From contig NZ_CP134227.1 of assembly GCF_031656915.1 (NCBI RefSeq), positions 3,782,001-3,846,000 of the forward strand: a stretch of DNA of 64,000 nt, read 5' to 3'. Origin of the DNA: Nocardioides marmorisolisilvae. GTDB taxonomy: Bacteria > Actinomycetota > Actinomycetes > Propionibacteriales > Nocardioidaceae. The position numbers and the translations under genes are program-made. Under the pieces are notes generated by a model. The model was given only the letters and a program-made list of their open reading frames with translations. It had not been told where the DNA came from and made no database searches. Shown one piece after another: positions 1 through 64,000 of this stretch. The first letter of the stretch is position 1. Each line of letters starts with the position of its first letter.

Positions 1-491
1 AGCCCGGTGCGCATCACGCCGCGAGCACCGTCCTTCTTCAACCCGTAGGTCTCGCAGAGGGTGGAGTCGATGTCGACCGTGACCGACTCGCTGAATCCGG
101 GATGTGCGCCGGCGGTGACGGCGCGGGCGAGCAGGCGCCGAGTCACGGCGTCGAGTTGGCGGGCGTGGCCGAACCCGAACGAGCGTAGGAAGGTGCCGAC
201 CGTCGAGGAGGCGGCGACCTTGTGCCCCAGGACCGCGCCAGTGGACCCGGCCCGTAGGGCGTTGACGTCCTCGATGCAGTCCCCACCCGCCAGGAGCGAA
301 TGGATCAACGTCAGGCACTTCCGGTCCGGGTTCGCGCCAGCGCTGCCCGGGACGGTGAGGTGTTCACGCAGCAACGGACCGAGCCCGAGCCGGTCCCCCA
401 GGGTGGCCGCGATCAGGAGTCCGGCGTCGGACACGCCGTTCTCATCATCGGCTGTCACCCGGATGCGGTCGAGCGTGCAAGACTTCGTCAC
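1..491 (-). CDS. IS1380-family transposase, N-terminal part (cut by window edge)
   Basis: The minus strand reads open from a GTG at 491 to the left edge (163 codons), so the C-terminal catalytic part lies outside. The protein has the layout of IS1380-type DDE transposases: a TADD(E)NGVSDAGL stretch near residue 13, a GGDCIEDVNALRAG stretch near residue 68, the STVGTFLRSFGFGHARQLD segment, then DIDSTLCE near residue 142, whose first Asp is the expected first catalytic acid. An AAGGAG ribosome site lies about 11 nt before the GTG, within one arm of a 14-bp inverted repeat. It would cut and paste its own element. Family assignment is from motif memory; integrity cannot be judged because the 3' part is missing. 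Confidence 0.82.
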   Translation of the reverse strand, partial: MTKSCTLDRIRVTADDENGVSDAGLLIAATLGDRLGLGPLLREHLTVPGSAGANPDRKCLTLIHSLLAGGDCIEDVNALRAGSTGAVLGHKVAASSTVGTFLRSFGFGHARQLDAVTRRLLARAVTAGAHPGFSESVTVDIDSTLCETYGLKKDGARGVMRTG

Positions 492-492
492 C

Positions 493-566
493 AAGAGGGT
501 GCTCCTTTGAAACTGCTCTGATCAAGGCGTGGTAACCATGATCGTGCAGGTCAGGAGCACCCTCTT
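493..566. repeat. 14-bp perfect inverted repeat at the 5' end of the IS element
   Basis: AAGAGGGTGCTCCT at 493-506 is repeated as its exact reverse complement at 553-566, with 46 nt between. The inner arm contains the Shine-Dalgarno region of the transposase; the outer arm may be the terminal inverted repeat of the insertion sequence. In mRNA starting at the element end the two arms could pair and hide the ribosome site. The other end of the element is outside the window, so the terminal-repeat reading is inference. Confidence 0.6.
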
Positions 567-634
567 CGCTCAGCCGCACCGACCAACGCCGTACGAATCG
601 GTGATTTGAGGCTGAGCCGGCCTGAACCGCGGAG

Positions 635-1903
635 TCAGCGCAGCGGGTCGAAGGACCGCAGCAGGTCGTCGGTGCGGCCGTGGACGAGCTGGTCGGCGAG
701 CAGCCGACCGGTCAGCGGGCCGAGCGCGATGCCCCACATGCCGTGGCCGCCCGCGACGTACACCCGGTCCGAGCGGGTGCGGCCGACCAGCGGGAGCCCG
801 TCGGCTGTGCACGGCCGGGACCCGACCCACTCGTCGGTGCGCGCGGACCAGTCGACTCCGGCGAACATCGGCTTCGCGGCGTCCACGATCGCCGCGATCC
901 GCCGCGGGTCGAGGGGTGCGCCGGGCTTGCGGAACTCCATCATCCCTGCGACCCGCAGTCCGTCCCCGGGGCCGCCGAGCGGGGTGCAGGCGACGCGCTG
1001 GGTGGGCAGGTAGATCGGGTTCGCCGGTGCCTGCTCGGGACGGACGGTGAAGCTGTAGCCGCGGCCCGCCTGCACCAGGGTGCGGACGCCGTGCCGGCGG
1101 GCCAGACCACCCAGCCAGGTGCCGGTGGCCACCACGACGGCATCCGCCTCGATCTCGGTGGTGTCGGCGAACCGGACGACGGCGCGGCTGCCGTGCTGCA
1201 CCACGTCGGCCACCTCGCGGCCGGTGAGGATCTCGCCGCCGGCGTGCTTGACGGCGTCGGCGAGCGCGTGCACGAAGTCGCCCGGGTTGATGTACCGCTG
1301 CCCGGCGAGGCTGATCCCGCAGTCCACTCCGGCGCCGAGCGCGGGCTCAAGAGCGTGCACGGCGTCACGGTCCAGGAGGGTGTGGTCGACGGAGCCGCCG
1401 GCCTCGTTGACCCGCCGGAACTCCTCGACCAGCACCGCCCGGTCGGACTCGGACGCGAACGCCGCCAGGAACGGCGTGGCGGGCTTGGTGGGGGCTGCCA
1501 CCGGCGACCGGGTCGAGCCGGTCAGCTCGTCGTAGGCGTCGAGGGCGACGGCGTTGGCCCGGTTGAACACGCCCATCGCCTGCTGCCAGTGCCGGTCGGT
1601 GCAGTGCCGGGCGAATCCGGTGAGGAAGCGCAGCAGGCGAGGGTTCGCGGTGAGCGGGACGTAGACCGGTGACTTCGGGCTCAGCGCGGCCCGGATGCCG
1701 GTGGACAGGATCGCCGGCTCGGGCAGCGGCAGGGTGAGCGCGGGGGAGAGCCATCCCGCGTTGCCCCAGGACGAGCCCGCCGCCACGTCGTACTTGTCGA
1801 CGACCGTGACCTCGACTCCCTCGCGTTGCAGGAACCAGGCGGTGGAGAGCCCCACCATGCCGGCACCGACCACGACCACGCGCTGTGCACTCATGGTGTC
1901 CAT
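635..1903 (-). CDS. FAD-dependent amino-acid oxidoreductase (D-amino acid dehydrogenase-like)
   Basis: A 422-residue DAO-superfamily flavoprotein that would oxidise the C-N bond of an amino acid or related amine. An N-terminal Rossmann motif VGAGMVGLS lies near residues 12-20, followed by the acidic strand end VVDK, and GNAGWLSPALTLPLPEP near residue 47 resembles the corresponding DadA segment. The C-terminal flavin motif reads VAGGHGMWGIALGP. There is no signal peptide. The start could be this ATG or the in-frame ATG at 1894. It lies 95 bp downstream of a PucR regulator on the same strand, which fits local control of amino-acid or amine catabolism. The substrate is not determinable from sequence. 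Confidence 0.85.
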   Translation of the reverse strand: MDTMSAQRVVVVGAGMVGLSTAWFLQREGVEVTVVDKYDVAAGSSWGNAGWLSPALTLPLPEPAILSTGIRAALSPKSPVYVPLTANPRLLRFLTGFARHCTDRHWQQAMGVFNRANAVALDAYDELTGSTRSPVAAPTKPATPFLAAFASESDRAVLVEEFRRVNEAGGSVDHTLLDRDAVHALEPALGAGVDCGISLAGQRYINPGDFVHALADAVKHAGGEILTGREVADVVQHGSRAVVRFADTTEIEADAVVVATGTWLGGLARRHGVRTLVQAGRGYSFTVRPEQAPANPIYLPTQRVACTPLGGPGDGLRVAGMMEFRKPGAPLDPRRIAAIVDAAKPMFAGVDWSARTDEWVGSRPCTADGLPLVGRTRSDRVYVAGGHGMWGIALGPLTGRLLADQLVHGRTDDLLRSFDPLR

Positions 1904-1998
1904 GGTCCGTGACCACGCTCACCAGGGCACTGCCCGTCAGGCCATCGTTCCAGTCACCGGGTTGTGCGATCCCACAACCCCTGCTGGGCGGCCGGCTC

Positions 1999-3138
1999 TC
2001 AGCGGGTACGGCGAGCGGCCAGGTGCACCATCAGCGCCAGCCGGGTGGCCGGGTCCTCGACGTCGATCCCACATGACTCCCGGGCGCGGTGCAGCCGGTT
2101 GCGGACCGTGTTGGTGTGCACGTGCAGCGACTCGGCCGCGACCGCGACGTTGCCGGCCGAGGCGAGCCATGCGTCGACGGCCGCCACCAGGCCGGTGTCG
2201 TGGGCGGCGTCGTACCGCTCGAGGGCCGCGAGCGGGCTGGCCGCGCGATGGGTGGACAAGAACCCGCGGACCCGGTCGACGAGGACGTCCGCGAACACCT
2301 CGGTCAGGCCGGCCACCCGGCCGGTGTCACCGCGGCGGAGCAGCGCGCGCGCGACGTCGTCGGCGACCGCGCGGGAGTGCGGCAGGTCGATCGCAGCGAC
2401 CGGCTCGCCCAACCCGGCGACCACGGCGCGCCCGGCACGTAGTCGGGTGAGGAAGTCGCCCATCACCCGCCGACCGGCGTCGGCGGGCAGCACACAGTAG
2501 AGGGTGTCGTCCTGCAGCGCGCAGGCCGACCGCGGCGCGACCGCACTCAGGTTCAGGGTCAGCGCACCCGCGAGCCGGCTCGCGGCGTCGGGATCCTCGC
2601 CGCGCACCGCGACCACGACGAGCCGGTCGCCCAGGCCGGTCTGCTCGGCCGCCTGCACGGCGGTCTCCCCACCGCGGAGCAGGTCCGCGACGAGGTCGTC
2701 ACGCTCGCGGGCGACCCGGTCGGCACGACGGCGGGCCAGCAGCACCTGCCTCGCGATCACCGGCGCAGCCGACCTCAGCGCCGCGGCCTCCTCGGGGGTG
2801 GGCGCCCGGCCGAGCGCGGCCCACACCGAGCCGAGGAGCTCGCCCTCACTGCGCAGCGCCACCACGGCACGTGCGGCCATCTGCAGCTCGGGCAGGTCCA
2901 CCACGATGACGTCGTCGGTGTCGCGCAGCTGGTCGAAGACGCCGGCCTCGGCGATCGCGGTCCGGTAGCGCACCGGCACCTGGCGGTTGAGGATGGTCTC
3001 GACCCGGGCGGCGTCGACATCCTGGTGCTCGCCGGCGTACGCGATCACGATGGTGTCGCGGTCCTCGATCGTGACCGGGCAGCCCACCAGCCGGGAAAGG
3101 TCCTGGGCCAGCTCGAAGAGGTCACCGCTCTCGGCCAT
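1999..3138 (-). CDS. PucR-family transcriptional regulator
   Basis: A 379-residue regulator ending in the PucR-type helix-turn-helix (VAVAAESLHVHTNTVRNRL, about residues 331-349). The N-terminal two thirds resemble the sensory and GGDEF-like middle region usual in CdaR/PucR proteins. The start at 3138 is preferred to an in-frame ATG at 3183 because a TAGGCT box lies exactly 7 nt before it, the leaderless layout, and because the longer form would run into the divergent MOSC gene. PucR proteins commonly control neighbouring nitrogen or amino-acid catabolic genes; the adjacent flavin oxidase is the natural target by context, which is inference. Confidence 0.88.
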   Translation of the reverse strand: MAESGDLFELAQDLSRLVGCPVTIEDRDTIVIAYAGEHQDVDAARVETILNRQVPVRYRTAIAEAGVFDQLRDTDDVIVVDLPELQMAARAVVALRSEGELLGSVWAALGRAPTPEEAAALRSAAPVIARQVLLARRRADRVARERDDLVADLLRGGETAVQAAEQTGLGDRLVVVAVRGEDPDAASRLAGALTLNLSAVAPRSACALQDDTLYCVLPADAGRRVMGDFLTRLRAGRAVVAGLGEPVAAIDLPHSRAVADDVARALLRRGDTGRVAGLTEVFADVLVDRVRGFLSTHRAASPLAALERYDAAHDTGLVAAVDAWLASAGNVAVAAESLHVHTNTVRNRLHRARESCGIDVEDPATRLALMVHLAARRTR

Positions 3139-3145
3139 GGGCGCA

Positions 3146-3173
3146 AGCCTAGGGAATCGCGGACGACTAGGAT
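3146..3173. promoter_or_regulatory. Back-to-back leaderless promoters for pucR-like and MOSC genes
   Basis: Only 43 bp separate the two divergent start codons. On the minus strand TAGGCT (3146-3151) stands 7 nt before the ATG at 3138; on the plus strand TAGGAT (3168-3173) stands 8 nt before the ATG at 3182. With transcription starting at or next to each ATG, both mRNAs would be leaderless, and the -35 regions of the two promoters must overlap the opposite -10 region. Confidence 0.55.
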
Positions 3174-3181
3174 CCCCGGAC

Positions 3182-3901
3182 ATGGCAGCGGGTCCCGCGA
3201 GGCAGGTCGGCCGGGTGACGGCCCTGGCCCGCTACCCGGTGAAGTCGATGGCGGGCGAGCGGCTCGATCGGGTCGACGTCGCGTCGCGAGGGCTGGTGGG
3301 GGACCGCGCCTGGGCCGCCTACACCGCCGACGGGGGGATCGGGAGCGGCAAGACCACCCGCCGATTCCGGAAGGTACCGGGCCTGTTGGACCTAGGGGCG
3401 CGGCTCGGGGCAGACGACGTCCCATGGCTGGAGATCGACGGGGTCGAGCGACGTGTCGACGACCCGGAGACCTCGGCGGCACTCTCCGAGAGGCTGGGGC
3501 AGCCCCTGGCGCTGCGGCCCGAGGGGGCTGTGCCGCACCACGACGAGTCCCCGATCCACCTCGTCACCACGTCCGCACGGCGCGCGCTCGAACGCAGCCA
3601 CGGCGGCGCGGTCGACGAGGGCCGGTTCCGCGCCAACGTCGTGCTCGAGACGGACGGCGACGGGTACGTCGAGCACGAGTGGGTCGGTCGGGATCTGGCC
3701 ATCGGCGAGGTGGTGCTCCGGGTCGGCCCGGGGATGCCGCGGTGTGTGATGGTCGACCTCGCCCATGGTGGCGCCGGTCTTCCCGCGGCGCCGGGTCTGC
3801 TGCGCACGATCGGCCGCGTCAACGGGCTCGACCTCGGCGTGCAGGCGTCCGTGGTGAGGGGCGGCGTCCTCCGGCTCGGTGACAGCGCCTTCGTCTGCTG
3901 A
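3182..3901 (+). CDS. MOSC domain-containing protein
   Basis: A 239-residue protein with an N-terminal beta-barrel MOSC_N domain (RVTALARYPVKSMAGE from residue 11) and a C-terminal MOSC domain. The conserved stretch RFRANVVLETDG lies near residue 148, and GPGMPRCVMVDLAHGG near residue 183 carries the invariant cysteine of the family. MOSC proteins handle sulfur for the molybdenum cofactor or reduce N-hydroxylated bases (YcbX/mARC type); the N-terminal domain points to the latter subgroup. The partner and substrate are unknown. Translation is probably leaderless from the ATG at 3182. Confidence 0.88.
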   Translation: MAAGPARQVGRVTALARYPVKSMAGERLDRVDVASRGLVGDRAWAAYTADGGIGSGKTTRRFRKVPGLLDLGARLGADDVPWLEIDGVERRVDDPETSAALSERLGQPLALRPEGAVPHHDESPIHLVTTSARRALERSHGGAVDEGRFRANVVLETDGDGYVEHEWVGRDLAIGEVVLRVGPGMPRCVMVDLAHGGAGLPAAPGLLRTIGRVNGLDLGVQASVVRGGVLRLGDSAFVC

Positions 3902-3937
3902 CGATCGATCCGGTCCGGGCGTGGGTACCGTCGAGCG

Positions 3938-4123
3938 ATGAGCACTCCTGGTGGACGGCGCTGGTACTTCGTGCTGATGGGCGTCTGCATCCTGCTCATC
4001 GTGCTCGCGTGGAACGTCGTACGCCTCTGGTCGGTGCCCGCGGCCGTGGCGATGTCCGTGGTGGCCGCGCTGATCCCGCCGGTGGCCGCGATCGTCGGCA
4101 ACCGCAGCGGCAGCGGCGGTTGA
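3938..4123 (+). CDS. DUF3099 small membrane protein
   Basis: A 61-residue protein with two predicted transmembrane helices (about residues 11-29 and 33-53) and the pattern RRWYFVLMG...W.VVRLWSVPAAVAMS typical of the actinobacterial DUF3099 family. The function of the family is not known. A TACCGT box 6 nt before the ATG suggests a leaderless transcript. It lies between the MOSC gene and the AAA+/VWA pair without obvious functional link. Confidence 0.75.
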   Translation: MSTPGGRRWYFVLMGVCILLIVLAWNVVRLWSVPAAVAMSVVAALIPPVAAIVGNRSGSGG

Positions 4124-4158
4124 GCCTCCCCCGTTGTGCGGCTGAGTAGCGTGAGTGC

Positions 4159-5571
4159 GTGACGGAAACGACCACCCCTCCCGCCCTGCACACCGTCGGC
4201 CAGCTGCGTGCCAGCGGTCACCAGCACCGCGGGCTGCGCGACGAGATCCGGGCGAACCTGCTCGCCATGCTGGCCGCCGGCGAGGACCCCTGGCCCGGCC
4301 TGCACGGCTTCGAGTCCACCGTCATCCCGCAGCTCGAGCGGGCGCTGATCGCGGGTCATGACGTGGTGCTGCTCGGCGAGCGGGGACAGGGCAAGACCCG
4401 GCTGCTGCGCACCCTCGTCGGGCTGCTCGACGAGTGGACCCCGGTCATCGAGGGCAGCGAGCTGGGCGAGCACCCCTACGAGCCCGTCACCGCCGCGTCG
4501 AGGCGGCGCGTCGCCGAGCTCGGCGACGAGCTGCCGGTCGCCTGGCGGCATCGCGAGGAGCGGTACGCCGAGAAGCTGGCCACGCCGGACACATCGGTGG
4601 CCGACCTGATCGGCGACGTCGACCCGATGAAAGTGGCCGAGGGCCGCTCGCTCGGCGACCCCGAGACGATCCACTTCGGACTGATCCCGCGCAGCCATCG
4701 GGGGATCGTCGCGATCAACGAGCTGCCCGATCTCGCCGAGCGCATCCAGGTGGCGATGCTCAACGTGATGGAGGAGCGGGACATCCAGATCCGCGGCTAT
4801 GTCCTGCGGCTCCCGCTGGACGTGCTCGTGGTCGCCTCGGCCAACCCGGAGGACTACACCAACCGCGGCCGGATCATCACCCCGCTCAAGGACCGCTTCG
4901 GTGCCGAGATCCGCACCCACTACCCGACCCGGATCGAGGACGAGATCGCGGTGATCCGTCAGGAGGCACACCTGGTCGCCGACGTACCCGACCACCTCGT
5001 GGAGATCCTGGCCCGGTTCACCCGGGAGCTGCGGGGGTCGAACGCGATCGACCAGCGCTCCGGGGTGTCCGCACGGTTCGCGATCGCGGGCGCCGAGACG
5101 GTGGCTGCCGCGGCGTTGCACCGGGCCACCGTGCGCGGCGAGCCGGAGGCGGTCGCCCGCATCGTCGACCTCGAGACCGCGGTCGATGTGCTCGGCGGCA
5201 AGGTGGAGTTCGAGACCGGCGAGGAGGGCCGCGAGGCCGAGATCCTGGAGCACCTGCTGCGACTCGCCACCGCACAGACCGTCACCGCGCACCTGGCCGG
5301 GATCGACCTGGGTCTGCTCGTGCAGGCGGTCGAGAACGGCGCCAGCGTCACCACCGGCGAACAGGTCACCGCTCGAGACTTCCTCGCCGGGCTGCCCGCG
5401 CTGGGCGAGTCCGACCTCTACGACCAGGTCATGGAGCGCCTCGGTGCGCACAACGACGGCCAGCGCGCCGGGGCGGTCGAGCTCGCCCTGGAGGGTCTGT
5501 TCCTGGCCCGCAGGATCGACAAGACCGTTCCCGAGATCCGTGGGTCCGGTGGGGAGACCGTCTATGGCTGA
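4159..5571 (+). CDS. AAA+ ATPase, magnesium-chelatase ChlI-like (partner of VWA protein)
   Basis: A 470-residue MoxR/ChlI-type AAA+ ATPase starting at GTG with TAGCGT 6 nt upstream. The Walker A motif LLGERGQGKTR spans residues 71-81, the Walker B region RGIVAINELPDL residues 181-192, and sensor 1 follows in VVASANPEDYTNRG with the RIITPLKDRFG stretch typical of this clade. The C-terminus is a helical lid. It overlaps the VWA gene by 8 nt (ATGGCTGA), so the two are translated together; in this family the ATPase loads or remodels a client through the VWA subunit's metal-dependent adhesion site. There is no cobalt or magnesium chelatase context here and the client is unknown. Confidence 0.85.
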   Translation: MTETTTPPALHTVGQLRASGHQHRGLRDEIRANLLAMLAAGEDPWPGLHGFESTVIPQLERALIAGHDVVLLGERGQGKTRLLRTLVGLLDEWTPVIEGSELGEHPYEPVTAASRRRVAELGDELPVAWRHREERYAEKLATPDTSVADLIGDVDPMKVAEGRSLGDPETIHFGLIPRSHRGIVAINELPDLAERIQVAMLNVMEERDIQIRGYVLRLPLDVLVVASANPEDYTNRGRIITPLKDRFGAEIRTHYPTRIEDEIAVIRQEAHLVADVPDHLVEILARFTRELRGSNAIDQRSGVSARFAIAGAETVAAAALHRATVRGEPEAVARIVDLETAVDVLGGKVEFETGEEGREAEILEHLLRLATAQTVTAHLAGIDLGLLVQAVENGASVTTGEQVTARDFLAGLPALGESDLYDQVMERLGAHNDGQRAGAVELALEGLFLARRIDKTVPEIRGSGGETVYG

Positions 5572-7630
5572 CCCGTTCGTCGGCCGGCACCGGTCCCGCT
5601 ACGCCCGCTACACCGGCGGGCCGGACCCGCTCGCGCCCCCCGTCGACCTGGCGGAGGCGCTGGACGCCATCGGCGCGGACGTGATGGCCGGCTACTCCCC
5701 GGAGCGGGCGATGCGGGAGTTCCTCCGCCGTGGCCCTTCGAGAGCCTCAGGACAAGCGGCCGACCGGCGCGGTCTCGACGATCTGGCCCGCCAGGTCGCG
5801 GAGAAGCGTCGGGAGCTGCTCCAGCGGCACTCCCTCGACGGCACCCTGCAGCAGGTTCGCGAGCTGCTGGACCACGCGGTGCTCGAGGAGCGCAAGCAGC
5901 TGGCCCGCGACGTCGCGATGGACGACGCCGACCGATCGTTCCGGGAGATGCAGCTGGGCAACCTGCCGCCGTCGACCGCGGCCGCGGTGACCGAGCTGTC
6001 GTCGTACGACTGGCAGAGCCGGCAGGCGCGGGAGGACTACGAGCAGATCAAGGACCTGCTCGGCAGGGAGCTGCTCGACCAGCGCTTCGCCGGCATGAAG
6101 CAGGCGCTCGAGGGAGCGACCGACGAGGACCGCGCCCGCGTCAACGCGATGCTCACCGACCTCAACGAGCTGCTCGAGAAGCACGCCCTCGGTGCGGACA
6201 CCCCGGAGGACTTCGCGCAGTTCATGGACCGGCACGGCGACTTCTTCCCGGAGAACCCGCGCGACGTCGACGAGTTGCTCGACGCGCTGGCGAAGCGGTC
6301 CGCCGCCGCCCAGCGGATGCTGAACTCGATGACGCCCGAGCAGCGCGAGGAGCTGATGCAGCTGTCTCAGCAGGCGTTCGGATCGCCGGAGCTGACCGAG
6401 CAGCTGGCCCGGATGGACGCCAACCTGCAGGCGCTGCGTCCGGGCGAGGACTGGGGAGGCTCGGAGCAGTTCGAGGGCCAGGATGGGCTCGGCCTGGGCG
6501 ACGGCACCGGTGTGCTGCAGGACCTCGCGGAGCTCGACGAGCTCTCCGAGGAGCTCTCCCAGTCGTACGGCGGCGCCCGGCTGGACGACCTCGACCTCGA
6601 TGCGCTGGCGCGACAGCTCGGCGACCAGGCTGCCGTCGACGCCCGGACCCTGCAACAGCTCGAGCGCGCCCTGCGCGACACCGGGTACCTCAAGAGGGGC
6701 ACCGACGGGCAGCTGCGGCTGTCCCCGAAGGCGATGCGTCAGCTCGGCCGGGCGCTGTTGCGCGATGTGGCCACCCGGATGTCGGGCCGGCAGGGCCAAC
6801 GGGACCTGCGTCACGCCGGGGCCGCGGGCGAGCTCAGCGGCGCGAGCCGGCCCTGGGCCTTCGGCGACACCGAGCCGTGGAACGTCACCCGGACGATCAC
6901 CAACGCGATCCAGCGGACCGTGGCTGAGGGCGGCTCCGCAGCGGGCGGCGTACGGCTGTCGATCGAGGACGTCGAGGTCCACGAGACCGAGGCGCGCACC
7001 CAGGCCGCGGTGGCGCTGCTCGTGGACACCTCCTTCTCGATGGCGATGGACGGCCGCTGGGTGCCGATGAAGCGCACCGCGTTGGCGCTGCACCAGCTGA
7101 TCACCTCCCGGTTCCGTGGGGACGCCCTCCAGCTGATCGGCTTCGGGCGGCACGCCGAGGTGATGGACATCGAGCAGCTCACCGCGCTCGACGCGATGTG
7201 GGCGAAGGGCACCAACCTGCACCACGCGCTGCTGCTCGCGAACCGGCACTTCCGCAAGCACCCCCAGGCCCAGCCGGTGCTGCTGATCGTGACCGACGGC
7301 GAGCCGACCTCCCACCTCGAGCCCGACGGTGAGGTGTACTTCGGCTATCCGCCGCACCCGCTCACGATCGCCTACAGCGTCCGCGAGCTCGACAACGCCG
7401 GCCGGCTCGGCGCTCAGGTGACGTTCTTCCGGTTGGGCGCCGATCCCGGGCTGGCCCGGTTCGTCGACTCGATGGCACGGCGCGTGGACGGCCGGGTGGT
7501 CGCCCCCGAGCTCGACGACCTCGGCGCCGCCGTGGTGGGCAGCTACCTCGGCTCGCGCGCCTCCCGCGTTGGCGGTGCCGGTGACCACCTCGGCGACTGG
7601 TACACGGGACGGGGGTTCTGGGTCGGCTGA
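5564..7630 (+). CDS. VWA domain protein, ChlD-like partner of the AAA+ ATPase
   Basis: A 688-residue protein with a long helical, acidic N-terminal two thirds (Glu/Arg/Leu-rich, likely coiled coil) and a C-terminal von Willebrand A domain. The MIDAS motif DTSFS begins at residue 488; the later MIDAS threonine is in GTNLHH and the Asp in VTDGEPTS. The start ATG lies inside the end of the ATPase gene. Near residue 59 a short segment, PSRASGQAADR, is encoded by CTTCGAGAGCCTCAGGACAA, which looks like a short repeat sequence inserted in frame in a poorly constrained loop. Such AAA+/VWA pairs are widespread in actinobacteria with no settled role. Confidence 0.85.
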   Translation: MADPFVGRHRSRYARYTGGPDPLAPPVDLAEALDAIGADVMAGYSPERAMREFLRRGPSRASGQAADRRGLDDLARQVAEKRRELLQRHSLDGTLQQVRELLDHAVLEERKQLARDVAMDDADRSFREMQLGNLPPSTAAAVTELSSYDWQSRQAREDYEQIKDLLGRELLDQRFAGMKQALEGATDEDRARVNAMLTDLNELLEKHALGADTPEDFAQFMDRHGDFFPENPRDVDELLDALAKRSAAAQRMLNSMTPEQREELMQLSQQAFGSPELTEQLARMDANLQALRPGEDWGGSEQFEGQDGLGLGDGTGVLQDLAELDELSEELSQSYGGARLDDLDLDALARQLGDQAAVDARTLQQLERALRDTGYLKRGTDGQLRLSPKAMRQLGRALLRDVATRMSGRQGQRDLRHAGAAGELSGASRPWAFGDTEPWNVTRTITNAIQRTVAEGGSAAGGVRLSIEDVEVHETEARTQAAVALLVDTSFSMAMDGRWVPMKRTALALHQLITSRFRGDALQLIGFGRHAEVMDIEQLTALDAMWAKGTNLHHALLLANRHFRKHPQAQPVLLIVTDGEPTSHLEPDGEVYFGYPPHPLTIAYSVRELDNAGRLGAQVTFFRLGADPGLARFVDSMARRVDGRVVAPELDDLGAAVVGSYLGSRASRVGGAGDHLGDWYTGRGFWVG

Positions 7631-7652
7631 CCGGGCCCGGCCGGTAGTCGGG

Positions 7653-8891
7653 TCAGCGCACTGACCGGATCCGGTAGACCATCGCGGCCCCGGCCAGGGT
7701 GATCACGCCTGCTGCGCCGAAGAGCATGGGGTATCCGCCCAGCGTGGTGATGAAGAGCCCGCCCAGCAGCGGACCCAGCGCCTGGGGCAACACCGATCCG
7801 ATGTTCATCAGGCCGAGGTCCTTGGCACGGTCCTCGGCGCTGGGCAGCACCGCCGTGATCAGGGCCTGGTCGACCGACATGAACGCGCCGTACCCGGCGC
7901 CGAGCAGCGCCGCGCCGACCATCGCGGTGTCCCACGACGGAAGGGCTGCGAGCAGCAGGGCGGCGACGGCCTGGAGGCAGGACGCCACGGCGACGAAGAC
8001 CCGGCGCCGGCCGGTGCGGTCCGACCAGATGCCGCCGAGGTAGGTCGCGAGCACGGTGAAGACCAGATAGACCAGGGTCAGTTGCACCAGGCGCGAGTCG
8101 GGGTCCGGGACCTTCAGGTCATCGCGCAGGAAGAACAGCAGCTCGGTGGTGCCGAAGGCGTTGCCGAGGTTGACCAGCAGCCGGCCGCCGAAGGCCCAGG
8201 CGAAGTCGGGGTGGTCGCGTGGGCTGATCCACATTCCCCGGGCCACCGACCGGACCGAGAGCGGGGGAGCGGTCGCGGCCGGCGGCGCGTCCCGGTGGCC
8301 CAGCAGGAACGGCAGCGAGAACACCAGCAGGCCGAGGGCGAGCGCGACGAAGCGACCCATCGTGCCCAGGCCCTGGACGGCGAGCAGCCCGACCAGGATG
8401 CCCACCGCCTGCGGGCCGTAGATGGCTGCCGAGGCCATTCCGCGTTGGGACTCGGGCACCTCGTCGGCGATCACCGCGGTCAGACCGGCGGCCATCGCGT
8501 TGTTGCCGAGCGATGCCAGCACCCAGCAGCCGCCCAGCGCCACCCAGTCGGTCTGCAGCCCGGAGAGCAGCAGGCCGAGCACGAAAACGACCACACCGCC
8601 CAGCACCCACACCCGACGACGTCCGAGCCGGGAGCTGGTCCGGTCGCACAGCGCGCCGAAGAGCGGCAGCGTGACGATCGCGACCACGCCGACCCCGCCG
8701 TTGATCCAGCCGAAGTCGCTGATCCGGTGGGCATGGTCGATCCGGTCCAGCTGGTCCGGCAGCACCAGCTGGATCGGCACCAGCCAGGCCATCCAGATGC
8801 CGAACCAGACCAGCGTGAACCGCGTGGTCCAGCCGCGCGAGACGGGTCGGTCGGGCCCCACCCAGGGCGTCGTGGTCACCTGCTCGGTCAT
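7653..8891 (-). CDS. MFS transporter, possibly sugar-linked
   Basis: A 412-residue 12-helix major facilitator. The family loop motif appears twice as DRTSSRLGRRRVW (between helices 2 and 3) and SDRTGRRRVF (second half). The start at 8891 is chosen over an in-frame ATG at 8924 because GGAGGGG stands just before it. It is transcribed away from a GH1 beta-glucosidase across a 135-bp gap, so uptake of a glucoside or export of its product is a reasonable guess. Substrate is inference from context only. Confidence 0.82.
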   Translation of the reverse strand: MTEQVTTTPWVGPDRPVSRGWTTRFTLVWFGIWMAWLVPIQLVLPDQLDRIDHAHRISDFGWINGGVGVVAIVTLPLFGALCDRTSSRLGRRRVWVLGGVVVFVLGLLLSGLQTDWVALGGCWVLASLGNNAMAAGLTAVIADEVPESQRGMASAAIYGPQAVGILVGLLAVQGLGTMGRFVALALGLLVFSLPFLLGHRDAPPAATAPPLSVRSVARGMWISPRDHPDFAWAFGGRLLVNLGNAFGTTELLFFLRDDLKVPDPDSRLVQLTLVYLVFTVLATYLGGIWSDRTGRRRVFVAVASCLQAVAALLLAALPSWDTAMVGAALLGAGYGAFMSVDQALITAVLPSAEDRAKDLGLMNIGSVLPQALGPLLGGLFITTLGGYPMLFGAAGVITLAGAAMVYRIRSVR

Positions 8892-9026
8892 CCGCCCCTC
8901 CGCGATCCCTCCCCGACGGTCCATCTGGCCCGCGGTGCGAGGCTAGTGGCACCGGACCGGGGAGGGTCAACACGCACCGACACGGGCGGGTTTGACCCGG
9001 TCGCCCCCGGACCCGATCATCGGGCC

Positions 9027-10391
9027 ATGACGAAGCGCGCTCCCCGGTCCGCAGCGTCGGAGTTCTGGTGGGGGACGGCGACGTCGGCGTACCAGATCGA
9101 GGGCGCGACGTCCGTCAACGGGCGCGGACCGTCCACCTGGGACACGTTCTGCGCCGAGCCCGGCCGGATCGCCGACGGCTCCACTGGCGAGGTCTCCTGC
9201 GACCACTACCGCCGGTACGCCGAGGACGTCGCGCTGATGGGAGAGCTCGGTGTCAACGCCTACCGGTTCTCGATCGCGTGGCCGCGGGTGCTGCCCACCG
9301 GCGTTGGCCCGGTGAACGACGCCGGTCTCGACTTCTACGACCGGCTGGTCGACGCGCTGCTCGCGGCCGGGGTGACACCCGTCCCCACGCTCTTCCACTG
9401 GGACACCCCGCAGCCACTCGAGGACGCGGGCGGCTGGCTCGGGCGCGACATCGCCCACCGATTCGCCGACTACGTCGACGTGGTCGCCGCTCGGCTCGCC
9501 GACCGGGTCCACGATTGGATCACCATCAACGAGCCGCGCGAGCTGACGATGCTGGGCTACGCCCTCGGCGTGCATGCTCCCGGGCGCACCGCGATGTTCG
9601 ACGCGCTGCCCGCGGCGCACCACCTCCTGCTCGGCCACGGCCTGGCCGCCGACGCGCTGCACGCCGCGGGCGTGGCCACGGTGGGCGTCGCGGCGAGCCA
9701 CGCGCCGGTGTGGCCGGCCAGCGACGAGCCCGCCGACACCGACGCGGCCGCACTGTTCGACCTGCTCGACAACTGGCTCTTCGCCGATGCGCTGGTGCGC
9801 GGAAGCTACCCCGAGGACCTGCTGCCGCTGCTGCCCCCGGGGGCCACGGACGACCTGCCGTCGATCGGCGGCCGGCTGGACTGGTACGGCGTCAACTACT
9901 ACAACCCGATCCGGGTGGGCGCTGCGGTGGCAGGAGCGGACCAGGTGGACGGGATCACGCTGCCGGAGGGGCTGCCGTTCTCCGCTGACATCACCGGCGT
10001 ACCGATGACCGACTTCGGCTGGCCCGTCGTACCCGAGGGGTTGACCCAGATGCTCCGCCTCCTCGTCGAGCGCTACGGCGACGACCTGCCGCCGCTGGTC
10101 ATCACCGAGAACGGTTGCTCCTATGCCGACGGCCCCGGTCCGGACGGTCGGGTGCACGACGTACGCCGGATCGACTACCTACGCGACCACCTCGGGGCAC
10201 TCGACGCCGCGGTCTCGGCCGGCGTCGACGTACGCGGCTACTTCTGCTGGTCGCTGTTGGACAACTTCGAGTGGGCCGAGGGCTACCGGCAGCGGTTCGG
10301 GCTGGTGCACGTCGACTTCGCCACCGGGACGCGCACGCCGAAGGACTCCTTCGGTTGGTACGCCGAGCACATCCGCGCCGCCCGCGGCTGA
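9027..10391 (+). CDS. Glycoside hydrolase family 1 beta-glucosidase
   Basis: A 454-residue GH1 enzyme of full family length, cytoplasmic (no signal peptide). It hydrolyses beta-glucosides by the retaining mechanism: the acid/base is Glu169 in TINEP and the nucleophile Glu361 in ITENG. The N-terminal FWWGTATSAYQIEGA segment and the C-terminal YFCWSLLDNFEWAEGY segment are both intact. It is divergent from an MFS transporter, suggesting a small glucoside uptake and cleavage module. No LacI-type regulator is next to it. Confidence 0.93.
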   Translation: MTKRAPRSAASEFWWGTATSAYQIEGATSVNGRGPSTWDTFCAEPGRIADGSTGEVSCDHYRRYAEDVALMGELGVNAYRFSIAWPRVLPTGVGPVNDAGLDFYDRLVDALLAAGVTPVPTLFHWDTPQPLEDAGGWLGRDIAHRFADYVDVVAARLADRVHDWITINEPRELTMLGYALGVHAPGRTAMFDALPAAHHLLLGHGLAADALHAAGVATVGVAASHAPVWPASDEPADTDAAALFDLLDNWLFADALVRGSYPEDLLPLLPPGATDDLPSIGGRLDWYGVNYYNPIRVGAAVAGADQVDGITLPEGLPFSADITGVPMTDFGWPVVPEGLTQMLRLLVERYGDDLPPLVITENGCSYADGPGPDGRVHDVRRIDYLRDHLGALDAAVSAGVDVRGYFCWSLLDNFEWAEGYRQRFGLVHVDFATGTRTPKDSFGWYAEHIRAARG

Positions 10392-10404
10392 AGGGCCGGA
10401 GGAC

Positions 10405-11265
10405 TCAGCTGGTGACGTCCTTGGTGGAGAACCGGGCCCACGCCGCGAGCAGGAACACCGCGACGTACGCCACTGCTGAGTAGAGGCCGTGCTCGATGCC
10501 GCTCCACGCCACCGGAGTGCGCAGCAGATCGCCGAAGCTGGTCCAGTTGTGCACGATCAGGTAGGGGTGCAGGAACGACACCTGCGGGATGCTGTCGAGC
10601 ACGAAGCTCGCCCCGCTGAACACGATCGTGGCGAGCATCGCGGCGATCGGCTGTTCGGTGAGCGTGGAGAGGAAGATCCCGACGGCGCCGAGCGCGGTCA
10701 GGCAGACCCCCAGGTACGCGGTGGCGGCCACCACGCGCAGCAGTCCCTCGCCGAAGCCGAGCTCGGTGCCCGAGAGCGTGGTGAGGTTCCCACCGCCGAA
10801 GAGGATCAGCCCCATCACCATGCCGACGACGGTGACGACGAACGCCGCGGCGAAGCTGAACACCAGCACGCCGGCGAACTTCACCGCGAGCAGCCGGATC
10901 CGGCCCACCGGGACGGTCAGCAGGTAGCGCAGCGTGCCGGTGTTGGCCTCGCCGGCGACCGAGTCGCCTGCGACCAGTGAGATCGCGAGCGGCAGGAAGA
11001 GGCCCATCTCGATGGTGAGCGCAGCGAGCGCGACGAACAGCCCGTTCTGGGTGATCGAGCCGAAGAAGTCCGGCGCCTCACGGCCCGGGCGCGAGAGCGA
11101 GGTCTTCACCGCGATCGAGATCAGCAACGGCGGGCCGGCCAACACCAGCAGCGCGAGCTGGTTGCGACGGCGGCCGAAGATCAGCCGCAGCTCGGAGCGC
11201 AGGAAGCGCGACGACCACGACCTGCCTGCGGGTACGGGCAGGGTGACGCTCTCAACCGCTGACAT
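10405..11265 (-). CDS. ABC-2 type transporter permease
   Basis: A 286-residue membrane protein with about six transmembrane helices, of the ABC-2 (DrrB/NatB-like) type. It starts 14 nt inside the end of the ATPase gene and so is translationally coupled to it. Together with the upstream ATPase it forms an exporter; the LolA-like secreted protein encoded first in the same run of genes may be its partner. The substrate is unknown. Confidence 0.85.
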   Translation of the reverse strand: MSAVESVTLPVPAGRSWSSRFLRSELRLIFGRRRNQLALLVLAGPPLLISIAVKTSLSRPGREAPDFFGSITQNGLFVALAALTIEMGLFLPLAISLVAGDSVAGEANTGTLRYLLTVPVGRIRLLAVKFAGVLVFSFAAAFVVTVVGMVMGLILFGGGNLTTLSGTELGFGEGLLRVVAATAYLGVCLTALGAVGIFLSTLTEQPIAAMLATIVFSGASFVLDSIPQVSFLHPYLIVHNWTSFGDLLRTPVAWSGIEHGLYSAVAYVAVFLLAAWARFSTKDVTS

Positions 11266-12238
11266 CGAATCCCTCTCCGGTGAGTGCCACGAAGGCGTCC
11301 TCGAGGCTGGGGGTGACCACCTGGAAGCCGGTGACGGCCAGGCCCTGGTGCACGCACGCGGCGACCACCTTCTCCGGAGCCACCTCGGCAAGGTCGCCCA
11401 GCACAACGCCCTGCTCGACGCAGACCCCCTGCACGCCGAGCTGGCGGAGGACACCGGCGGCGGCGCGGGGCTGGTCGGTCTCGAGTCGCACCCGCCGTCG
11501 TACGCCGCCCACCACCGAGGCGACCGGTCCCTGGGCGACCAGGCGACCGACGTGCATCACGCCCACGTGGGTGCAGACCTGCTCGATCTCGGAGAGCAGG
11601 TGGCTGGAGACCAGCACGGTGCGGCCCTCGTCGGCCAGATCGGCGACCAGGTGTCGCACCTCGCGGGTGCCCTGGGGGTCCAGGCCGTTGGTGGGCTCGT
11701 CCAGCACCAGCAGCTCCTTGGGGGTGAGCAGTGCTCCGGCGATGGCGAGCCGCTGGCGCATGCCCAGTGAGTACGCCCGGTAGCGCTTGGTCGCGGCCGG
11801 CAGCAGACCGACCCGGTCGAGCGCCGCATCCACCCGGGCCGCGCTGGTGCGCGGGTCGGCCCGCCGGTCGGCGGCGTCGAGCCGCTCGAGGTTGGCCCTG
11901 CCGGACAGGTAGAGGTGGAAGGCCGGGCCCTCCACCAGCGCACCGACCCGGGGGAGTGCGTCGGCGAGCCGGTCGCGATCCGCGCCGAGCAGGCTCAGCT
12001 CACCCGCGGTGGGGGTGATCAGACCGAGCAGCATCCTGATCGTGGTGGTCTTGCCCGACCCGTTCGGCCCGAGGAACCCGTAGACCGCGCCGGTCGGTAC
12101 GTCCAGGTCGATGCCGTTGACCGCCAGCTGCTGGCCGAAGCGCTTGCTCAGGTTGCGGGTGGTGACCGCGGACGCCGTTCGGGTGCCACCGCTGACCGGA
12201 CCGGGACGGTACGGAGCGCTGGTCACTGTCGGACTCAC
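11252..12238 (-). CDS. ABC transporter ATP-binding protein
   Basis: A 328-residue ABC ATPase of the ABC-2 exporter class: Walker A GPNGSGKTT near residue 58, signature YSLGMRQRLAIAGALL near residue 158, Walker B LLVLDEPTNGLDP, and the switch histidine in VSSHLLSEIEQV. The GTG start overlaps the stop of the LolA-like gene by 4 nt (GTGA), and its own end overlaps the permease start. The three genes are one operon, divergent from a two-component system that may control it. Confidence 0.92.
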   Translation of the reverse strand: MSPTVTSAPYRPGPVSGGTRTASAVTTRNLSKRFGQQLAVNGIDLDVPTGAVYGFLGPNGSGKTTTIRMLLGLITPTAGELSLLGADRDRLADALPRVGALVEGPAFHLYLSGRANLERLDAADRRADPRTSAARVDAALDRVGLLPAATKRYRAYSLGMRQRLAIAGALLTPKELLVLDEPTNGLDPQGTREVRHLVADLADEGRTVLVSSHLLSEIEQVCTHVGVMHVGRLVAQGPVASVVGGVRRRVRLETDQPRAAAGVLRQLGVQGVCVEQGVVLGDLAEVAPEKVVAACVHQGLAVTGFQVVTPSLEDAFVALTGEGFDVSG

Positions 12239-13395
12239 CGGCCCGCCAGTGCGGCGTACAGCTGGCTCGGCGGTACGGCGCCCACGGCAAGCCTGCCGTC
12301 ATCGGTCAGCAGCGCGGAGAAGACGGTCCCCGCCAGCAGCCGCCCCGAGCCCCAGGTGCCGTGCACCTCGGGAAGCTTGGCCAGCACCGCGCCGAGGGGG
12401 CCGGCCTTCTTGCCGCCGGGCGAGGTCAGCTCGGCGAGTGCCTTCGAGGGAAGGTGCGTGACCAGCACGGTGCTCCAGTCGGAGCCGACCACGGTCGGTC
12501 GCAGAGGCGTGCCCGTGTGCCCGGCGGCGCGGTGGTCCTTCATGACCTTGCCTCCCGGCATCAGGTCGGAGAGCTTGCCCTGCGTGACCTTGGTGCCCGG
12601 GGGTGGGTTGAAGCCGAAGACCGACATCGACGGCGTGCTCGGGTCGAAGGAGGTGAAGCCCACCGAGAACACCGGGTCCTTGGTTCCGTTCGCGTAGACC
12701 TGCACCCGGGTCGGCACGTGTGTCCGGCCGTCGATCGCGATCTGGACCGACTCGATGAGCGTCTTGCTCGTCCGTGGCGCGAGGGTGAGCAGGTACGCCG
12801 GGCGGTTGGCCACCACCGCGGTGCCGTTGGTCGTGACGGTGGTGCTCGGGGAGATCGCGGACAGCGCCTTCTCGGCGGCCTGCTGCGGGGTGAGGGCCTG
12901 CCCGGGCAGCGCCGGGCCGCCGGCGTGGTGACGAGAGCCGGAGTCGGTGGGCAGGACCCAGTGCTCGGCCGTGCCGCGGGTGGCGCTCGAGCTGGACCAG
13001 CTCCACAGGTCGCGGCCGTTGCGGATCAGGTCGGACTCGCCCAGCTGCCCCAGCAGGGCGAGTCGGACGTGCTCGGGGCCGGCGTACCAGGTGCGCAGGG
13101 TGTGCGTCCCGGACAGCAGCGCGGTCATGCTGGAGTCGCTGCCGGCCAGCCCGGAGACGGCACCGGTCGGCAGTGCGGGCAGGCCGAGGTCGGCGTTCTG
13201 CACGATCGTGCCGGACAGGCCGGCGAGCTTGGCGTGCTCGACGTCGACCAGGAGTTGCGCGGCCGAGCGCGGGGCGAGGTCGGCGTGGGCGGCGCTGGTC
13301 AGCGCGGACACCACGGAGCCGCCGGCGATGAAGAGGACTGCGGTGGCGAGTGGGGCGACCCAGCGCGTCACGGGTCGTTGCAGGAGCGAGGTCAT
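12235..13395 (-). CDS. LolA/RseB-like exported protein
   Basis: A 386-residue protein with an N-terminal signal anchor (hydrophobic stretch about residues 13-33 after RPVTRW) and no lipobox cysteine. The remainder resembles the LolA/LppX/RseB half-barrel family found in actinobacteria as DUF2092 or LolA-like, including a repeated surface strand pattern and a PPGTKVTQ tail segment. Gram-positive members bind lipids or lipoproteins outside the membrane. It is first in an operon with an ABC-2 exporter. The start could also be an in-frame ATG at 13407. The family call is moderately sure, the role inferred. Confidence 0.7.
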   Translation of the reverse strand: MTSLLQRPVTRWVAPLATAVLFIAGGSVVSALTSAAHADLAPRSAAQLLVDVEHAKLAGLSGTIVQNADLGLPALPTGAVSGLAGSDSSMTALLSGTHTLRTWYAGPEHVRLALLGQLGESDLIRNGRDLWSWSSSSATRGTAEHWVLPTDSGSRHHAGGPALPGQALTPQQAAEKALSAISPSTTVTTNGTAVVANRPAYLLTLAPRTSKTLIESVQIAIDGRTHVPTRVQVYANGTKDPVFSVGFTSFDPSTPSMSVFGFNPPPGTKVTQGKLSDLMPGGKVMKDHRAAGHTGTPLRPTVVGSDWSTVLVTHLPSKALAELTSPGGKKAGPLGAVLAKLPEVHGTWGSGRLLAGTVFSALLTDDGRLAVGAVPPSQLYAALAGR

Positions 13396-13487
13396 GGTGT
13401 GAAGCATGCGCCCCGGGCGCTGTGGAATCGCTGAGAAACTGTGGGCGTGCTCAGCGGCGCCGGACGCGGGCGTGTCAGGGTGAGGGC

Positions 13488-14144
13488 ATGCGGCTGCTGC
13501 TGGTCGAGGACGAGGCCCGGCTGGCCCATGCCCTGCGCCGCGGGCTCGCCGCCGACGGGTTCCAGGTCGACGTCGCCGGCGACGGGGCCTCTGGTCTCGA
13601 GGCCGCTCGCACCGGCAACTACGCCGCGATCCTGCTGGATGTGATGTTGCCGCGGCTCTCCGGCTACGAGGTGGTCCGGCGGATGCGGGCGGAGCAGAAC
13701 TGGGTGCCGGTGATGATGCTGTCCGCCAAGGACGGCCCGCACGACCAGGCCGACGGACTCGACTACGGCGCCGACGACTACCTCACCAAGCCGTTCTCCT
13801 ACGTGGTGCTGTTGGCGCGGCTGCGGGCGTTGCTGCGTCGGGGGCACGAGGCTCGGCCGACCGTCCTCGAGGCGGCCGACCTGCGCCTCGACCCGGCGAC
13901 CCGCGAGGTCACCTCGGCCGGGGAGCCGGTGACGCTGACTCCGCGCGAGTACGCCGTACTCGAGCACCTGCTGCGCCACCCCGACCGGGTGGTCACCAAG
14001 ATCGAGCTGCTCGACCAGGTGTGGGACGCCAACGCCGAGCTGGACCCCAACGTCGTCGAGGTCTACGTCGGCTACCTCCGCCGGAAGCTGGGCCGGGACG
14101 CGATCCGGACGGTGCGCGGTGTGGGCTACCGCATCGGGGGCTGA
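13488..14144 (+). CDS. OmpR/PhoB-family response regulator
   Basis: A 218-residue regulator with a receiver domain (acidic pair E7-D8, phospho-acceptor Asp51 in LLDVMLP, Lys in YLTKPF) and a C-terminal winged helix ending RTVRGVGYRIGG. A GGGTGAGGG sequence precedes the ATG. It is followed after 3 nt by its histidine kinase and is divergent from the LolA-like/ABC operon, which is its likely target by position. Confidence 0.93.
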   Translation: MRLLLVEDEARLAHALRRGLAADGFQVDVAGDGASGLEAARTGNYAAILLDVMLPRLSGYEVVRRMRAEQNWVPVMMLSAKDGPHDQADGLDYGADDYLTKPFSYVVLLARLRALLRRGHEARPTVLEAADLRLDPATREVTSAGEPVTLTPREYAVLEHLLRHPDRVVTKIELLDQVWDANAELDPNVVEVYVGYLRRKLGRDAIRTVRGVGYRIGG

Positions 14145-14147
14145 GCC

Positions 14148-15509
14148 ATGCATCCCGCGGCCGGCCGGCTGACCCTGCGCACCCGGCTGCTGATGGTCGG
14201 GGTGCTCGGGCTGGCGGTCTCCCTGGGCATCGGGGCGGTCGCGCTGTACGTCGTACTGAGGTACTCGGGCCTGCACAGTCTCGATCGGGACGCCCACGCG
14301 AGCGCCGACCAGGTGGTGCAGCTGGTGCAGGCCGGGCACCTGCCCGATCCGATCCCAGTCACCGGCGACCAGATCGTGCAGGTCGTCGACCGGCGCGACC
14401 GGGTGGTCAGCGCCTCGGTCAACGGCGACCTGCTCACCGCGCTGCTGCGTCCGAGCGAGCAGGCCCGTGCTGAGCGGTCGCCGATCCAGGTGCCGGGATC
14501 GCGGATGGGGCAGGCCGGCCGGCTGCGGGTCATCGCGCAGGCCGTCCCCGGCACCGACCGGACCGTCGTCGTCGCGCAGGGACTCGATGAGGTGCAGCGC
14601 AGTCTGCGGCTGCTGCGCAACGCCGCACTGGTGATCTTCCCGCTGTTGCTGGTCGCGCTCGGTCTGATCGCCGCACGTGCGATCGGGGCAGCCCTGCGCC
14701 CCGTCGAGCAGTTGCGTGTCGGCGCCGAGCGGATCTCCGGCTCCGGTCGCCAGGAGCGACTGCCGGTGCCGCGCTCGGCCGACGAGATCCGTGCGCTCGC
14801 ACTCACCCTGAACTCGATGCTGGACCGGCTCGCGCAGTCGCGGGAGCGGCAGCGCTCCTTCGTGGCCGACGTGGCCCACGAGCTGCGCAGCCCACTCACG
14901 TCGATCCGCACCCAGCTCGAGGTCGCCCAACGGATGGGGGAGCTGAGCAGCGCCGACGGCAGCCTGGTCGACGACCTGCACGTCGACGTGCTGCGGATGG
15001 GTGCGCTGGTCGAGGATCTGCTCACCCTCGCCCGCCTCGACGCCGATGCCGCGCCGATGTCGCCGCCGCAGCCGGTGCCGGTGGCGCCGATCCTCGCCGA
15101 GGTGGCCGCTCGCCATCGCGGCTCGTCCGCCAGCGTGCGGGTCGAAGGCTGCCCGACGGATCTCGAGGTGGCGGCCACCCCCGAGGAGCTGACCCGGGTC
15201 GTCGGGAACCTGGTCGACAACGCGGTGCGGCACGCCGACCGCCGGGTCCTGCTTTCGGCCGGGTCGTCGGGACAGCGGGTGGTCCTGCGGGTGGACGACG
15301 ACGGTCCCGGTATCGCCGAGCAGGACCGCGGACGAGTGCTGGAGCGCTTCACCCGTCTCGACGAGTCTCGGGACCGCGATGCCGGGGGGAGCGGGCTCGG
15401 ACTCGCGATCGTCCACGAGCTCGTCGTACGCCGCGGCGGCGCCGTACGACTCGTCAGCTCACCCCTCGGCGGTCTGCGCGCCGAGGTTGATCTCCCCCGC
15501 CCCTCCTGA
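14148..15509 (+). CDS. Two-component sensor histidine kinase
   Basis: A 453-residue membrane kinase: helix at about residues 15-37, extracytoplasmic sensor to about residue 155, second helix about 158-178, HAMP, then the dimerisation helix FVADVAHELRSPL with phospho-acceptor His244, N box VGNLVDNAVRHA, and G boxes DDDGPGI and GSGLGLAI. It pairs with the response regulator 3 nt upstream. The gene ends at the edge of a 32-nt repeat array that probably also terminates its transcript. Confidence 0.93.
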   Translation: MHPAAGRLTLRTRLLMVGVLGLAVSLGIGAVALYVVLRYSGLHSLDRDAHASADQVVQLVQAGHLPDPIPVTGDQIVQVVDRRDRVVSASVNGDLLTALLRPSEQARAERSPIQVPGSRMGQAGRLRVIAQAVPGTDRTVVVAQGLDEVQRSLRLLRNAALVIFPLLLVALGLIAARAIGAALRPVEQLRVGAERISGSGRQERLPVPRSADEIRALALTLNSMLDRLAQSRERQRSFVADVAHELRSPLTSIRTQLEVAQRMGELSSADGSLVDDLHVDVLRMGALVEDLLTLARLDADAAPMSPPQPVPVAPILAEVAARHRGSSASVRVEGCPTDLEVAATPEELTRVVGNLVDNAVRHADRRVLLSAGSSGQRVVLRVDDDGPGIAEQDRGRVLERFTRLDESRDRDAGGSGLGLAIVHELVVRRGGAVRLVSSPLGGLRAEVDLPRPS

Positions 15510-15512
15510 CCC

Positions 15513-15640
15513 GTCGAGGCGGCGCAAATGTGCAGCGCAGGTAGGCCGAGGCGGCGCAGCTTTGCAGCGCACGTACGTCGAGGCGGCGCAGCTTTGCAGC
15601 GCACGTACGTCGAGGCGGCGCAAACGTGCAGCGGGGCGTT
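15513..15640 (+). repeat. Four tandem 32-nt repeats, direct half of a 4+4 inverted array
   Basis: Units start at 15513, 15545, 15577 and 15609, each exactly 32 nt. Each begins G(T/C)CGAGGCGGCGCA, then a variable trinucleotide core and TGCAGCG; units 2 and 3 differ only at the second base. Because 32 is not a multiple of three and all frames shift, the array is not protein coding. It begins 4 bp after the histidine kinase stop codon. Confidence 0.85.
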
Positions 15641-15662
15641 CGACTGGGCGGTGTACCGCGAC

Positions 15663-15790
15663 TCTCAAGTGCCGCAAAGTTGAGCCGCCTCGGCCCGGAT
15701 GCGCCGCAAAATTGAGCCGCCTCGGCCCCGAAGCGCTGCAAAATACTGCCGCCTCGGCCCCGATGTGCTGCGAAGTTGCGCCGCCTCGAC
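15663..15790 (-). repeat. Four tandem 32-nt repeats, inverted half of the 4+4 array
   Basis: Units start at 15663, 15695, 15727 and 15759, each 32 nt, carrying the same motif in reverse orientation (GCTGCAAAATTGAGCCGCCT is typical). A 22-bp spacer (15641-15662) separates them from the four direct units, so the whole 278-bp block is a large imperfect inverted repeat. It lies between convergent genes and ends 17 bp before the acyl-CoA dehydrogenase stop codon. A bidirectional terminator or mobile palindromic repeat is the likely role. Confidence 0.85.
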
Positions 15791-15807
15791 GAACCCCCCG
15801 GGACCGA

Positions 15808-16860
15808 TCAGCCCATCGGGTCGAGGACGGTGTGGTCGGTGAGGGAGCTGGACAGCTGGGCCACCATCGTGCGGTCGTCGCCGAGCCAGTGGTTGATGGC
15901 GGTCAGCCGGGCGGTGTGATGGCCGACGGCGTACTCGGCAGTCATCCCGATGCCGCCGTGCAGCTGGATCGCCTCCTGGCCGATGTGCCGGCCGGCGCGG
16001 GCCACCTGCAGCTTCGCGCGGGCGGCCGCGTCGACGACCTGCTCGGGCATGCCGTCGGCGGCGACCATCGTCGCCCAGTTGACGATGCTGCGGGTCAGCT
16101 CGAGCGAGGTGTAGCAGTCCGCCGCACGGAAGGTCAGCGCCTGGAAGCGGTTCAGCGTGACGCCGAACTGCTGCCGGGTCCGCAGGTATTCGGTGGTGAG
16201 TCGCAGGGCGGTGTCCATCGCCCCGAGCGCCTCGGCGCAGAGCGCGATCCGCGCCCGGGCCGTCACCAGCGCGATCGCGGCGGACGCGTCGCCGCCGGTG
16301 CCGAGCGGGGTCACCGCGTCGCGGTCGAAGTCGAGTCGAGCCGCTCGGCCGCCGTCGTACGTCGAGTAGCCCGTCGCCGCGGCGGGTCGGTCACCGACGA
16401 AGAGCTCGGTGCCCACCTGCCACACGATGGTGTCGGCGCGGGCTCCCTGGATCACCGGCTCGGCGGCACCGCGGCCGTCGTCGGGGACGGCAGCGAAGGC
16501 CAGCAGCCGCTCTCCGGACGCCAGCGCGCCGAGCAGGTCGGAGCGCTGGTCCTCGGAGCCCGCCTCAGCGACCAGGCCGCCGGCCAGCACGATAGCGGCG
16601 ACGAACGGTTCGGGAGCGACGACCCGGCCGATCTCCTCGGCGACCACGCCCACCTCGATGGGCCCGGCGCCCATGCCGCCGTCGGCCTCGGCGAAGGGCA
16701 GCCCGAGCAGGCCCATCTCGGCGTACCGCCCCCACATCGACTCGTCGAAGCCCGGGTCGGTGGCGCACACCTCGCGACGGTGCTCGGCGTCGTACACCTT
16801 CAGCAGCCCTCGTACGGCGTCACGGAGCGCGCTCTGCTCCTCGTCGAGTGTGAAGTCCAT
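15808..16860 (-). CDS. Acyl-CoA dehydrogenase, shorter subunit type
   Basis: A 350-residue acyl-CoA dehydrogenase beginning MDFTLDEEQSALRD, with the family C-terminal stretch QEAIQLHGGIGMTAEYAVGHH. The middle domain is shortened and diverged relative to the downstream-strand partner encoded upstream, and the C-terminal region lacks the usual catalytic Glu context, a pattern known from heteromeric FadE pairs in which one subunit is catalytic. GGAG precedes the start. It follows the second dehydrogenase gene after 18 bp, so the two are co-transcribed. Confidence 0.88.
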   Translation of the reverse strand: MDFTLDEEQSALRDAVRGLLKVYDAEHRREVCATDPGFDESMWGRYAEMGLLGLPFAEADGGMGAGPIEVGVVAEEIGRVVAPEPFVAAIVLAGGLVAEAGSEDQRSDLLGALASGERLLAFAAVPDDGRGAAEPVIQGARADTIVWQVGTELFVGDRPAAATGYSTYDGGRAARLDFDRDAVTPLGTGGDASAAIALVTARARIALCAEALGAMDTALRLTTEYLRTRQQFGVTLNRFQALTFRAADCYTSLELTRSIVNWATMVAADGMPEQVVDAAARAKLQVARAGRHIGQEAIQLHGGIGMTAEYAVGHHTARLTAINHWLGDDRTMVAQLSSSLTDHTVLDPMG

Positions 16861-16878
16861 GTCTGTCTCCAGTCCGGG

Positions 16879-18030
<1,152 letters not shown>

Positions 18031-18105
18031 ACCGGCAACGTAGTCCATCCTTGGTCGCAGACACCCGGGAAGTCGCGCCCGGGAACAGGCCCGGAGGAGA
18101 CAGCC

Positions 18106-18522
18106 ATGGTCGACCCGATGGAGCTTCTGACCGGTGCCCAGCGCAAGGCGCTGGGCATGGCGAGCGAGGCCTTCGACGGCGTGATGCAGGCCGGCAGGTC
18201 GGGCATCAGCCAACCCGAGGAGGCGGTACGGCGGCTCACCACGCTGGTCGCCGCGATCGGTGACCTGGCGGCATCGAGCACCAAGCCGATGGAGGCGCTG
18301 CTGGCCAACCAGCGCAACCTGGCCAACGCGATGGCCGCCTTCGCCACGTTGCAGGCCGAGATGGCCGAGGTGCTCGGGACGGTCGCAGCCAGTCACGCCG
18401 CCGTCGTCGACGCGCTGGAGCGGCTGGCCAGCCCTGCCCTGACCGTCAGCGAGCTGATCCGCAGCGAGCCCGCCGTGAAGAAGGCGCAACGCAAGGCGTC
18501 ACCGAAGTCCCGCCGTAGCTAG
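18106..18522 (+). CDS. Hypothetical alanine-rich helical protein (phasin-like size and composition)
   Basis: A 138-residue protein with no recognised family. It is almost wholly helical by composition, Ala/Leu/Glu rich through the middle (residues 20-105), with no cysteine or membrane segment, and a basic tail ending KKAQRKASPKSRRS. That shape resembles small granule-coating phasins or other lipid-surface proteins, and the divergent neighbours are acyl-CoA dehydrogenases, but this is a weak analogy. CCGGAGGAGA lies just before the ATG, a strong ribosome site, so it is very likely expressed. Confidence 0.7.
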   Translation: MVDPMELLTGAQRKALGMASEAFDGVMQAGRSGISQPEEAVRRLTTLVAAIGDLAASSTKPMEALLANQRNLANAMAAFATLQAEMAEVLGTVAASHAAVVDALERLASPALTVSELIRSEPAVKKAQRKASPKSRRS

Positions 18523-18547
18523 GCCCAGCTGCGCCGTACGGCGAGTC

Positions 18548-20146
18548 CTAGGCGACGCGAGCCTTCACCGCGAAGGACCGGTTGTCGTCCACGCCGCGGC
18601 CACCGCACGAGTAGTCGTAGCCATCGCCGCAGTCGTGCATCCGGGTCGAGCCGTTGGTCAGCACGATCACGACGGAGGCCACCTGCCGGTGACCGAAGGC
18701 GTACGTGTGGCGACCGTTGCCCCACTTGTTGAGCCTGAAGGAACCCATCTTCAGGCGGCCGTCGCGGAACCGCACCTGGTAGGTCGCCGCGGCGCCGCGG
18801 GCGCGTCGGGGTGCGTTGACCCTGACCACGACCTTGCGGTGCGAGCCGAGGCGCTTGCCGGGGTACAACCGCAGCGGCGCGCTGGACAGGTGCAGGAGGC
18901 GGACCGACAGCGTTCCGGTCGGGTGGCTGCGGGTCACCGTGCGGGTCGCCCAGAAATGCGCCGGTTTGTAGGCGCTGCGCTCGGGGTAGGTGTGCCGGGG
19001 CAGGGTGTTCCAGGCCCCGAACATCGCGAGCACCTTTCGGGGGTTTCGATGGTGCTGCGTGATCACCTCGCGCACCGCGCGCAGCGAGTAGACGCCGGGG
19101 TGCGTGGCGTCGGCGTGCTGCCAGATCTGGCGCACCACCTTGCGGGACCCGAGGTACCGGGTGAGGAACTTGAAGAACGCGAAGTCGCCGTACACCGAGT
19201 AGGTGCCGTCGAAGTCGAGGGCCCATTGGGGGTGCCGGATGGGGGACACCGGGAGGTACTGGTAGTAGTCGTTGATGCTGTTGTAGACCTCGTCCTCCAT
19301 CCAGACCGCGGTGCCCTCCATCAGCCATTTGTCCTCGCCGGTGTCGTAGGCGTACTGGATGGCGTGGAAGAACTCGTGCGCGGCGGTGACCTTGAGCGAC
19401 TTGGTCGGTGAGCTCGGGTAGCCCACAAAGTCGTTGTCGAGCACGCAGTACGCCGGACTGTGCCGGGTCGGTGAGCCGCCCGTCGGGCTGCAGTAGCCGT
19501 AGAGACCTTGGCTGCGCAGGTCTCGCAGGTCGATCTCGATGCGATGGTTGGGCTCGCTGGGGTCGATCAGAGGGTGCTTGTAGCCCAGCGTGCCGACCTC
19601 GGTCGCGTAGACGTGCTCCAGGGTGCGGGCGACCTGGACGGCGTACGTCGTGGTGGCGCGGTTGGCGCTCAACGGGTTGCTCGTGAACACGACGTCGAAG
19701 TGTCGGGACTCGACCACGCACGTGCTGGTCGAGCAGCCACTCGCTGCGGCGAGGCTGACCCGGTCCGCGTGGGTGGTGTCGCTCATCGGGCTGGTCAGCA
19801 GCCGGTCCGCGAGCCGGCGGTCGGCGCCGTGCAGCGAGGGCCGGGCCTGCCACAGGTCCCGCAGTGCGGGCGTGGCGTCGCGGAACGGCAGCACTCGTCG
19901 CCCGTCCGCCGAGGAACGCGGGGCGAGCAGCTCGTGAGCGGTCTGCAGCGCCTGCACGGCCACGCCGTGGGAGAGTCGGGGCAGCAGGCCCGCTCCGGGT
20001 CCGTTCGGTGACTGACCGGGCGTCGCGCCGACAGGCGCCGGGGCCGGTGCCGGCGTCGGGTCGGCCCCGGCTGGCGCAGCGGCAACGACCACGGTGACCG
20101 AGATGGCGACCGCCAAGGTGAGCAGGGTCCCCAGACGTTTATGCAC
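18548..20146 (-). CDS. Secreted metalloprotease of the MXAN_6640-like type
   Basis: A 532-residue exported protein with a signal peptide (hydrophobic stretch then AAPAGADP, cleavage near residue 28). The zinc site HEFFH is followed by AIQYAYD and, some 15 residues on, EGTAVWMEDEVY, the arrangement of this putative metalloprotease family. The C-terminal third contains beta-rich repeats. The GTG start is set by a TACCAT box 6 nt before it. Two cysteine clusters (CSTSTC, CGDGYDYSC) suggest disulfides outside the cell. Substrate unknown. Confidence 0.78.
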   Translation of the reverse strand: MHKRLGTLLTLAVAISVTVVVAAAPAGADPTPAPAPAPVGATPGQSPNGPGAGLLPRLSHGVAVQALQTAHELLAPRSSADGRRVLPFRDATPALRDLWQARPSLHGADRRLADRLLTSPMSDTTHADRVSLAAASGCSTSTCVVESRHFDVVFTSNPLSANRATTTYAVQVARTLEHVYATEVGTLGYKHPLIDPSEPNHRIEIDLRDLRSQGLYGYCSPTGGSPTRHSPAYCVLDNDFVGYPSSPTKSLKVTAAHEFFHAIQYAYDTGEDKWLMEGTAVWMEDEVYNSINDYYQYLPVSPIRHPQWALDFDGTYSVYGDFAFFKFLTRYLGSRKVVRQIWQHADATHPGVYSLRAVREVITQHHRNPRKVLAMFGAWNTLPRHTYPERSAYKPAHFWATRTVTRSHPTGTLSVRLLHLSSAPLRLYPGKRLGSHRKVVVRVNAPRRARGAAATYQVRFRDGRLKMGSFRLNKWGNGRHTYAFGHRQVASVVIVLTNGSTRMHDCGDGYDYSCGGRGVDDNRSFAVKARVA

Positions 20147-20220
20147 CCAAGGATGGTACGTGGCCTGCGCGCTCCTCGCGGCCGCGGTCCCGGGGTCGGT
20201 CTCGGGTAGGTTGCCAGGCG

Positions 20221-21519
20221 ATGACTTCCCTTTCGACCCGGCCCGCGTCGGCGGCCCCGGGGCGCTCCGGCCTCTCCGAGGCGGACGCCGTACGCCGGCG
20301 GCGGCTTCGCCGGATGCGCGCGCTGGCGCTGTCCCTGCTCGTGCTCGCGGCCGTGGTCTACCTGGTGACCCTGAACCACGAGCACGCCTGGGGCGGCTTC
20401 ATCGGCTTCGTCAACACCGGAGCCGAGGCGAGCATGGTGGGCGCGATCGCGGACTGGTTCGCGGTGACGGCCCTCTTCCGGCACCCGCTCGGCCTGCCGG
20501 TGCCGCACACCGCGCTGGTCCCGCGCCGCAAGGACGAGTTCGGCAAGAGCCTGGAGGAGTTCTTCACCGAGAACTTCCTGACCGAGGCGGTGATCCGTGA
20601 CCGCCTCGCCGCGGCCCAGGTCCCGCAACGGGTCGGGCAATGGCTCGTCGAGCCGGCCAACGCACGATCCCTGGCCGCCGAGGCTGCCACCGTCGCCGCG
20701 ATCGGGCTGCGCCGGATGCGGGACGACGATGTGCGCGCCCTGGTGACCGATGTGCTGCTGCCCCGGCTCCAGGACGAGCCGATCGCGCCGGTCGCCGGTG
20801 CGCTCCTGTCCGAGATCGTGGCCGACGATGCCCACCATGGCTTCGTGGACCTGGTCCTCGAGGAGGGGCACCGCTGGCTGCTGCAGAACGAGGAGACCTT
20901 CACCGAGGTGCTCGGCGAGCGGGCGCCCTGGTGGGCCCCGGAGCGGCTCAACGAGGCGGTCACCCATCGGCTTCACCTGGAGGCGATGCGCTGGGTCGAG
21001 GACATCCGCCGAGACCCGCATCACCACGCCCGCTACGCCCTCGACACCATGCTGCGCCAGCTGGCCGACGACCTGCTCACCAACCCCGACACCCAGGCAC
21101 GCGCCGAGGCGCTCAAGGGTCGCCTGCTCGGGCAGCCCCAGGTCGTCGAGACCGGGATGTCGTTGTGGAGCGCCTTCCGGCGGGCGCTGGTCGCCGGGCT
21201 CGACGACCCGATCGGCCCGTTGCGGGCCCGCGCGGAGGCCGAGCTGGTCGCCTTCGGGAAGCGGCTCGGGGCAGATTCCGCGTTGCGCGAGCGGATCGAG
21301 GGCTGGCTGGCGGACTTCTCGGTGTGGGCCACCGATCGGTACGGCGGAGAGCTCGCCGCGGTCATCACCCACACGATCGAGCGCTGGGACGGCCGGGAGG
21401 CGGCCGAGCGGATCGAGCTCCACGTGGGGCCCGATCTGCAGTTCATCCGGATCAACGGCACCGTGGTCGGCGGTCTGGTGGGCGTGATCATCCATGCGGT
21501 CACGGTTGTGATCTCATGA
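20221..21519 (+). CDS. DUF445 membrane-associated protein
   Basis: A 432-residue member of the DUF445 (YjiN/YheB-like) family, recognised from GAEASMVGAIADWFAVTALFRHPLGLPVPHTALVPRRK near residues 61-105 (read in parts) and a C-terminal strand LQFIRINGTVVGGLVGVIIH. One transmembrane helix is near residues 37-55 and one at the very C-terminus, with a long amphipathic helical body between. Function is not established. A TAGGTT box 8 nt before the ATG suggests leaderless mRNA. The stop overlaps the S4 gene start (ATGA). Confidence 0.88.
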   Translation: MTSLSTRPASAAPGRSGLSEADAVRRRRLRRMRALALSLLVLAAVVYLVTLNHEHAWGGFIGFVNTGAEASMVGAIADWFAVTALFRHPLGLPVPHTALVPRRKDEFGKSLEEFFTENFLTEAVIRDRLAAAQVPQRVGQWLVEPANARSLAAEAATVAAIGLRRMRDDDVRALVTDVLLPRLQDEPIAPVAGALLSEIVADDAHHGFVDLVLEEGHRWLLQNEETFTEVLGERAPWWAPERLNEAVTHRLHLEAMRWVEDIRRDPHHHARYALDTMLRQLADDLLTNPDTQARAEALKGRLLGQPQVVETGMSLWSAFRRALVAGLDDPIGPLRARAEAELVAFGKRLGADSALRERIEGWLADFSVWATDRYGGELAAVITHTIERWDGREAAERIELHVGPDLQFIRINGTVVGGLVGVIIHAVTVVIS

Positions 21520-21737
21520 CCGGCATGGCCGACGTACCGATCCGCGACGAGTCGATCCGGCTCGGTCAGTTCCTCAAGCTGGCCGACCTGATCGACTCCG
21601 GCTCCGACGCCAAGCACCTGCTGCTCGAGGGCGTCGTCCGGGTCAACGGTGAGCAGGAGACGCGGCGCGGCCGACAGCTGCACCCCGGCGACGTGGTGGA
21701 CGTGAGCGGCCGGCAGGCCCGCGTCACGACGCGCTGA
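21516..21737 (+). CDS. S4 domain RNA-binding protein
   Basis: A 73-residue protein that is essentially one S4 domain: IRLGQFLKLADLIDSGSDAK, then LLEGVVRVNGE and HPGDVVDV. This is the YbcJ/YaaA-type small RNA-binding family. It starts in the stop codon of the DUF445 gene (4-nt overlap) and so is coupled to it. The in-frame ATG at 21525 is an alternative start. Its RNA target is unknown. Confidence 0.88.
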   Translation: MTGMADVPIRDESIRLGQFLKLADLIDSGSDAKHLLLEGVVRVNGEQETRRGRQLHPGDVVDVSGRQARVTTR

Positions 21738-21764
21738 TCGCTCAGCGCGAGGGCCGCACTCGGG

Positions 21765-22139
21765 TCAGCTGACGTCGATCAGGTCGACGACGAAGATCAG
21801 GGTCTCGCCGGGCTTGATCACGCCACCGGCACCGCGGTCGCCGTACCCGAGGTGCGGCGGGATCACCAGCCGGCGCCGGCCGCCGACCTTCATGCCCTGC
21901 ACGCCGGTGTCCCACCCGGAGATCACCTGGCCGACACCGAGCCGGAACTGGAGCGGGGCGCCCCGGTTGTACGACGCGTCGAACTCCTCGCCGCTGGAGT
22001 GCGCGACCCCGACGTAGTGGACCGAAACGGTTTGGCCCGGCTTGGCCTCGGCGCCGTCGCCCTCCCGCAGGTCGGTGACCTCCAGGTCGGTGGGCGCGTC
22101 GCCCAGATGGGGGTCGACCTCGGGCTTCTCAGCAGTCAT
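21765..22139 (-). CDS. FKBP-type peptidyl-prolyl isomerase
   Basis: A 124-residue single FKBP domain, catalysing prolyl cis-trans isomerisation. The core reads VSVHYVGVAHSSGEEFDASY, FRLGVGQVISGWDTGVQGMKVGG, and LGYGDRGAGG, retaining the aromatic pocket residues. It has no signal peptide, so it is cytoplasmic. TAGGGT at 22148-22153 stands 8 nt before the start, another leaderless arrangement. Confidence 0.95.
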   Translation of the reverse strand: MTAEKPEVDPHLGDAPTDLEVTDLREGDGAEAKPGQTVSVHYVGVAHSSGEEFDASYNRGAPLQFRLGVGQVISGWDTGVQGMKVGGRRRLVIPPHLGYGDRGAGGVIKPGETLIFVVDLIDVS

Positions 22140-22165
22140 GGTGCCCGACCCTACCGGGCCCGTGG

Positions 22166-22597
22166 TCAGGTCTGATGCACGTAGGAGTCGAGCTGATCGC
22201 GCTCGAACTCGATCTGGTCGATGTGCGCCTTGACCACGTCGCCGATGCTGACGATGCCGCGCAGGACGCCGTCCTCGACGACGGGCACGTGCCGGAACCG
22301 GCGCTCGGTCATCAGTCGTCGGGTCTCGTCGAGGCTGTCGCCGGGTGCGACGCTGCGCACCGAGGGGGTCATGATCGCTGAGACCGCGGCGCCCAGCACG
22401 GAGTCGTCGCCGTGCAGCTTGCGTACGACGTCGCGCTCGCTGACGATGCCGTCCACCGATGAGCCGTCGGTCGAGACGATCACGGCGCCGATGTTGTGCT
22501 CGGCGAGCAGGGCGATCAGGTCGCGCACGGTGGCGTCGGGGGAGATGGTGACGACCTGCTGACTCGCCTTGCCGGCGATGACCTCGCTGATCTTCAT
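22166..22597 (-). CDS. Tandem CBS-domain protein
   Basis: A 143-residue protein made of two CBS domains (about residues 8-62 and 73-128), with the motif IVSERDVVRKL at the end of the first and GIVSIGDVVKAHID in the second. Stand-alone CBS pairs bind adenine nucleotides as energy sensors; the partner here is unknown. GAGGAGGAGCCC before the ATG at 22597 decides the start over an upstream ATG. Confidence 0.92.
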   Translation of the reverse strand: MKISEVIAGKASQQVVTISPDATVRDLIALLAEHNIGAVIVSTDGSSVDGIVSERDVVRKLHGDDSVLGAAVSAIMTPSVRSVAPGDSLDETRRLMTERRFRHVPVVEDGVLRGIVSIGDVVKAHIDQIEFERDQLDSYVHQT

Positions 22598-22663
22598 CGG
22601 GCTCCTCCTCGAGTGGACGATCGGTTGCTCCAACCTAGTGTGCCGTCGGGGCGGGGTACACCC

Positions 22664-23590
22664 CTACTCGGTGCGGTCGGGCCCGTCCGGCTGCTCCTCC
22701 GCCCGATCCTCTGCCTGCTGGCTCGCGTCGTTGCTCCGTCGGCGCGCGGCCAGGTCGTGGACCGACCCGAGCACCCGCCGCTGGGCGTCCATGTCGTCTC
22801 CTGAGAGCTCGCCGAGGAAGGCGAGCGCCTGGTCGTGGAGCTTTCCGTTGGTGGCCAGCGCGTTGCCGCCCGAGGGTCCGGGCTCGCCCTCGAGGGAGGT
22901 GAAGATCCCGCCGGCCTCACGGACCACGACGTCCAGGGCGGCCATGTCGTGCAGCTCGAGCTCGGGCTCGGCGGCGATGTCCACCGCACCCTCGGCAAGC
23001 AGCATGTACGACCAGAAGTCGCCGTACGCCCGGGTCCGCCAGCAGCGTCGGGACAGCGCCATGAAGTCGTCGAGGCGGCCGTGCTCGTCCCAGCCGCCGA
23101 GGGAGGAGTAGGACAGCGACGCGTCCTCGATCCGGGACACGTCGGAGACCTGGCAGCGGCTCGCCCGGAGGAGGGACTTGCCGGTCCAGGCCCCGCCGTC
23201 GCGCATCGCCCACCACCGCCGGTTGAGGGCGGGCGCGGAGACCACTCCCACGACCACCTCGTCGTCGACCATCAGCCCGATCAGGGTCGCCCAGACGGGC
23301 ACGCCCCGCACGTAGTTCTTGGTCCCGTCGATCGGGTCCACCACCCAGCGCCGTTGGCTGTGTCCGGTGCTGCCCTGCTCCTCGCCGAGCACGGCGTCGC
23401 GGGGGCGGGCCCGCGACAGGGTACGGCGGATGCCCTCCTCGACCGTGCTGTCCGCGTCCGTCACGGGGGTCAGGTCCGGCTTGGTCATCACGTGCAGGTC
23501 GAGCGCTTTGAACCGTGCCGTGGACAGGGCATCGGCGTCATCGGCCAGCACATGGGCGAGCCGAAGGTCGTCGGTGAAGTCGGAGGGCAT
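22664..23590 (-). CDS. Inositol monophosphatase-family protein, HisN-like histidinol-phosphatase
   Basis: A 308-residue member of the Mg-dependent inositol monophosphatase family. Metal ligands are visible in GEEQG and WVVDPIDGTKNY; the third acidic motif reads EPELELHDMAAL, with His where the family usually has Trp next to the Asp. The length and AEPELEL context match actinobacterial HisN, the last phosphatase of histidine synthesis, but no other his genes are near. A TACCCT box 6 nt before the ATG indicates leaderless initiation. The last 30 residues form an acidic, probably disordered tail. Confidence 0.82.
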   Translation of the reverse strand: MPSDFTDDLRLAHVLADDADALSTARFKALDLHVMTKPDLTPVTDADSTVEEGIRRTLSRARPRDAVLGEEQGSTGHSQRRWVVDPIDGTKNYVRGVPVWATLIGLMVDDEVVVGVVSAPALNRRWWAMRDGGAWTGKSLLRASRCQVSDVSRIEDASLSYSSLGGWDEHGRLDDFMALSRRCWRTRAYGDFWSYMLLAEGAVDIAAEPELELHDMAALDVVVREAGGIFTSLEGEPGPSGGNALATNGKLHDQALAFLGELSGDDMDAQRRVLGSVHDLAARRRSNDASQQAEDRAEEQPDGPDRTE

Positions 23591-23721
23591 GGCGACAGGG
23601 TATTCCCAGCCAGTCGCCAGCCCGGGCTCATGCTGACGAAAGGTTCGCCCGCTTGGCTGAACCCATGGGGGTGGCGACCCGTCTGGAAGGGCGCGCCCGT
23701 GATGGACAGAGGTGGTTCTCG

Positions 23722-24210
23722 ATGGAGGTCAACGGCTTGCCGTTGCACCCGCTGGTGATCCATGTGGCCGTGGTGTTCGTGCCGCTGGCAGCGCTGGGGG
23801 TGCTGGGCTACGCCGTCGTCCCGCGGTGGCGGCGCACGCTGCGATGGCCGATGCTCGTGGCCACCGTGATCGCCGCGGTCGCCGTCCAGGTGTCCGCGAT
23901 GTCCGGCAGCGACCTCAAGCGCGAGCGTGGTCTCGGCGGGGTGCTGCTCGACCAGCACGAGATGTGGGCCGGGCGGCTCCAGTTCGCGACCTGGGTGTTG
24001 GCGGCCGTGGTCGTGCTGGCGTTCTTCGTCGCACCTTCCTCCCGGCGCCGGCTCTCCGGCGCGGGCAGTGCCGCCGCCATCCGGCTGATCCGCCTCGCCC
24101 TGGTGCTCCGGGTGGTGCTGGTTCTCTTCGCGCTGGCCGAGCTCTACCTCGTCGTCCGGACCGGTGATGCGGGGGCGAAGGCGGTCTGGGCGACCAGCCA
24201 GCGGGGCTGA
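23722..24210 (+). CDS. DUF2231-like membrane protein
   Basis: A 162-residue protein with four predicted transmembrane helices starting MEVNGLPLHPLVIHVAVVF, the HPxxxH signature seen at the start of DUF2231 proteins, which may bind heme or metal. The ATG at 23722 is chosen because the helix begins right after it; an upstream ATG at 23653 would add an unlikely basic tail. It ends just before two 32-nt repeats and converges on rsgA. Confidence 0.8.
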   Translation: MEVNGLPLHPLVIHVAVVFVPLAALGVLGYAVVPRWRRTLRWPMLVATVIAAVAVQVSAMSGSDLKRERGLGGVLLDQHEMWAGRLQFATWVLAAVVVLAFFVAPSSRRRLSGAGSAAAIRLIRLALVLRVVLVLFALAELYLVVRTGDAGAKAVWATSQRG

Positions 24211-24223
24211 GCCGCGGTTCCAC

Positions 24224-24287
24224 CGCCGTACGGCTGCAACGTTGCGCCGCCTCGACGCCGTACGGCTGCAGGATTGCGCCGCCTCGA
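24224..24287 (-). repeat. Two 32-nt repeats of the same family as at 15.5 kb
   Basis: Units 24224-24255 and 24256-24287 are 32 nt each and share CGCCGTACGGCTGCA and GCGCCGCCTCGA. The first has a perfect GCAACGTTGC palindrome at its centre. They match the inverted-half units of the array at 15663-15790 in motif order and length. They fill the gap between the convergent DUF2231 and rsgA genes, ending 4 bp before the rsgA stop. Confidence 0.8.
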
Positions 24288-24291
24288 CGAG

Positions 24292-25281
24292 CTAGGGGCT
24301 GGCCTCGCGGCTGGCGAGAAGGCGCCGGAACGAGCCGACTCGGGCCTCGAGCTCCGGCGGGGCGGCGTCGAGACCGCACTCCGGCTCGGACTCGCCGTGG
24401 GTGCAGCCGCGAGGGCAGTCCAAGGTGAGGTCGTGCAGGTCGGGGAAGGCCTCGATCAGGTGATCGGGTCGCACGTGCGCCAGCCCGAACGACCGGATTC
24501 CGGGCGTGTCCACGATCCAGCCTCCGGAGGGCAACGCCAGCATCACCGCGCTCGTGGAGGTGTGCCGGCCGCGACCGGTCACCGCATTGACCCCGCCGGT
24601 GAGGCGACCGGCGTCGGGAACCAGAGCGTTGACCAGGGTGGACTTGCCGACCCCGCTGTGGCCGAGCATCACGCTCTGCCGACCGTCGAGCCGGCCGGCG
24701 ATCGCGGACACGTCCGCGCCGCGGCGGGTCACCTCGAACGGCACCCCCAGCGGCCGATACGCCTCCACCAAGGCATCAGGCGAAGCCAGGTCGGACTTGG
24801 TCAGCACCAGCAGCGGGTCCATCCCCGCGTCGTACGCCGCCACCAGGGCGCGGTCGATCAGCCGCGGTCTCGGCTCGGGATCGGCGAGGGCCGTCACCAC
24901 CACCAACTGGTCTGCGTTGGCCACGATCACCCGCTCCACGGGGTCGTCGTCGTCCGCGGTACGCCGGAGCATGGTGCTGCGCTCGGCCACGGTCACGATG
25001 CGGGCCAGGCTGCCCTCGCTGCCGGTGGTGTCGCCGACCAGTCCCACCCGGTCGCCGACCACGACGCCCTTGCGTCCCAGCGGCCGGGACTTCATCGCGA
25101 CAACCGGGTGCGGCGCCGAGCCCGGGACGCGCTCGGTCAGGCAGGTGTACCGGCCACGGTCGACCGTCACCACGACGGCGGGCTCGGCGTCGTCGTACGA
25201 CGGTCGCTCCTTGGTGCGCGGGCGGGTGTGCCGACGCGGCCGCTCGTAGCTCTCGTAGTCCTCCTCGCCGTAACGAGGCAT
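24292..25281 (-). CDS. rsgA: Ribosome small subunit-dependent GTPase A
   Basis: A 329-residue circularly permuted GTPase that helps mature the 30S subunit. It has an N-terminal OB fold, then G4 LTKSD, G1 GHSGVGKST, and G3 DTPG in the permuted order, and a C-terminal zinc region CPRGCTHGESEPECGL. The N-terminal 35 residues are a charged extension. Its ATG overlaps the aroA stop by 1 nt (TGATG), so translation is coupled to aroA. Confidence 0.95.
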   Translation of the reverse strand: MPRYGEEDYESYERPRRHTRPRTKERPSYDDAEPAVVVTVDRGRYTCLTERVPGSAPHPVVAMKSRPLGRKGVVVGDRVGLVGDTTGSEGSLARIVTVAERSTMLRRTADDDDPVERVIVANADQLVVVTALADPEPRPRLIDRALVAAYDAGMDPLLVLTKSDLASPDALVEAYRPLGVPFEVTRRGADVSAIAGRLDGRQSVMLGHSGVGKSTLVNALVPDAGRLTGGVNAVTGRGRHTSTSAVMLALPSGGWIVDTPGIRSFGLAHVRPDHLIEAFPDLHDLTLDCPRGCTHGESEPECGLDAAPPELEARVGSFRRLLASREASP

Positions 25282-26546
25282 CAGAAGAGCCGTGCCCAGG
25301 CGTCGGCGAAGCCGGGGAAGGTCTTCGCGGTGGTGGCCACGTCCTCGACGAGGATGCCGGGTACGGCGGAGCCGAGCACCACGGCCGCGTGCGCCATCCG
25401 GTGGTCGCCGTAGGTGTGGAAGGTGCCGCCGTGGAGGATGCCTGGCCGGATCTCCAGGCCGTCGGGATGCTCGACCACCTCGGCACCGAGCCGGCCCAGC
25501 TCGGTCGCGAGCGCGGCCAGACGATCGGTCTCGTGCCCGCGGATGTGCCCGATGCCGCGCAGGTGGGACGGCGTCTCTGCGAGCGCGCAGAGTGCGGCCA
25601 GGGCAGGGGTCAGCTCGCCGAGGTCGTGCAGGTCGACGTCGAGGCCCTCGATCGCCCCGGTGCCGGAGCCCGTCACGCACAGTCCCGCCGCGGTCGGCTC
25701 GACGGTTGCGCCCATCCGGGTGAGAAGGTCACGCAGCGCGTCGCCGGCCTGCGTCGTCGTCTCCGGCCAGTCGAGGACGGTGACGGTGCCGCCGCTGGTC
25801 ATCGCCAGCATCAGGAACGGAGCCGCGTTCGAGAGGTCCGGCTCGATGGTCATGTCGGTCGCGGCGATCGGACCGGGGAGGACATGCCAGCGATTCGCGT
25901 CGGAGTCGTCGACCTGGACGCCGTGCGCGCGCAGGCAGGCCACGGTCATGTCCAGGTGCGGCAGCGAAGGCACCGGCTTGCCGTCGTGGCGGACGTCGAC
26001 GCCCTCGTCGTAGCGGGCCCCGGCCAGCAGCAGCGCGGAGATGAACTGGCTCGACGCCGAGGCATCGATGATCACGGCACCGCCGCGGACGGAGCCGCTG
26101 CCGTGCACGGTGAACGGCAGCGTGCCGCGGTCGTCGTCGTCGATGCGCACGCCGAGGCCGCGTAGCGCGTCGATGACCTGTGCCATCGGACGGGTGCGGG
26201 CGTGCTCATCGCCGTCGAACCCGATCGCGGCGCTGCTGAGCGCGGCGACCGGCGGGACGAAGCGCATCACCGTGCCCGCCAGCCCGCAGTCGATCTCGGC
26301 AGCGGCGTCGAACGGCCCGGGAGTGACCCTCCAGTCGGCGCCCGAGGTGTCCACGGTGGAGCCCAGCGCGGTGAGGGCCGCCGCCATCAGCTCGGTGTCA
26401 CGCGAGCGCAGCGCCCGGCGTACGACGGACGGGCCCTCGGCCAGGGCGGCGAGAACCAGCGCGCGGTTGGTCAGGGACTTCGAGCCGGGCAGCGCGACGG
26501 CTGCCCGTACGGGCGCGGAGGCGACGGGGGCCGGCCAGAGTTCCAC
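25281..26546 (-). CDS. aroA: 3-phosphoshikimate 1-carboxyvinyltransferase (EPSP synthase)
   Basis: A 421-residue EPSP synthase, sixth step of the shikimate pathway, joining shikimate 3-phosphate and PEP. The phosphate-binding [20 protein letters not shown] is at residues 19-38, GLAGTVMRF near 90, and [14 protein letters not shown] near residue 379. The GTG start is supported by a TACCCT box 6 nt upstream. Together with rsgA it forms an actinobacterial gene pair; no other aromatic genes are nearby. Confidence 0.96.
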
Positions 26547-26567
26547 CTGTGAAGGGTATCGGGGCCC

Positions 26568-27098
26568 CTACGTCAGGGTCTTGGCTGCGAGCCTCGCCTC
26601 CAGCTTCGCCGTCCTGCGCAGGTGGCGCGCCTGGCGGCGTACGTCGCCGGCGGCGTGGCGGGTCCGCCAGACGACTCCCGGCCGGCCGCTGGTGTCGCCA
26701 GCCGCGATCAGCAGGCCGCCGAGCATCGAGAGGTTCTTGAAGAAGTGGAACTTCTGGTTGGCCCGCATCGCCGGATCGGTCTCGTCCCAGAACGGGTGGC
26801 CGGCGACGGTGGTCGGCACCAGGGACCCGGCCAGCACGAGCGCACCCAGCCGGGGAGCGCGACCGGTCGCCAGCGCCGCCGCACCGATCAGCTGGGCGAC
26901 CGCGTTGATCCGGACCAGCGTCACCGGATCGCTCGGCATCGGCACCCCGGGGGCCAGCCGGTTGGCGGTGGTGACGATGCGGTCAGTGACGGGCTTGGCC
27001 CGCCCGGCCGCGCCCTCGGCGTCCTTCAATGAGCTCACCCCGCCCACGAAGAACATCGACGCGAGCATGGGACGAGCGAGCAGTCGTGTCGGCGTCAT
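26568..27098 (-). CDS. DoxX family membrane protein
   Basis: A 176-residue protein with four predicted helices and the DoxX pattern: RPMLASMFFVGGVSSLKD at the start, RINAVAQLIGAAALATGRAPRLGAL in the middle and FFKNLSMLGGLLIAAGD toward the end. DoxX proteins are membrane components linked to quinone or thiol redox, with no firm reaction for this subgroup. The last 45 residues are basic and cytoplasmic. Confidence 0.88.
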   Translation of the reverse strand: MTPTRLLARPMLASMFFVGGVSSLKDAEGAAGRAKPVTDRIVTTANRLAPGVPMPSDPVTLVRINAVAQLIGAAALATGRAPRLGALVLAGSLVPTTVAGHPFWDETDPAMRANQKFHFFKNLSMLGGLLIAAGDTSGRPGVVWRTRHAAGDVRRQARHLRRTAKLEARLAAKTLT

Positions 27099-27206
27099 GA
27101 GGTTCCCATACCCGCTCTGACGGGGCCCAACCGTGGGAACGGTCAGGTTGCGCTCGTGGCCTCGACCCGGCCAGAGGGGCCGGCCGACCGCATGGTGGTG
27201 CCGCAG

Positions 27207-28766
27207 TCAGTGGAGGAGGCTCAGCACCAGGTCGGTCGTACCGGTGGGCAGCCCGGCGACCGGATCAAGGTGAAGGTGCAGCCCGAGCAGCCTCAGCGCG
27301 CGCAGCGTGGCGATCAGGTCGGGGTTCTCGTGGTCGACCGTGCAGACCTCGACGAGGCCGATGCCGTGGCACTGTCCCGAGGCGCTGACCACGGTGGCGC
27401 CGGGTGGCAGCCGGAGCGTGACGGTGGCGGCGCCGCCCGGTGGCAGGCCCTTGACGTGCACCCCGACGACGACCCGGGTGCCCAGCGGACTGCCGCTGGT
27501 GCGGATCACCGACGCGGACAGTCCGACCGCGCTTCCCGGCCCCGCCTGCGAGGGAGGCGCGGCCGGCGGAGAGACCCCCGGTGAGGATGAGCCCGGACCA
27601 GATGTGGGCGGGCCGGACGTGCTCGAGGGCCTCCCCGGGCGAGAAGCGGCCGTCGGCGTCGCGGTGGGGAGCCCGAGGAGCGTCGCCGCGGCGGAGGGCA
27701 CCGGCACGTGCGCGGCGGGGGCGGGCGGGTGGCCGGTGTGCCGACCGTTCCGATGCTGGGCCGGCTGACCACCGGTGCCGCCGACCGGTGGCCCCATCGC
27801 GGTCGGCGGTCGGCTGTCGGTGGTGCCTCCGTGGTGGGCGGCCACCAGCAGCCCGACCGTGGCGGCGGCGGCGATGCCCACCGCGGCTCCGGCCGCCAGG
27901 GCGGTCTGGGCATTGGCGACCAGCACGTCGCGGACCCGTCCCAGGAGCAGGCCCACGCCGGCCAGCGCTCCCGCACCTCCGGCGGTGGTGCCGACGGCCA
28001 GGTAGGCGGCGGTCGCGCTGCCGAGCACCAGCGGGCCGACCACCGCCGCCAGCGAGGAGTTGACCTCGACCAGCTCGAGGTAGAGCGCCGTACAACGGCG
28101 GCAGTGCTCGAGGTGCTCGGCGGCGCGGCGGTTGTCCCGCCGGGACAGCCCCTGCCGGACGTAGGCGCCGAGCAGGTCACGGGTACGCCGGCACTCGTCG
28201 TCGAGCACGTCCGCGGCGTGCATCTGGAGGAATGCCTGACGGAGGCCCTCGCGCGCCCGGTAGGCCAGGGCCGACACGGAGTTCGCCGACATCCCCAGCA
28301 TCGGGGCGATGTCGCCGGGCTTCTGGCCCTCGACGTCGAGGTGCCAGAGCACCATCTGCCAGCGCTCCGGCAGGCTCTTGTAGGCGCGGGCGGCGGCCGC
28401 ACTCTCGAAACCGGCGACGGCCGGGTCGTCGAACTCCTCGCCCCGGTCCAGCACGGTGAGGTCGTCGGTGGGCCGGGTGCGGGTCTGGCTGCGGATCCGG
28501 TCGATGTGGCAGCGGCGTACCGAGGTCAGGAGGTAGGGCCGAAACGCGACGTCGGGTCCGCCTCCGCCGCGCAGCACCGAGAGCACCTTGGCGAACGCGT
28601 CCGAGACCAGGTCGTCGGAGTCGGGCCCCGGTGCCAGGGATCGTGCCAGCCTGGTCGCCGCCTCACGGTGCCGGGCGAAAAGGGAGCCGTACGCCTCGAC
28701 GTCGCCGCCGCGGACGCGCGAGATCAGCTCGGCGTCGCTCAGGTCGGCGGGATCGGACGGGCTCAT
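27207..28766 (-). CDS. ECF sigma factor fused to zinc-finger, membrane segment and extracytoplasmic domain
   Basis: A 519-residue protein. Residues 1-90 hold sigma region 2 (DDLVSDAFAKVLSVL), residues 110-175 region 4 (LPERWQMVLWHLDVEG with MLGMSANSVSALAYRAREGL). An anti-sigma-like zinc finger follows (HLEHCRRCTALYLEL near residue 220), then hydrophobic segments about residues 240-330, a Pro/Ser/Thr-rich stretch about 340-425, and a C-terminal beta-sandwich-like domain with DUF11-type strands. It thus appears to carry sigma and anti-sigma in one chain, so release must involve cleavage or a conformational change. Related C-terminally extended ECF groups are known in actinobacteria. An in-frame ATG at 28865 is an alternative start. 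Confidence 0.8.
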   Translation of the reverse strand: MSPSDPADLSDAELISRVRGGDVEAYGSLFARHREAATRLARSLAPGPDSDDLVSDAFAKVLSVLRGGGGPDVAFRPYLLTSVRRCHIDRIRSQTRTRPTDDLTVLDRGEEFDDPAVAGFESAAAARAYKSLPERWQMVLWHLDVEGQKPGDIAPMLGMSANSVSALAYRAREGLRQAFLQMHAADVLDDECRRTRDLLGAYVRQGLSRRDNRRAAEHLEHCRRCTALYLELVEVNSSLAAVVGPLVLGSATAAYLAVGTTAGGAGALAGVGLLLGRVRDVLVANAQTALAAGAAVGIAAAATVGLLVAAHHGGTTDSRPPTAMGPPVGGTGGQPAQHRNGRHTGHPPAPAAHVPVPSAAATLLGLPTATPTAASRPGRPSSTSGPPTSGPGSSSPGVSPPAAPPSQAGPGSAVGLSASVIRTSGSPLGTRVVVGVHVKGLPPGGAATVTLRLPPGATVVSASGQCHGIGLVEVCTVDHENPDLIATLRALRLLGLHLHLDPVAGLPTGTTDLVLSLLH

Positions 28767-28793
28767 ACTCGGTGGACGCTCCGTGGGCTGGTA

Positions 28794-28830
28794 GATGACG
28801 TCATCCCCAACGCTTCGTCGGGCGTGGGGA
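28794..28830. promoter_or_regulatory. Two nested palindromes in the sigma/GGDEF-like divergent region
   Basis: GATGACGTCATC (28794-28805) is a perfect 12-bp palindrome. Overlapping its edge, TCCCCAACGC (28804-28813) pairs with GCGTGGGGA (28822-28830) with one bulged base. Both lie in the 191-bp gap between the fused ECF sigma gene and the divergent GGDEF-like gene, 28-64 bp before the sigma start codon, a plausible operator or mRNA hairpin. The binding protein is unknown. Confidence 0.45.
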
Positions 28831-28957
28831 TACGGGCTCGAGAATCCTTCCCCGTTCCGCGTCATGCATGCCGAGGTTCGTCGTCCTCTCGATGACGAGG
28901 GTCATCCGGGTGATGCTCGCCGATCCGAGAAGAGCAGTGCAGCGAGAGGACCTCACG

Positions 28958-29713
28958 ATGGGCAGCTTCGGCGCGCGGGCCGCAATGCGGGTCCGCAAGC
29001 GGGATGCCCGGGCGTCGGCAGGGGTGGCGCGGGGAGGGCGCCACCAGCTGGCGGAGAGGTTCGAGGGGGTTGGCGAGGCACTGTCGCGAGGCGGTGAGGG
29101 CCTCGTTGCGTGTGCGGTGGTGGGTCGCAGGATGGCCCGTGAGGGTGTCGACCTGGGTGAGGCACTCGAGGGCTTGCGGACCACCACCGTGCACGTGACC
29201 GGGCGTGAGCCGTCGTACGACGCGGTTCGCGCGCTGGGCACCGCTTGGGCAGAGGAGGCGCTCGGATACGTGCACCAGCTCTCGTGCGAGGACGCGTTGA
29301 CCGGACTGGCCGGACCGGCGCACCTGCGGTCCAGGCTGACGGAGGTCTACCGGGGGGCGGAGCAGCGCGGGGAGGCGGTGTCCGAGACCCACGCGATCGT
29401 GGTGGTCTCGGTCCCCGCGGCCGCGGGCGGCGGACTGTCCGGCTCGCTTGCGGTGGTCCGACTGGCGGAGCGGATCCGGCTGATCTTCGCCGGCGAGGAG
29501 ACGCTGTGCCAGGTTCCCGGCCGCGGCGCCGAGGCCAGGGCGCTGGTGCTGGTGCGTCGTACCCCGGACCTGGGGCGGTCGGTCACCAACCTGCATGGAC
29601 TGGTGGAGGTGCTCGGGACGGCGGCTGCGCCGGCCCGGGTGTGGATCGAGGGTCTGCCCGCGAGCGTGCAGTCCGCGGTCCCGTTGCTGGACGAGCTGGC
29701 CCGACGCGCCTGA
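28958..29713 (+). CDS. Degenerate GGDEF-like (nucleotide cyclase fold) protein, unknown function
   Basis: A 251-residue cytoplasmic protein. The N-terminal 110 residues are Arg/Ala rich with no recognised domain. From about residue 106, DALTGLAGPAHLRSRL matches the DALTGLxNR helix start of GGDEF domains; the later strand pair reads CQVPGRGAEARALVLVRR where an active enzyme would show a GG(D/E)EF turn. The catalytic loop is therefore missing and diguanylate cyclase activity is unlikely. GAGAGGA before the ATG at 28958 supports this start over one at 28868. It is divergent from the fused ECF sigma factor and may work with it. Confidence 0.6.
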   Translation: MGSFGARAAMRVRKRDARASAGVARGGRHQLAERFEGVGEALSRGGEGLVACAVVGRRMAREGVDLGEALEGLRTTTVHVTGREPSYDAVRALGTAWAEEALGYVHQLSCEDALTGLAGPAHLRSRLTEVYRGAEQRGEAVSETHAIVVVSVPAAAGGGLSGSLAVVRLAERIRLIFAGEETLCQVPGRGAEARALVLVRRTPDLGRSVTNLHGLVEVLGTAAAPARVWIEGLPASVQSAVPLLDELARRA

Positions 29714-29720
29714 GGCCGCC

Positions 29721-29757
29721 GGCGGCGCGGGCCCCACAGGGGAGGGCCCGGGCCGCC
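29721..29757 (+). terminator. Hairpin terminator after the GGDEF-like gene
   Basis: GGCGGCGCGGGCCC (29721-29734) pairs with GGGCCCGGGCCGCC (29744-29757) with one mismatch and a 9-nt loop. It starts 8 bp after the stop codon. There is no T-run, which is common for actinobacterial hairpin terminators. Confidence 0.6.
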
Positions 29758-29799
29758 GACGGCACGCGGCCGTCGGACGAGCGCCCTATCCTCGTCGTC

Positions 29800-30570
29800 A
29801 TGTGCGGTCGCTATGCCTCCAGTCGTGAGCCCGAGGAGCTCGCGGAGGAGTTCGACGTCCGCGAGGCCGAGCTGCCGCGGATCCCGGCCGACTACAACGT
29901 GGCGCCGACCAAGGAGGTCTACGCCGTCGTGCAGCGGCCGCCGTCGGGAGAGCGCGAAGCACCCGCCGAGCGACAGCTCCGGGTGATGACCTGGGGGCTG
30001 GTGCCGTTCTGGGCCAAGGATCCCTCCGTGGGCAGTCGGATGATCAACGCGCGGACCGAGACGGTGGCCGAGAAGCCCGCCTTCCGCCGTGCGTTCGAGC
30101 GTCGTCGGGCGATCCTGCCCGCCGACGGCTACTACGAGTGGTACGTCACCGAGCAGCTGGACGGCAGGGGCAGGCCCAAGAAACAGCCCTTCTACATCCG
30201 GCCCGCCGACGGCGGCGTGCTGGCGATGGCGGGGCTCTACGAGGTCTGGCGGGACCCGGCGAAGTCTGACGACGACCCGACGAGGTTCCGCTGGACCACG
30301 ACCGTGCTCACCACGACCGCCGAGGACTCGATCGGCCGCATCCACGACCGGATGCCGATGATGCTGACGCCCGAGCGCTACGCCCGCTGGCTCGACCCGA
30401 CCGTCTCGGATCGCGCCGAGCTGTTGGAGCTGCTCGAGCCCGCTCTGCCGGGGACGCTGGCGGCGACACCCGTCTCGACGCTGGTCTCCGACGTGCGCAA
30501 CAACGGGCCCGAGCTGGTCGCGCCGATCGCGGTGGAGCCGGCCACCTCGGAGGACGCTCACCATGCCTGA
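29800..30570 (+). CDS. SOS response-associated peptidase (SRAP, YedK/HMCES-like)
   Basis: A 256-residue SRAP protein, which forms a thiazolidine cross-link to abasic sites in single-stranded DNA. Catalytic Cys2 follows the initiator Met directly (MCGRY), with Asn in YNVAPT, Glu in DGYYEW, and His in GRIHDRMPMML. A TATCCT box 7 nt before the ATG suggests leaderless mRNA; no LexA-box was recognised. The stop overlaps the next gene by 8 nt. Confidence 0.94.
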   Translation: MCGRYASSREPEELAEEFDVREAELPRIPADYNVAPTKEVYAVVQRPPSGEREAPAERQLRVMTWGLVPFWAKDPSVGSRMINARTETVAEKPAFRRAFERRRAILPADGYYEWYVTEQLDGRGRPKKQPFYIRPADGGVLAMAGLYEVWRDPAKSDDDPTRFRWTTTVLTTTAEDSIGRIHDRMPMMLTPERYARWLDPTVSDRAELLELLEPALPGTLAATPVSTLVSDVRNNGPELVAPIAVEPATSEDAHHA

Positions 30571-31198
30571 CGAGAGGATGGTGCGGACGCCCCAGGGCGA
30601 CGCGCGGGTCGTCGTACGGCGTGCGAAGCGGCCGATCGCGACCTTGGTCCTCACCCACGGGGCCGGCGGCGGCATCGATGCGCCCGACCTCCTCCGTCTG
30701 GCCCGTTCACTACCCCAGCAGGACGTCTCGGTGACGCTGGTGGAGATGCCCTGGAGGGTGGCGGGCAAGCGGCTGGCGCCACGCCCGGCGGTGATCGATG
30801 AGTGCTTCCACGCCGCCCTCGACACGATGCGGATGCGCAGCCCGCTGGTGGTCGGCGGGCGCAGCGCGGGGGCCCGGTCGGCCTGTCGGATCGCCCGTGA
30901 GGCCGGCGCGCGGGGAGTGCTCGCGTTGTCGTTCCCGCTGCACCCGCCGGGGAGGCCGGAGCGCTCCCGACTCGAGGAGCTGACCGGTGCCCGGGTGCGC
31001 AGCCTGGTGGTGCAGGGCGATCGCGACCCCTTCGGCACGCCCGAGGAGTTCCCGGCCAACACCGAGATGGTCGTGGTGCCCGGGGCCGACCACCAGCTGA
31101 GGGTGCCCGCCCGAGCGCCGCTCACGCAGGCCGATGCCCTGGCGGTCGTCTACGAGGGCGTCCTGGAGTGGGTCGTGCGGGAGATCGGCGGCAGCTGA
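30563..31198 (+). CDS. Alpha/beta hydrolase of the KANL3/Tex30 type
   Basis: A 211-residue hydrolase of the small KANL3/Tex30-like group. [12 protein letters not shown] forms the oxyanion region near residue 31, the nucleophile elbow is [10 protein letters not shown] near residue 95, the Asp is in VQGDRDPFG and the His in VPGADHQL. Its ATG lies in the last codons of the SRAP gene, so it is coupled to it. The substrate is unknown. Confidence 0.85.
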
Positions 31199-31206
31199 GA
31201 CCGCCT

Positions 31207-31233
31207 GGGAATCCCGCGGGGCCGACCGGTGTT
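31207..31233 (+). promoter_or_regulatory. SigR/SigH-type promoter (GGGAAT-N18-GTT) before sigR
   Basis: GGGAAT at 31207-31212 and GTT at 31231-31233 are separated by exactly 18 nt, the consensus for SigR/SigH in Streptomyces and mycobacteria. It would make sigR autoregulated. Transcription would start near 31240, at an in-frame ATG (31242) that would add 13 residues to the protein. Confidence 0.8.
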
Positions 31234-31266
31234 CTTCCGACATGCTCGCCGTACTCGACCGACCGG

Positions 31267-31272
31267 TAGTCT
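31267..31272 (+). promoter_or_regulatory. Second, housekeeping-type -10 box before sigR
   Basis: TAGTCT stands 8 nt before the ATG at 31281, so a vegetative promoter would give a leaderless mRNA beginning at the shorter sigR start. It is distinct from the SigR-dependent promoter 34 bp upstream. Confidence 0.5.
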
Positions 31273-31280
31273 GGGAGACG

Positions 31281-31946
31281 ATGACTGACCCTGAGACCAC
31301 CACCGATGCGACCGCCGCCGAGCCGGGCGCCGAGCCCGCCGACGAGATCGACGTGGCGACCGAGACCGAGGACGAGCGGCAGCTGCGCTTCGAGCGCGAC
31401 GCGCTGCCCTTCCTCGACCAGCTCTACTCCGCGGCGATGCGGATGACCCGCAACCCCAGCGACGCCGAGGATCTCGTGCAAGAGACGTTCGCCAAGGCGT
31501 TCGCCTCCTTCCACCAGTTCCGGCCAGGCACCAACCTGAAGGCCTGGCTCTACCGGATCCTGACGAACACCTTCATCAACAACTACCGCAAGAAGCAGCG
31601 CGAGCCGCAGCAGTCGATGGCCGAGGACGTCGAGGACTGGCAGCTCGCCCGCGCATCGGCGCACACCTCGAGCGGCCTGAAGTCCGCGGAGACCGAGGCG
31701 CTGGAGCATCTACCCGACTCCGACGTCAAGGAGGCGCTGCAGCGGCTGCCGGAGGACTTCCGGCTGGCCGTCTACCTGGCCGACGTCGAAGGGTTCCCGT
31801 ACAAGGAGATCGCAGAGATCATGGGCACCCCGATCGGGACGGTGATGTCCCGGCTGCACCGGGGTCGGCGCCAGTTGCGCGAGATGTTGTCCGACTACGT
31901 CCGCGAGAACGACCTTCTCCCCAGCGGCTCGACGGGGGGTGCGTGA
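31281..31946 (+). CDS. sigR: ECF sigma factor SigR/SigH (thiol-oxidative stress)
   Basis: A 221-residue ECF sigma factor. After an acidic N-terminal tail, region 2 reads [18 protein letters not shown] and region 2.4 [20 protein letters not shown]; region 4 ends [18 protein letters not shown]. This matches SigR of Streptomyces and SigH of mycobacteria, which drive thioredoxin, mycothiol and protein-quality genes. The downstream overlapping rshA encodes its redox anti-sigma. A longer form from ATG 31242 is possible when the SigR promoter is used. Confidence 0.95.
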
Positions 31947-32230
31947 TGGGTTGCGGCGCCCACGACGAGCACGACCAGCACGGCGCCACGGACTGTTCCG
32001 AGGTGCTCGACCGGGTGTTCTTCTTCCTCGACAACGAGCTCGACCAAGCCGACTGCACCGAGATCCAGCAGCACCTCGACGAGTGTGGGCCCTGCTTGGC
32101 GAAGTACGACCTGGAGCGCACCGTGAAGAGCCTGGTCGCTCGGTCCTGCACCGAGGTCGCGCCCGACGGGCTGCGGCAGCGGGTGATGCTGTCCATCCGG
32201 CAGGTCCAGGTGCGCATCGAGCGCGAGTGA
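31946..32230 (+). CDS. rshA: Mycothiol-system anti-sigma factor RshA/RsrA
   Basis: A 94-residue zinc-binding anti-sigma factor. The zinc site HLDECGPC (HxxxCxxC) lies near residue 49, with the upstream His-rich start and a further Cys in GATDCSEVL. Disulfide stress is expected to release SigR by expelling zinc. The ATG overlaps the sigR stop by 1 nt; a GTG immediately before it (31943) is an alternative. Confidence 0.93.
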   Translation: MGCGAHDEHDQHGATDCSEVLDRVFFFLDNELDQADCTEIQQHLDECGPCLAKYDLERTVKSLVARSCTEVAPDGLRQRVMLSIRQVQVRIERE

Positions 32231-32331
32231 CGCGTCCCGGCGGGCGCGATTTCGCGATGCCCGCCGACACCTGAGAGGATGGACGTCGCTTCCGCCCGGC
32301 ATCCGGGCGAACCGAGCTTCGAGGAGGACCC

Positions 32332-32406
32332 ATGGGCAAGACCGGACGCAAGCGCCGCGCTCGCAAGAAGAAGGGCGCGAACCACGGCAAGCGCCCCAAC
32401 GCCTGA
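32332..32406 (+). CDS. 50S ribosomal protein bL37
   Basis: A 24-residue, very basic peptide, MGKTGRKRRARKKKGANHG followed by KRPNA, matching the tiny actinobacterial large-subunit protein bL37. GAGGAGGACCC before the ATG is a strong ribosome site. It lies downstream of sigR-rshA, as is common in actinobacteria, and is followed by a clear terminator. It is too short for routine gene callers. Confidence 0.9.
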   Translation: MGKTGRKRRARKKKGANHGKRPNA

Positions 32407-32443
32407 TCGGTTGACAGCACCTGATCGGCCGATAGCGCAGCGG

Positions 32444-32468
32444 ACCCCGGCAGACGCCGGGGTTCTTT
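32444..32468 (+). terminator. Rho-independent terminator after bL37
   Basis: CCCCGGC (32445-32451) pairs perfectly with GCCGGGG (32456-32462) across a 4-nt AGAC loop, extended by an A-T pair, and is followed by TTCTTTG. This closes the sigR-rshA-bL37 unit. Confidence 0.85.
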
Positions 32469-32482
32469 GCTTTCATGGACCC

Positions 32483-32890
32483 ATGCCGATCGAGTCCGGG
32501 CTGAGCGCCTCCGCCGTCTTCACCGTCACCGACGACGACACCGCTGCCGCGCTGGGCTCGGGGAGCCTCGCGGTGCTCGGCACGCCTCGGCTGCTGGCCT
32601 GGTGCGAGGCGGTGACCTGTGCTGCGCTCGCTCCCGAGCTCACCCCGGGGACGACCAGCGTGGGCACCAGGGTCGACCTCGAGCACCTCGCGGCGTCCCC
32701 GGTCGGCGCGGCGGTCGCGATCAGCGCGACGGCGTCGTACGTCGACCTCCCCACCGGCTCGGGGCGACGCGGAGCGCTGGTCCGCTTCACCGTCACGGCC
32801 ACCGATGCCGCCGCGGGCAAGCTGGTCGGCTCGGGTCAGGTCACCCGCGTGGTCGTCGACACCGAGCGGTTCCTGGCCCGGGTCGGCTGA
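32483..32890 (+). CDS. Hotdog thioesterase, FlK-like
   Basis: A 135-residue hotdog-fold protein resembling the fluoroacetyl-CoA thioesterase group. The catalytic pattern is visible as the Glu in LLAWCEAVTCAAL, the Thr in PGTTSVGTRVD, and the His in LEHLAASPVG. It likely hydrolyses a small acyl-CoA; the true substrate is unknown. No clear ribosome site is seen before the ATG. Confidence 0.8.
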   Translation: MPIESGLSASAVFTVTDDDTAAALGSGSLAVLGTPRLLAWCEAVTCAALAPELTPGTTSVGTRVDLEHLAASPVGAAVAISATASYVDLPTGSGRRGALVRFTVTATDAAAGKLVGSGQVTRVVVDTERFLARVG

Positions 32891-32896
32891 GAGCGC

Positions 32897-32997
32897 CCGC
32901 CCCCCGCGAGTGGTCCCAAACGGGGGCCGAGTGGTCCCAAACCGCGCGCAATAAGGGGCGTCTCGGGCGACAATTGGGGACGTCTCGCGGGGGGCGG
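32897..32997. repeat. 2+2 inverted repeat block at a convergent gene end
   Basis: CCGCCCCCCGCGAG (32897-32910) pairs perfectly with CTCGCGGGGGGCGG (32984-32997). Inside, CGAGTGGTCCCAAAC occurs twice, about 21-22 nt apart, followed by two copies of a 22-nt unit with the reverse-complement sense (CAATTGGGGACGTCTCG in the second). The result is two direct then two inverted units, between the thioesterase and the convergent ThDP enzyme gene. A bidirectional terminator is likely. Confidence 0.75.
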
Positions 32998-33002
32998 TGG
33001 GG

Positions 33003-34685
33003 TCAGATCCCGAAGGTGCTGCGCGGGTAGGCCGCGTCGACGTCGGTGATCACGTTGACCAGGTAGGGCACGTTCGCCGCGAACGCGCGGTCCAACGCCG
33101 GCCCGATCTGCGCAGGGTCGGTCACTGTCTCGCCCGCACCTCCGAGCGCCTTGACCACGTCGTCGTACCGGGTCCGTGGCGCCAGGTCGGCGGCCACGTC
33201 GTAGCCGTAGAGCATCTGCATCGGGCCCTTCTCCAAGCCCCAGGCGGAGTTGTTGCCGCAGACCATCACCACGGGCAGGTCGTGGCGAACCAGGGTGTCG
33301 ACGTCCATCAGCGACATCCCCGCGGCGCCGTCGCCGTACAACAGCACGACCTGGGCCGAGGGGCGGTGCAGCCGGGCGGCGATGGCCGCGCCCAGCCCGG
33401 CGCCCAGGCAGCCGTAGGGTCCGGGGTCGAGCCAGCCGCCGGGGCGCTTGGGCTCCACGAACTTGCCGGCGAACGACACGAAGTCCCCACCGTCGCCGAT
33501 CACGATCGCGTCGTCGGCGAGGCGTGGGACCAGCTCACCGTAGATGCGGGCCGGGTGGATCGGGTCGGCGGTCGCCCCGAGCAGCGCGGCATCGCGGGCG
33601 GCAGCCGCGGCCACGGTGTCCTGGAGGCCAGCGACCCAGCTGCTCCAGTCGGGCTTGCGGACCAGGTGCTCGGCCGCGGAGCGGACGCCGTCGAGGACCA
33701 GCCCCAGGTCTCCGTACGCCGAGCCGGCGAGCTCGGCATGCCCGGAGACCTGTCCCTCGGAGTCGGCGAGGTGCACGACTCGGGCAGGCGTCGCACCGTC
33801 CTTGCCGCCGAACACCCCGTAGCCGAGCCGGAAGTCGAGCGGGGTCCCGGCGACGATGACGAGATCGGCCCCGCCCAACGCCGCGCTGCGCGCCTTGGTC
33901 ACCAGCAGCGGATGCCCGCCCGGCACCACGCCGCGACCCATGCCGTTGGTGATCGTGGGCAGGCCGAGGGTCTCCACCAGGCGCAGTGCGGCGTCCTCCG
34001 CACCGTCGGCCCACACATCGGTCCCCAGGACCAGCACGGGGCGCTCCGCGCGGCCGAGGAGCTCGGCGACATCGGAGAGCGCGTCGGGGTCGGGCTCGAC
34101 CCACGTGGCCGGGCGGACCTCGGGGCGCACCACCGAGGCAGTGTTGAACAGCTCGTCCATCGGCACGTCCACGAACACCGGGCCACGGTGCGGGCTGCTC
34201 GCCAGGCGGAACGCTCGGTCGATGCCGTCGGCGACCTCCGCGGCCGTGTGGATGGTCTGCGCGGCCTTGGTCACCGACGCGAGGATCGGTGGCTGGTCCA
34301 GCTCCTGCAGCGAGCCGGAGCCCCAGCGGTTGGCCGGGGCGCGGCCCCCGACCACCACCAGCGGGGAGCCGGAGAACTGAGCCTGGGTGATGGCGCTGAC
34401 GCCGTTGGTCACCCCCGGTCCGGCGGTGAGCACGGCCAGGCCCGGTCGACGGGTCAGCTTGCCCATCGCCTCCGCCGCGAAGGTCGCCGTCTGCTCGTGG
34501 CGGACGTCGAGGATGCGCATCGGGGGGTCGGCGTGGACGGCGCCGTCGTACATCGGGAAGACGTGCGCGCCCGACAGCGTGAACATCGTGTCGACGCCGT
34601 GGGCGCGGGCGACCTCGACGGCGTGCTGACCGGCGTGCGCCTCGACGGCTCCGTCGGCGGGGGGTGTCTCGATGTCCTCGGCCAT
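33003..34685 (-). CDS. Thiamine diphosphate enzyme, acetolactate synthase-like (IlvB/IlvG family)
   Basis: A 560-residue ThDP-dependent enzyme. The catalytic Glu is in VRHEQTATFAAEAMGKL near residue 63, and the ThDP/Mg motif GDGAAGMSLMDVDTL is near residue 458, with GNNSAWG completing it. The layout matches acetolactate synthase-like proteins such as mycobacterial IlvG, but it lacks a neighbouring regulatory subunit or other ilv genes, so another decarboxylase or carboligase (for example an oxalyl- or 2-hydroxyacyl-CoA lyase) is possible. A TAGCCT box 7 nt before the ATG suggests leaderless mRNA. Confidence 0.82.
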   Translation of the reverse strand: MAEDIETPPADGAVEAHAGQHAVEVARAHGVDTMFTLSGAHVFPMYDGAVHADPPMRILDVRHEQTATFAAEAMGKLTRRPGLAVLTAGPGVTNGVSAITQAQFSGSPLVVVGGRAPANRWGSGSLQELDQPPILASVTKAAQTIHTAAEVADGIDRAFRLASSPHRGPVFVDVPMDELFNTASVVRPEVRPATWVEPDPDALSDVAELLGRAERPVLVLGTDVWADGAEDAALRLVETLGLPTITNGMGRGVVPGGHPLLVTKARSAALGGADLVIVAGTPLDFRLGYGVFGGKDGATPARVVHLADSEGQVSGHAELAGSAYGDLGLVLDGVRSAAEHLVRKPDWSSWVAGLQDTVAAAAARDAALLGATADPIHPARIYGELVPRLADDAIVIGDGGDFVSFAGKFVEPKRPGGWLDPGPYGCLGAGLGAAIAARLHRPSAQVVLLYGDGAAGMSLMDVDTLVRHDLPVVMVCGNNSAWGLEKGPMQMLYGYDVAADLAPRTRYDDVVKALGGAGETVTDPAQIGPALDRAFAANVPYLVNVITDVDAAYPRSTFGI

Positions 34686-34695
34686 GAGGCGCAGG

Positions 34696-35583
34696 CTACT
34701 GCGCGGTACGAGCGTCGCGGGCGCTCGCCCCTTCGCGGTCGTCCTCGGGGGTGAAGAGCCACGGGTTGCTGGCTCGCAGATGCTCGATCAGCACCAGCAG
34801 CAGGTCCGACCGCAGCTGCGGCTGCGGTACCCCGAGCGCGAGCTGGAGGTGCAGGCTGCGCAGAAACGCCTGGGCGTTCCCCGCGTGCCGGAAGGGGTCG
34901 TGGTCGGCATCCCCCGCCGGCACCGCCCCGGCGGCGATCCGCGCCACCCAGGGCTCGAGCAGCTTGAGGTCGAGCAGTTCGCGGCGCAACACCTGCATCA
35001 CCGCAACCGCGAGCCGGTCCGGCTCGCCGGCGGTGAAGATGGTGTCCGTGGCCAGCAGCAGCCGGTCGGCCACCACGTCCAGCAGGACGGTGAGCTCGTT
35101 GCGGCCCAGGTGGGGGGAGCGGGCAAGGGCACCGAGGCAGTCGGCGCCGTGGGCCACCGCGTGCGCCCAGCCCTTGCCGGGGACGAAGCCGCGCAGGTCG
35201 CGCTCGCGGAGGAACCAGGTCATCAGCCGGTCGCCCCACCGCAGGATCCGGTCGGCGGGTACCAGCCCGGCGCGGGTGTCGCGCTCGATGCACTCGGCCA
35301 GGACCAGTGCCGAGAAGCTCCGGGTGAACACGGCGTCGGTGCCGGACTCGCCGAGCCCGCGCTCCAGGCCGACCGCCATTCCGTCGCCGAGGCCGGGAAG
35401 CAGGTCGTCGTACACCCCGCCCTCGATCCAGGTGGCCAGCGTCGGGTACCCGATGCCGTCGCGCACTGCGGGGTCGGGGTCGCCCAGCATCGTGGTCAGC
35501 TCGACGGTCATCTCGTCCAGGGGGCGGTCCGTCGGGACGTTCAGGCCGTCCGCCACCACCTGCTGCCAGAACGCGGAGACCAT
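34696..35583 (-). CDS. DUF2785 domain protein
   Basis: A 295-residue soluble, helical protein of the DUF2785 family, identified by FVPGKGWAHAVAHGADCL near residue 132 and the general repeat-like helical layout. No function is known. It ends 10 bp before the ThDP enzyme gene on the same strand and is divergent from a PdtaS-like kinase across 127 bp. Confidence 0.82.
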   Translation of the reverse strand: MVSAFWQQVVADGLNVPTDRPLDEMTVELTTMLGDPDPAVRDGIGYPTLATWIEGGVYDDLLPGLGDGMAVGLERGLGESGTDAVFTRSFSALVLAECIERDTRAGLVPADRILRWGDRLMTWFLRERDLRGFVPGKGWAHAVAHGADCLGALARSPHLGRNELTVLLDVVADRLLLATDTIFTAGEPDRLAVAVMQVLRRELLDLKLLEPWVARIAAGAVPAGDADHDPFRHAGNAQAFLRSLHLQLALGVPQPQLRSDLLLVLIEHLRASNPWLFTPEDDREGASARDARTAQ

Positions 35584-35697
35584 TGGTCCATCTTGCCCGT
35601 TCCCGGCCCGCGACGCCCAGCAGGGGTGCGCTCGCAGGGCGCAGGTCGGGGCCTCTTCGCACGCCGATCACCCGCCACGACCACTCCGGCGACGGCA

Positions 35698-35703
35698 TAG
35701 GCT
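35698..35703 (+). promoter_or_regulatory. -10 box setting a leaderless GTG start for pdtaS
   Basis: TAGGCT is followed by 7 nt and then GTG at 35711, in frame 9 nt before the ATG at 35720. This spacing is the same as at many other genes here and favours initiation at the GTG. Confidence 0.5.
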
Positions 35704-35710
35704 GCGGCAG

Positions 35711-37252
35711 GTGCCATCGATGAGCGACGTGGTGCGGGCGCACACCCACCTGGATGCCGACGACCGGGCCTGGTTGTCGCTGCTGCTCGCCGACTGGCAG
35801 ATCCTGGCTGATCTGTCGTTCGCCGACCTCGTCCTGTGGCTGCCGGACCGGGACGACTCCGGCTTCTGGGCGGCCGCGCAGATGCGGCCGACCACCGGGC
35901 CGACCGCGATCGTCGACGACGTCGTGGGCAGCTTCGTCGCGCGCAGCACCCGGCCGCTGCTGGACACGGCGTACGACGACGGGCGGATCGCGCGAGAGGG
36001 CGACCCGGAGTGGCGCGACGACGTCCCGGTCCGGGTGGAGGCCATCCCGGTACGCCGAGCGGACAGGGTCATCGGGGTGGTCGCCCGGAACACCAACCTG
36101 CACGGGGTCAGGACGCCGTCGCGGCTGGAGCTCAGCTATCTGCAGGCAGCCGCGGAGCTGTCCCAGATGGTGGCCGGAGGGCTGCTGCCCCAGCCTGGCC
36201 AGCGCGGCGACCACGCCGACTCCCCTCGGGTGGGAGACGGCTTCATCCGGCTCGACGCGACCGGCCGGGTCGGCTACGCCAGCCCGAACGCGCTCTCGGT
36301 CTACCGTCGACTGGGCCTGACCGGCGACCTGGCCGGCCAGGTGCTCGCCGACGTGACCCGTGCCCTGGTCCCGGCCCGGCAGCGCCTCGACGAGGAGACC
36401 CTGTCGGCCGCGCTCGGGGGCCGGCTACCGCGGGACACCGAGCTCGGCAACGGAGAGGCGACCGTGGCACTGCGGTCGATCCCGCTGTTCCCCGGGGGCG
36501 AGCACACGGGCGCGCTGGTGCTGCTGCGCGACGTCACCGACCTGCGTCGCCGCGACCGCGAGCTGCTCACCAAGGACGCGACCATCCGGGAGATCCACCA
36601 CCGGGTCAAGAACAACCTGCAGACGGTCGCCGCACTGCTGCGGCTCCAAGCCCGTCGGCTGGGCAGCGACTCGGGCCGGACGGCCCTCGACGAGGCGGTA
36701 CGGCGGGTCGCCGCGATCGCCGTGGTGCACGAGACGCTGAGCCAGTCCTTCGACGAGACCGTGCAGTTCGACGCGGTCGCCGACCAGCTGATCGGCCTGA
36801 TCGCCGACGTCGGCGGGCGGGACGCGGTCCGGATCAGCCGCGAAGGGTCCTTCGGGACGATCACCTCCGACGTGGCGACTCCGCTGGCGATGATGATGAC
36901 CGAGCTGGTCCAGAACGCGGTCGAGCACGGGTATCCGGACGGCCGATCGGGTCAGATCGTGATCCGGTGCAGGCGCTCGGAGTCGGTCGACCCGAAGGGA
37001 CCGGCGGTCGTGGCGGGCTCAGAGCGCGCGGCTGCGCTCGAGGTCCTCAGCGTGGAGGTCGTCGATGACGGCGTCGGCCTGCCGGTCGACTTCGACCCTG
37101 CCACGCGGGTCAGCCTGGGGTTGTCGATCGTCCAGACGCTGGTGGGGGAGATGGGCGGCACGATCGCGTTCGGCCCGGCCGCGGTGAGGCCCCGCGCGGG
37201 TGTCCGCGCGGGAGTGGGCACTCGGGTGACGCTCACGGTGCCCACCGGGTAG
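35711..37252 (+). CDS. pdtaS: PdtaS-like cytosolic sensor histidine kinase
   Basis: A 513-residue kinase with a GAF-like N-terminal domain (about residues 20-160), a PAS domain (about 175-285), a HisKA_2 dimerisation segment IREIHHRVKNNLQTVAALLRLQ, and a HATPase domain with TELVQNAVEHGYPDG and VVDDGVGLP. This is the PdtaS layout; in mycobacteria PdtaS phosphorylates the ANTAR antiterminator PdtaR. No pdtaR is in the window. It has no membrane segment. The start is GTG if leaderless, else ATG 35720. Confidence 0.9.
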   Translation: MPSMSDVVRAHTHLDADDRAWLSLLLADWQILADLSFADLVLWLPDRDDSGFWAAAQMRPTTGPTAIVDDVVGSFVARSTRPLLDTAYDDGRIAREGDPEWRDDVPVRVEAIPVRRADRVIGVVARNTNLHGVRTPSRLELSYLQAAAELSQMVAGGLLPQPGQRGDHADSPRVGDGFIRLDATGRVGYASPNALSVYRRLGLTGDLAGQVLADVTRALVPARQRLDEETLSAALGGRLPRDTELGNGEATVALRSIPLFPGGEHTGALVLLRDVTDLRRRDRELLTKDATIREIHHRVKNNLQTVAALLRLQARRLGSDSGRTALDEAVRRVAAIAVVHETLSQSFDETVQFDAVADQLIGLIADVGGRDAVRISREGSFGTITSDVATPLAMMMTELVQNAVEHGYPDGRSGQIVIRCRRSESVDPKGPAVVAGSERAAALEVLSVEVVDDGVGLPVDFDPATRVSLGLSIVQTLVGEMGGTIAFGPAAVRPRAGVRAGVGTRVTLTVPTG

Positions 37253-37287
37253 CCGCCCGACTGTGCCGACTGTGTCCGCGTGTCGAG

Positions 37288-37539
37288 TCAGGCGGTGCGA
37301 ACCCGGGCGCGCGCGTTGCGGCGCTTCAGAGCGCGCCGCTCGTCCTCGCTGAGGCCGCCCCAGACACCGTGGTCCTGCCCGGCCTCGAGAGCCCACGCGA
37401 GGCACTGCTCGCGCACCTCGCAGCGACGGCAGACCTGCTTGGCCTCCTCGATCTGCATGATCGCGGGACCGGTGTTGCCGATCGGAAAGAACAGCTCCGG
37501 GTCCTCGTCGAGGCACGCAGCGACGTGACGCCAATCCAC
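37288..37539 (-). CDS. whiB1: WhiB-family iron-sulfur regulator (WhiB1-like)
   Basis: An 83-residue Wbl protein with the four [4Fe-4S] cysteines Cys9, Cys37, Cys40 and Cys46, the GVWGG turn at residues 58-62, and a basic tail ALKRRNARARVRTA for DNA binding. Overall it is closest to WhiB1, an essential nitric oxide-responsive regulator in mycobacteria that binds the primary sigma factor. A CRP-like site lies 32-47 bp before its start. Confidence 0.92.
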   Translation of the reverse strand: MDWRHVAACLDEDPELFFPIGNTGPAIMQIEEAKQVCRRCEVREQCLAWALEAGQDHGVWGGLSEDERRALKRRNARARVRTA

Positions 37540-37570
37540 GGCGGATTGCTCCTCATCTACACAGTGACAA

Positions 37571-37586
37571 CGTGAATGCTTTCACG
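37571..37586. promoter_or_regulatory. CRP-like binding site upstream of whiB
   Basis: CGTGAATGCTTTCACG is a perfect palindrome around a 4-nt centre and matches the CRP/GlxR core GTGA-N6-TCAC. It sits 32 bp upstream of the whiB start codon. Mycobacterial whiB1 is known to be controlled by the cAMP protein Crp, so the same link is likely here. Confidence 0.65.
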
Positions 37587-37863
37587 AAGTTGGGCCCGAC
37601 TCCAGCCCATTTGCTTGCTGGGTGGGCGGGTTGTCGCAGGCCGGATCCCTTCGGGGGCCTCGCGACAGACTCGATGCTGTCAACCCTGGCGCGTCTGCAC
37701 AACCCCCCAGGATGGTCACGTTGGTCACAGCAGTCTCCCGGGACGTCGTACGCACCGGTCGACAGGGCCGCTGACCGGCGCATCGGCAGGCGGGGCCGGG
37801 CCCGCGACCGCGTGCTCGGGCCGCCCGTGCTCGTGGCATCGACGGGTGACTAGGCTCGCTTCC
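37587..37863. other. Intergenic region between whiB and a membrane-protein gene
   Basis: The 324-bp gap 37540-37863 is the longest in this part of the window. Apart from the CRP-like site at its whiB end and a TAGGCT box (37851-37856) exactly 7 nt before the ATG at 37864, no gene, hairpin or repeat was recognised. It is long enough for a whiB leader or a small RNA, but nothing specific supports one. Confidence 0.4.
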
Positions 37864-38340
37864 ATGCTGCCGGAGGACCACGACCCCCCCGAGGCGGACT
37901 CGGCGGGCCGCCGCGTGCCTGCACCATTGCGGGCAGCGGCGGGACTGGTGCTTGTCGAGGGCCTTCTGGTGCTGCTCTTCGGGCTCGCCGAGGCGACGCG
38001 GACCAGTGGCGACCGACTGGCCATGGGTGCCAGCAGTGCCGTCTTCTTCGTCGCGTACGGCGTCGCCCTCGGGTTCTGCTCGTGGGGGATGCACTCCGCC
38101 CGGAGCTGGGCCCGCGGGCCGGTGCTGCTCTCCCAGCTGATGCTGCTGGGACTCGCCTGGGGGGTCCGGCACGACTCGCTGGCGATGGCGATCAGCGCGG
38201 CGGTGGTCGCCCTGATCGTGCTCGCCGGCGTCCTGCACCCCGCCTCGATCGACGCACTGGAGCGCGACCGGCACGACCGCCATGAGCGCGATGACCATCA
38301 CGCGGACGGCAGCGACGAGCCGCATCCGTGGGACCGCTGA
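37864..38340 (+). CDS. Actinobacterial integral membrane protein, unknown function
   Basis: A 158-residue protein with four predicted transmembrane helices (about residues 21-40, 53-75, 82-103 and 107-127), and a His/Asp-rich hydrophilic C-terminal tail (HDRHERDDHH). No domain was recognised beyond the general four-helix actinobacterial type. Start set by the leaderless -10 box. The His-rich tail could bind metal, which is speculation. Confidence 0.75.
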   Translation: MLPEDHDPPEADSAGRRVPAPLRAAAGLVLVEGLLVLLFGLAEATRTSGDRLAMGASSAVFFVAYGVALGFCSWGMHSARSWARGPVLLSQLMLLGLAWGVRHDSLAMAISAAVVALIVLAGVLHPASIDALERDRHDRHERDDHHADGSDEPHPWDR

Positions 38341-38366
38341 GCGCCGGCCTGCGACACGGCGCGGGC

Positions 38367-39008
38367 TCATCGAAGCTGGTCCGCCGCCACCTCGAGGTCG
38401 GCGACGAGCGCCCGGAGGTCCTCGTCGCGGTGACGTGATCGGAGCACCGACGACGGGTGCACGGTCGGCACTACCCACGGAGGGGCCCACGGATGCGGTC
38501 GGTCGTCCAGCGGCCAGGACTGCAGCCGACCCCGCAACTGGCCGATCCGGAAGCCGCCGCCGTACAGCGCTCCGCCAGCGGTGGCGCCGAGCAACACCAC
38601 TCCCTCCGGCCGCACCAGCGACAACTCGGCGTCGAGCCACGGGCGACAGGCCACGACGTGCGCACGAGTGGGGGACTTGTGGATCCGGCGCTTGCCGACC
38701 GTGGCGAACCGGAAGTGCTTGACGGCATTGGTCACGAACACGTCCTCGTGCCGGAGCCCGGCGGCGGCCAGGGCCTTGTCGAGCAGCCGTCCCGCCGGCC
38801 CGACGAAAGGCTCGCCGATCCGGTCCTCCTGGTCGCCGGGCTGCTCCCCGACCAGCATCAGCCGAGCGGGTGTAGGACCGTCGCCCATCACCACCTGCGT
38901 GGCATCGATGTGCAGCTCACAGCCCTCGCACTCGCGTGCGGCGGTGCGCAGGTCGGCCAGGTCGTGGGCACTCTCGGGCACCCACGGTGCCGCACCACTC
39001 TCGGACAT
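38367..39008 (-). CDS. UdgX-type uracil-DNA glycosylase
   Basis: A 213-residue family-4-like uracil-DNA glycosylase of the UdgX type. Motif A is GEQPGDQED at residues 54-62 and the distinguishing loop is KRRIH at residues 106-110, whose His110 in UdgX makes a covalent bond with the abasic sugar after uracil removal. The Fe-S cysteines Cys27 and Cys30 (CEGC) are present, and motif B is PTVHPSSVLR. An in-frame ATG at 39041 is an alternative start. Confidence 0.92.
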   Translation of the reverse strand: MSESGAAPWVPESAHDLADLRTAARECEGCELHIDATQVVMGDGPTPARLMLVGEQPGDQEDRIGEPFVGPAGRLLDKALAAAGLRHEDVFVTNAVKHFRFATVGKRRIHKSPTRAHVVACRPWLDAELSLVRPEGVVLLGATAGGALYGGGFRIGQLRGRLQSWPLDDRPHPWAPPWVVPTVHPSSVLRSRHRDEDLRALVADLEVAADQLR

Positions 39009-39068
39009 CTGGAGGAAGTACCCACTCCGACCGGCCGACAACCGCCCGGCCGGCGCTTCGGCGCAGGC

Positions 39069-39845
39069 TCAGGAGGGTTGGTGGAGCTGGTCCCGCAGAC
39101 GGGTGAGGGTGCGGTTCAGCAGCCGCGACACGTGCATCTGCGAGACGCCGATCTCGTCAGCGATCTGGGACTGGGTCATGCCGTGGAAGAAGCGCAGCAG
39201 CAGGATCCGCTTCTCCCGCTCGGGGAGTACGACGAGCAGCGGTCGGATCGACTCGCGAATCTCGATGTGCTCCAGGGAGTCGTCCACCTCGCCGATCGAG
39301 TCGAGGATCGGTCCGGGGCCCTCGCTCTCGCCGGCGTCGAGCGAGAGCGTGGAGTAGGCGTTCGCTGACTCGAGGCCCTCGAGGACCTCCTCCACGGTGG
39401 TCCCGAGCCGCTCGGCGATCTCCGCGGGCGTGGGGGAGCGGCCCAGCAGCTGGGAGAGGTCGCCGGTCACACCGCCGATGGCGAGCCGCAGCTCCTGGAG
39501 TCGGCGGGGAACCCGGATCGCCCAGCCCTTGTCGCGGAAGTGTCGCTTGATCTCGCCGATGATCGTCGGTGTGGCGTAGGTGGAGAACTCCACCCCGCGC
39601 CCGGCATCGAACCGGTCGACCGACTTGATCAGGCCGATCGTGCCGACCTGGACGAGGTCGTCGAGTGGCTCGCCCCGGTTGAGGAAACGGCGGGCACAGT
39701 GGTCGACGAGCGGTAGGTGCAGCCGGACCAGCGCATCGCGGCACTCGAGCCGGCGCAGGTCGGAGGTCGTCGGGTCGAGGTACTCCTCGAAGAGCGTGGC
39801 GCTACGCTCCCGCAGCGTCCGGGTGTCCCCCTCGTCCCCCGTCAT
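39069..39845 (-). CDS. SigB/SigF-family RNA polymerase sigma factor
   Basis: A 258-residue group 3 sigma factor. Region 2 reads LDDLVQVGTIGLIKSVDRFD with EFSTYATPTIIGEIKRHFRD; region 3 includes RVPRRLQELRL; region 4 is MTQSQIADEIGVSQMHVSRLL. This matches the actinobacterial SigB/SigF general stress group. An RsbW/UsfX-like protein is encoded 2 nt upstream in the same transcript. A second regulator such as an anti-anti-sigma is not present locally. Confidence 0.93.
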   Translation of the reverse strand: MTGDEGDTRTLRERSATLFEEYLDPTTSDLRRLECRDALVRLHLPLVDHCARRFLNRGEPLDDLVQVGTIGLIKSVDRFDAGRGVEFSTYATPTIIGEIKRHFRDKGWAIRVPRRLQELRLAIGGVTGDLSQLLGRSPTPAEIAERLGTTVEEVLEGLESANAYSTLSLDAGESEGPGPILDSIGEVDDSLEHIEIRESIRPLLVVLPEREKRILLLRFFHGMTQSQIADEIGVSQMHVSRLLNRTLTRLRDQLHQPS

Positions 39846-39847
39846 CG

Positions 39848-40216
39848 TCAGGCAGTCTCGGACGTCACCGCGAACGAGACGTAGTGTGCGCCGGACCGGT
39901 GCCCCGCGGCCAGGTCGTCGACCAGCGCCGCCAGCACCTGCCAGCCGAAGCTGTCCAGGTCAGGACCCTCGCTGTCGTCGGTGTCCGCTGAGACGGTCAC
40001 CTTGATGGTGCCGGCGCCGAGCTCGAAGCGGGCACGCAGCACCCCGTCCTCACGAGCCCCGGGGAGCACCAGCGCACAGGCCTCACCCACCGCCATCCGG
40101 ACCTCCTCGATGTCGTCGAGGGTGAAGTCGACGCGTGCGGCCAGACCGGCGGTCGTCATCCTGAGCACTGCCACGTAGGCGGACTCGGCGGGAAGGTGCA
40201 GCTCGGCGACGTTCAC
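39848..40216 (-). CDS. RsbW/UsfX-like anti-sigma factor
   Basis: A 122-residue GHKL-type ATPase-fold protein just upstream of the sigma gene. The segment DIEEVRMAVGEACALVL occupies the N box, but the Asn that coordinates Mg-ATP in RsbW and SpoIIAB is absent, while DSFGWQVLAALVDDL fits the later lid region. It should bind the sigma factor; whether it is a kinase is doubtful. GTG start with AGAGGACCC upstream. Confidence 0.82.
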   Translation of the reverse strand: MNVAELHLPAESAYVAVLRMTTAGLAARVDFTLDDIEEVRMAVGEACALVLPGAREDGVLRARFELGAGTIKVTVSADTDDSEGPDLDSFGWQVLAALVDDLAAGHRSGAHYVSFAVTSETA

Positions 40217-40276
40217 TGATGGGTCCTCTGCAGGAGCGGGGTTCTCCGCCCCACCCTAAGCGCTCGCCGGCACTGT

Positions 40277-41473
40277 TCAGCGGCGGGCGACGCCGTCACG
40301 TCGTGCCGCCTCAGCAACTGCTGCTGCCACCGTGGGGGCGACCCGGGGGTCGAACGGAGACGGGATGATGAGGCCCTCGGTGGCCTCGTCCGCCACGATC
40401 GCGGCCAGCGCGTTCGCCGCCGCGAGCTTCATCCCCTCGGTGATGGCGGTCGCGCGGCAGTCGAACGCCCCGCGGAAGATCCCGGGGAAGGCCAGCACGT
40501 TGTTGATCTGGTTGGCGAAGTCCGATCGGCCGGTGGCGACGACCCGGGCGTGCCGGTGCGCCACCTCCGGCAGCACCTCCGGCGTCGGGTTGGCGAGCCC
40601 GAAGATGATCGCGTCGTCCGCCATCGTGGCCACCACCTGTTCGGGGACGGTGCCGCCGGACAGCCCGATGAAGACGTCGGCCTCGGCCATCGCGTCGGCC
40701 AGGCTGCCGGTGCGCCCCGTCAGGTCGGCGGTGTCCGCGGCCAGTGCCCGCTTGGAGTCGTTGAGGTCCACCCGAGAGGAGTGCAGCACCCCGCGCCGGT
40801 CCAGCACGGCGACGTCACGCAGACCCACAGCGAGCAGGATCCGGGTGACCGCGACCCCGGCCGCACCCGCACCGGACACCACCACGCGGCTGGTCTCGAT
40901 CAGCCGGTCGGTCAGGCGCAGCGCGTTCTGGAGGGCGGCCAGGACCACGACCGCCGTGCCGTGCTGGTCGTCGTGGAAGACCGGGATGTCCAACTGCTGC
41001 TTGAGTCGTTCCTCGATCTCGAAGCAGCGTGGCGCCGAGATGTCCTCGAGGTTGATGCCACCGAAGCTCGGGGCCAGCCGCACGACGGTCTCGATGATCT
41101 CGTCGACGTCGGTGGTGTCCAGGCACAGCGGCACCGCGTCGATACCGCCGAACTGCTTGAAGAGCACCGCCTTGCCCTCCATCACGGGCATCGCTGCGCG
41201 CGGCCCGATGTCGCCCAGGCCGAGCACCGCGGTCCCGTCCGTGACCACGGCGACGGTGTTCGGCACCCAGGTGTAGTCGTCGGCGAGCGACGGGTCGTCC
41301 GCGATCGCCTCGCAGACGCGGGCCACGCCGGGGGTGTAGGCCATCGACAGCTCGTCCGGGCCGTGCAGCGGGACGGTGAGGCTCACCGCCATCTTCCCGC
41401 CCTCGTGCAGGGCGAAGACGGGATCGTCGGCGTGGGGGTTCTCGATTTCTGGCATTGCCTCAGTTGCAACCAT
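40277..41473 (-). CDS. NAD-dependent malic enzyme
   Basis: A 398-residue malic enzyme, decarboxylating malate to pyruvate. Visible are the SMAYTPGVARVCEAI segment, the catalytic-lysine strand MEGKAVLFKQFGGIDAVPL, DISAPRCFEIEE metal ligands, HDDQHGTA, and the Rossmann motif SGAGAAGVAVTR. It is the short bacterial form without ACT or phosphotransacetylase domains. An in-frame ATG at 41455 is an alternative start. The 194-bp gap upstream shows no recognised site. Confidence 0.93.
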   Translation of the reverse strand: MVATEAMPEIENPHADDPVFALHEGGKMAVSLTVPLHGPDELSMAYTPGVARVCEAIADDPSLADDYTWVPNTVAVVTDGTAVLGLGDIGPRAAMPVMEGKAVLFKQFGGIDAVPLCLDTTDVDEIIETVVRLAPSFGGINLEDISAPRCFEIEERLKQQLDIPVFHDDQHGTAVVVLAALQNALRLTDRLIETSRVVVSGAGAAGVAVTRILLAVGLRDVAVLDRRGVLHSSRVDLNDSKRALAADTADLTGRTGSLADAMAEADVFIGLSGGTVPEQVVATMADDAIIFGLANPTPEVLPEVAHRHARVVATGRSDFANQINNVLAFPGIFRGAFDCRATAITEGMKLAAANALAAIVADEATEGLIIPSPFDPRVAPTVAAAVAEAARRDGVARR

Positions 41474-41667
41474 GAGCGGGCTTTCGAAGATGGGTCGGTG
41501 GCACCGGGGATTCCGGTGAGCAGAGCGGTGCGGCTCGACGCCGGCCCGAGTGTTGAGCCCGCGGAGACTGACTGCTGTGGGGGTGACCCGAACCCAGTGT
41601 CCCACAGGCCGTCCGGTACGGCGCCCTCTGGTGGGTCGATGTGGCGGATCAGACACCTGCCGGCGGG

Positions 41668-41973
41668 TCAGGGCCGGCCCGGTCTGGGCCAGAGCCGGCA
41701 GCGTACCGCCGCCAGGACGTCATCGCGCGTCGCCGCCCGGCCGAAGCTCCACGAGTCGAGCCCCTCCGACGGGTTGTCGCGGCCGAACCAGTAGCCCTCG
41801 TCATCGACCAGATGGAGGCGCTTGACCGAGACCACCCCGTCGGGCAGTCGGACGATCGCGAGCCGGCCGACCCGCGGGAGAGCGCCGTACCGGACCAGCA
41901 GCCGGTCCCCGTCGCGCAGTGTCGGCAGCATCGAGCGTCCACGGACGACCGCGATGCCGTGGGCCGGTCGCAT
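41668..41973 (-). CDS. sodX: Nickel superoxide dismutase maturation protease (SodX)
   Basis: A 101-residue S26-type signal peptidase-like protease without a transmembrane helix. The catalytic dyad is Ser14 in VRGRSMLPTL and Lys51 in VVSVKRL, with GRDNPSEGLDS as box D/E. SodX removes the SodN propeptide to expose the Ni-binding N-terminus. GAGGAGAGG before the ATG at 41973 sets the start. It is divergent from sodN across 112 bp, a shared control region. Confidence 0.92.
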   Translation of the reverse strand: MRPAHGIAVVRGRSMLPTLRDGDRLLVRYGALPRVGRLAIVRLPDGVVSVKRLHLVDDEGYWFGRDNPSEGLDSWSFGRAATRDDVLAAVRCRLWPRPGRP

Positions 41974-42085
41974 GGCCACCTCTCCTCGGGGTACGCGCGC
42001 TGGTCGGAGTAGTGTCGCAGGACATGCTTCGCCACAGGCGGTGCACCCGCGCCGCCGACGTACCAATGCGAGAGGACAGATCCGG

Positions 42086-42487
42086 ATGTTCCACAAGCTG
42101 TTCGCCCCGACGATCGAGGTTCGGGCCCACTGCGACCTTCCGTGCGGCGTCTACGACCCGGCGCAGGCCCGGATCGAGGCAGAGTCGGTCAAGGCGATCA
42201 TCGCGAAGGCGAACGACAGCGACGACGCTGACTTCCGCACCCGCGCGATCATCATCAAGGAACAGCGTTCCGAGCTGGTCAAGCACCACCTCTGGGTGCT
42301 GTGGACCGACTACTTCAAGGCCCCGCACTTCGAGAAGTACCCGCAGCTGCACACGCTCTTCAACGAGGCCACCAAGCTCGCCGGGGCCAGCGGCACCAAG
42401 GGGTCCCTGGACGCTGAGGCCGCCGACCAGCTGCTCGCGAAGATCGACGAGATCGCGAAGATCTTCTGGGAGACCAAGAAGGCCTGA
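42086..42487 (+). CDS. sodN: Nickel-type superoxide dismutase
   Basis: A 133-residue NiSOD precursor. A 14-residue propeptide (MFHKLFAPTIEVRA) precedes the Ni-hook HCDLPCGVYDP; after cleavage the mature His1, Cys2 and Cys6 (precursor His15, Cys16, Cys20) bind nickel. The four-helix body follows. AGAGGACA lies before the ATG. In streptomycetes sodN is controlled by the nickel regulator Nur; no unambiguous Nur box was recognised here. Confidence 0.96.
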   Translation: MFHKLFAPTIEVRAHCDLPCGVYDPAQARIEAESVKAIIAKANDSDDADFRTRAIIIKEQRSELVKHHLWVLWTDYFKAPHFEKYPQLHTLFNEATKLAGASGTKGSLDAEAADQLLAKIDEIAKIFWETKKA

Positions 42488-42543
42488 GCGAGGTCACACC
42501 CATCTGACCTGCGAGAACACTGCTTCGGCGCCGCTACTGTCCG

Positions 42544-42698
42544 TCCACTGTCCGGGTCTTCGGTCAGGGGCAACAGGGCGGCGTCGAGCGCGTTCCGGGT
42601 CCGGTCGTGTCGCCTGGGAACAGGTGCGCATAGGTGCGCGGCGTGATGACCGCCGAGGCGTGGCCCAGGACGATCTGGACTTGCTCGACCGAGACGCC
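42544..42698 (-). pseudogene. Tyrosine recombinase (phage-type integrase) remnant, C-terminus
   Basis: On the minus strand GVSVEQVQIVLGHASAVITP and then RTYAHLFPGD (42609-42698) carry the LGH and tyrosine motifs (Y in TYAHLF) of an integrase C-terminus. At about 42606-42609 the reading frame shifts; the next frame continues DRTRNALDAALLPLTEDP, the usual integrase ending. The rest of the catalytic domain (Arg-Lys-His) upstream is absent. It marks a lost mobile element next to sodN. Confidence 0.75.
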
Positions 42699-42716
42699 GC
42701 ATACCGACGCACCGCG

Positions 42717-42852
42717 CGGCTCACCGCTCCGATCCCCGTCCGGTTCCCTCCCGAGCTGTTGGACGAGATCCAGCGGCGAGCCGGTGAAGACGATCGGTCC
42801 GTTTCCTCGTGGCAGGCGCGCGGTGGAACATGAGACCCAGCGCCCCGCCTGA
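42717..42852 (+). pseudogene. Ribbon-helix-helix (CopG-like) protein remnant
   Basis: On the plus strand TAPIPVRFPPELLDEIQRRA and GEDDRSVSSW (from 42717) match a ribbon-helix-helix domain of antitoxin or relaxosome type. After SSW the frame breaks; the continuation RRAVEHE is in another frame, ending at 42852. No start codon or full-length frame is seen. It probably belonged to the same decayed element as the integrase remnant. Confidence 0.65.
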
Positions 42853-43113
42853 TGTTTGTCGCGATCTGCTGTCCGCACAGAGTCCGCACGAAGGACGAGA
42901 AATGCCGATCATCGCCAAGCGCCGTCAGAGGCGTTTCCGCAGTGTCACACCTCATCTTCGGTCGACCGCCCCCAATAGCCGTCCAGGCGGTCCTACGAGG
43001 CGACCAAGAATGCCTGAGCAGGCCATCCGCCGCGGCTTGGGAGAACGCCCTAGCTCGTTCCGGCCTCGGTCCCCGCGGAGAACAGTCCGCTCTCGTTCCC
43101 ACAGGACGACACC
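42853..43113. other. Non-coding remainder of the decayed element
   Basis: With the two pseudogenes, 42488-43113 is 626 bp without an intact gene. In this last part no homologous reading frame was recognised on either strand; base composition is lower in GC than the flanks in places, in keeping with acquired DNA. No tRNA or clear attachment repeat was seen. Confidence 0.45.
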
Positions 43114-43776
43114 GTGAAGCTCCTGCTCACCTCGGGCGGCGTCACCAACCCGAGCATCGACGCAGCGCTCGTCGACCTCCTCGGCAAGCCGATATCCGAA
43201 TGCCGGGCCCTCTGCGTGCCGACCGCGCAGTGGGGACACCCGATGTGCGGGCCGGCCTCGGTGCGCGGCTTCGTGGCGGCAGGGCCGCGATGGGCGGGGT
43301 CGACGGGTTTGGGCTGGGGGTCGCTCGGCGTCCTTGAGCTCACCGCGCTGCCCACGGTCGGCGCCCAGCGATGGGTGCCGTGGGTCCGGGAGGCCGACCT
43401 GCTGCTCGTGGACGGCGGCGACGCGAGCTATCTGTGCCACTGGATGCGGCAGTCCGGGCTCGCCGACCTGCTGCCGTCGCTGACGGACACGGTCTGGCTG
43501 GGGGTGAGTGCGGGCAGCATGGTGTTGACACCCCGGATCGGGCCGGACTTCGTCGAGTGGCCGTCCGCGCCCGACGACCGCACCCTGGGAGTCGTCGACT
43601 TCTCGATCTTCCCTCACCTGGGCGCGTTCCCCGAGAACACCATGGCCGCGGCGGCGCGCTGGGCGGCCGACATCGGTGGGCCGGCGTACGCGATCGACGA
43701 GCAGACGGCGATCAAGGTCGACGACGGCTCGATCGAGGTGGTCTCCGAGGGGCAGTGGATGCGGTTCGGCTCGTAG
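43114..43776 (+). CDS. Peptidase E-like protein (S51 family)
   Basis: A 220-residue protein of the class I glutamine amidotransferase-like fold. The nucleophile is the Ser in GVSAGSM near residue 131, with DGGDASYL upstream and FPHLGAF downstream containing the His. Members hydrolyse Asp-X dipeptides or cyanophycin-type products; the exact substrate is unknown. GTG start. It follows the decayed integrase region. Confidence 0.88.
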   Translation: MKLLLTSGGVTNPSIDAALVDLLGKPISECRALCVPTAQWGHPMCGPASVRGFVAAGPRWAGSTGLGWGSLGVLELTALPTVGAQRWVPWVREADLLLVDGGDASYLCHWMRQSGLADLLPSLTDTVWLGVSAGSMVLTPRIGPDFVEWPSAPDDRTLGVVDFSIFPHLGAFPENTMAAAARWAADIGGPAYAIDEQTAIKVDDGSIEVVSEGQWMRFGS

Positions 43777-43792
43777 CCCTTCGGCGGGCCGG

Positions 43793-44464
43793 CTACTCGG
43801 GCACCGAGGTGCCGGATCCGAGCCCGGCCAGGCCGGTCTCGTGGGCGAAGATGGCCGCCTGGACCCGGTCGCGCAGTCCGAGCTTCATCAGCACCCGGGC
43901 GACGTGGGTCTTCACGGTGGTCTCGCTGATCACCAGGCCCTCGGCGATCTCGGCGTTCGACAGACCGCGCGCGATCAGCCCGAGCACCTCGATCTCGCGC
44001 GGCGTCAGGCCATCGAGCAGTGCCGTGGAAGATCGGGCCGGCTGAGCAGTGAACCGCGCGATGAGCCGTCGGGTGAGCGCGGGGGCCAGCAGCCCGTCGC
44101 GGCCGCCCGCGGCCTGACGGATCGCCGTCACCACCTCGTCTCCCGGCATGTCCTTGAGCAGGAACCCCACGGCTCCGGCGCGCAGCGCCTTGTAGACGTA
44201 CTCATCGAGGTCGAACGTCGTCAGCATGAGTACGGCGGTGGCCGGATGGGTCGGCACCAGCTCACGCAGTGCGGAGAGCCCGTCCCTACCGGGCATCTGC
44301 ACGTCGAGGAGCAGCACGTCGGGACGCGTGTGCGCAACCAGCGCGATCGCCTCGTCGCCGTCACGGGCCTCGCCGACCACGGTCAGGTCGAGCTCGGTCT
44401 CGAGGATCATCCGGATGGCGGCGCGGACGAGACCCTGGTCGTCGGCGATGGCCACCCGGATCAT
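43793..44464 (-). CDS. NarL/LuxR-family response regulator
   Basis: A 223-residue two-component response regulator: receiver with Asp54 (LLLDVQMPG), Asp8-Asp9, and Lys in LLKDMPGDE, then a LuxR helix-turn-helix LTPREIEVLGLIARGLSNAE. Its ATG overlaps the kinase stop by 4 nt, so the two are coupled. The gene ends 17 bp from the convergent peptidase E gene. Confidence 0.95.
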   Translation of the reverse strand: MIRVAIADDQGLVRAAIRMILETELDLTVVGEARDGDEAIALVAHTRPDVLLLDVQMPGRDGLSALRELVPTHPATAVLMLTTFDLDEYVYKALRAGAVGFLLKDMPGDEVVTAIRQAAGGRDGLLAPALTRRLIARFTAQPARSSTALLDGLTPREIEVLGLIARGLSNAEIAEGLVISETTVKTHVARVLMKLGLRDRVQAAIFAHETGLAGLGSGTSVPE

Positions 44465-46437
44465 GGGACCGCCGGCGTCGCCGGACCCATCAGGCCGCTC
44501 GGGCCGGGTGTCCTGGTCGGGACGGGCACTGTCACCGCGATGCCCGCGGGCTCGGCGATCGGCAGCGCGGCGCGGACCAGGAACCCGCCATCGGGGCGGC
44601 GGGCCCAGTTCAGCTGCCCGCCGCAGGCCACGACGCGGGTCTGCATGCCGCTCAGCCCGTGGCCCGACCCGTCGGGTCCCCGGCTCGGGCCGCCCCGCGT
44701 GTTGGCGACCGCGACGGCGACCTGCCGTCCGGACCGCCCGACCTGGACCCGGACCAGCGCGCCCGGTGCGTGCTTGAGGACGTTCGTGAGCGCCTCCTGC
44801 AGCACCCGGTGGACCACGACGTGCGCCTCGGGCCCGAGGAGGTCGTCATCGAGGTCAACGTCGGCCTCGACGTGCAGACCCGCGGAGCGCGCCCGGCAGA
44901 CCAGTTCGCGCAAGGCTGCCGTCGTGCCGACCCGGTCGGGAGCCGGCCACGGCGCGAATCCGGCGTCGAGGTCGGCGAGACCGTCCCTGGTCGTCGCGCG
45001 GATCACCTCGACGAGTCCGGCGGCCCGGGCCCGGTCGGTGTCCCACAGCCGCCGTGCCGCCTCGGCCTGCAGCGCGACCACGGTCAGGCTGTGCCCCAAT
45101 GCGTCGTGGAGCTCACGGGCGAGCCGCCCCCGCTCCTCGGCGACCGCGTGTCGCTCTGCCGTCTCGCGTTGTTCGGCCAGCAGTTGCGCGTTGCGGTCCA
45201 GCTGGTCGGCCAGCCGGCTGCGCTCCTGGATGACCGATCCCGCGACCCACGCGAGCACCAGGATCACCGCTGCGTCGGCGAGGCCGGCTGGCCCGAAGCA
45301 GGTCAGCTCACCGAGTCCACAGATGAGCAGGCCGGCCGCCGCACGGCGGCGGGTGGCGAGCGCCGCCACCGCGAACGGCGGCACGAACGCGAGGCCGATC
45401 GCGGTGAAGCTCGTGTCCAGTGGTGCGATCAGGGCGTCGAACGCCGCGACCAGCACCCACAACGTGGCTGTCATCGCCAGCGGAGCGAGCCAGGCGAGAG
45501 CGAGGGGAACCGCGACGATCGCGCAGGTCAGCACCGCCAGCGGCCCCGGGACCTGCATCGGGAGCTGGGGAAGCTCGATGGTGAGACCCGCACCCAGCGC
45601 TGCGGCCGCAAGTGCTGTCCAGGGTTGCAGGTCCGGCCGCGGTCGCCGGAACGGAGGGGCCGTGTCGGCCTCGACGGCGGAGGGGACAGGCTCACCTGCC
45701 AGGGCGACTACGGCCTCGCGCGTGCGGGCCAGCAGCTGCCGGGCGGCGTGCTCGATCCCGCCGACCTGACGGCCGTCGGTCAGCGGCCCGTCGGCCGTCG
45801 TCTCGACCCGGGCGGCGAGGTCACGCATGCCCGAGACCAGGGTCGCGTGGAACTGCTCAGCCAGCCGCAACCGCTCCCGGGCGAGGACGGCGGCGGGCTG
45901 TGCCTCGCGCCGCGCCTCCAGCTCGCGTGCCTGTGCCTCGAGACCCTCGACCAGCTCGGCTCGGCCCCGCGCCAGCCGTCCGGCCGTGACCGGGATGGCG
46001 GCGGCGAAGAGCGCGGCGAACGGCACCACGCTGGGCAGCGACTCGCTGGTCGGCTGCAACAGGTCGACGCCCAGGATGAGCAGCAGCGGCTGGGGTGCAC
46101 CGAGGAGCAGCTGACGGCGGTCGCCGTACGCGCCCACGGCGTACGCCGCGACCAGGACGGCCAGCACCACGACCCCGGAGTCTGCTGAGGCATGTGGCGT
46201 GAGCCGGGCCTGGACCGCGGACCAGGCCAGGCCGAGCATCGTGAAGATCGTCATCGTGGCCAGCGGTCGTGCCCGGCGGAAGGCAAGTACCACGAAGACC
46301 CCGGACCCCAGACAGCCGAGGGCGAGCTCCTCCGGCCGGCCGTGCGACCGTACGGCGGCCTCGACCAGCGCGCCGCCGACGAAGCCCGCGGCGATCAGTC
46401 GATCGGCGCGGTCGACCCGCGGCGAAATGCTGGTCAC
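44461..46437 (-). CDS. NarL-type sensor histidine kinase, multi-pass
   Basis: A 658-residue kinase with two membrane blocks: several helices in residues 13-150, then a cytoplasmic stretch with a degenerate first HisKA_3-like segment (ARERLRLAEQFHATLVSGMRD), further helices about 280-395, then the HisKA_3 region RGRLARELHDALGHSLTVVALQ with the phospho-acceptor His, and a HATPase domain ending with GHGLSGMQTRV. The arrangement suggests an internal duplication. GTG start set by TATCCT 7 nt upstream. Signal unknown. Confidence 0.9.
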   Translation of the reverse strand: MTSISPRVDRADRLIAAGFVGGALVEAAVRSHGRPEELALGCLGSGVFVVLAFRRARPLATMTIFTMLGLAWSAVQARLTPHASADSGVVVLAVLVAAYAVGAYGDRRQLLLGAPQPLLLILGVDLLQPTSESLPSVVPFAALFAAAIPVTAGRLARGRAELVEGLEAQARELEARREAQPAAVLARERLRLAEQFHATLVSGMRDLAARVETTADGPLTDGRQVGGIEHAARQLLARTREAVVALAGEPVPSAVEADTAPPFRRPRPDLQPWTALAAAALGAGLTIELPQLPMQVPGPLAVLTCAIVAVPLALAWLAPLAMTATLWVLVAAFDALIAPLDTSFTAIGLAFVPPFAVAALATRRRAAAGLLICGLGELTCFGPAGLADAAVILVLAWVAGSVIQERSRLADQLDRNAQLLAEQRETAERHAVAEERGRLARELHDALGHSLTVVALQAEAARRLWDTDRARAAGLVEVIRATTRDGLADLDAGFAPWPAPDRVGTTAALRELVCRARSAGLHVEADVDLDDDLLGPEAHVVVHRVLQEALTNVLKHAPGALVRVQVGRSGRQVAVAVANTRGGPSRGPDGSGHGLSGMQTRVVACGGQLNWARRPDGGFLVRAALPIAEPAGIAVTVPVPTRTPGPSGLMGPATPAVP

Positions 46438-46545
46438 CCGCGTCAGGATAGGGCCGTCAAGGCCCGGCCACCCGCCCTTCCGGAGGATGCAGCGGGGAGG
46501 GAGCCACCCCGGATGCCGCGCCCGTGGGCCGGTAGCGTGGCACGC

Positions 46546-47514
46546 ATGTTCGCCGTGTACGCCGAGTCCTTCTCCTCCGACGACCCGCTGTCCGGCCTGG
46601 TGGTCGGCGAGCGGCCCGACCCGCAGGCCCCGGAGGGCTGGGCAACGGTCACCGTGAAGGCCGCCTCGCTCAACCACCACGACCTCTGGTCGCTGCGCGG
46701 TGTGGGTCTCAAGCAGGAGCAGCTGCCGATGATCCTCGGCTGCGATGCGGCCGGGTACGACGAGGACGGCAACGAGGTCGTCGTCCACGCCGTCGTCAGC
46801 GACCCCGACTGGACCGGTGACGAAACCTTCGACCCGAGGCGGTCGCTGCTCTCCGAGCGGCACCAGGGGACGTTCGCGGACAAGGTCGTCGTACCGCGGC
46901 GCAACGTGGTGCCCAAGCCGGCCTCGATGTCGTTCGAGGAGGCCGCGTGCCTGCCGACCGCGTGGCTGACCGCCTACCGGATGCTGTTCACCCAGGGCGG
47001 TCTGAAGGCGGGTGAGACCGTGCTGGTGCAGGGGGCCGGCGGCGGCGTCGCCACCGCGCTGATCACCCTGGCCCGGGCGGGCGGACTCCGGGTGCTGGCG
47101 ACCAGCCGCGACGAGGCCAAGCGCGCCAAGGCCCTCGAGCTCGGCGCGCACGACGTGTTCGAGTCGGGTGCTCGGCTGCCGGTCAAGGTGGACGCAGTGA
47201 TGGAGACCGTGGGTCGGGCCACCTGGTCGCACTCGATCCGATCACTGCGACCCGGCGGGAAGATCGTCATCTCCGGCACCACGTCAGGTCCGAAGCTCGA
47301 CGACGCCGAGTTGACCCGGATCTTCTTCCTGCAGCTGCAGGTGATCGGATCCACCATGGGCACCCGCGACGAGCTGGCCGCGCTGGTCAACCTGCTCGAC
47401 GCCAGCGGCACGAGCCCGCTCGTGGACCGGGTGCTGCCGATGGAGGAGGCGCGCGACGGCTTCTCCGCGATGGCGGAGGGCGACGTGTTCGGCAAGATCG
47501 TCTTCACCCGCTGA
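46546..47514 (+). CDS. Zinc-binding dehydrogenase / quinone oxidoreductase (MDR family)
   Basis: A 322-residue medium-chain reductase. N-terminal GroES-like domain with SLNHHDLWSLRGVG near residue 40 and a Rossmann motif VQGAGGGVATALI near residue 164. Catalytic zinc ligands of true alcohol dehydrogenases are not obvious, so it is more likely a quinone oxidoreductase-like enzyme. A TAGCGT box 7 nt before the ATG implies leaderless mRNA. The stop overlaps the SDR gene by 1 nt. Confidence 0.9.
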   Translation: MFAVYAESFSSDDPLSGLVVGERPDPQAPEGWATVTVKAASLNHHDLWSLRGVGLKQEQLPMILGCDAAGYDEDGNEVVVHAVVSDPDWTGDETFDPRRSLLSERHQGTFADKVVVPRRNVVPKPASMSFEEAACLPTAWLTAYRMLFTQGGLKAGETVLVQGAGGGVATALITLARAGGLRVLATSRDEAKRAKALELGAHDVFESGARLPVKVDAVMETVGRATWSHSIRSLRPGGKIVISGTTSGPKLDDAELTRIFFLQLQVIGSTMGTRDELAALVNLLDASGTSPLVDRVLPMEEARDGFSAMAEGDVFGKIVFTR

Positions 47515-48182
47515 TGGCCACCCACTTCGTCACCGGCGCCACCTCCGGGATCGGCGAGGTGCTCGCCACGCTGCTGCACGAGCGCGGCGACGACCTGGTG
47601 CTGCTGGCCCGCAACGAGGCGCGTGCGGCGCTGCTCCGGGAGCGGTTCGCCGGCTGTCGGACGGTGGTCGCCGACCTTGCGGGAGCGGTCGACCTGCCGG
47701 ACCTGCCCGAGCGACTCGACTCCGTGGTGCACTCCGCGGGTGTGGTCGATGTCGCCCCGGTCGCCGACAGCAGCCCCGGGAGCCTGGCTCGCACCGTGAC
47801 GGTCGACCTGGTGGCGCCGATGCTGCTCACCCGCGCGCTGCTGGAGCCGGTCCGCCAGGGTGGCGGAACGCACGTCTTCGTCAACTCCGGGTCGGGGCTG
47901 AGGGCCAACCCCGGCTGGGCGTCGTACAACGCGGCGAAGTTCGGCCTCCGTGGCTTCGCCGACGCGCTGCGGCAGGAGGAGGCCGAGTACGGCGTCCGGG
48001 TGAGCACCGTCTATCCGGGGCGGACTGCCACGCGAATGCAGGAGCAGGTACACGCCCAGGAAGGCGCTGCGTACGACGAGGCTGCGTGGATCCGTCCCGA
48101 GACCGTCGCCGAGGCGATCGTGCGGATCATCGACCTCGGTCCCGACGCGACCGTGCCGGATCTCGTGATCCGCCCGCGCTGA
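47514..48182 (+). CDS. Short-chain dehydrogenase/reductase
   Basis: A 222-residue SDR with TGATSGIGE at residues 8-16 for cofactor binding, active-site Ser in FVNSGSGL, and YNAAK catalytic Tyr/Lys. The ATG is in the stop codon of the upstream dehydrogenase (TGATG), so the two are co-translated and may act in one redox step series. Substrate unknown. Confidence 0.93.
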   Translation: MATHFVTGATSGIGEVLATLLHERGDDLVLLARNEARAALLRERFAGCRTVVADLAGAVDLPDLPERLDSVVHSAGVVDVAPVADSSPGSLARTVTVDLVAPMLLTRALLEPVRQGGGTHVFVNSGSGLRANPGWASYNAAKFGLRGFADALRQEEAEYGVRVSTVYPGRTATRMQEQVHAQEGAAYDEAAWIRPETVAEAIVRIIDLGPDATVPDLVIRPR

Positions 48183-48192
48183 GGTACGCCGG

Positions 48193-48939
48193 TCAGCGCG
48201 TCGGCTTGTGCGCGGCGACGAACACCGAGGAGCCGAACGGAAGATCACGGTTGCCCAGCAGCCGCTGGTCGACCCGGGACAGACCCATCAGCATCCGGTC
48301 GGTCCGCGGACTCACCTGAGGCACGCCCGACGCAGGTGCGCCCCGGCGGCCCCGCAGCCGGCGTACCAGGCGCTCGGCGACGAAGAATGGGAACACCGCG
48401 GTGAAGCCGTACGTCGCGCGGTCGATCGTCAGCCCGGCGTTCGTCATCGCGGCGACGATCCGCGGTCGCGTGTAGCGGGTGTGGTGCCCGGCTCTTACGT
48501 CGTGGTCGGTCCACGCCCAGAGGTACGCCGGGACCGAGATCAGCATCCGGCCGCCGGGCCGGAGCACCCGGGTGAGCTCGGCCAGCGCGGTGGCCTCGTC
48601 CGCACAGTGCTCGACCACGTCGAAGGCGACCACGGCGTCGAAGGACCCGTCGCGGATCGGCAGCGCCTCGGCGGACGCACAGATGCCGGAGCCGGCCTGA
48701 AGGCCCCGAGGGTCGACATCCACACAGGTGCGCCGGCCGCCGCGGGCCTGCACCCAGCCGACGCTCGGGCCGTCGGCGCTGCCCACGTCGAGCACCTGCT
48801 CGGGTGACCCGAGGAAGTCGCCCAGCGCGCGCTCCAGCAGCGCGGCGCGGGCGCGGTACCACCAGTAGTCGGGCTGGGACAGCGACGAGGAGCCCTGACC
48901 CTGTTCCGCGAGATCGCGCGGTCGCCTCTGCTCAGTGAT
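48193..48939 (-). CDS. SAM-dependent methyltransferase with non-canonical or lost start
   Basis: A class I methyltransferase with motif VLDVGSADGPSVGW and DAVVAFDVVEHCADE, and VLRPGGRMLIS. The reading frame that encodes the expected N-terminus (SQPDYWWYRARAALLERAL) continues upstream of the first GTG (48795) to 48942 but has no ATG, GTG or TTG. At 48939 an ATC begins a ATC ACT GAG CAG run that would read MTEQ if it were ATG, with GGTGGGG 7 nt before it. Either AUC is used, or the start has mutated, or a 200-residue form from 48795 is made. It is the last gene of a surface-sugar-like cluster. Confidence 0.72.
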   Translation of the reverse strand: MTEQRRPRDLAEQGQGSSSLSQPDYWWYRARAALLERALGDFLGSPEQVLDVGSADGPSVGWVQARGGRRTCVDVDPRGLQAGSGICASAEALPIRDGSFDAVVAFDVVEHCADEATALAELTRVLRPGGRMLISVPAYLWAWTDHDVRAGHHTRYTRPRIVAAMTNAGLTIDRATYGFTAVFPFFVAERLVRRLRGRRGAPASGVPQVSPRTDRMLMGLSRVDQRLLGNRDLPFGSSVFVAAHKPTR

Positions 48940-50098
48940 GACCGGTCCCCACCTTCTCCACGGCCGACAGGAACGACTCCGCGACCCGTCGGCTGTCGTC
49001 CTCGGAGAGGTTGTTGTGGAAGGGCAGCCGCAGCAGCCGACCGCTGATGTCGTCGGTCACCGGGCATTCGGTGTCGCGAGCGGCGAACGACCGGCCGCCG
49101 GCGGAGCTGTGCAGGGGGACATAGTGGAACGTCGCCTGCACGCCGTCCTCGCGCATCGCGGCCAGCACTCCGTTGCGGGTCTCCTGGTCGGGCAGCAGCA
49201 GATAGAACATGTGCCAGGCCGACTCCCGGTCCGGCAGGTCGGCGGCGAGGCGGAAGTCGAGGCGGTCGGTGTGCGACTCGAGGAGCGCGCGATAGCGCTC
49301 GTGCAGCGCACGCCGCTTGCCCTGGATCCGATCGCGCTGCTCCAGCTGTCCGAGCAGGTAGGCGGCGAGGGTGTCCGAGACGCCGAAGGACGATCCGTTG
49401 TCCTGCCAGGTGTACTTGTCCACCTCGCCGTGCAGGAAGGCCTGCCGGTTGGTGCCCTTGTCGTAGAGCACCCGGGCGCGGTCGATGTCACGCGCCTCGT
49501 TGAGGATGATCGCCCCGCCCTCGCCGCAGATGAAGTTCTTCGTCTCGTGGAAGCTCTGGGTGGAGAACCGCCCGAAGCTGCCCAGTGGCTGGTCGCGCAG
49601 GGTGGCGAACAAGCCGTGCGCGTTGTCCTCGACGAGCGTGATGTCGGGCCGGTCGGCCAACACCTCCCGGATGCCGTCGACGTCGCAGGCGACCCCCGCG
49701 TAGTGGACGATCACCACGGCCCGGACGTGGTCGTCGATGAGCGTGGCGAGGTGCGCGGGGTCGATCCCGAGCGTGGTCGGCTCGATGTCGCAGAAGACCA
49801 GCCGGGCACCCTGACGGGCGAAGGCCAGCGCGGTGGCGGTGAAGGTGAACGACGGCACGATCACGGTGTCGCCGGGCTCGAGATCGAGCATCATCGCGGA
49901 CAGCTCGAGGGCCGCCGTGCACGAGGTGGTCAGCATCACCTCCTCCGCACCGGTGGCGTCACGGAGAAGTGCGGCGGCACGACCGCTGAACGGGCCACCG
50001 GACGAGACCCGGCCGCTCTCGATCGACTCCCGGACGTAGTCCAGCTCCCGACCCTCGACGGCCGGGACGTTGAACGGGATCAGGGGAAGACTGCTCAT
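48932..50098 (-). CDS. DegT/WecE-type sugar aminotransferase (dTDP-4-amino-4,6-dideoxygalactose transaminase-like)
   Basis: A 388-residue PLP enzyme of the DegT/DnrJ/EryC1 family. IPFNVPAVEGRELDYVRESI at the start and FSTQSFHETKNFICGEGGA near residue 178, containing the Lys that binds PLP, match the RffA/WecE subgroup, which aminates a dTDP-4-keto-6-deoxy sugar. GAGGAG precedes the ATG. The sugar nucleotide synthesis genes are not in the window. It lies between a sulfotransferase and a methyltransferase. Confidence 0.9.
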   Translation of the reverse strand: MSSLPLIPFNVPAVEGRELDYVRESIESGRVSSGGPFSGRAAALLRDATGAEEVMLTTSCTAALELSAMMLDLEPGDTVIVPSFTFTATALAFARQGARLVFCDIEPTTLGIDPAHLATLIDDHVRAVVIVHYAGVACDVDGIREVLADRPDITLVEDNAHGLFATLRDQPLGSFGRFSTQSFHETKNFICGEGGAIILNEARDIDRARVLYDKGTNRQAFLHGEVDKYTWQDNGSSFGVSDTLAAYLLGQLEQRDRIQGKRRALHERYRALLESHTDRLDFRLAADLPDRESAWHMFYLLLPDQETRNGVLAAMREDGVQATFHYVPLHSSAGGRSFAARDTECPVTDDISGRLLRLPFHNNLSEDDSRRVAESFLSAVEKVGTGHH

Positions 50099-50108
50099 CG
50101 GATGCTCC

Positions 50109-50861
50109 TCACGTGGGGTTCTGCTCTCGCCACGGCAGCTCGCGCCCGAGGACCTCGGCGAGCGCGGTGTCCGAGTCGGAGAAGTAGTCGCGGATCGCTC
50201 GGACCAGCGTCGCGGGCGGGCCGTCGGTCGGGCTCTTGCTGCGGTTGAGCGCCGGAGCCGGTCGCTGCTCGACCAGACCGGTCCGTACGCCGAGCGCACC
50301 GAACAGCCGGTCGGCCTCGCCCGCGGTCCCCAGCAGGTCGGCCAGGAACAGGACGTGGGTCCGGGGGAACTGGTCCAGCCACGGGGCCAGGTGGTCGACG
50401 TACCGGCCGCGCTCGAGATAGGCGTACGGCGAGACCGACGTGGCCGCGCGGTCCCAGGTCCCGCTGTTCGCGAGGTTGTCCCGCAGCGCCACCTCGAGAG
50501 GCCGGTCCTCGAAGCCGTTGTCAGTGCTGAAGCGCCAGTTGGACACGGCGCGCTCGACGGGATCGCGCAGGATCGCGACGACCTCGGGATCGCCGAGCAT
50601 CCGGGCGGCGCGCGCGGGCGCCAGCGGGTCCTCGATGTAGCTGGTGCTCTTGTCGCCCAGCAACTCCTCGTCGCGGGCGTGGGAGAACCAGGTGGCGCGG
50701 TACCACTCCAGACCGCGGTCCGTGGCCTCGTCGGAGCAGAACACCTTCGGCTCGGGCCGGACCGGGCGGGCCATGGCGATGTCGGGATGGCTGTCGAGGA
50801 TGCCGTGCAGCGTCGTCGTACCGCAGCGTTGCCCACCGATGACCAGGAGGTGACGGGTCAC
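50109..50861 (-). CDS. Sulfotransferase
   Basis: A 250-residue PAPS-dependent sulfotransferase. The 5'-phosphosulfate loop GGQRCGTTTL is at residues 9-18 and the 3'-phosphate segment AILRDPVERAVSNW near residue 94. It has no membrane helix. Its GTG start overlaps the glycosyltransferase stop (GTGA). In this cluster it probably sulfates a glycan or glycolipid; acceptor unknown. Confidence 0.9.
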   Translation of the reverse strand: MTRHLLVIGGQRCGTTTLHGILDSHPDIAMARPVRPEPKVFCSDEATDRGLEWYRATWFSHARDEELLGDKSTSYIEDPLAPARAARMLGDPEVVAILRDPVERAVSNWRFSTDNGFEDRPLEVALRDNLANSGTWDRAATSVSPYAYLERGRYVDHLAPWLDQFPRTHVLFLADLLGTAGEADRLFGALGVRTGLVEQRPAPALNRSKSPTDGPPATLVRAIRDYFSDSDTALAEVLGRELPWREQNPT

Positions 50862-51811
50862 CGGCCGATCCTCTCCCGCACCACGTAGGTCTCCGTGGTG
50901 GCCACCGCGTTGAGGGTGCGGACGACGTACTCGCCCAGCATGGAGAGCAGCGCGATCGTCACTCCGTTGAAGAAGGCGAGCAGCACGACGAGCGTGGTCC
51001 AGCCGGGGACCACGGCACCATCGAAGAGGCCCTTGACGAAGTAGGCCGCGCCCAGCACGAAGCTGAGGACCGCGACCACGAAGCCCGCGAACGCCGCCGC
51101 GCGGAGTGGGAACGAGGAATAGCTGAACAGGATCGTCAGTACCAGGCGCAGGATCCGGCGCAGGCTGTAGTTGCTCTTGCCCTCGGCCCGGACGTCGTGA
51201 CGGACCAGCACGTTGGAGCGGTTGTGCGAGTAGAGAAGCGCCTGCCCGGTGATGTAGGGGTGCGCCGTGCGCGAGGCGCAGATCCGGTCGACGACGTCCC
51301 GACGCAGGATCCTGAAGTTGGACACGGTGAGGTCGCTGGGCTGCCCGAAGATCCGCCGGTTGAGCATGCCGATCGCACCACTGCCGAGCCGGCGGACCAG
51401 CGACGCCTGCTTCGCCTCGAACCTGCCGAAGACGACGTCCTTGCCGGTCAATGCCTCGTCGATCAGGAGCAGCGCCTGGTCGGGCGGGTTCTGCAGGTCG
51501 TCGTCGAGGGTGATCACGTAGTCGCCGGTGGTCTCGCGCATACCGGCCAAGTTCGCGTGGTGCTGCCCGTAGTTGTGCAGCAGGTTGATCGCGATCAGGT
51601 GCGGGTTCCGCCGGGCCTCTTCGGCGATGACGTCCCAGCTGCGGTCCGAGCTGCCGTCGTTGACCAGAACCAGCTCGTAGCGCAGACCGGCGCCCTCGAA
51701 GGTCGAGACGATCTGCTCGATCGTGCGCCCGACGATGCGCTCGCTGTTGAAGACCGGGACCACGAGCGAGTAGGTGAGGTCGCCGCGATCCGTCCTAGGC
51801 ACGGCGGACAC
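50858..51811 (-). CDS. Membrane-anchored family 2 glycosyltransferase (DPM1/ArnC-like)
   Basis: A 317-residue GT2 enzyme: VVPVFNSER, VLVNDGSSDRS, and the metal-binding DDDLQNPPDQ near residue 103, with two C-terminal membrane helices (about 234-256 and 267-290). This form typically transfers a sugar to polyprenyl phosphate on the cytoplasmic face. GTG start. It is the first gene of a run with sulfotransferase, aminotransferase and methyltransferase. Confidence 0.92.
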   Translation of the reverse strand: MSAVPRTDRGDLTYSLVVPVFNSERIVGRTIEQIVSTFEGAGLRYELVLVNDGSSDRSWDVIAEEARRNPHLIAINLLHNYGQHHANLAGMRETTGDYVITLDDDLQNPPDQALLLIDEALTGKDVVFGRFEAKQASLVRRLGSGAIGMLNRRIFGQPSDLTVSNFRILRRDVVDRICASRTAHPYITGQALLYSHNRSNVLVRHDVRAEGKSNYSLRRILRLVLTILFSYSSFPLRAAAFAGFVVAVLSFVLGAAYFVKGLFDGAVVPGWTTLVVLLAFFNGVTIALLSMLGEYVVRTLNAVATTETYVVRERIGR

Positions 51812-51812
51812 T

Positions 51813-52463
51813 CTAACCGGGAGGGTCAGTGTGGTCCGAACGCCACCGCAGCGCTCCGACGACGACCATCCGCAGCTGCGTGGCCGCTCGGCGGCGCACC
51901 TCCGCCTCTACGGCCGGGCGACCGTCGGCGGCGAGGATGTCCTCCGCGGTCGCCACCATCGCGTTCACGATCAGGTTCGACAGCACCCGCAGGTCGTCGG
52001 ACGACCAGCGCGAGCCGGTGACCTGGGCGAGGTCGATGGCGAGCTCGCGCTCGACCAGCTCCAGCTGGTGCCGTACGGCGCGCCGTACCGCGGGCGGCCC
52101 GGCGGTGCGCTCGCGGGCGATGAAGGCGAAGTGCTCGCGATGCACCCTCACGTGCTCGTCGAGCACCTGCACCGATCGGGCGATGACCTCGCGGGGCGCG
52201 GACTCGCCCTGGCGCACGTCGCGCAGGACGCCGCGCAGCGAGGCGAAGGACTCGTCGACCAGGGTCAGCCCGAGCTCGTCGACCGAGGCGAAGTGCCGGT
52301 AGAACGCGGTCGGAACCACCCCCACCTCCCGAGCCACCTGGCGCAGCGACAGTGCCGACAGCCCCCCATCCCCGGACAGCCGCAGCGCGGCGTCGAGGAT
52401 CGCTCGGCGGGTGCGCTCCTTGCGCTCGACCCGGGTGCCGCCCGGGACCTCGGTCTCGGTCAC
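51813..52463 (-). CDS. TetR-family regulator, probable repressor of the desaturase module
   Basis: A 216-residue TetR regulator: RTRRAILDAALRLSGDGGLS and LSLRQVAREVGVVPTAFYRHF form the DNA-binding helices near residues 19-60; the body resembles FabR-type regulators. The GTG start is set by a TAGGGT box exactly 7 nt upstream. It is divergent from the reductase-desaturase pair, and an imperfect palindrome in the shared region is its probable operator. Confidence 0.9.
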   Translation of the reverse strand: MTETEVPGGTRVERKERTRRAILDAALRLSGDGGLSALSLRQVAREVGVVPTAFYRHFASVDELGLTLVDESFASLRGVLRDVRQGESAPREVIARSVQVLDEHVRVHREHFAFIARERTAGPPAVRRAVRHQLELVERELAIDLAQVTGSRWSSDDLRVLSNLIVNAMVATAEDILAADGRPAVEAEVRRRAATQLRMVVVGALRWRSDHTDPPG

Positions 52464-52575
52464 GATGTCCACCCTAGCGATTCGCCGCCACCGAGAGCGC
52501 GGCCGGCCCGATGCCCGATCGGGGCCAGTCGGAGAACAGTCGTGCCTGGCGTGGTCGGCGTCACGCGCCCGGTCC

Positions 52576-52628
52576 TTGACCGTGCCGACGGCGGTCGGGC
52601 ACAGTTGAGTGGACAGATGTTCACTGAA
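52576..52628 (+). promoter_or_regulatory. Promoter and FabR-like operator for the desaturase module
   Basis: A -35-like TTGACC (52576-52581) is 18 nt from CACAGT (52600-52605). Overlapping the expected start point is the inverted repeat TTGAGTGGACA (52605-52615) / TGTTCACTGAA (52618-52628), matching at 9 of 11 positions with a 2-nt centre. The layout resembles FabR operators (half-site ...TACA/TGTTC...). It ends 12 bp before the ATG at 52641. Binding of the TetR protein would block transcription. Confidence 0.6.
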
Positions 52629-52643
52629 CCTGCGAGAGCGATG

Positions 52644-53768
52644 ATGACCCAGACCACCACCTTGGCCGAACGGCTGCTGCGCTCCCCAGCCGTGGCAGCA
52701 CTCACGTCGCCGCACGGCGTCGACCGGTACCTGGAGCTGATCAACCCGATGTGGGCCGCGACCGAGGTGCGCGCCCGCGTCGTCGACGTACAGCGGGAGA
52801 ACCCGGACAGCGGGGGCGCCGCGGTGGCCACGCTCACGCTGCAGCCGACGTCCACCTGGCGCGGGCACCGGGCCGGCCAGTACGTGCAGGTGGGCGTCGA
52901 GCTCCCCGGCAGTGCCCGGCGACTGACCCGCTGCTTCTCGATCTCCTCGGCGGCCTCTGCGCCCGGGGAACGATTCACCTTGACGATTCGGGCGCACGAC
53001 GAGGGTCAGGTGTCGAAGTTCCTGGTCCACCGGGCACGGCCCGGACAGGTGCTGCACCTGAGCCAGGCAGAGGGCGAGTTCACTCTCACCGAGTCCCCGG
53101 CGACACCGACCAACAGGCACCTGCTGTTCATCACCGGCGGCTCCGGGATCACCCCGGCGATGTCGATGGTGCGCACCCTCCTTCGTGACGGCTACGACGG
53201 CCACGTCAACCGACGGGTGACGTTCCTGCACTTCGCACGGTCGGCCGAGGACCAGATCTTCGCCGCCGAGCTGGCCGGGATCGACGCCGGCGACAACGGC
53301 GTCGACGTACGCCTCTTTCACGGTGATCAGCTGTTCAGTGAGCAGTTGCTGACCCGGATCGTGCCCGACTTCCGCGAGGTCGACACGTGGGCCTGCGGAC
53401 CGGCCGGCATGGTCGAGCTCGTCTCCGCGGCGTACGGCGTCAGCCCGACCGACACCTCCGGCAGCCGTCTCCGCGTGGAGTTCTTCAAGCCGCCGACCGT
53501 CGCGACCGGCTCCGCGGCGGGCGACCTGACCTTCGCGCGCAGTGACGCCACCGCGGCGAACACCGGCGCCAGCATCCTCGAGCAGGCCGAGGCCGCCGGG
53601 CTCCGTCCGGAGTTCGGCTGCCGGATGGGCATCTGCTTCTCCTGCACCGCACGCAAGACCGACGGCACGGTCCGCAACGTGCTCACCGGTGAGGAGTCCT
53701 CGCTCCCCGACGAGGACATCCGCATCTGCGTCAACGCCCCGGTCGGCAGCTGCACCGTCGACCTCTGA
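52644..53768 (+). CDS. Ferredoxin reductase-like electron-transfer protein for the desaturase
   Basis: A 374-residue reductase with an FAD domain (RCFSISSAA near residue 98), NAD domain (GGSGITPAMS near residue 168) and a C-terminal [2Fe-2S] domain with the cysteine set CRMGICFSC and ICVNA. It matches the oxidoreductase that feeds electrons to DesA3-type desaturases in mycobacteria (Rv3230c). The ATG at 52641 directly before is an alternative start. The desaturase gene follows after 21 bp. Confidence 0.93.
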   Translation: MTQTTTLAERLLRSPAVAALTSPHGVDRYLELINPMWAATEVRARVVDVQRENPDSGGAAVATLTLQPTSTWRGHRAGQYVQVGVELPGSARRLTRCFSISSAASAPGERFTLTIRAHDEGQVSKFLVHRARPGQVLHLSQAEGEFTLTESPATPTNRHLLFITGGSGITPAMSMVRTLLRDGYDGHVNRRVTFLHFARSAEDQIFAAELAGIDAGDNGVDVRLFHGDQLFSEQLLTRIVPDFREVDTWACGPAGMVELVSAAYGVSPTDTSGSRLRVEFFKPPTVATGSAAGDLTFARSDATAANTGASILEQAEAAGLRPEFGCRMGICFSCTARKTDGTVRNVLTGEESSLPDEDIRICVNAPVGSCTVDL

Positions 53769-53789
53769 CCCCATCTCGAGAGGAACACC

Positions 53790-54911
53790 ATGACCACCAA
53801 GCTCACCCCTGACCAGCTCCACGCCTTCGGCAAGGAGATGGACTCGATTCGCCAGCGCATCCTGGCCGACCTCGGCGAGGAGGACGCGACGTACATCCGC
53901 GGCGTCCTGAAGCGGCAGCGCCAGCTCGAGGTGGCTGGCCGCGCCCTGATGTACCTGCCGCCCGCCTGGCCGCTTGCCGTGGCCGCGCTGAGCCTCTCCA
54001 AGATCCTCGACAACATGGAGATCGGCCACAACGTGATGCACGGGCAGTACGACTGGATGGGCGACCCCGGGCTCAACTCACGGATGTTCGAGTGGGACAA
54101 CGTCTGCCCCAGCGCGCAGTGGAAGTACAGCCACAACTACATCCACCACACCTTCACCAACATCCTGGGCAAGGACCGGGACATCGGGTACGGCGTGCTG
54201 CGGATGGACGAGGACCAGCCCTGGCACCCCTACTACTTGGGCAACCCGCTCTACGCCTTCCTGCTCATGGTCTTCTTCGAGTGGGGTGTCGCGCTGCACG
54301 ATCTCGAGGTCGAGAACCTCGTCAAGGGCACCCGCACGTTGGAGGAGAACCGCGCTCTGCACGCGGGAATCATGCGCAAGGTGAAGCGCCAGGCGCTCAA
54401 GGACTACCTGCTGTTCCCGGCGCTGACCGGGCCGCTGTTCCCGCTGACGTTCGCCGGCAACGCCATCGCGAACCTGGTCCGCAATGTCTGGGCGTTCAAC
54501 ATCATCTTCTGCGGTCACTTCCCCGCCGGGGTGGAGAGCTTCACCGAGGCGGAGTGCCTCGACGAGGACGGCCCCGACGGGCCCACCGAGTCGCGCGGTC
54601 ACTGGTACTACCGCCAGGTGCTCGGCTCGGCGAACATCTCCGGGAGCCCGCTCTTCCACATCATGAGCGGCAACCTCTCGCACCAGATCGAGCACCACCT
54701 CTTCCCCGACCTGCCGGCGCGGCGCTACCCGCAGATCGCGGCGGAGGTCCGGGAGGTCTGCGAGCGCTATGGCCTGGAGTACAACACCGGCTCGCTGCGC
54801 CAGCAGCTCGGCAGCGTGGCCCGCAAGATCATCCGGCTCGCACTGCCGCCCCGGCGTACGACGGACCGCGAGCCGACCGCGGCCCCGGTGTCCGAGCCGG
54901 TGGCCGCCTGA
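53790..54911 (+). CDS. Acyl-CoA delta-9 fatty-acid desaturase (DesA3-like)
   Basis: A 373-residue membrane di-iron desaturase. Histidine boxes are HNVMH, HNYIHH, and HQIEHH, with membrane segments between. It introduces a cis double bond into a C16-C18 acyl-CoA for membrane fluidity, receiving electrons from the reductase just upstream. GAGAGG is before the ATG. The pair is divergent from a TetR regulator, the usual actinobacterial setup for unsaturated fatty-acid feedback control. Confidence 0.94.
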   Translation: MTTKLTPDQLHAFGKEMDSIRQRILADLGEEDATYIRGVLKRQRQLEVAGRALMYLPPAWPLAVAALSLSKILDNMEIGHNVMHGQYDWMGDPGLNSRMFEWDNVCPSAQWKYSHNYIHHTFTNILGKDRDIGYGVLRMDEDQPWHPYYLGNPLYAFLLMVFFEWGVALHDLEVENLVKGTRTLEENRALHAGIMRKVKRQALKDYLLFPALTGPLFPLTFAGNAIANLVRNVWAFNIIFCGHFPAGVESFTEAECLDEDGPDGPTESRGHWYYRQVLGSANISGSPLFHIMSGNLSHQIEHHLFPDLPARRYPQIAAEVREVCERYGLEYNTGSLRQQLGSVARKIIRLALPPRRTTDREPTAAPVSEPVAA

Positions 54912-54980
54912 GACTGGCTGAGACCGGCTGAGACAGCGGACACGTTGCCCGGACGTCGCGGACCGCGGGAGACTGGTGCC

Positions 54981-55196
54981 ATGAACGACCACCTCAGCAA
55001 GGCAGAGATCCGCAAGGACGCGGTGCAGAGCGCGGTCGAGGCAACCGCCGGGACGGTGGGTCAGGTGGCGACGGTGCTGACCGGTGCGGTCCGCGACGTG
55101 GCCGGGGCACTCGGTGGCCTGGCGACGGACCTGTTCGAGATCCGTGACGCCGCCCGGCGTGCCGGCGAGGATCACGACGAGTCGGTCGGCGAGTAG
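54981..55196 (+). CDS. Small conserved-looking helical protein, unknown
   Basis: A 71-residue protein predicted to be helical, with a central Ala/Val/Gly-rich segment (about residues 20-48) that could lie on a membrane, and acidic ends. Codon use follows the high-GC third-position pattern of the neighbours, which favours a real gene. No domain is recognised. CGGGAGACTGGTGCC precedes the ATG. Confidence 0.55.
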   Translation: MNDHLSKAEIRKDAVQSAVEATAGTVGQVATVLTGAVRDVAGALGGLATDLFEIRDAARRAGEDHDESVGE

Positions 55197-55212
55197 GGCA
55201 GCCGGCCTCGGT

Positions 55213-55827
55213 TCAGCCGAAGCTCATCGAGAAGTCGGTCATCCGGAACGACGCGAGTGGCCGTCGGCCGGCGAGCCAGCCGAGCGGCCCTCCGGGGTTG
55301 AAGTCCCAGACGGCGGCGCAGGGCAGCGTCCGCGACGATCCGGTCAGCGCGGCCGTCCTGTCGCCGCCGTGCGCGCCGATGCCCTCGGTCAGGCCCGGCT
55401 GCCAGGTCGCGCCCTTGAACGGCAGCCGTGGAGCGAGGTGGGACACGTCGGTGAACCGGGCGGCCACCGTCGGTGTGCCGCCGACCGAGGCCGACCAGGC
55501 GGTGGTGCTGAGCGCAGCCCGGCGGCGGGACTCGCGAGTGAAGTCCGCCAGCCCCTTCGGGATCGCCCACAGCTCCCGCCCGCCGGCGACCGACGCGGGC
55601 GAGTCGACCCAGATATCGGTGATCGACACCGCCTTCACCGGGTGCTTGACCGGCCTGGCCACCAGCAGCTCGGAGTAGGTCAGCGGGCTGCCCTCCTCGT
55701 AGCCGACGAATGCCACTCCGTAGGTGCCCGCTGGCCGGCGCTCGTCGATCGCGTCACGGACGCGGAAGAGCGACAGCCACAGCTGCCCCACCATGTGCCA
55801 CGGAGCAGGGGGATAGGAGTCGGTCAT
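55213..55827 (-). CDS. Acetoacetate decarboxylase-family protein
   Basis: A 204-residue member of the ADC superfamily. The Schiff-base lysine region reads RELWAIPKGLADF near residue 89 and the strand YSELLVARPV near residue 50 fits the fold. Members outside the classical decarboxylases include aldolase-dehydratases and unknowns, so the reaction is uncertain. Convergent with the small helical protein gene. Confidence 0.8.
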   Translation of the reverse strand: MTDSYPPAPWHMVGQLWLSLFRVRDAIDERRPAGTYGVAFVGYEEGSPLTYSELLVARPVKHPVKAVSITDIWVDSPASVAGGRELWAIPKGLADFTRESRRRAALSTTAWSASVGGTPTVAARFTDVSHLAPRLPFKGATWQPGLTEGIGAHGGDRTAALTGSSRTLPCAAVWDFNPGGPLGWLAGRRPLASFRMTDFSMSFG

Positions 55828-55842
55828 GTCTCGGAAGGGTAG

Positions 55843-56562
55843 TCACAGCACGTGACGTAGGTACCGCATGGGCTCGGCGAGGTAGGCGCGCCAATGGCCG
55901 ACCAGCTCGAGGTCGTCGTACGAGGAGGGCCGCAGGCCCCACTCGCCCACCTCCAGGATCGCCGCGCCCGGGAGTGCCGCGAGGAGGGGCGAGTGCGTCG
56001 CACAGACGACCTGGCCTCCCCGGGCGGCGAGATCGTGGAGCACCCCGGCGAGCGCGATCTGGCCGGAGAAGGAGAGCGCGGCCTCGGGCTCGTCCAGGCA
56101 GTAGAGGCCGGGTGAGTCGAAGCGGGCGCGCAGCAGCTCCAGGAAGCTCTCCCCGTGGCTCATCCGATGGAACTCAGGGTCGCGGGGTCCCGCGTGCTGC
56201 TCCAGGAACGTGTACCACCCGTGCATCGTCTCGGCGCGCAAGAAGAACCCCCAGCGGGCTGACCCGGCGCTGCGCTCGAGGTTCAACCAGCGGTGCAGTG
56301 GTGACTCGGTCTCGTTGGTCGCGTGGCGCCCGTAGGGCGTACCGCCCTCCGGGGACAGCCCGAAGGCGATCGCGAGCGCCTCGACCAGGGTCGACTTGCC
56401 CGACCCGTTCTCGCCCACCAGGAGGGTCACCCCGGGCGCGAGGTCCCACCCTTCGTCGAGTACCTGCGCGACCGCGGGGATCGTCGCCGGCCATCGACTG
56501 CGCACGGCGCGCTCGTTGGCGACGGCCCGGCGGACCGGTCGGCGATCGCCCAGACCCGGCAT
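55843..56562 (-). CDS. AAA family ATPase (ABC/RecF-like)
   Basis: A 239-residue stand-alone ATPase. Walker A GENGSGKST near residue 37, ABC-type signature MSHGESFLELL, Walker B GLYCLDEPEAALS and switch His in ATHSPLLAALPG. Its small size and lack of transmembrane or coiled-coil insertion match the AAA_21-like predicted ATPases often annotated without a role. The start is uncertain because the gene begins close to the end of the upstream hydrolase gene. Confidence 0.87.
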   Translation of the reverse strand: MPGLGDRRPVRRAVANERAVRSRWPATIPAVAQVLDEGWDLAPGVTLLVGENGSGKSTLVEALAIAFGLSPEGGTPYGRHATNETESPLHRWLNLERSAGSARWGFFLRAETMHGWYTFLEQHAGPRDPEFHRMSHGESFLELLRARFDSPGLYCLDEPEAALSFSGQIALAGVLHDLAARGGQVVCATHSPLLAALPGAAILEVGEWGLRPSSYDDLELVGHWRAYLAEPMRYLRHVL

Positions 56563-56578
56563 GCCGGTCGCGCCGTCC

Positions 56579-57424
56579 TCAGGCCCGGCCGGTGCGTTCG
56601 ACGATGATCCGGGCCAGGTCCGCGGGACGCTCGTCCGGGATCCAGTGCGAGACGCCTTCGAGGACCTCGAAACGGTAGTCGGCGTCCACATAGTCGGCGG
56701 TCAGCTCTGCGCCGACGCGGCCGAGCGCTGCGTCGTGGTCGCTCCAGACGTAGGTCGTGGGCACCCGCACCTTGACCCCGAACATCCCGCGGTTGGACAG
56801 CGGCAGCGCGCGGTACCAGCCGAGTCCGCCGGGGAGTGCGCCGCCCTCGACGATGTCGCGCCGGAACCGGGCCACCATCTCCGGCGTCATGCCCGCGCGA
56901 CCGAGGAAGCGGCTGGCGACCCGGTGGTCCGACAGCAGTCGCTCGGGCAGCCACGGGATGTTGAACAGCGCCATGTACCAGGAGTCGAGGATCTGCCCGC
57001 GTGGCATCGCCTTGAGGAACGCACCCGGGTGCGGAACCGAGACGGCCGTCAGAGTGCGGAGCATCTCCGGGCGCATGATCGCTGCCCCCCACGCCACTGC
57101 CGCGCCCCAGTCGTGCCCGACGAGGTGCACCGGCTGGCCGCCGGCCTCGTCGACGAGTGCCACGACGTCCTTGACGAGCTCGCTGGTTCGGTAGGGTCGC
57201 CGGCCCCGTGGCCGCGCACCGGGGGAGTAGCCCCGCTGGTTGGGCGCGAGAGTCCGCAGGCCTGCCTCGTGCAGCAGGGGAACGACCTTCGCCCACGAGG
57301 TGTTCAGCTGCGGGAACCCGTGCAGCAGCACCACGACCGGTCCGTCGACCGGTCCGTCGTCGAGCACGTCGAACCGCAACCCGTCTCGGGTGTAGGAGGT
57401 GATCCGTCCGGTCGCAGTCGTCAT
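56579..57424 (-). CDS. Alpha/beta hydrolase, epoxide-hydrolase-like
   Basis: A 281-residue hydrolase. The oxyanion segment is HGFPQL, the nucleophile is Asp in GHDWGAAVAWG near residue 103, and the His is in GVSHWIPDE. An Asp nucleophile in HDWG is typical of epoxide hydrolases and haloalkane dehalogenases. A TACGCT box 7 nt before the ATG suggests leaderless mRNA. Confidence 0.9.
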   Translation of the reverse strand: MTTATGRITSYTRDGLRFDVLDDGPVDGPVVVLLHGFPQLNTSWAKVVPLLHEAGLRTLAPNQRGYSPGARPRGRRPYRTSELVKDVVALVDEAGGQPVHLVGHDWGAAVAWGAAIMRPEMLRTLTAVSVPHPGAFLKAMPRGQILDSWYMALFNIPWLPERLLSDHRVASRFLGRAGMTPEMVARFRRDIVEGGALPGGLGWYRALPLSNRGMFGVKVRVPTTYVWSDHDAALGRVGAELTADYVDADYRFEVLEGVSHWIPDERPADLARIIVERTGRA

Positions 57425-57449
57425 GATCCGGAGCGTAGTGGCCCGGTGC

Positions 57450-57629
57450 CTACCCGTCGTCTGGGTCGTCGAGCCGGGCGAGCCAGGTGGCCAGCCGCTC
57501 CACCGCGGTCTCGAACTCCGGATGCGTGTCGGTGAACTCCTGGAGGCGGTCGGCGACCCAGGCGAGAGTCACCTCCTCGTCACCGCGCCGCCTCTCGAGC
57601 TCCTCGATGCCTCGGTCCGTGAAGTACAT
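57450..57629 (-). CDS. DUF6104 small protein next to kgd
   Basis: A 59-residue acidic, helical protein beginning MYFTDRGIEELERRRGDEE and containing VTLAWVADRLQEFTDTHPEFE. This is the DUF6104 family, which in actinobacteria is found beside the 2-oxoglutarate enzyme gene. It starts 3 bp after the kgd stop, so both are on one transcript. The role is not known; a link to Kgd activity or assembly is an inference from conserved position. Confidence 0.85.
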   Translation of the reverse strand: MYFTDRGIEELERRRGDEEVTLAWVADRLQEFTDTHPEFETAVERLATWLARLDDPDDG

Positions 57630-57632
57630 GAC

Positions 57633-60600
57633 TCAGGCGAACGCCTTCTCGATGATCTCCTTCTGCTCCTGGACGTGGCGGGAGTGCTGACCCACCGACG
57701 GCGAGGACGACGCAGCGCGGGAGATCGGGTCGACGCGACCGGGCAGCGACGGGAAGAGGTTGAGCTGCAGGTGCGGCAGCGGCCCCATGTTGGCGGGCTC
57801 GTCCTGTACCCAGCGGACCTCGTGGAGATTGGGGTAGCGGCCGATCTCCGCCTTCACCTCCTCGACAGGCACGGGGTAGAGCTGCTCGAGCCGTGCGATC
57901 GCCGTCGTCGGCTCCTCGCCCTGCCGCTTCTCGCGCTCGACCATGAGGTCCCAGGTGATCCGTCCGCTGCACATCACCAGCGTGGTGACCTTGGCCGGGT
58001 CCACCGCAGAGTCGCCGATGACGCTCTGGAAGGAGCCGCTGGTGAAGTCCGCCGGCTGCGATGCCGCCTGCTTGCGCTTGAGCATCGACTTCGGGGTGAA
58101 GACGATCATCGGCCGGTGCCGCTCGCCCAGGGCGTGTCGGCGCAACAGGTGGAAGTAGCTCGCCGGCGTCGACGGCTGCGCGACCAGGAAGGCGTTGTCC
58201 GCGGCCATGGTCAGGAACCGCTCGATCCGTGCGGACGAGTGGTCCGGACCCTGTCCTTCGTAGCCGTGCGGCAGCAGGAGTACGACGCCGGACTGCTGGC
58301 CCCATTTGGTCTCGCCGGCGGTGATGTACTCGTCGATGACGATCTGGGCGCCGTTGACGAAGTCGCCGAACTGAGCCTCCCAGCAGACCAGCGCGTCCGG
58401 GCGGGCCACCGAGTAGCCGTATTCGAACCCGAGCGCGGCGTACTCGCTGAGCAGCGAGTCGTAGACGTAGAACTGGGCCTGGTCCTCCGCGAGGTTCGCT
58501 AGCGGCGTCCACTCGTCGGCGTTGAGCCGGTCGATGATGGTGGCGAACCGAGACACGAACGTGCCGCGGCGGGAGTCCTGACCGGCGAGCCGTACGGGGC
58601 GGCCCTCCATCAGCAGGGCGCCGAACGCGAGGATCTCGCCGGTGCCCCAGTCGATCGGTCCCTCGAGAATCGCGGCCGCGCGACGCTGCAACTGCGGCTG
58701 CACCTTGTGGTGGACGGTGAAGCCCTCGGGCGCGTTGACGTGGACGTCGGAGATGCGCTTCATGGTCTCCTGCGAGATCGCGGTGCTGGTCTCGCTGGCC
58801 AACTTCTCCGGGTAGCGCGGCACAGTGGTCCAGGCGTCCGGCTTGGTGTCCAGCTCGCGCACCTCGGTGAAGACCCTCTCGAGCTGCTGCTGGTAGTCGC
58901 GCAGGACCTGCTCGGCCTCCTCCAGGGTGATGTCACCGCGGCCGATCAGCGACTCCGTGTAGAGCTTGCGCACCGACCGCTTCTGCTCGATGAGGTCGTA
59001 CATCAGGGGCTGGGTGTACGACGGGTCGTCACCCTCGTTGTGCCCGCGGCGGCGGTAGCAGACCAGATCGATGACGACGTCCTTCTTGAACGCCTGGCGG
59101 TACTCGAAGGCGAGCCGGGCCACCCGGATGCAGGCCTCCGGGTCGTCGCCGTTGACGTGGAAGATCGGCGCCTGCACCATCCGCGCGACATCGGTGCAGT
59201 AGAGCGACGAGCGCGAGGAGGCCGGCGAGGTGGTGAATCCGACCTGGTTGTTGACCACCACGTGGATGGTGCCGCCGGTGCGGTAGCCGCGCAGCTGGGA
59301 GAGGTTCAGGGTCTCGGCGACCACACCCTGGCCGGCGAACGCGGCGTCACCGTGGATGAGCAGTGGCAGCACCGGAAACTCTGCGCCCTTGTTGAGCACG
59401 TCCTGCTTGGCCCGCGCGATGCCTTCCAGCACCGGGTCGACCGTTTCGAGGTGCGACGGGTTCGCGGCGACCGAGACCTTGATCCGGTCGCCGGAGCCGG
59501 CGATGAACTCGCCCTCGGCGCCGAGGTGGTACTTCACGTCGCCGGACCCCTGGACCGTGCGCGGATCGATGTTGCCTTCGAACTCGCGGAAGATCTGGTT
59601 GTAGGACTTGCCGACGATGTTGGCCAGCACGTTGAGCCGGCCACGGTGGGCCATCCCGATGGTGACCTCGTCCAGCGCGGCCTCGGCGGCCGCCTCGCAG
59701 AGCTCGTCGACGAGCGCCACGGTTGTCTCACCACCCTCGAGGCTGAACCGCTTCTGCCCGACGAACTTGGTCTGCAGGAAGGTCTCGAACGCCTCGGCCT
59801 GGTTGAGCTTGAGCAGGATTCGCAGCTGCTCCTCGCGCGGCGGCTTCTGGTGTGGCTGCTCGACTCGCTCCTGGATCCACCGACGCTGGTCAGGGTCCTG
59901 GATGTGCATGTACTCGATGCCGACGGTGCGGCAGTAGGAGTCGCGCAGGATGCCGAGGATGTCGCGCATCCTCATGAACCGGCGCTCGCCACCGAAGGAG
60001 CCGGTGGCGAACTCGCGGTCGAGGTCCCACAACGTCAGGCCGTGCGACTCGACCTCAAGGTCGGGGTGGCTGCGCTGCTTGTACTCCAACGGGTCGGTGT
60101 CGGCCATGATGTGCCCGCGCACCCGGTAGGAGTGGATCAGCTCGAAGATCCGAGCCTGCTTGCTGACCTCGTCGTCGTGGCTTGCGGAGATGTCGGCGGA
60201 CCAGCGGATCGGTTCGTAGGGGATCCGCAGCGCGCGGAAGATCTCGTCGTAGAAGCCGTCGGCGCCGAGCAGCAGCTGGTGCACCCGGCGCAGGAACTCG
60301 CCGCTCTGTGCACCCTGGATGACCCGGTGGTCGTACGTCGAGGTCATGGTCATGATGCGGCTGATCGCGTTGCGTGTGAGGGTCTCCTCGGACGCGCCCT
60401 GGAACTCTGGCGGGAAGTCCATCGAGCCGACCCCGATGATCGCGGCCTGTCCGGCCATCAGCCTCGGCACCGAGTTGTTGGTGCCCAGCCCGCCGACGTT
60501 GGTCAGGCTGATCGTCGTACCGCTGTAGTCATCCATGGTCAGCTTGTTGTCGCGGGCCTTGCGGATGATCTCCTCGTACGCCGTCCAGAAGTGGGCGAAG

Positions 60601-61397
60601 TCCATCGCCTCGCAGGCCTTGATGCTGGGCGCGACCAGCTGACGGGAACCGTCGGGCTTCTGCTGGTCGATGGCCAGGCCGAGGTTGACGTGCGCGGGCG
60701 ACACCATGGTCGGCTTGCCGTCGATCTCGGCGAACGCGTTGTTCATCTCGGGCAGCGCCTTGATCGCCTGGACGATGGCATAGCCGATGAGGTGGGTGAA
60801 GGAGACCTTCCCGCCCCGCGCACGCTTGAGGTGGTTGTTGATCACGATGCGGTTGTCCCAGAGCAGCTTGACCGGGATGTTGCGCACCGAGGTGGCGGTG
60901 GGGACGCTGAGGCTGACGTCCATGTTCTTGGCGGTGGCCGCGGCGATGCCGCGCAGGACCGTGTAGGTGGGCTCGTCCGAGGCCTCCAGCTTGGTCTTCG
61001 GCTCCGGCTCCTTGGGCACCGGCTTGTCGCCGGCGGAGGTGGCGGGGGCGGAGGGCTTCGCGTGCTTGGCGTCGGCCGCCTTGGTTGGGGACGTCTTCGC
61101 GGCGGTCTTGTCCGTGGTCTTGGTGGTGGCCTTGCCGGCCGGGCTGGGCTGGGTGGCCGGGGCGGCGGGGGCCTTGGTGGTGGTCGACTTGGTGCTGGTC
61201 GACTTGGTGGCGGTCTGGGTGGCCGCGGCTGCCTGAGCGTTCCCGTTGCCCGTGGAGGTGGCGTGGTCGTTCTTGAAGAACTCCCACCAGACCTTGTCGA
61301 CGCTTTGGGGGTCCTGCTTGTACTTCTCGTACATCTCGTCAACGAGCCACTCGTTGGCTCCGAATGCGGACAGCGGGTTCTCGGAGGGCTCCGACAC
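57633..61397 (-). CDS. kgd: Multifunctional 2-oxoglutarate metabolism enzyme Kgd (E1 with fused E2-type domain)
   Basis: A 1254-residue fusion that decarboxylates 2-oxoglutarate and, with E2/E3 partners, makes succinyl-CoA. Residues 1-45 are the helical N-terminus (NEWLVDEMYEKYKQDP), about 50-140 an Ala/Lys/Thr/Pro linker, about 145-370 an acyltransferase domain with catalytic His357 (HRVIQG) but no lipoyl domain, and the rest the ThDP E1 domain with GDAAFAGQG near residue 680 and VVNNQVGFTT. This is the actinobacterial KGD/OdhA form. GTG at 61397 is preferred; an upstream in-frame ATG at 61445 precedes the -10 box and is less likely. Confidence 0.95.
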   Translation of the reverse strand: MSEPSENPLSAFGANEWLVDEMYEKYKQDPQSVDKVWWEFFKNDHATSTGNGNAQAAAATQTATKSTSTKSTTTKAPAAPATQPSPAGKATTKTTDKTAAKTSPTKAADAKHAKPSAPATSAGDKPVPKEPEPKTKLEASDEPTYTVLRGIAAATAKNMDVSLSVPTATSVRNIPVKLLWDNRIVINNHLKRARGGKVSFTHLIGYAIVQAIKALPEMNNAFAEIDGKPTMVSPAHVNLGLAIDQQKPDGSRQLVAPSIKACEAMDFAHFWTAYEEIIRKARDNKLTMDDYSGTTISLTNVGGLGTNNSVPRLMAGQAAIIGVGSMDFPPEFQGASEETLTRNAISRIMTMTSTYDHRVIQGAQSGEFLRRVHQLLLGADGFYDEIFRALRIPYEPIRWSADISASHDDEVSKQARIFELIHSYRVRGHIMADTDPLEYKQRSHPDLEVESHGLTLWDLDREFATGSFGGERRFMRMRDILGILRDSYCRTVGIEYMHIQDPDQRRWIQERVEQPHQKPPREEQLRILLKLNQAEAFETFLQTKFVGQKRFSLEGGETTVALVDELCEAAAEAALDEVTIGMAHRGRLNVLANIVGKSYNQIFREFEGNIDPRTVQGSGDVKYHLGAEGEFIAGSGDRIKVSVAANPSHLETVDPVLEGIARAKQDVLNKGAEFPVLPLLIHGDAAFAGQGVVAETLNLSQLRGYRTGGTIHVVVNNQVGFTTSPASSRSSLYCTDVARMVQAPIFHVNGDDPEACIRVARLAFEYRQAFKKDVVIDLVCYRRRGHNEGDDPSYTQPLMYDLIEQKRSVRKLYTESLIGRGDITLEEAEQVLRDYQQQLERVFTEVRELDTKPDAWTTVPRYPEKLASETSTAISQETMKRISDVHVNAPEGFTVHHKVQPQLQRRAAAILEGPIDWGTGEILAFGALLMEGRPVRLAGQDSRRGTFVSRFATIIDRLNADEWTPLANLAEDQAQFYVYDSLLSEYAALGFEYGYSVARPDALVCWEAQFGDFVNGAQIVIDEYITAGETKWGQQSGVVLLLPHGYEGQGPDHSSARIERFLTMAADNAFLVAQPSTPASYFHLLRRHALGERHRPMIVFTPKSMLKRKQAASQPADFTSGSFQSVIGDSAVDPAKVTTLVMCSGRITWDLMVEREKRQGEEPTTAIARLEQLYPVPVEEVKAEIGRYPNLHEVRWVQDEPANMGPLPHLQLNLFPSLPGRVDPISRAASSSPSVGQHSRHVQEQKEIIEKAFA

Positions 61398-61444
61398 TTC
61401 TTGTTTCGCCTCTTCTTGGTCGTGGCGCGTGGGTGACGGGAGCA

Positions 61445-61450
61445 AGGCTA
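61445..61450 (-). promoter_or_regulatory. -10 box of the kgd promoter
   Basis: TAGCCT on the minus strand gives a transcription start near 61437, about 40 nt before the GTG at 61397, with AAGAGG as the ribosome site. This argues against the ATG at 61445, which overlaps the -10 box itself. Confidence 0.5.
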
Positions 61451-61515
61451 GTCCCCGCGCGGACGCAATTCAGGAGGTGACCTGCAGATTTGTCGCGAGT
61501 GTGCCCGGACTCACT

Positions 61516-61535
61516 TGTCTTGACGTCAAGACAAC
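61516..61535. promoter_or_regulatory. Perfect 20-bp palindrome between kgd and the LAL regulator
   Basis: The sequence centred on TCTTGACGTCAAGA is an exact palindrome over 20 bp with no spacer. It stands about 80 bp upstream of the kgd transcription start and 198 bp before the LAL start codon. Perfect dyads of this size are typical MarR- or GntR-type operators. In the rest of this gap (61398-61732) nothing else was recognised. Confidence 0.6.
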
Positions 61536-61732
61536 TTCCCAGGGGTGCTGCGCTGGACCTCGATCCGGCCCGCGGTGGCGGCCGTACCCGGACTCGCGGC
61601 TCTTGCCGGGGGCACTCGCATCGGATCGGAGTTTTGCCGAAACCCCACCGTGCTCGCGACGCGGCTCTAGGCTGAAACGGACATCTCGGGAGGGAATGCG
61701 TTTCCTCCCAGAAGATTGCGTTGGTGCGGACG

Positions 61733-64000
61733 ATGACCTCCTCGGGGAACCTCGGCGACGAGTTACCCCTGCTCGCGCGCGACGAGGAGTTCCGTGTGCT
61801 CCGGCGGGTGCTGGACCAGGGTCTGTCGGGTGCGCGGCGTCCCTACGGCGTGGTGATGGTGGCCGGCGCGGGAGTGGGCAAGAGCCGGCTGCTCCGTGAG
61901 GCGCTGCAGTACGCCGGGGCGCAGGGGGCTCCGACCGCGTTGGTGATCGGCACCGGCGCGGCCGCGTCGTCGCCGTACGGCGCGTTCGCACACCTGGCTA
62001 CCGGCCTGCCCCCGGACGATCACGACGCTGCCTATGCGTGGTACCTGGCCCTGGCCGAGTCGCTGAGGGCAAGCGATGGCAGGCCCGCCGTGCTCGGTGT
62101 CGATGACGCCCATTTGCTCGACGACGGCAGCGCGGACCTGCTGTTGCACCTGACTGCGTCGGGTGCCGCAAACGTGCTGGTCACGGTGCGCCGTGGGGCC
62201 GATGCTCCCGACTCGATCACCACGTTGTGGAAGGACGAGTGGGCACTGCGCCTGGACCTGCAGACGTTCTCGCTGTCGGAGACCGAGAAGTTCATCGAGA
62301 CCCAGGTGCATCAGGCGACAGGTGGCGAGATAGAGGCGCGGGCATGCATCCGCCTCGCCCAGATCAGCGGCGGGAACGCACTGTTCGCCCGCGAACTGGT
62401 CCTGAACGCGTTCGACAGTGGTTCACTGCGCCCCGTCGATGGCGTCTGGCGATGGGACGGCACGCTGGAGATCGCCCCGCGATTGGCCGATGCGGTCGCG
62501 CTTCGTCTCGGAGAGCTCGACGAGGGTGCACTGGACGCGCTCGCCTTGGTCGCGCTGGGGGAACCGATCGGTGTCCCGGTCGCCGTGCAGGTGGCCAGCG
62601 AGTCCGCGCTCACCGCACTCGAGCGGCGCGGGCTGGTCACGGTCGACGATGTCGGCGACGGACAGTGCCGGCTGGCCCATCCCCTTTACGGCGAGGTCGC
62701 ACTCGACCGGGTCGGATCAGTCTGCCGTCGGCGTCTGCGCCGAGAGCTCGCCGACGTCCTCGCCCGAGACCCGCAACGCACCGAGCAGGATCTCGTGCGA
62801 GTGGCCAGGTGGCGGCTCGAGCTCGGCGAGCCGGTCGCCGCGGAGATGCTGGCCGGGGCAGCGCAGGTGGCCAACCGGTCCTTCGACCACCGGCTCGCCC
62901 GCCACCTGGCCCGTGCCGCGGTCGACTCAGGTGCCGGCCCGGCCGCCGCGGTCTCAATGGCCGAGGCAGCCAACGGCTGCCGCGAGTTCGACGAGGCCGA
63001 GCAGGTGCTGGCAGCGGCCGAGGAAGCGATCCTGCGCACCGAGGACGACCACGTGAAGCATGCGTACGTCGCCGTCCGTCTCACCGCGCTGCAGCGGGGA
63101 CTCGGCCGGTTCGCCGACAGCCACGCGGTCCTCGACCGGTTCGAGCACATGCCGGCCGACGGGGAGGACACGGCCTCCCTCCGCCGCCGAGGGCTGACCG
63201 CCGCAGCGCACCGCAGCCAGTTGCTGCTCGACGAGGGCAGGCTGGCCGAGCTTCTCGTCATCACCGGGCCGGTACTCCGCGAACCGGACGCGGCCGGTCC
63301 GCTCGCAACCCTGACCGCACTCGCGAGCGAGGCCGAGGCGTACGCCTACCTCGGTGACACCGTCGTGGCCAGGAAGCGGCACGACCAGATGCTCGAGATG
63401 GCCCGCACGGGCTCCCCCGAGGTCAGGTCGGGCGGGTCGTGGGCGACCTCACTGCAGGTGCTCACCTTGATCGTCGAGGGTCGACTCGTCGAGGCGAACG
63501 CCCTGGCGACGCTGATGCGGGACTACACGGTGAACATCCCCGACCCGACGGTGCGTGCGCTCGCGGCTCTGGTGCTCGGTTCGGTGCAGCTGAAGGCCGG
63601 GGCAGTGGCGACGGCGCGGCGTACCCTCCTGGACGCGGTCAGCGGCTTCGGCGAGTCCGAGATCAGCGAGCAACCCGTCTGGGCGAGTGCACTGCTCGCC
63701 CAGGCCCAGGCCCTGCTCGGCAACACCGAGTCGGCGCGCGTCACACTGGACAAGGTCCACGATCTGCAGCGGCCCACACCCGTGTCGCGCACGGTGGCTG
63801 ACGTCGTCACCGCACAGGCGCTGGTCGAGTTCGCCGAGGGCGACTCGTGCCGCGCCGTGCAGACAGCCCTGTCGGGCGCGGATGCGGTCGGAGAGCTCAC
63901 GGTGCACCGCGCACGGCTGCTTCATCTGGCTGTCCGGGTCGGCGCCGCGGCCGGCTCGGTTCGTGTCGAGCTCGAACGACTCGCCGACCAGACGCCGTGT
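61733..64000 (+). CDS. LuxR-family large ATP-binding regulator (LAL/MalT-like), 3' end outside window
   Basis: An open frame of 756 codons running off the right edge. Residues 45-51 are the Walker A motif GAGVGKS and 121-129 the Walker B strand LGVDDAHLL; the remainder is helical, TPR-like repeats (for example near residues 420-700). Proteins of this design end in a LuxR helix-turn-helix, which would lie beyond 64000. The start is an ATG; a GTG at 61724 in frame is an alternative. Signal and targets are unknown. Confidence 0.85.
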   Translation, partial: MTSSGNLGDELPLLARDEEFRVLRRVLDQGLSGARRPYGVVMVAGAGVGKSRLLREALQYAGAQGAPTALVIGTGAAASSPYGAFAHLATGLPPDDHDAAYAWYLALAESLRASDGRPAVLGVDDAHLLDDGSADLLLHLTASGAANVLVTVRRGADAPDSITTLWKDEWALRLDLQTFSLSETEKFIETQVHQATGGEIEARACIRLAQISGGNALFARELVLNAFDSGSLRPVDGVWRWDGTLEIAPRLADAVALRLGELDEGALDALALVALGEPIGVPVAVQVASESALTALERRGLVTVDDVGDGQCRLAHPLYGEVALDRVGSVCRRRLRRELADVLARDPQRTEQDLVRVARWRLELGEPVAAEMLAGAAQVANRSFDHRLARHLARAAVDSGAGPAAAVSMAEAANGCREFDEAEQVLAAAEEAILRTEDDHVKHAYVAVRLTALQRGLGRFADSHAVLDRFEHMPADGEDTASLRRRGLTAAAHRSQLLLDEGRLAELLVITGPVLREPDAAGPLATLTALASEAEAYAYLGDTVVARKRHDQMLEMARTGSPEVRSGGSWATSLQVLTLIVEGRLVEANALATLMRDYTVNIPDPTVRALAALVLGSVQLKAGAVATARRTLLDAVSGFGESEISEQPVWASALLAQAQALLGNTESARVTLDKVHDLQRPTPVSRTVADVVTAQALVEFAEGDSCRAVQTALSGADAVGELTVHRARLLHLAVRVGAAAGSVRVELERLADQTPC

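Follow-up and report, generated by a model that had tools for sequence, protein, structure and literature searches.

A conserved AAA+/VWA gene pair of Nocardioides marmorisolisilvae is probably a protein-remodelling machine and very unlikely to be a chelatase motor

Introduction

The mechanism of NorQ and NorD has been described as that of a MoxR AAA+/VWA pair that carries out iron insertion into nitric oxide reductase (PMC9976466, PMC13036017). RavA and ViaA of E. coli are another such pair, and NorD and RavA are thus both members of characterised AAA+/VWA pairs. In the metal chelatases, the third type of system considered here (ChlI-ChlD-CobN and BchI-BchD-BchH), the D subunit carries an AAA-like domain at its N-terminus.

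This study concerns a gene pair in a 64,000-nucleotide stretch of the N. marmorisolisilvae chromosome (the window; NZ_CP134227.1, positions 3,782,001 to 3,846,000). The kind of machine it encodes is already known, while its own subfamily is uncharacterised and frequently mis-named. Records and papers label the family "magnesium chelatase" or "sigma-54-interacting regulator", and a 2024 paper argued for Mg-porphyrin formation from the name of the M. tuberculosis gene (PMC10774309). The data reported here speak against both record names, and the question becomes which protein the pair remodels. Of 296 genomes sampled from the phylum, 92 contain the family, which by published names is present in mycobacteria as well: Rv0958/Rv0959 and MSMEG_5512/MSMEG_5511 very probably belong to one family with the window pair, judging by gene order, names and the 1392 bp listed for mmar_4541 (PMC11237697). 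Four genomes sampled from a single genus (f7 g10) have an ATPase frame of 463 aa, and among named Mycobacteriales the pair occurs in Tsukamurella and Nocardia.

Results

Layout and distribution of the gene pair

The features of the pair, in window coordinates, are as follows.

4159..5571, + strand: AAA+ ATPase gene, GTG start, 470 aa; open reading frame of the ChlI/MoxR clade
4375..4398, + strand: Walker A, GERGQGKT, residues 73-80; G73, G76 and K79 in 96/96 sequences
4705..4722, + strand: Walker B, IVAINE; Asn187 (4717-4719) replaces the metal-binding Asp, catalytic Glu188 kept
5564..5571, + strand: 8-nt overlap ATGGCTGA, ATPase stop over VWA start
5564..7630, + strand: VWA protein gene, ATG at 5564, 688 aa; the ORF list gives a longer frame from 5186
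5648..6781, + strand: N-terminal region of the VWA protein, charged and helical; residues 29-406 (AlphaFold2 secondary structure)
7004..7549, + strand: VWA domain, about residues 481-662 (Pfam and AlphaFold2 model)
7025..7039, + strand: MIDAS DxSxS, D488-S492 (residue conservation)
7211-7213 and 7295-7297, + strand: further MIDAS ligands T550 and D578, respectively (residue conservation)

The first-pass annotation of this DNA described two genes overlapping by 8 nt, and the ORF coordinates (4159-5571 and 5564-7630) agree. With starts picked by a heuristic, the same spacing of -8 was found in 39 of 76 named relatives and a spacing between -30 and +100 nt in 65 of the 76; in some genomes the two genes are separated by kilobases.

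The ATPase gene is conserved across the phylum sample. Matches at E up to 0.001 were found in 178 of the 296 genomes and 92 of these genomes were retained, all with best ATPase matches of E 1e-24 or better, the best dropped match lying near 1e-7. Both genes were present in 90 genomes, the ATPase alone in 2 and the VWA gene alone in none; G059 and G248 were left out of the VWA count since their weak matches fell on ChlI-ChlD genes. As 90 of the 92 genomes with either gene have both, the co-occurrence of the pair is more than chance. Among 30 near relatives, N. marmorisolisilvae itself counted, 28 have the VWA gene.

The ATPase has a fixed Walker B asparagine

It had been claimed that all ATPase residues are present. 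This does not hold for Walker B, where the Asp is replaced by Asn (N187) in 96/96 non-redundant sequences. N187 aligns onto the Walker B Asp of the solved ChlI and BchI structures, and the same Asn is found in Thermomicrobium roseum, outside the phylum. In the same 96 sequences G73, E74, G76, K79, E188, N229, R246 and R306 are invariant and T80 is Thr in 88 and Ser in 8; we read N229 as sensor 1, R246 as the Arg finger and R306 as sensor 2. Regarding the features of the MoxR class, the AAA+ gene is coupled to a VWA gene with a complete MIDAS, but the canonical Asp-Glu of Walker B is absent, with Asn-Glu in 96/96. A conserved segment (residues 144-178), a possible counterpart of the helix-2 insert of the MoxR/chelatase clade, aligns with ChlI, but residues 153-175 have pLDDT <50. 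By Pfam score the ATPase is closer to Mg_chelatase (32.4 bits) than to AAA_3 (23.3) or bpMoxR (15.1); AAA_5 scored 31.3.

The VWA protein has a complete MIDAS and a long helical N-terminal region

The proposal of a full MIDAS was borne out, since D488, S490, S492, T550 and D578 are each found in 119/119 non-redundant sequences, and Pfam VWA_2 matches residues 483-580 at 33 bits. The N-terminal region had been called unusually long, charged and helical. Its length, charge and helices were confirmed: D, E, K and R make up 31% of residues 1-420 versus 21% of residues 421-688, and the AlphaFold2 model is all-helical over residues 29-406 except for one short pair of strands. "Unusually", however, applies in a relative sense, as VWA proteins of the family span 637 to 792 aa (166 loci). 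Neither Pfam nor NCBIfam gave a match to an AAA-like domain in this N-terminus.

Comparison with known AAA+/VWA systems

In Foldseek comparisons of the VWA model (pTM 0.41), ranks 1, 3 and 4 were NorD VWA domains of NorQD complexes (best E 1.6e-5; query TM-score 0.21) and rank 2 was a pilus adhesin. For the ATPase model rank 1 was RavA (E 2e-5; query TM-score 0.36 at rmsd 17.6); 7 matches reached E 0.001 or better, MCM, Lon and NtrX chains among them. These model-based matches lend modest support to a remodelling pair. Searches against solved structures gave no match at E 1 for the VWA profile and three short, chance-like matches (E 0.16 to 0.81) for the single VWA sequence; for the ATPase, ChlI, BchI and Lon alone reached E 0.001 or better.

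The window pair resembles NorQ/NorD in joining an AAA+ protein with a VWA partner whose best solved fold match is the NorD VWA domain. The VWA protein is also similar in size to NorD, whose numbering reaches 638 in the published account, with the same order of an N-terminal domain and a C-terminal VWA domain and a full MIDAS (PMC13036017). Unlike NorQ/NorD, the pair showed no nitric oxide reductase gene among those of its flanking genes that were identified; its ATPase has a Walker B Asn instead of Asp and is closer to Mg_chelatase than to the MoxR-type Pfam models. The pair shares with E. coli RavA/ViaA a two-gene AAA+/VWA operon with no fixed third gene, and its ATPase model finds its best solved fold match in RavA. 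However, the window ATPase has no predicted LARA-like beta domain, Walker B again differs by its Asn, and the VWA protein exceeds ViaA in length by about 200 aa. The chelatases provide the nearest curated sequence models for both proteins, but there is no association with CobN/ChlH, no AAA-like domain was detected in the VWA protein, and the scores are far under the cut-offs.

The pair is independent of CobN

The first-pass annotation reported no CobN/ChlH-like gene near the pair, and the sole match in this genome indeed lies at 2239173-2242406, about 1.5 Mb away; the genome also has a ChlI-ChlD fusion about 11 kb from its CobN. The large subunit (PF02514) was sought over whole genomes, beyond the surroundings of the pair. 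A distant cobN strictly co-occurring with the pair had been named as the observation that would speak against an orphan pair, and it was not seen: among the 296 genomes 22 have both, 70 the pair only, 48 CobN only and 156 neither (odds ratio 1.02, p = 1.0), while ChlI-ChlD, as a positive control, tracked CobN in the same genomes (odds ratio 82, p = 2.6e-36), these and other p-values being guides only because the sampled genomes are related by descent.

Discussion

The pair is probably an AAA+/VWA remodelling machine of the MoxR/ChlI clade whose client acts as substrate in trans. CobN/ChlH is a very unlikely client, and on this reading the pair is not a metal chelatase. This reading is based on the near-perfect co-occurrence of the two genes, the independence from CobN, the intact MIDAS, the Foldseek matches and the ClpC1 data discussed below. 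Of the original proposal, the AAA+/VWA pair without a chelatase third subunit stands, given the CobN independence, and remodelling of a protein encoded elsewhere is probable. By analogy with related families, the AAA+ protein would assemble into a hexameric ring onto which the VWA protein would dock through its VWA domain. The metal site of the MIDAS and the long helical N-terminus may allow the VWA protein to hold the client, and ATP-driven movement of the ring would then reshape this client, presumably encoded away from the pair locus. Judged from sequence, the fixed Asn in Walker B could indicate that ATP is hydrolysed weakly or not at all, in which case a nucleotide-switched scaffold is possible. 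A motor with a fixed Asn-Glu Walker B, if this is true, would be slow or switch-like, and the invariant Asn offers a simple biochemical handle on the workings of such a ring. In a fuller picture, which is rather unlikely, this unnamed subfamily is either older than the Actinomycetota/Thermomicrobia split or was transferred between the two groups, has an Asn-Glu ring, and may partner ClpC1 non-proteolytically or maintain a respiratory enzyme such as succinate dehydrogenase (SDH).

The database name "magnesium chelatase" would make the pair a split ChlI/ChlD motor, either for cobalt insertion with the distant CobN or for a porphyrin chelatase. The closest curated models are BchD/ChlD, Cob-chelat-sub and BchI, and Cob-chelat-sub matches the ATPase with its first part and the VWA protein with its last; however, these scores of 32-35 bits compare with curated cut-offs of 467-779 (BchI, BchD, Cob-chelat-sub), and the VWA protein lacks a detectable AAA-like N-terminus. 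CobN is present in the N. marmorisolisilvae genome and in genome G318 some 6 kb separate the pair from a cobN-chlID gene pair, but a dedicated ChlI-ChlD is carried by all 22 genomes with both pair and CobN, and 70 genomes have the pair with neither CobN nor ChlI-ChlD. Also in favour of this name, an M. marinum B12-resistance screen reported a hit 49 bp upstream of mmar_4541, the listed Rv0958 orthologue (PMC11237697). Since the pair is independent of CobN across the 296 genomes and true ChlI-ChlD tracks CobN, a chelatase role is very unlikely. Scarcely credible is the other record name, a sigma-54-interacting transcriptional regulator, which NCBI gives to the ATPase and applies in T. roseum and Tsukamurella. 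Pfam Sigma54_activat does score 27.1 bits (cut-off 20.2), but GAFTGA, a feature of sigma-54 activators, is absent from the ATPase in all 164 loci including the window (149 distinct sequences), and no DNA-binding domain was found by Pfam. The FLAG-tagged M. smegmatis orthologue is reported without DNA association, although its authors do not exclude DNA contact (PMC7092591). The bpMoxR domain of the MoxR-VWA-beta-propeller ternary conflict system scored under its cut-off (15.1 bits against 27). Anti-phage defence was rejected, as PADLOC gave only weak RtcR-type matches to the ATPase (20.6 and 11.9 bits) and none to the VWA protein.

Two further readings offer leads to a partner or client. In one, which we consider unlikely, the pair is a ClpC1-linked proteostasis factor whose binding to the ClpC1 unfoldase is that of an adaptor, co-chaperone or regulator, not of a substrate. 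In the published M. smegmatis work both MSMEG_5512 (ATPase) and MSMEG_5511 (VWA) belong to the ClpC1 interactome, the ATPase being found in four data sets (WT, EQ, NTD and CORE) and marked as present in two earlier M. tuberculosis Clp screens; purified ATPase binds at low micromolar by microscale thermophoresis and is not degraded by ClpC1P1P2 (PMC10433963). However, the interactome is broad, with 191 proteins over two full-length ClpC1 data sets (PMC10433963). Binding at low micromolar is weak, sticky chaperone-like proteins are frequent in such lists, and a literature search turned up no assay of ClpC1 function in the presence of the pair. The orthology of MSMEG_5512/MSMEG_5511 to the window pair is presumed here from gene order, domain names and length rather than from sequence comparison. 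The other reading, an assembly or repair chaperone for succinate dehydrogenase/fumarate reductase, would parallel E. coli RavA-ViaA, reported to act on fumarate reductase (PMC10585395), and appears more doubtful still. In one deep clade, 14 of the 18 tree rows carry SDH genes in the stretch surrounding the ATPase, an arrangement spanning eight families (f26, f32, f41, f47, f56, f64, f69 and f73), with SdhA- and SdhB-type cluster members confirmed by Pfam and the SdhC type by TIGR02046; two of the four remaining rows (G142 and G292) have SdhC 9 and 18.5 kb from the ATPase, beyond the stretch. Across the 296 genomes the pair is associated with b558-type SDH (OR 4.4, p = 1.8e-6), but this association is confounded by descent; 59 of the 92 genomes with the pair show no b558 SdhC match above the cut-off, and such a match occurs in 23 genomes that lack the pair. 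SDH genes were moreover not found in the stretches of the 23 other tree rows or in 80 named loci, which suggests a single arrangement that has been kept, and genes for WhiB, polyphosphate kinase and formiminotransferase are likewise often conserved at this place. The SDH neighbourhood is thus a weak lead to the client, in one clade only.

No conserved neighbour that might be the client was found at a fixed place in all clades, among 40 stretches from 39 genomes and the 80 named loci, which were the closest ones out of 525 confirmed relatives. A small upstream gene at 3938-4123 was rejected as a third component, as it was not found beside the pair in the other loci examined, many of which are short upstream. 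Neighbour genes were called with a home-made caller that gave long starts and missed some pair genes, including the window VWA gene, so that its counts of neighbour clusters are approximate; the argument draws on counts from other analyses. Broad neighbour clusters, for example c6, c21, c30 and c32, recur at pair loci, and convergent genes c3, c4 and c5 (28, 24 and 23 members) often lie 3' of the pair in Curtobacterium, Herbiconiux, Cellulomonas and some others.

Organization and conservation of the gene pair

The two genes studied here, which encode an AAA+ ATPase (470 aa) and a VWA protein (688 aa), lie in the window among the following features.

1999-3183, minus strand, PucR-type regulator gene, flanking the pair region
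3119-3898, plus strand, MOSC-domain protein gene (MOSC 42.5 bits, MOSC_N 36.1 bits)
3938-4123, plus strand, 61-aa membrane-type ORF directly upstream of the ATPase gene
4159-5571, plus strand, ATPase gene (ORF)
5564-7630, plus strand, VWA gene (ORF)
7653-8924, minus strand, MFS transporter gene, flanking the pair region

The ORF coordinates bear out the 8-nt overlap of the pair reported in the first-pass annotation. The closest named relatives of the ATPase are from Nocardioides, Aeromicrobium and further actinomycetes. When the 80 named loci (the best 80 of 525 confirmed relatives) were compared, both genes were called in 76, and a start-choice heuristic gave a spacing of -30 to +100 nt in 65 of these and of -8, as in the window, in 39. 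Both genes were also called in 36 of 40 stretches chosen by place, with a spacing of -30 to +100 nt in 19, a separation of 0.4 to 5.5 kb in 15, opposite strands in one, and a spacing of -410 in one, where the start was probably called too far up. The genes are coupled and occur together: among 296 sampled genomes of the phylum the ATPase was present in 92 (E 1e-24 or better), the VWA protein in 90, and both in 90, and the two genomes with the ATPase and no VWA protein (G189 and G210) are each about 81% complete. At E 0.001 the VWA search returned 92 genomes, of which two came in through weak matches on genes for ChlI-ChlD, the true chelatase fusion.

In some Nocardioides-type loci (L112, L113, L118, L120 and L088) the genes are 375-398 nt apart without overlap, and in L112 and L118 a small ORF was called between them. 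A divergent copy of the pair (G308:C15:501513-504642), with one stop within the VWA match and two within the ATPase match, is possibly decaying.

Motifs, predicted folds and probable mechanism

The ATPase matched the Pfam families Mg_chelatase, AAA_5 and Sigma54_activat, each weakly yet above the cut-off, and the VWA protein matched VWA_2 at residues 483-580, with MIDAS ligands unchanged in 119 of 119 sequences. Among 96 non-redundant ATPase sequences (<90% identity, out of 164 aligned) the Walker A Lys, Walker B Glu, N229, R246 and R306 showed no variation, and Asn replaced the Walker B Asp in all 96. A profile alignment pairs GIVAINELPDL of the ATPase with the ChlI segment GILYVDEVNLL and the BchI segment GYLYIDECNLL, and the ATPase of Thermomicrobium roseum, outside Actinomycetota, has the same Asn motif. 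The pair is real and conserved and belongs to a known kind; its Walker B change is invariant. The first-pass annotation, which expected an orphan pair remodelling a client in trans, pointed in the right direction; its claim of all ATPase residues must be corrected because the Walker B Asp is Asn. Asn187 may slow hydrolysis or alter metal use.

AlphaFold2 models were built from alignments low in diversity (65 and 63 rows, 68-85% identity to the window). The ATPase model had a mean pLDDT of 76.7 and a pTM of 0.79, with weak segments at 153-175, 209-219 and 234-254, and the VWA model (73.7 and 0.41) had helices across 29-406 and a C-terminal VWA domain. In Foldseek searches against the PDB, NorD of NorQD complexes took ranks 1, 3 and 4 for the VWA model, a pilus adhesin took rank 2, and RavA was the best match of the ATPase model. 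Since query TM-scores were low (0.21 for the VWA protein and 0.36 for the ATPase), these predicted likenesses support the AAA+/VWA assignment in kind only, without proving it.

In excerpts on NorQD (PMC9976466, PMC13036017), a VWA finger sits in the AAA+ ring pore, the linker of the VWA protein is remodelled, and the MIDAS site is proposed to contact the target. By analogy, the window ATPase would form a ring that docks with its VWA partner and turns or pulls it, and the partner would relay this movement to a client through its MIDAS and its long helical N-terminal region.

Chelatase and sigma-54 assignments

Database records wrongly name the pair. Excerpts of PMC10774309 take Rv0958, the mycobacterial ATPase counterpart, as magnesium chelatase. 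The window genome (one contig, 4.23 Mb) has a single CobN, the chelatase large subunit (2239173-2242406), and about 11 kb from it a 686-aa ChlI-ChlD frame (2253092-2254987). CobN was present in 70 of the 296 genomes and ChlI-ChlD in 90 (E 1e-60). The sampled genomes share descent, so p-values serve as guides: pair and CobN were unassociated (both in 22 genomes, the pair alone in 70, CobN alone in 48 and neither in 156; OR 1.02, p = 1.0), and the strict co-occurrence with a distant cobN that would argue for a chelatase was therefore not seen. The positive control, ChlI-ChlD vs CobN, gave 64 both, 26 ChlI-ChlD only, 6 CobN only and 200 neither (OR 82, p = 2.6e-36), and pair vs ChlI-ChlD gave OR 0.63 (p = 0.13). 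ChlI-ChlD was present in all 22 genomes with pair and CobN. However, in one genome (G318) roughly 6 kb separate the pair from cobN and chlID, which runs counter to a non-chelatase role.

The NCBI name of the ATPase is sigma-54-interacting regulator. The GAFTGA motif was found in the ATPase of 0 of 164 loci, and Pfam detected no DNA-binding domain in it. According to excerpts of PMC7092591, the M. smegmatis orthologue had been chosen from an RNA polymerase pull-down and no DNA was recovered with the tagged protein, though its authors left room for contact with DNA or RNA. Titles and abstract starts of open-licence papers included none devoted to the pair, and the passages of a MoxR-vWA survey (PMC7159879) that name the chelatase, RavA-ViaA and CoxD-CoxE couples do not include it.

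Leads to a client

Several leads exist, and none names a client. Excerpts of PMC10433963 place both M. smegmatis counterparts within the ClpC1 interactome, with in vitro binding of the ATPase to ClpC1 without degradation. In the stretches chosen by place, SDH genes (SdhA and SdhB typed by Pfam, SdhC by TIGR02046) lay near the ATPase gene, often divergently, in 14 of 18 rows of one deep clade, and in 0 of 23 other tree rows and 0 of 80 named loci within the fetched stretches. The SDH label required five changes on the tree, all on the side of this clade; in its four remaining rows SdhC lay just beyond the stretch (two) or on a different contig (two). Pair and b558 SDH co-occurred across the 296 genomes with an OR of 4.4, confounded by descent (both in 33 genomes, the pair alone in 59, SDH alone in 23 and neither in 181). 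Fumarate reductase is described as a target of E. coli RavA-ViaA action (PMC10585395, excerpt). Further excerpts report a B12-resistant M. marinum mutant whose transposon insertion lies 49 bp upstream of the ATPase orthologue (PMC11237697) and a reduced protein level of MSMEG_5511, the VWA counterpart, upon pafBC deletion (PMC5656591), and list Rv0959 as a single entry among tabulated mutant-fitness loci in mice (PMC10468300).

Neighbouring genes

The MOSC-domain gene upstream is co-directional with the pair. The 61-aa ORF is DUF3099-like, under the cut-off (18 bits vs 23.2), and had no counterpart in the compared loci of other genomes, many of them short upstream. Among the named loci (Curtobacterium, Herbiconiux, Cellulomonas and others), the pair is often followed by the convergent neighbour clusters c3, c4 and c5. 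Pfam types c4 as DUF3090 and c5 as a histidine phosphatase, and gives no match for c3 at 1e-10. The T. roseum pair is on plasmid NC_011961 (L191:14986-18511), where a citrate synthase is encoded two genes upstream of it and members of the lipoate-ligase family are encoded downstream.
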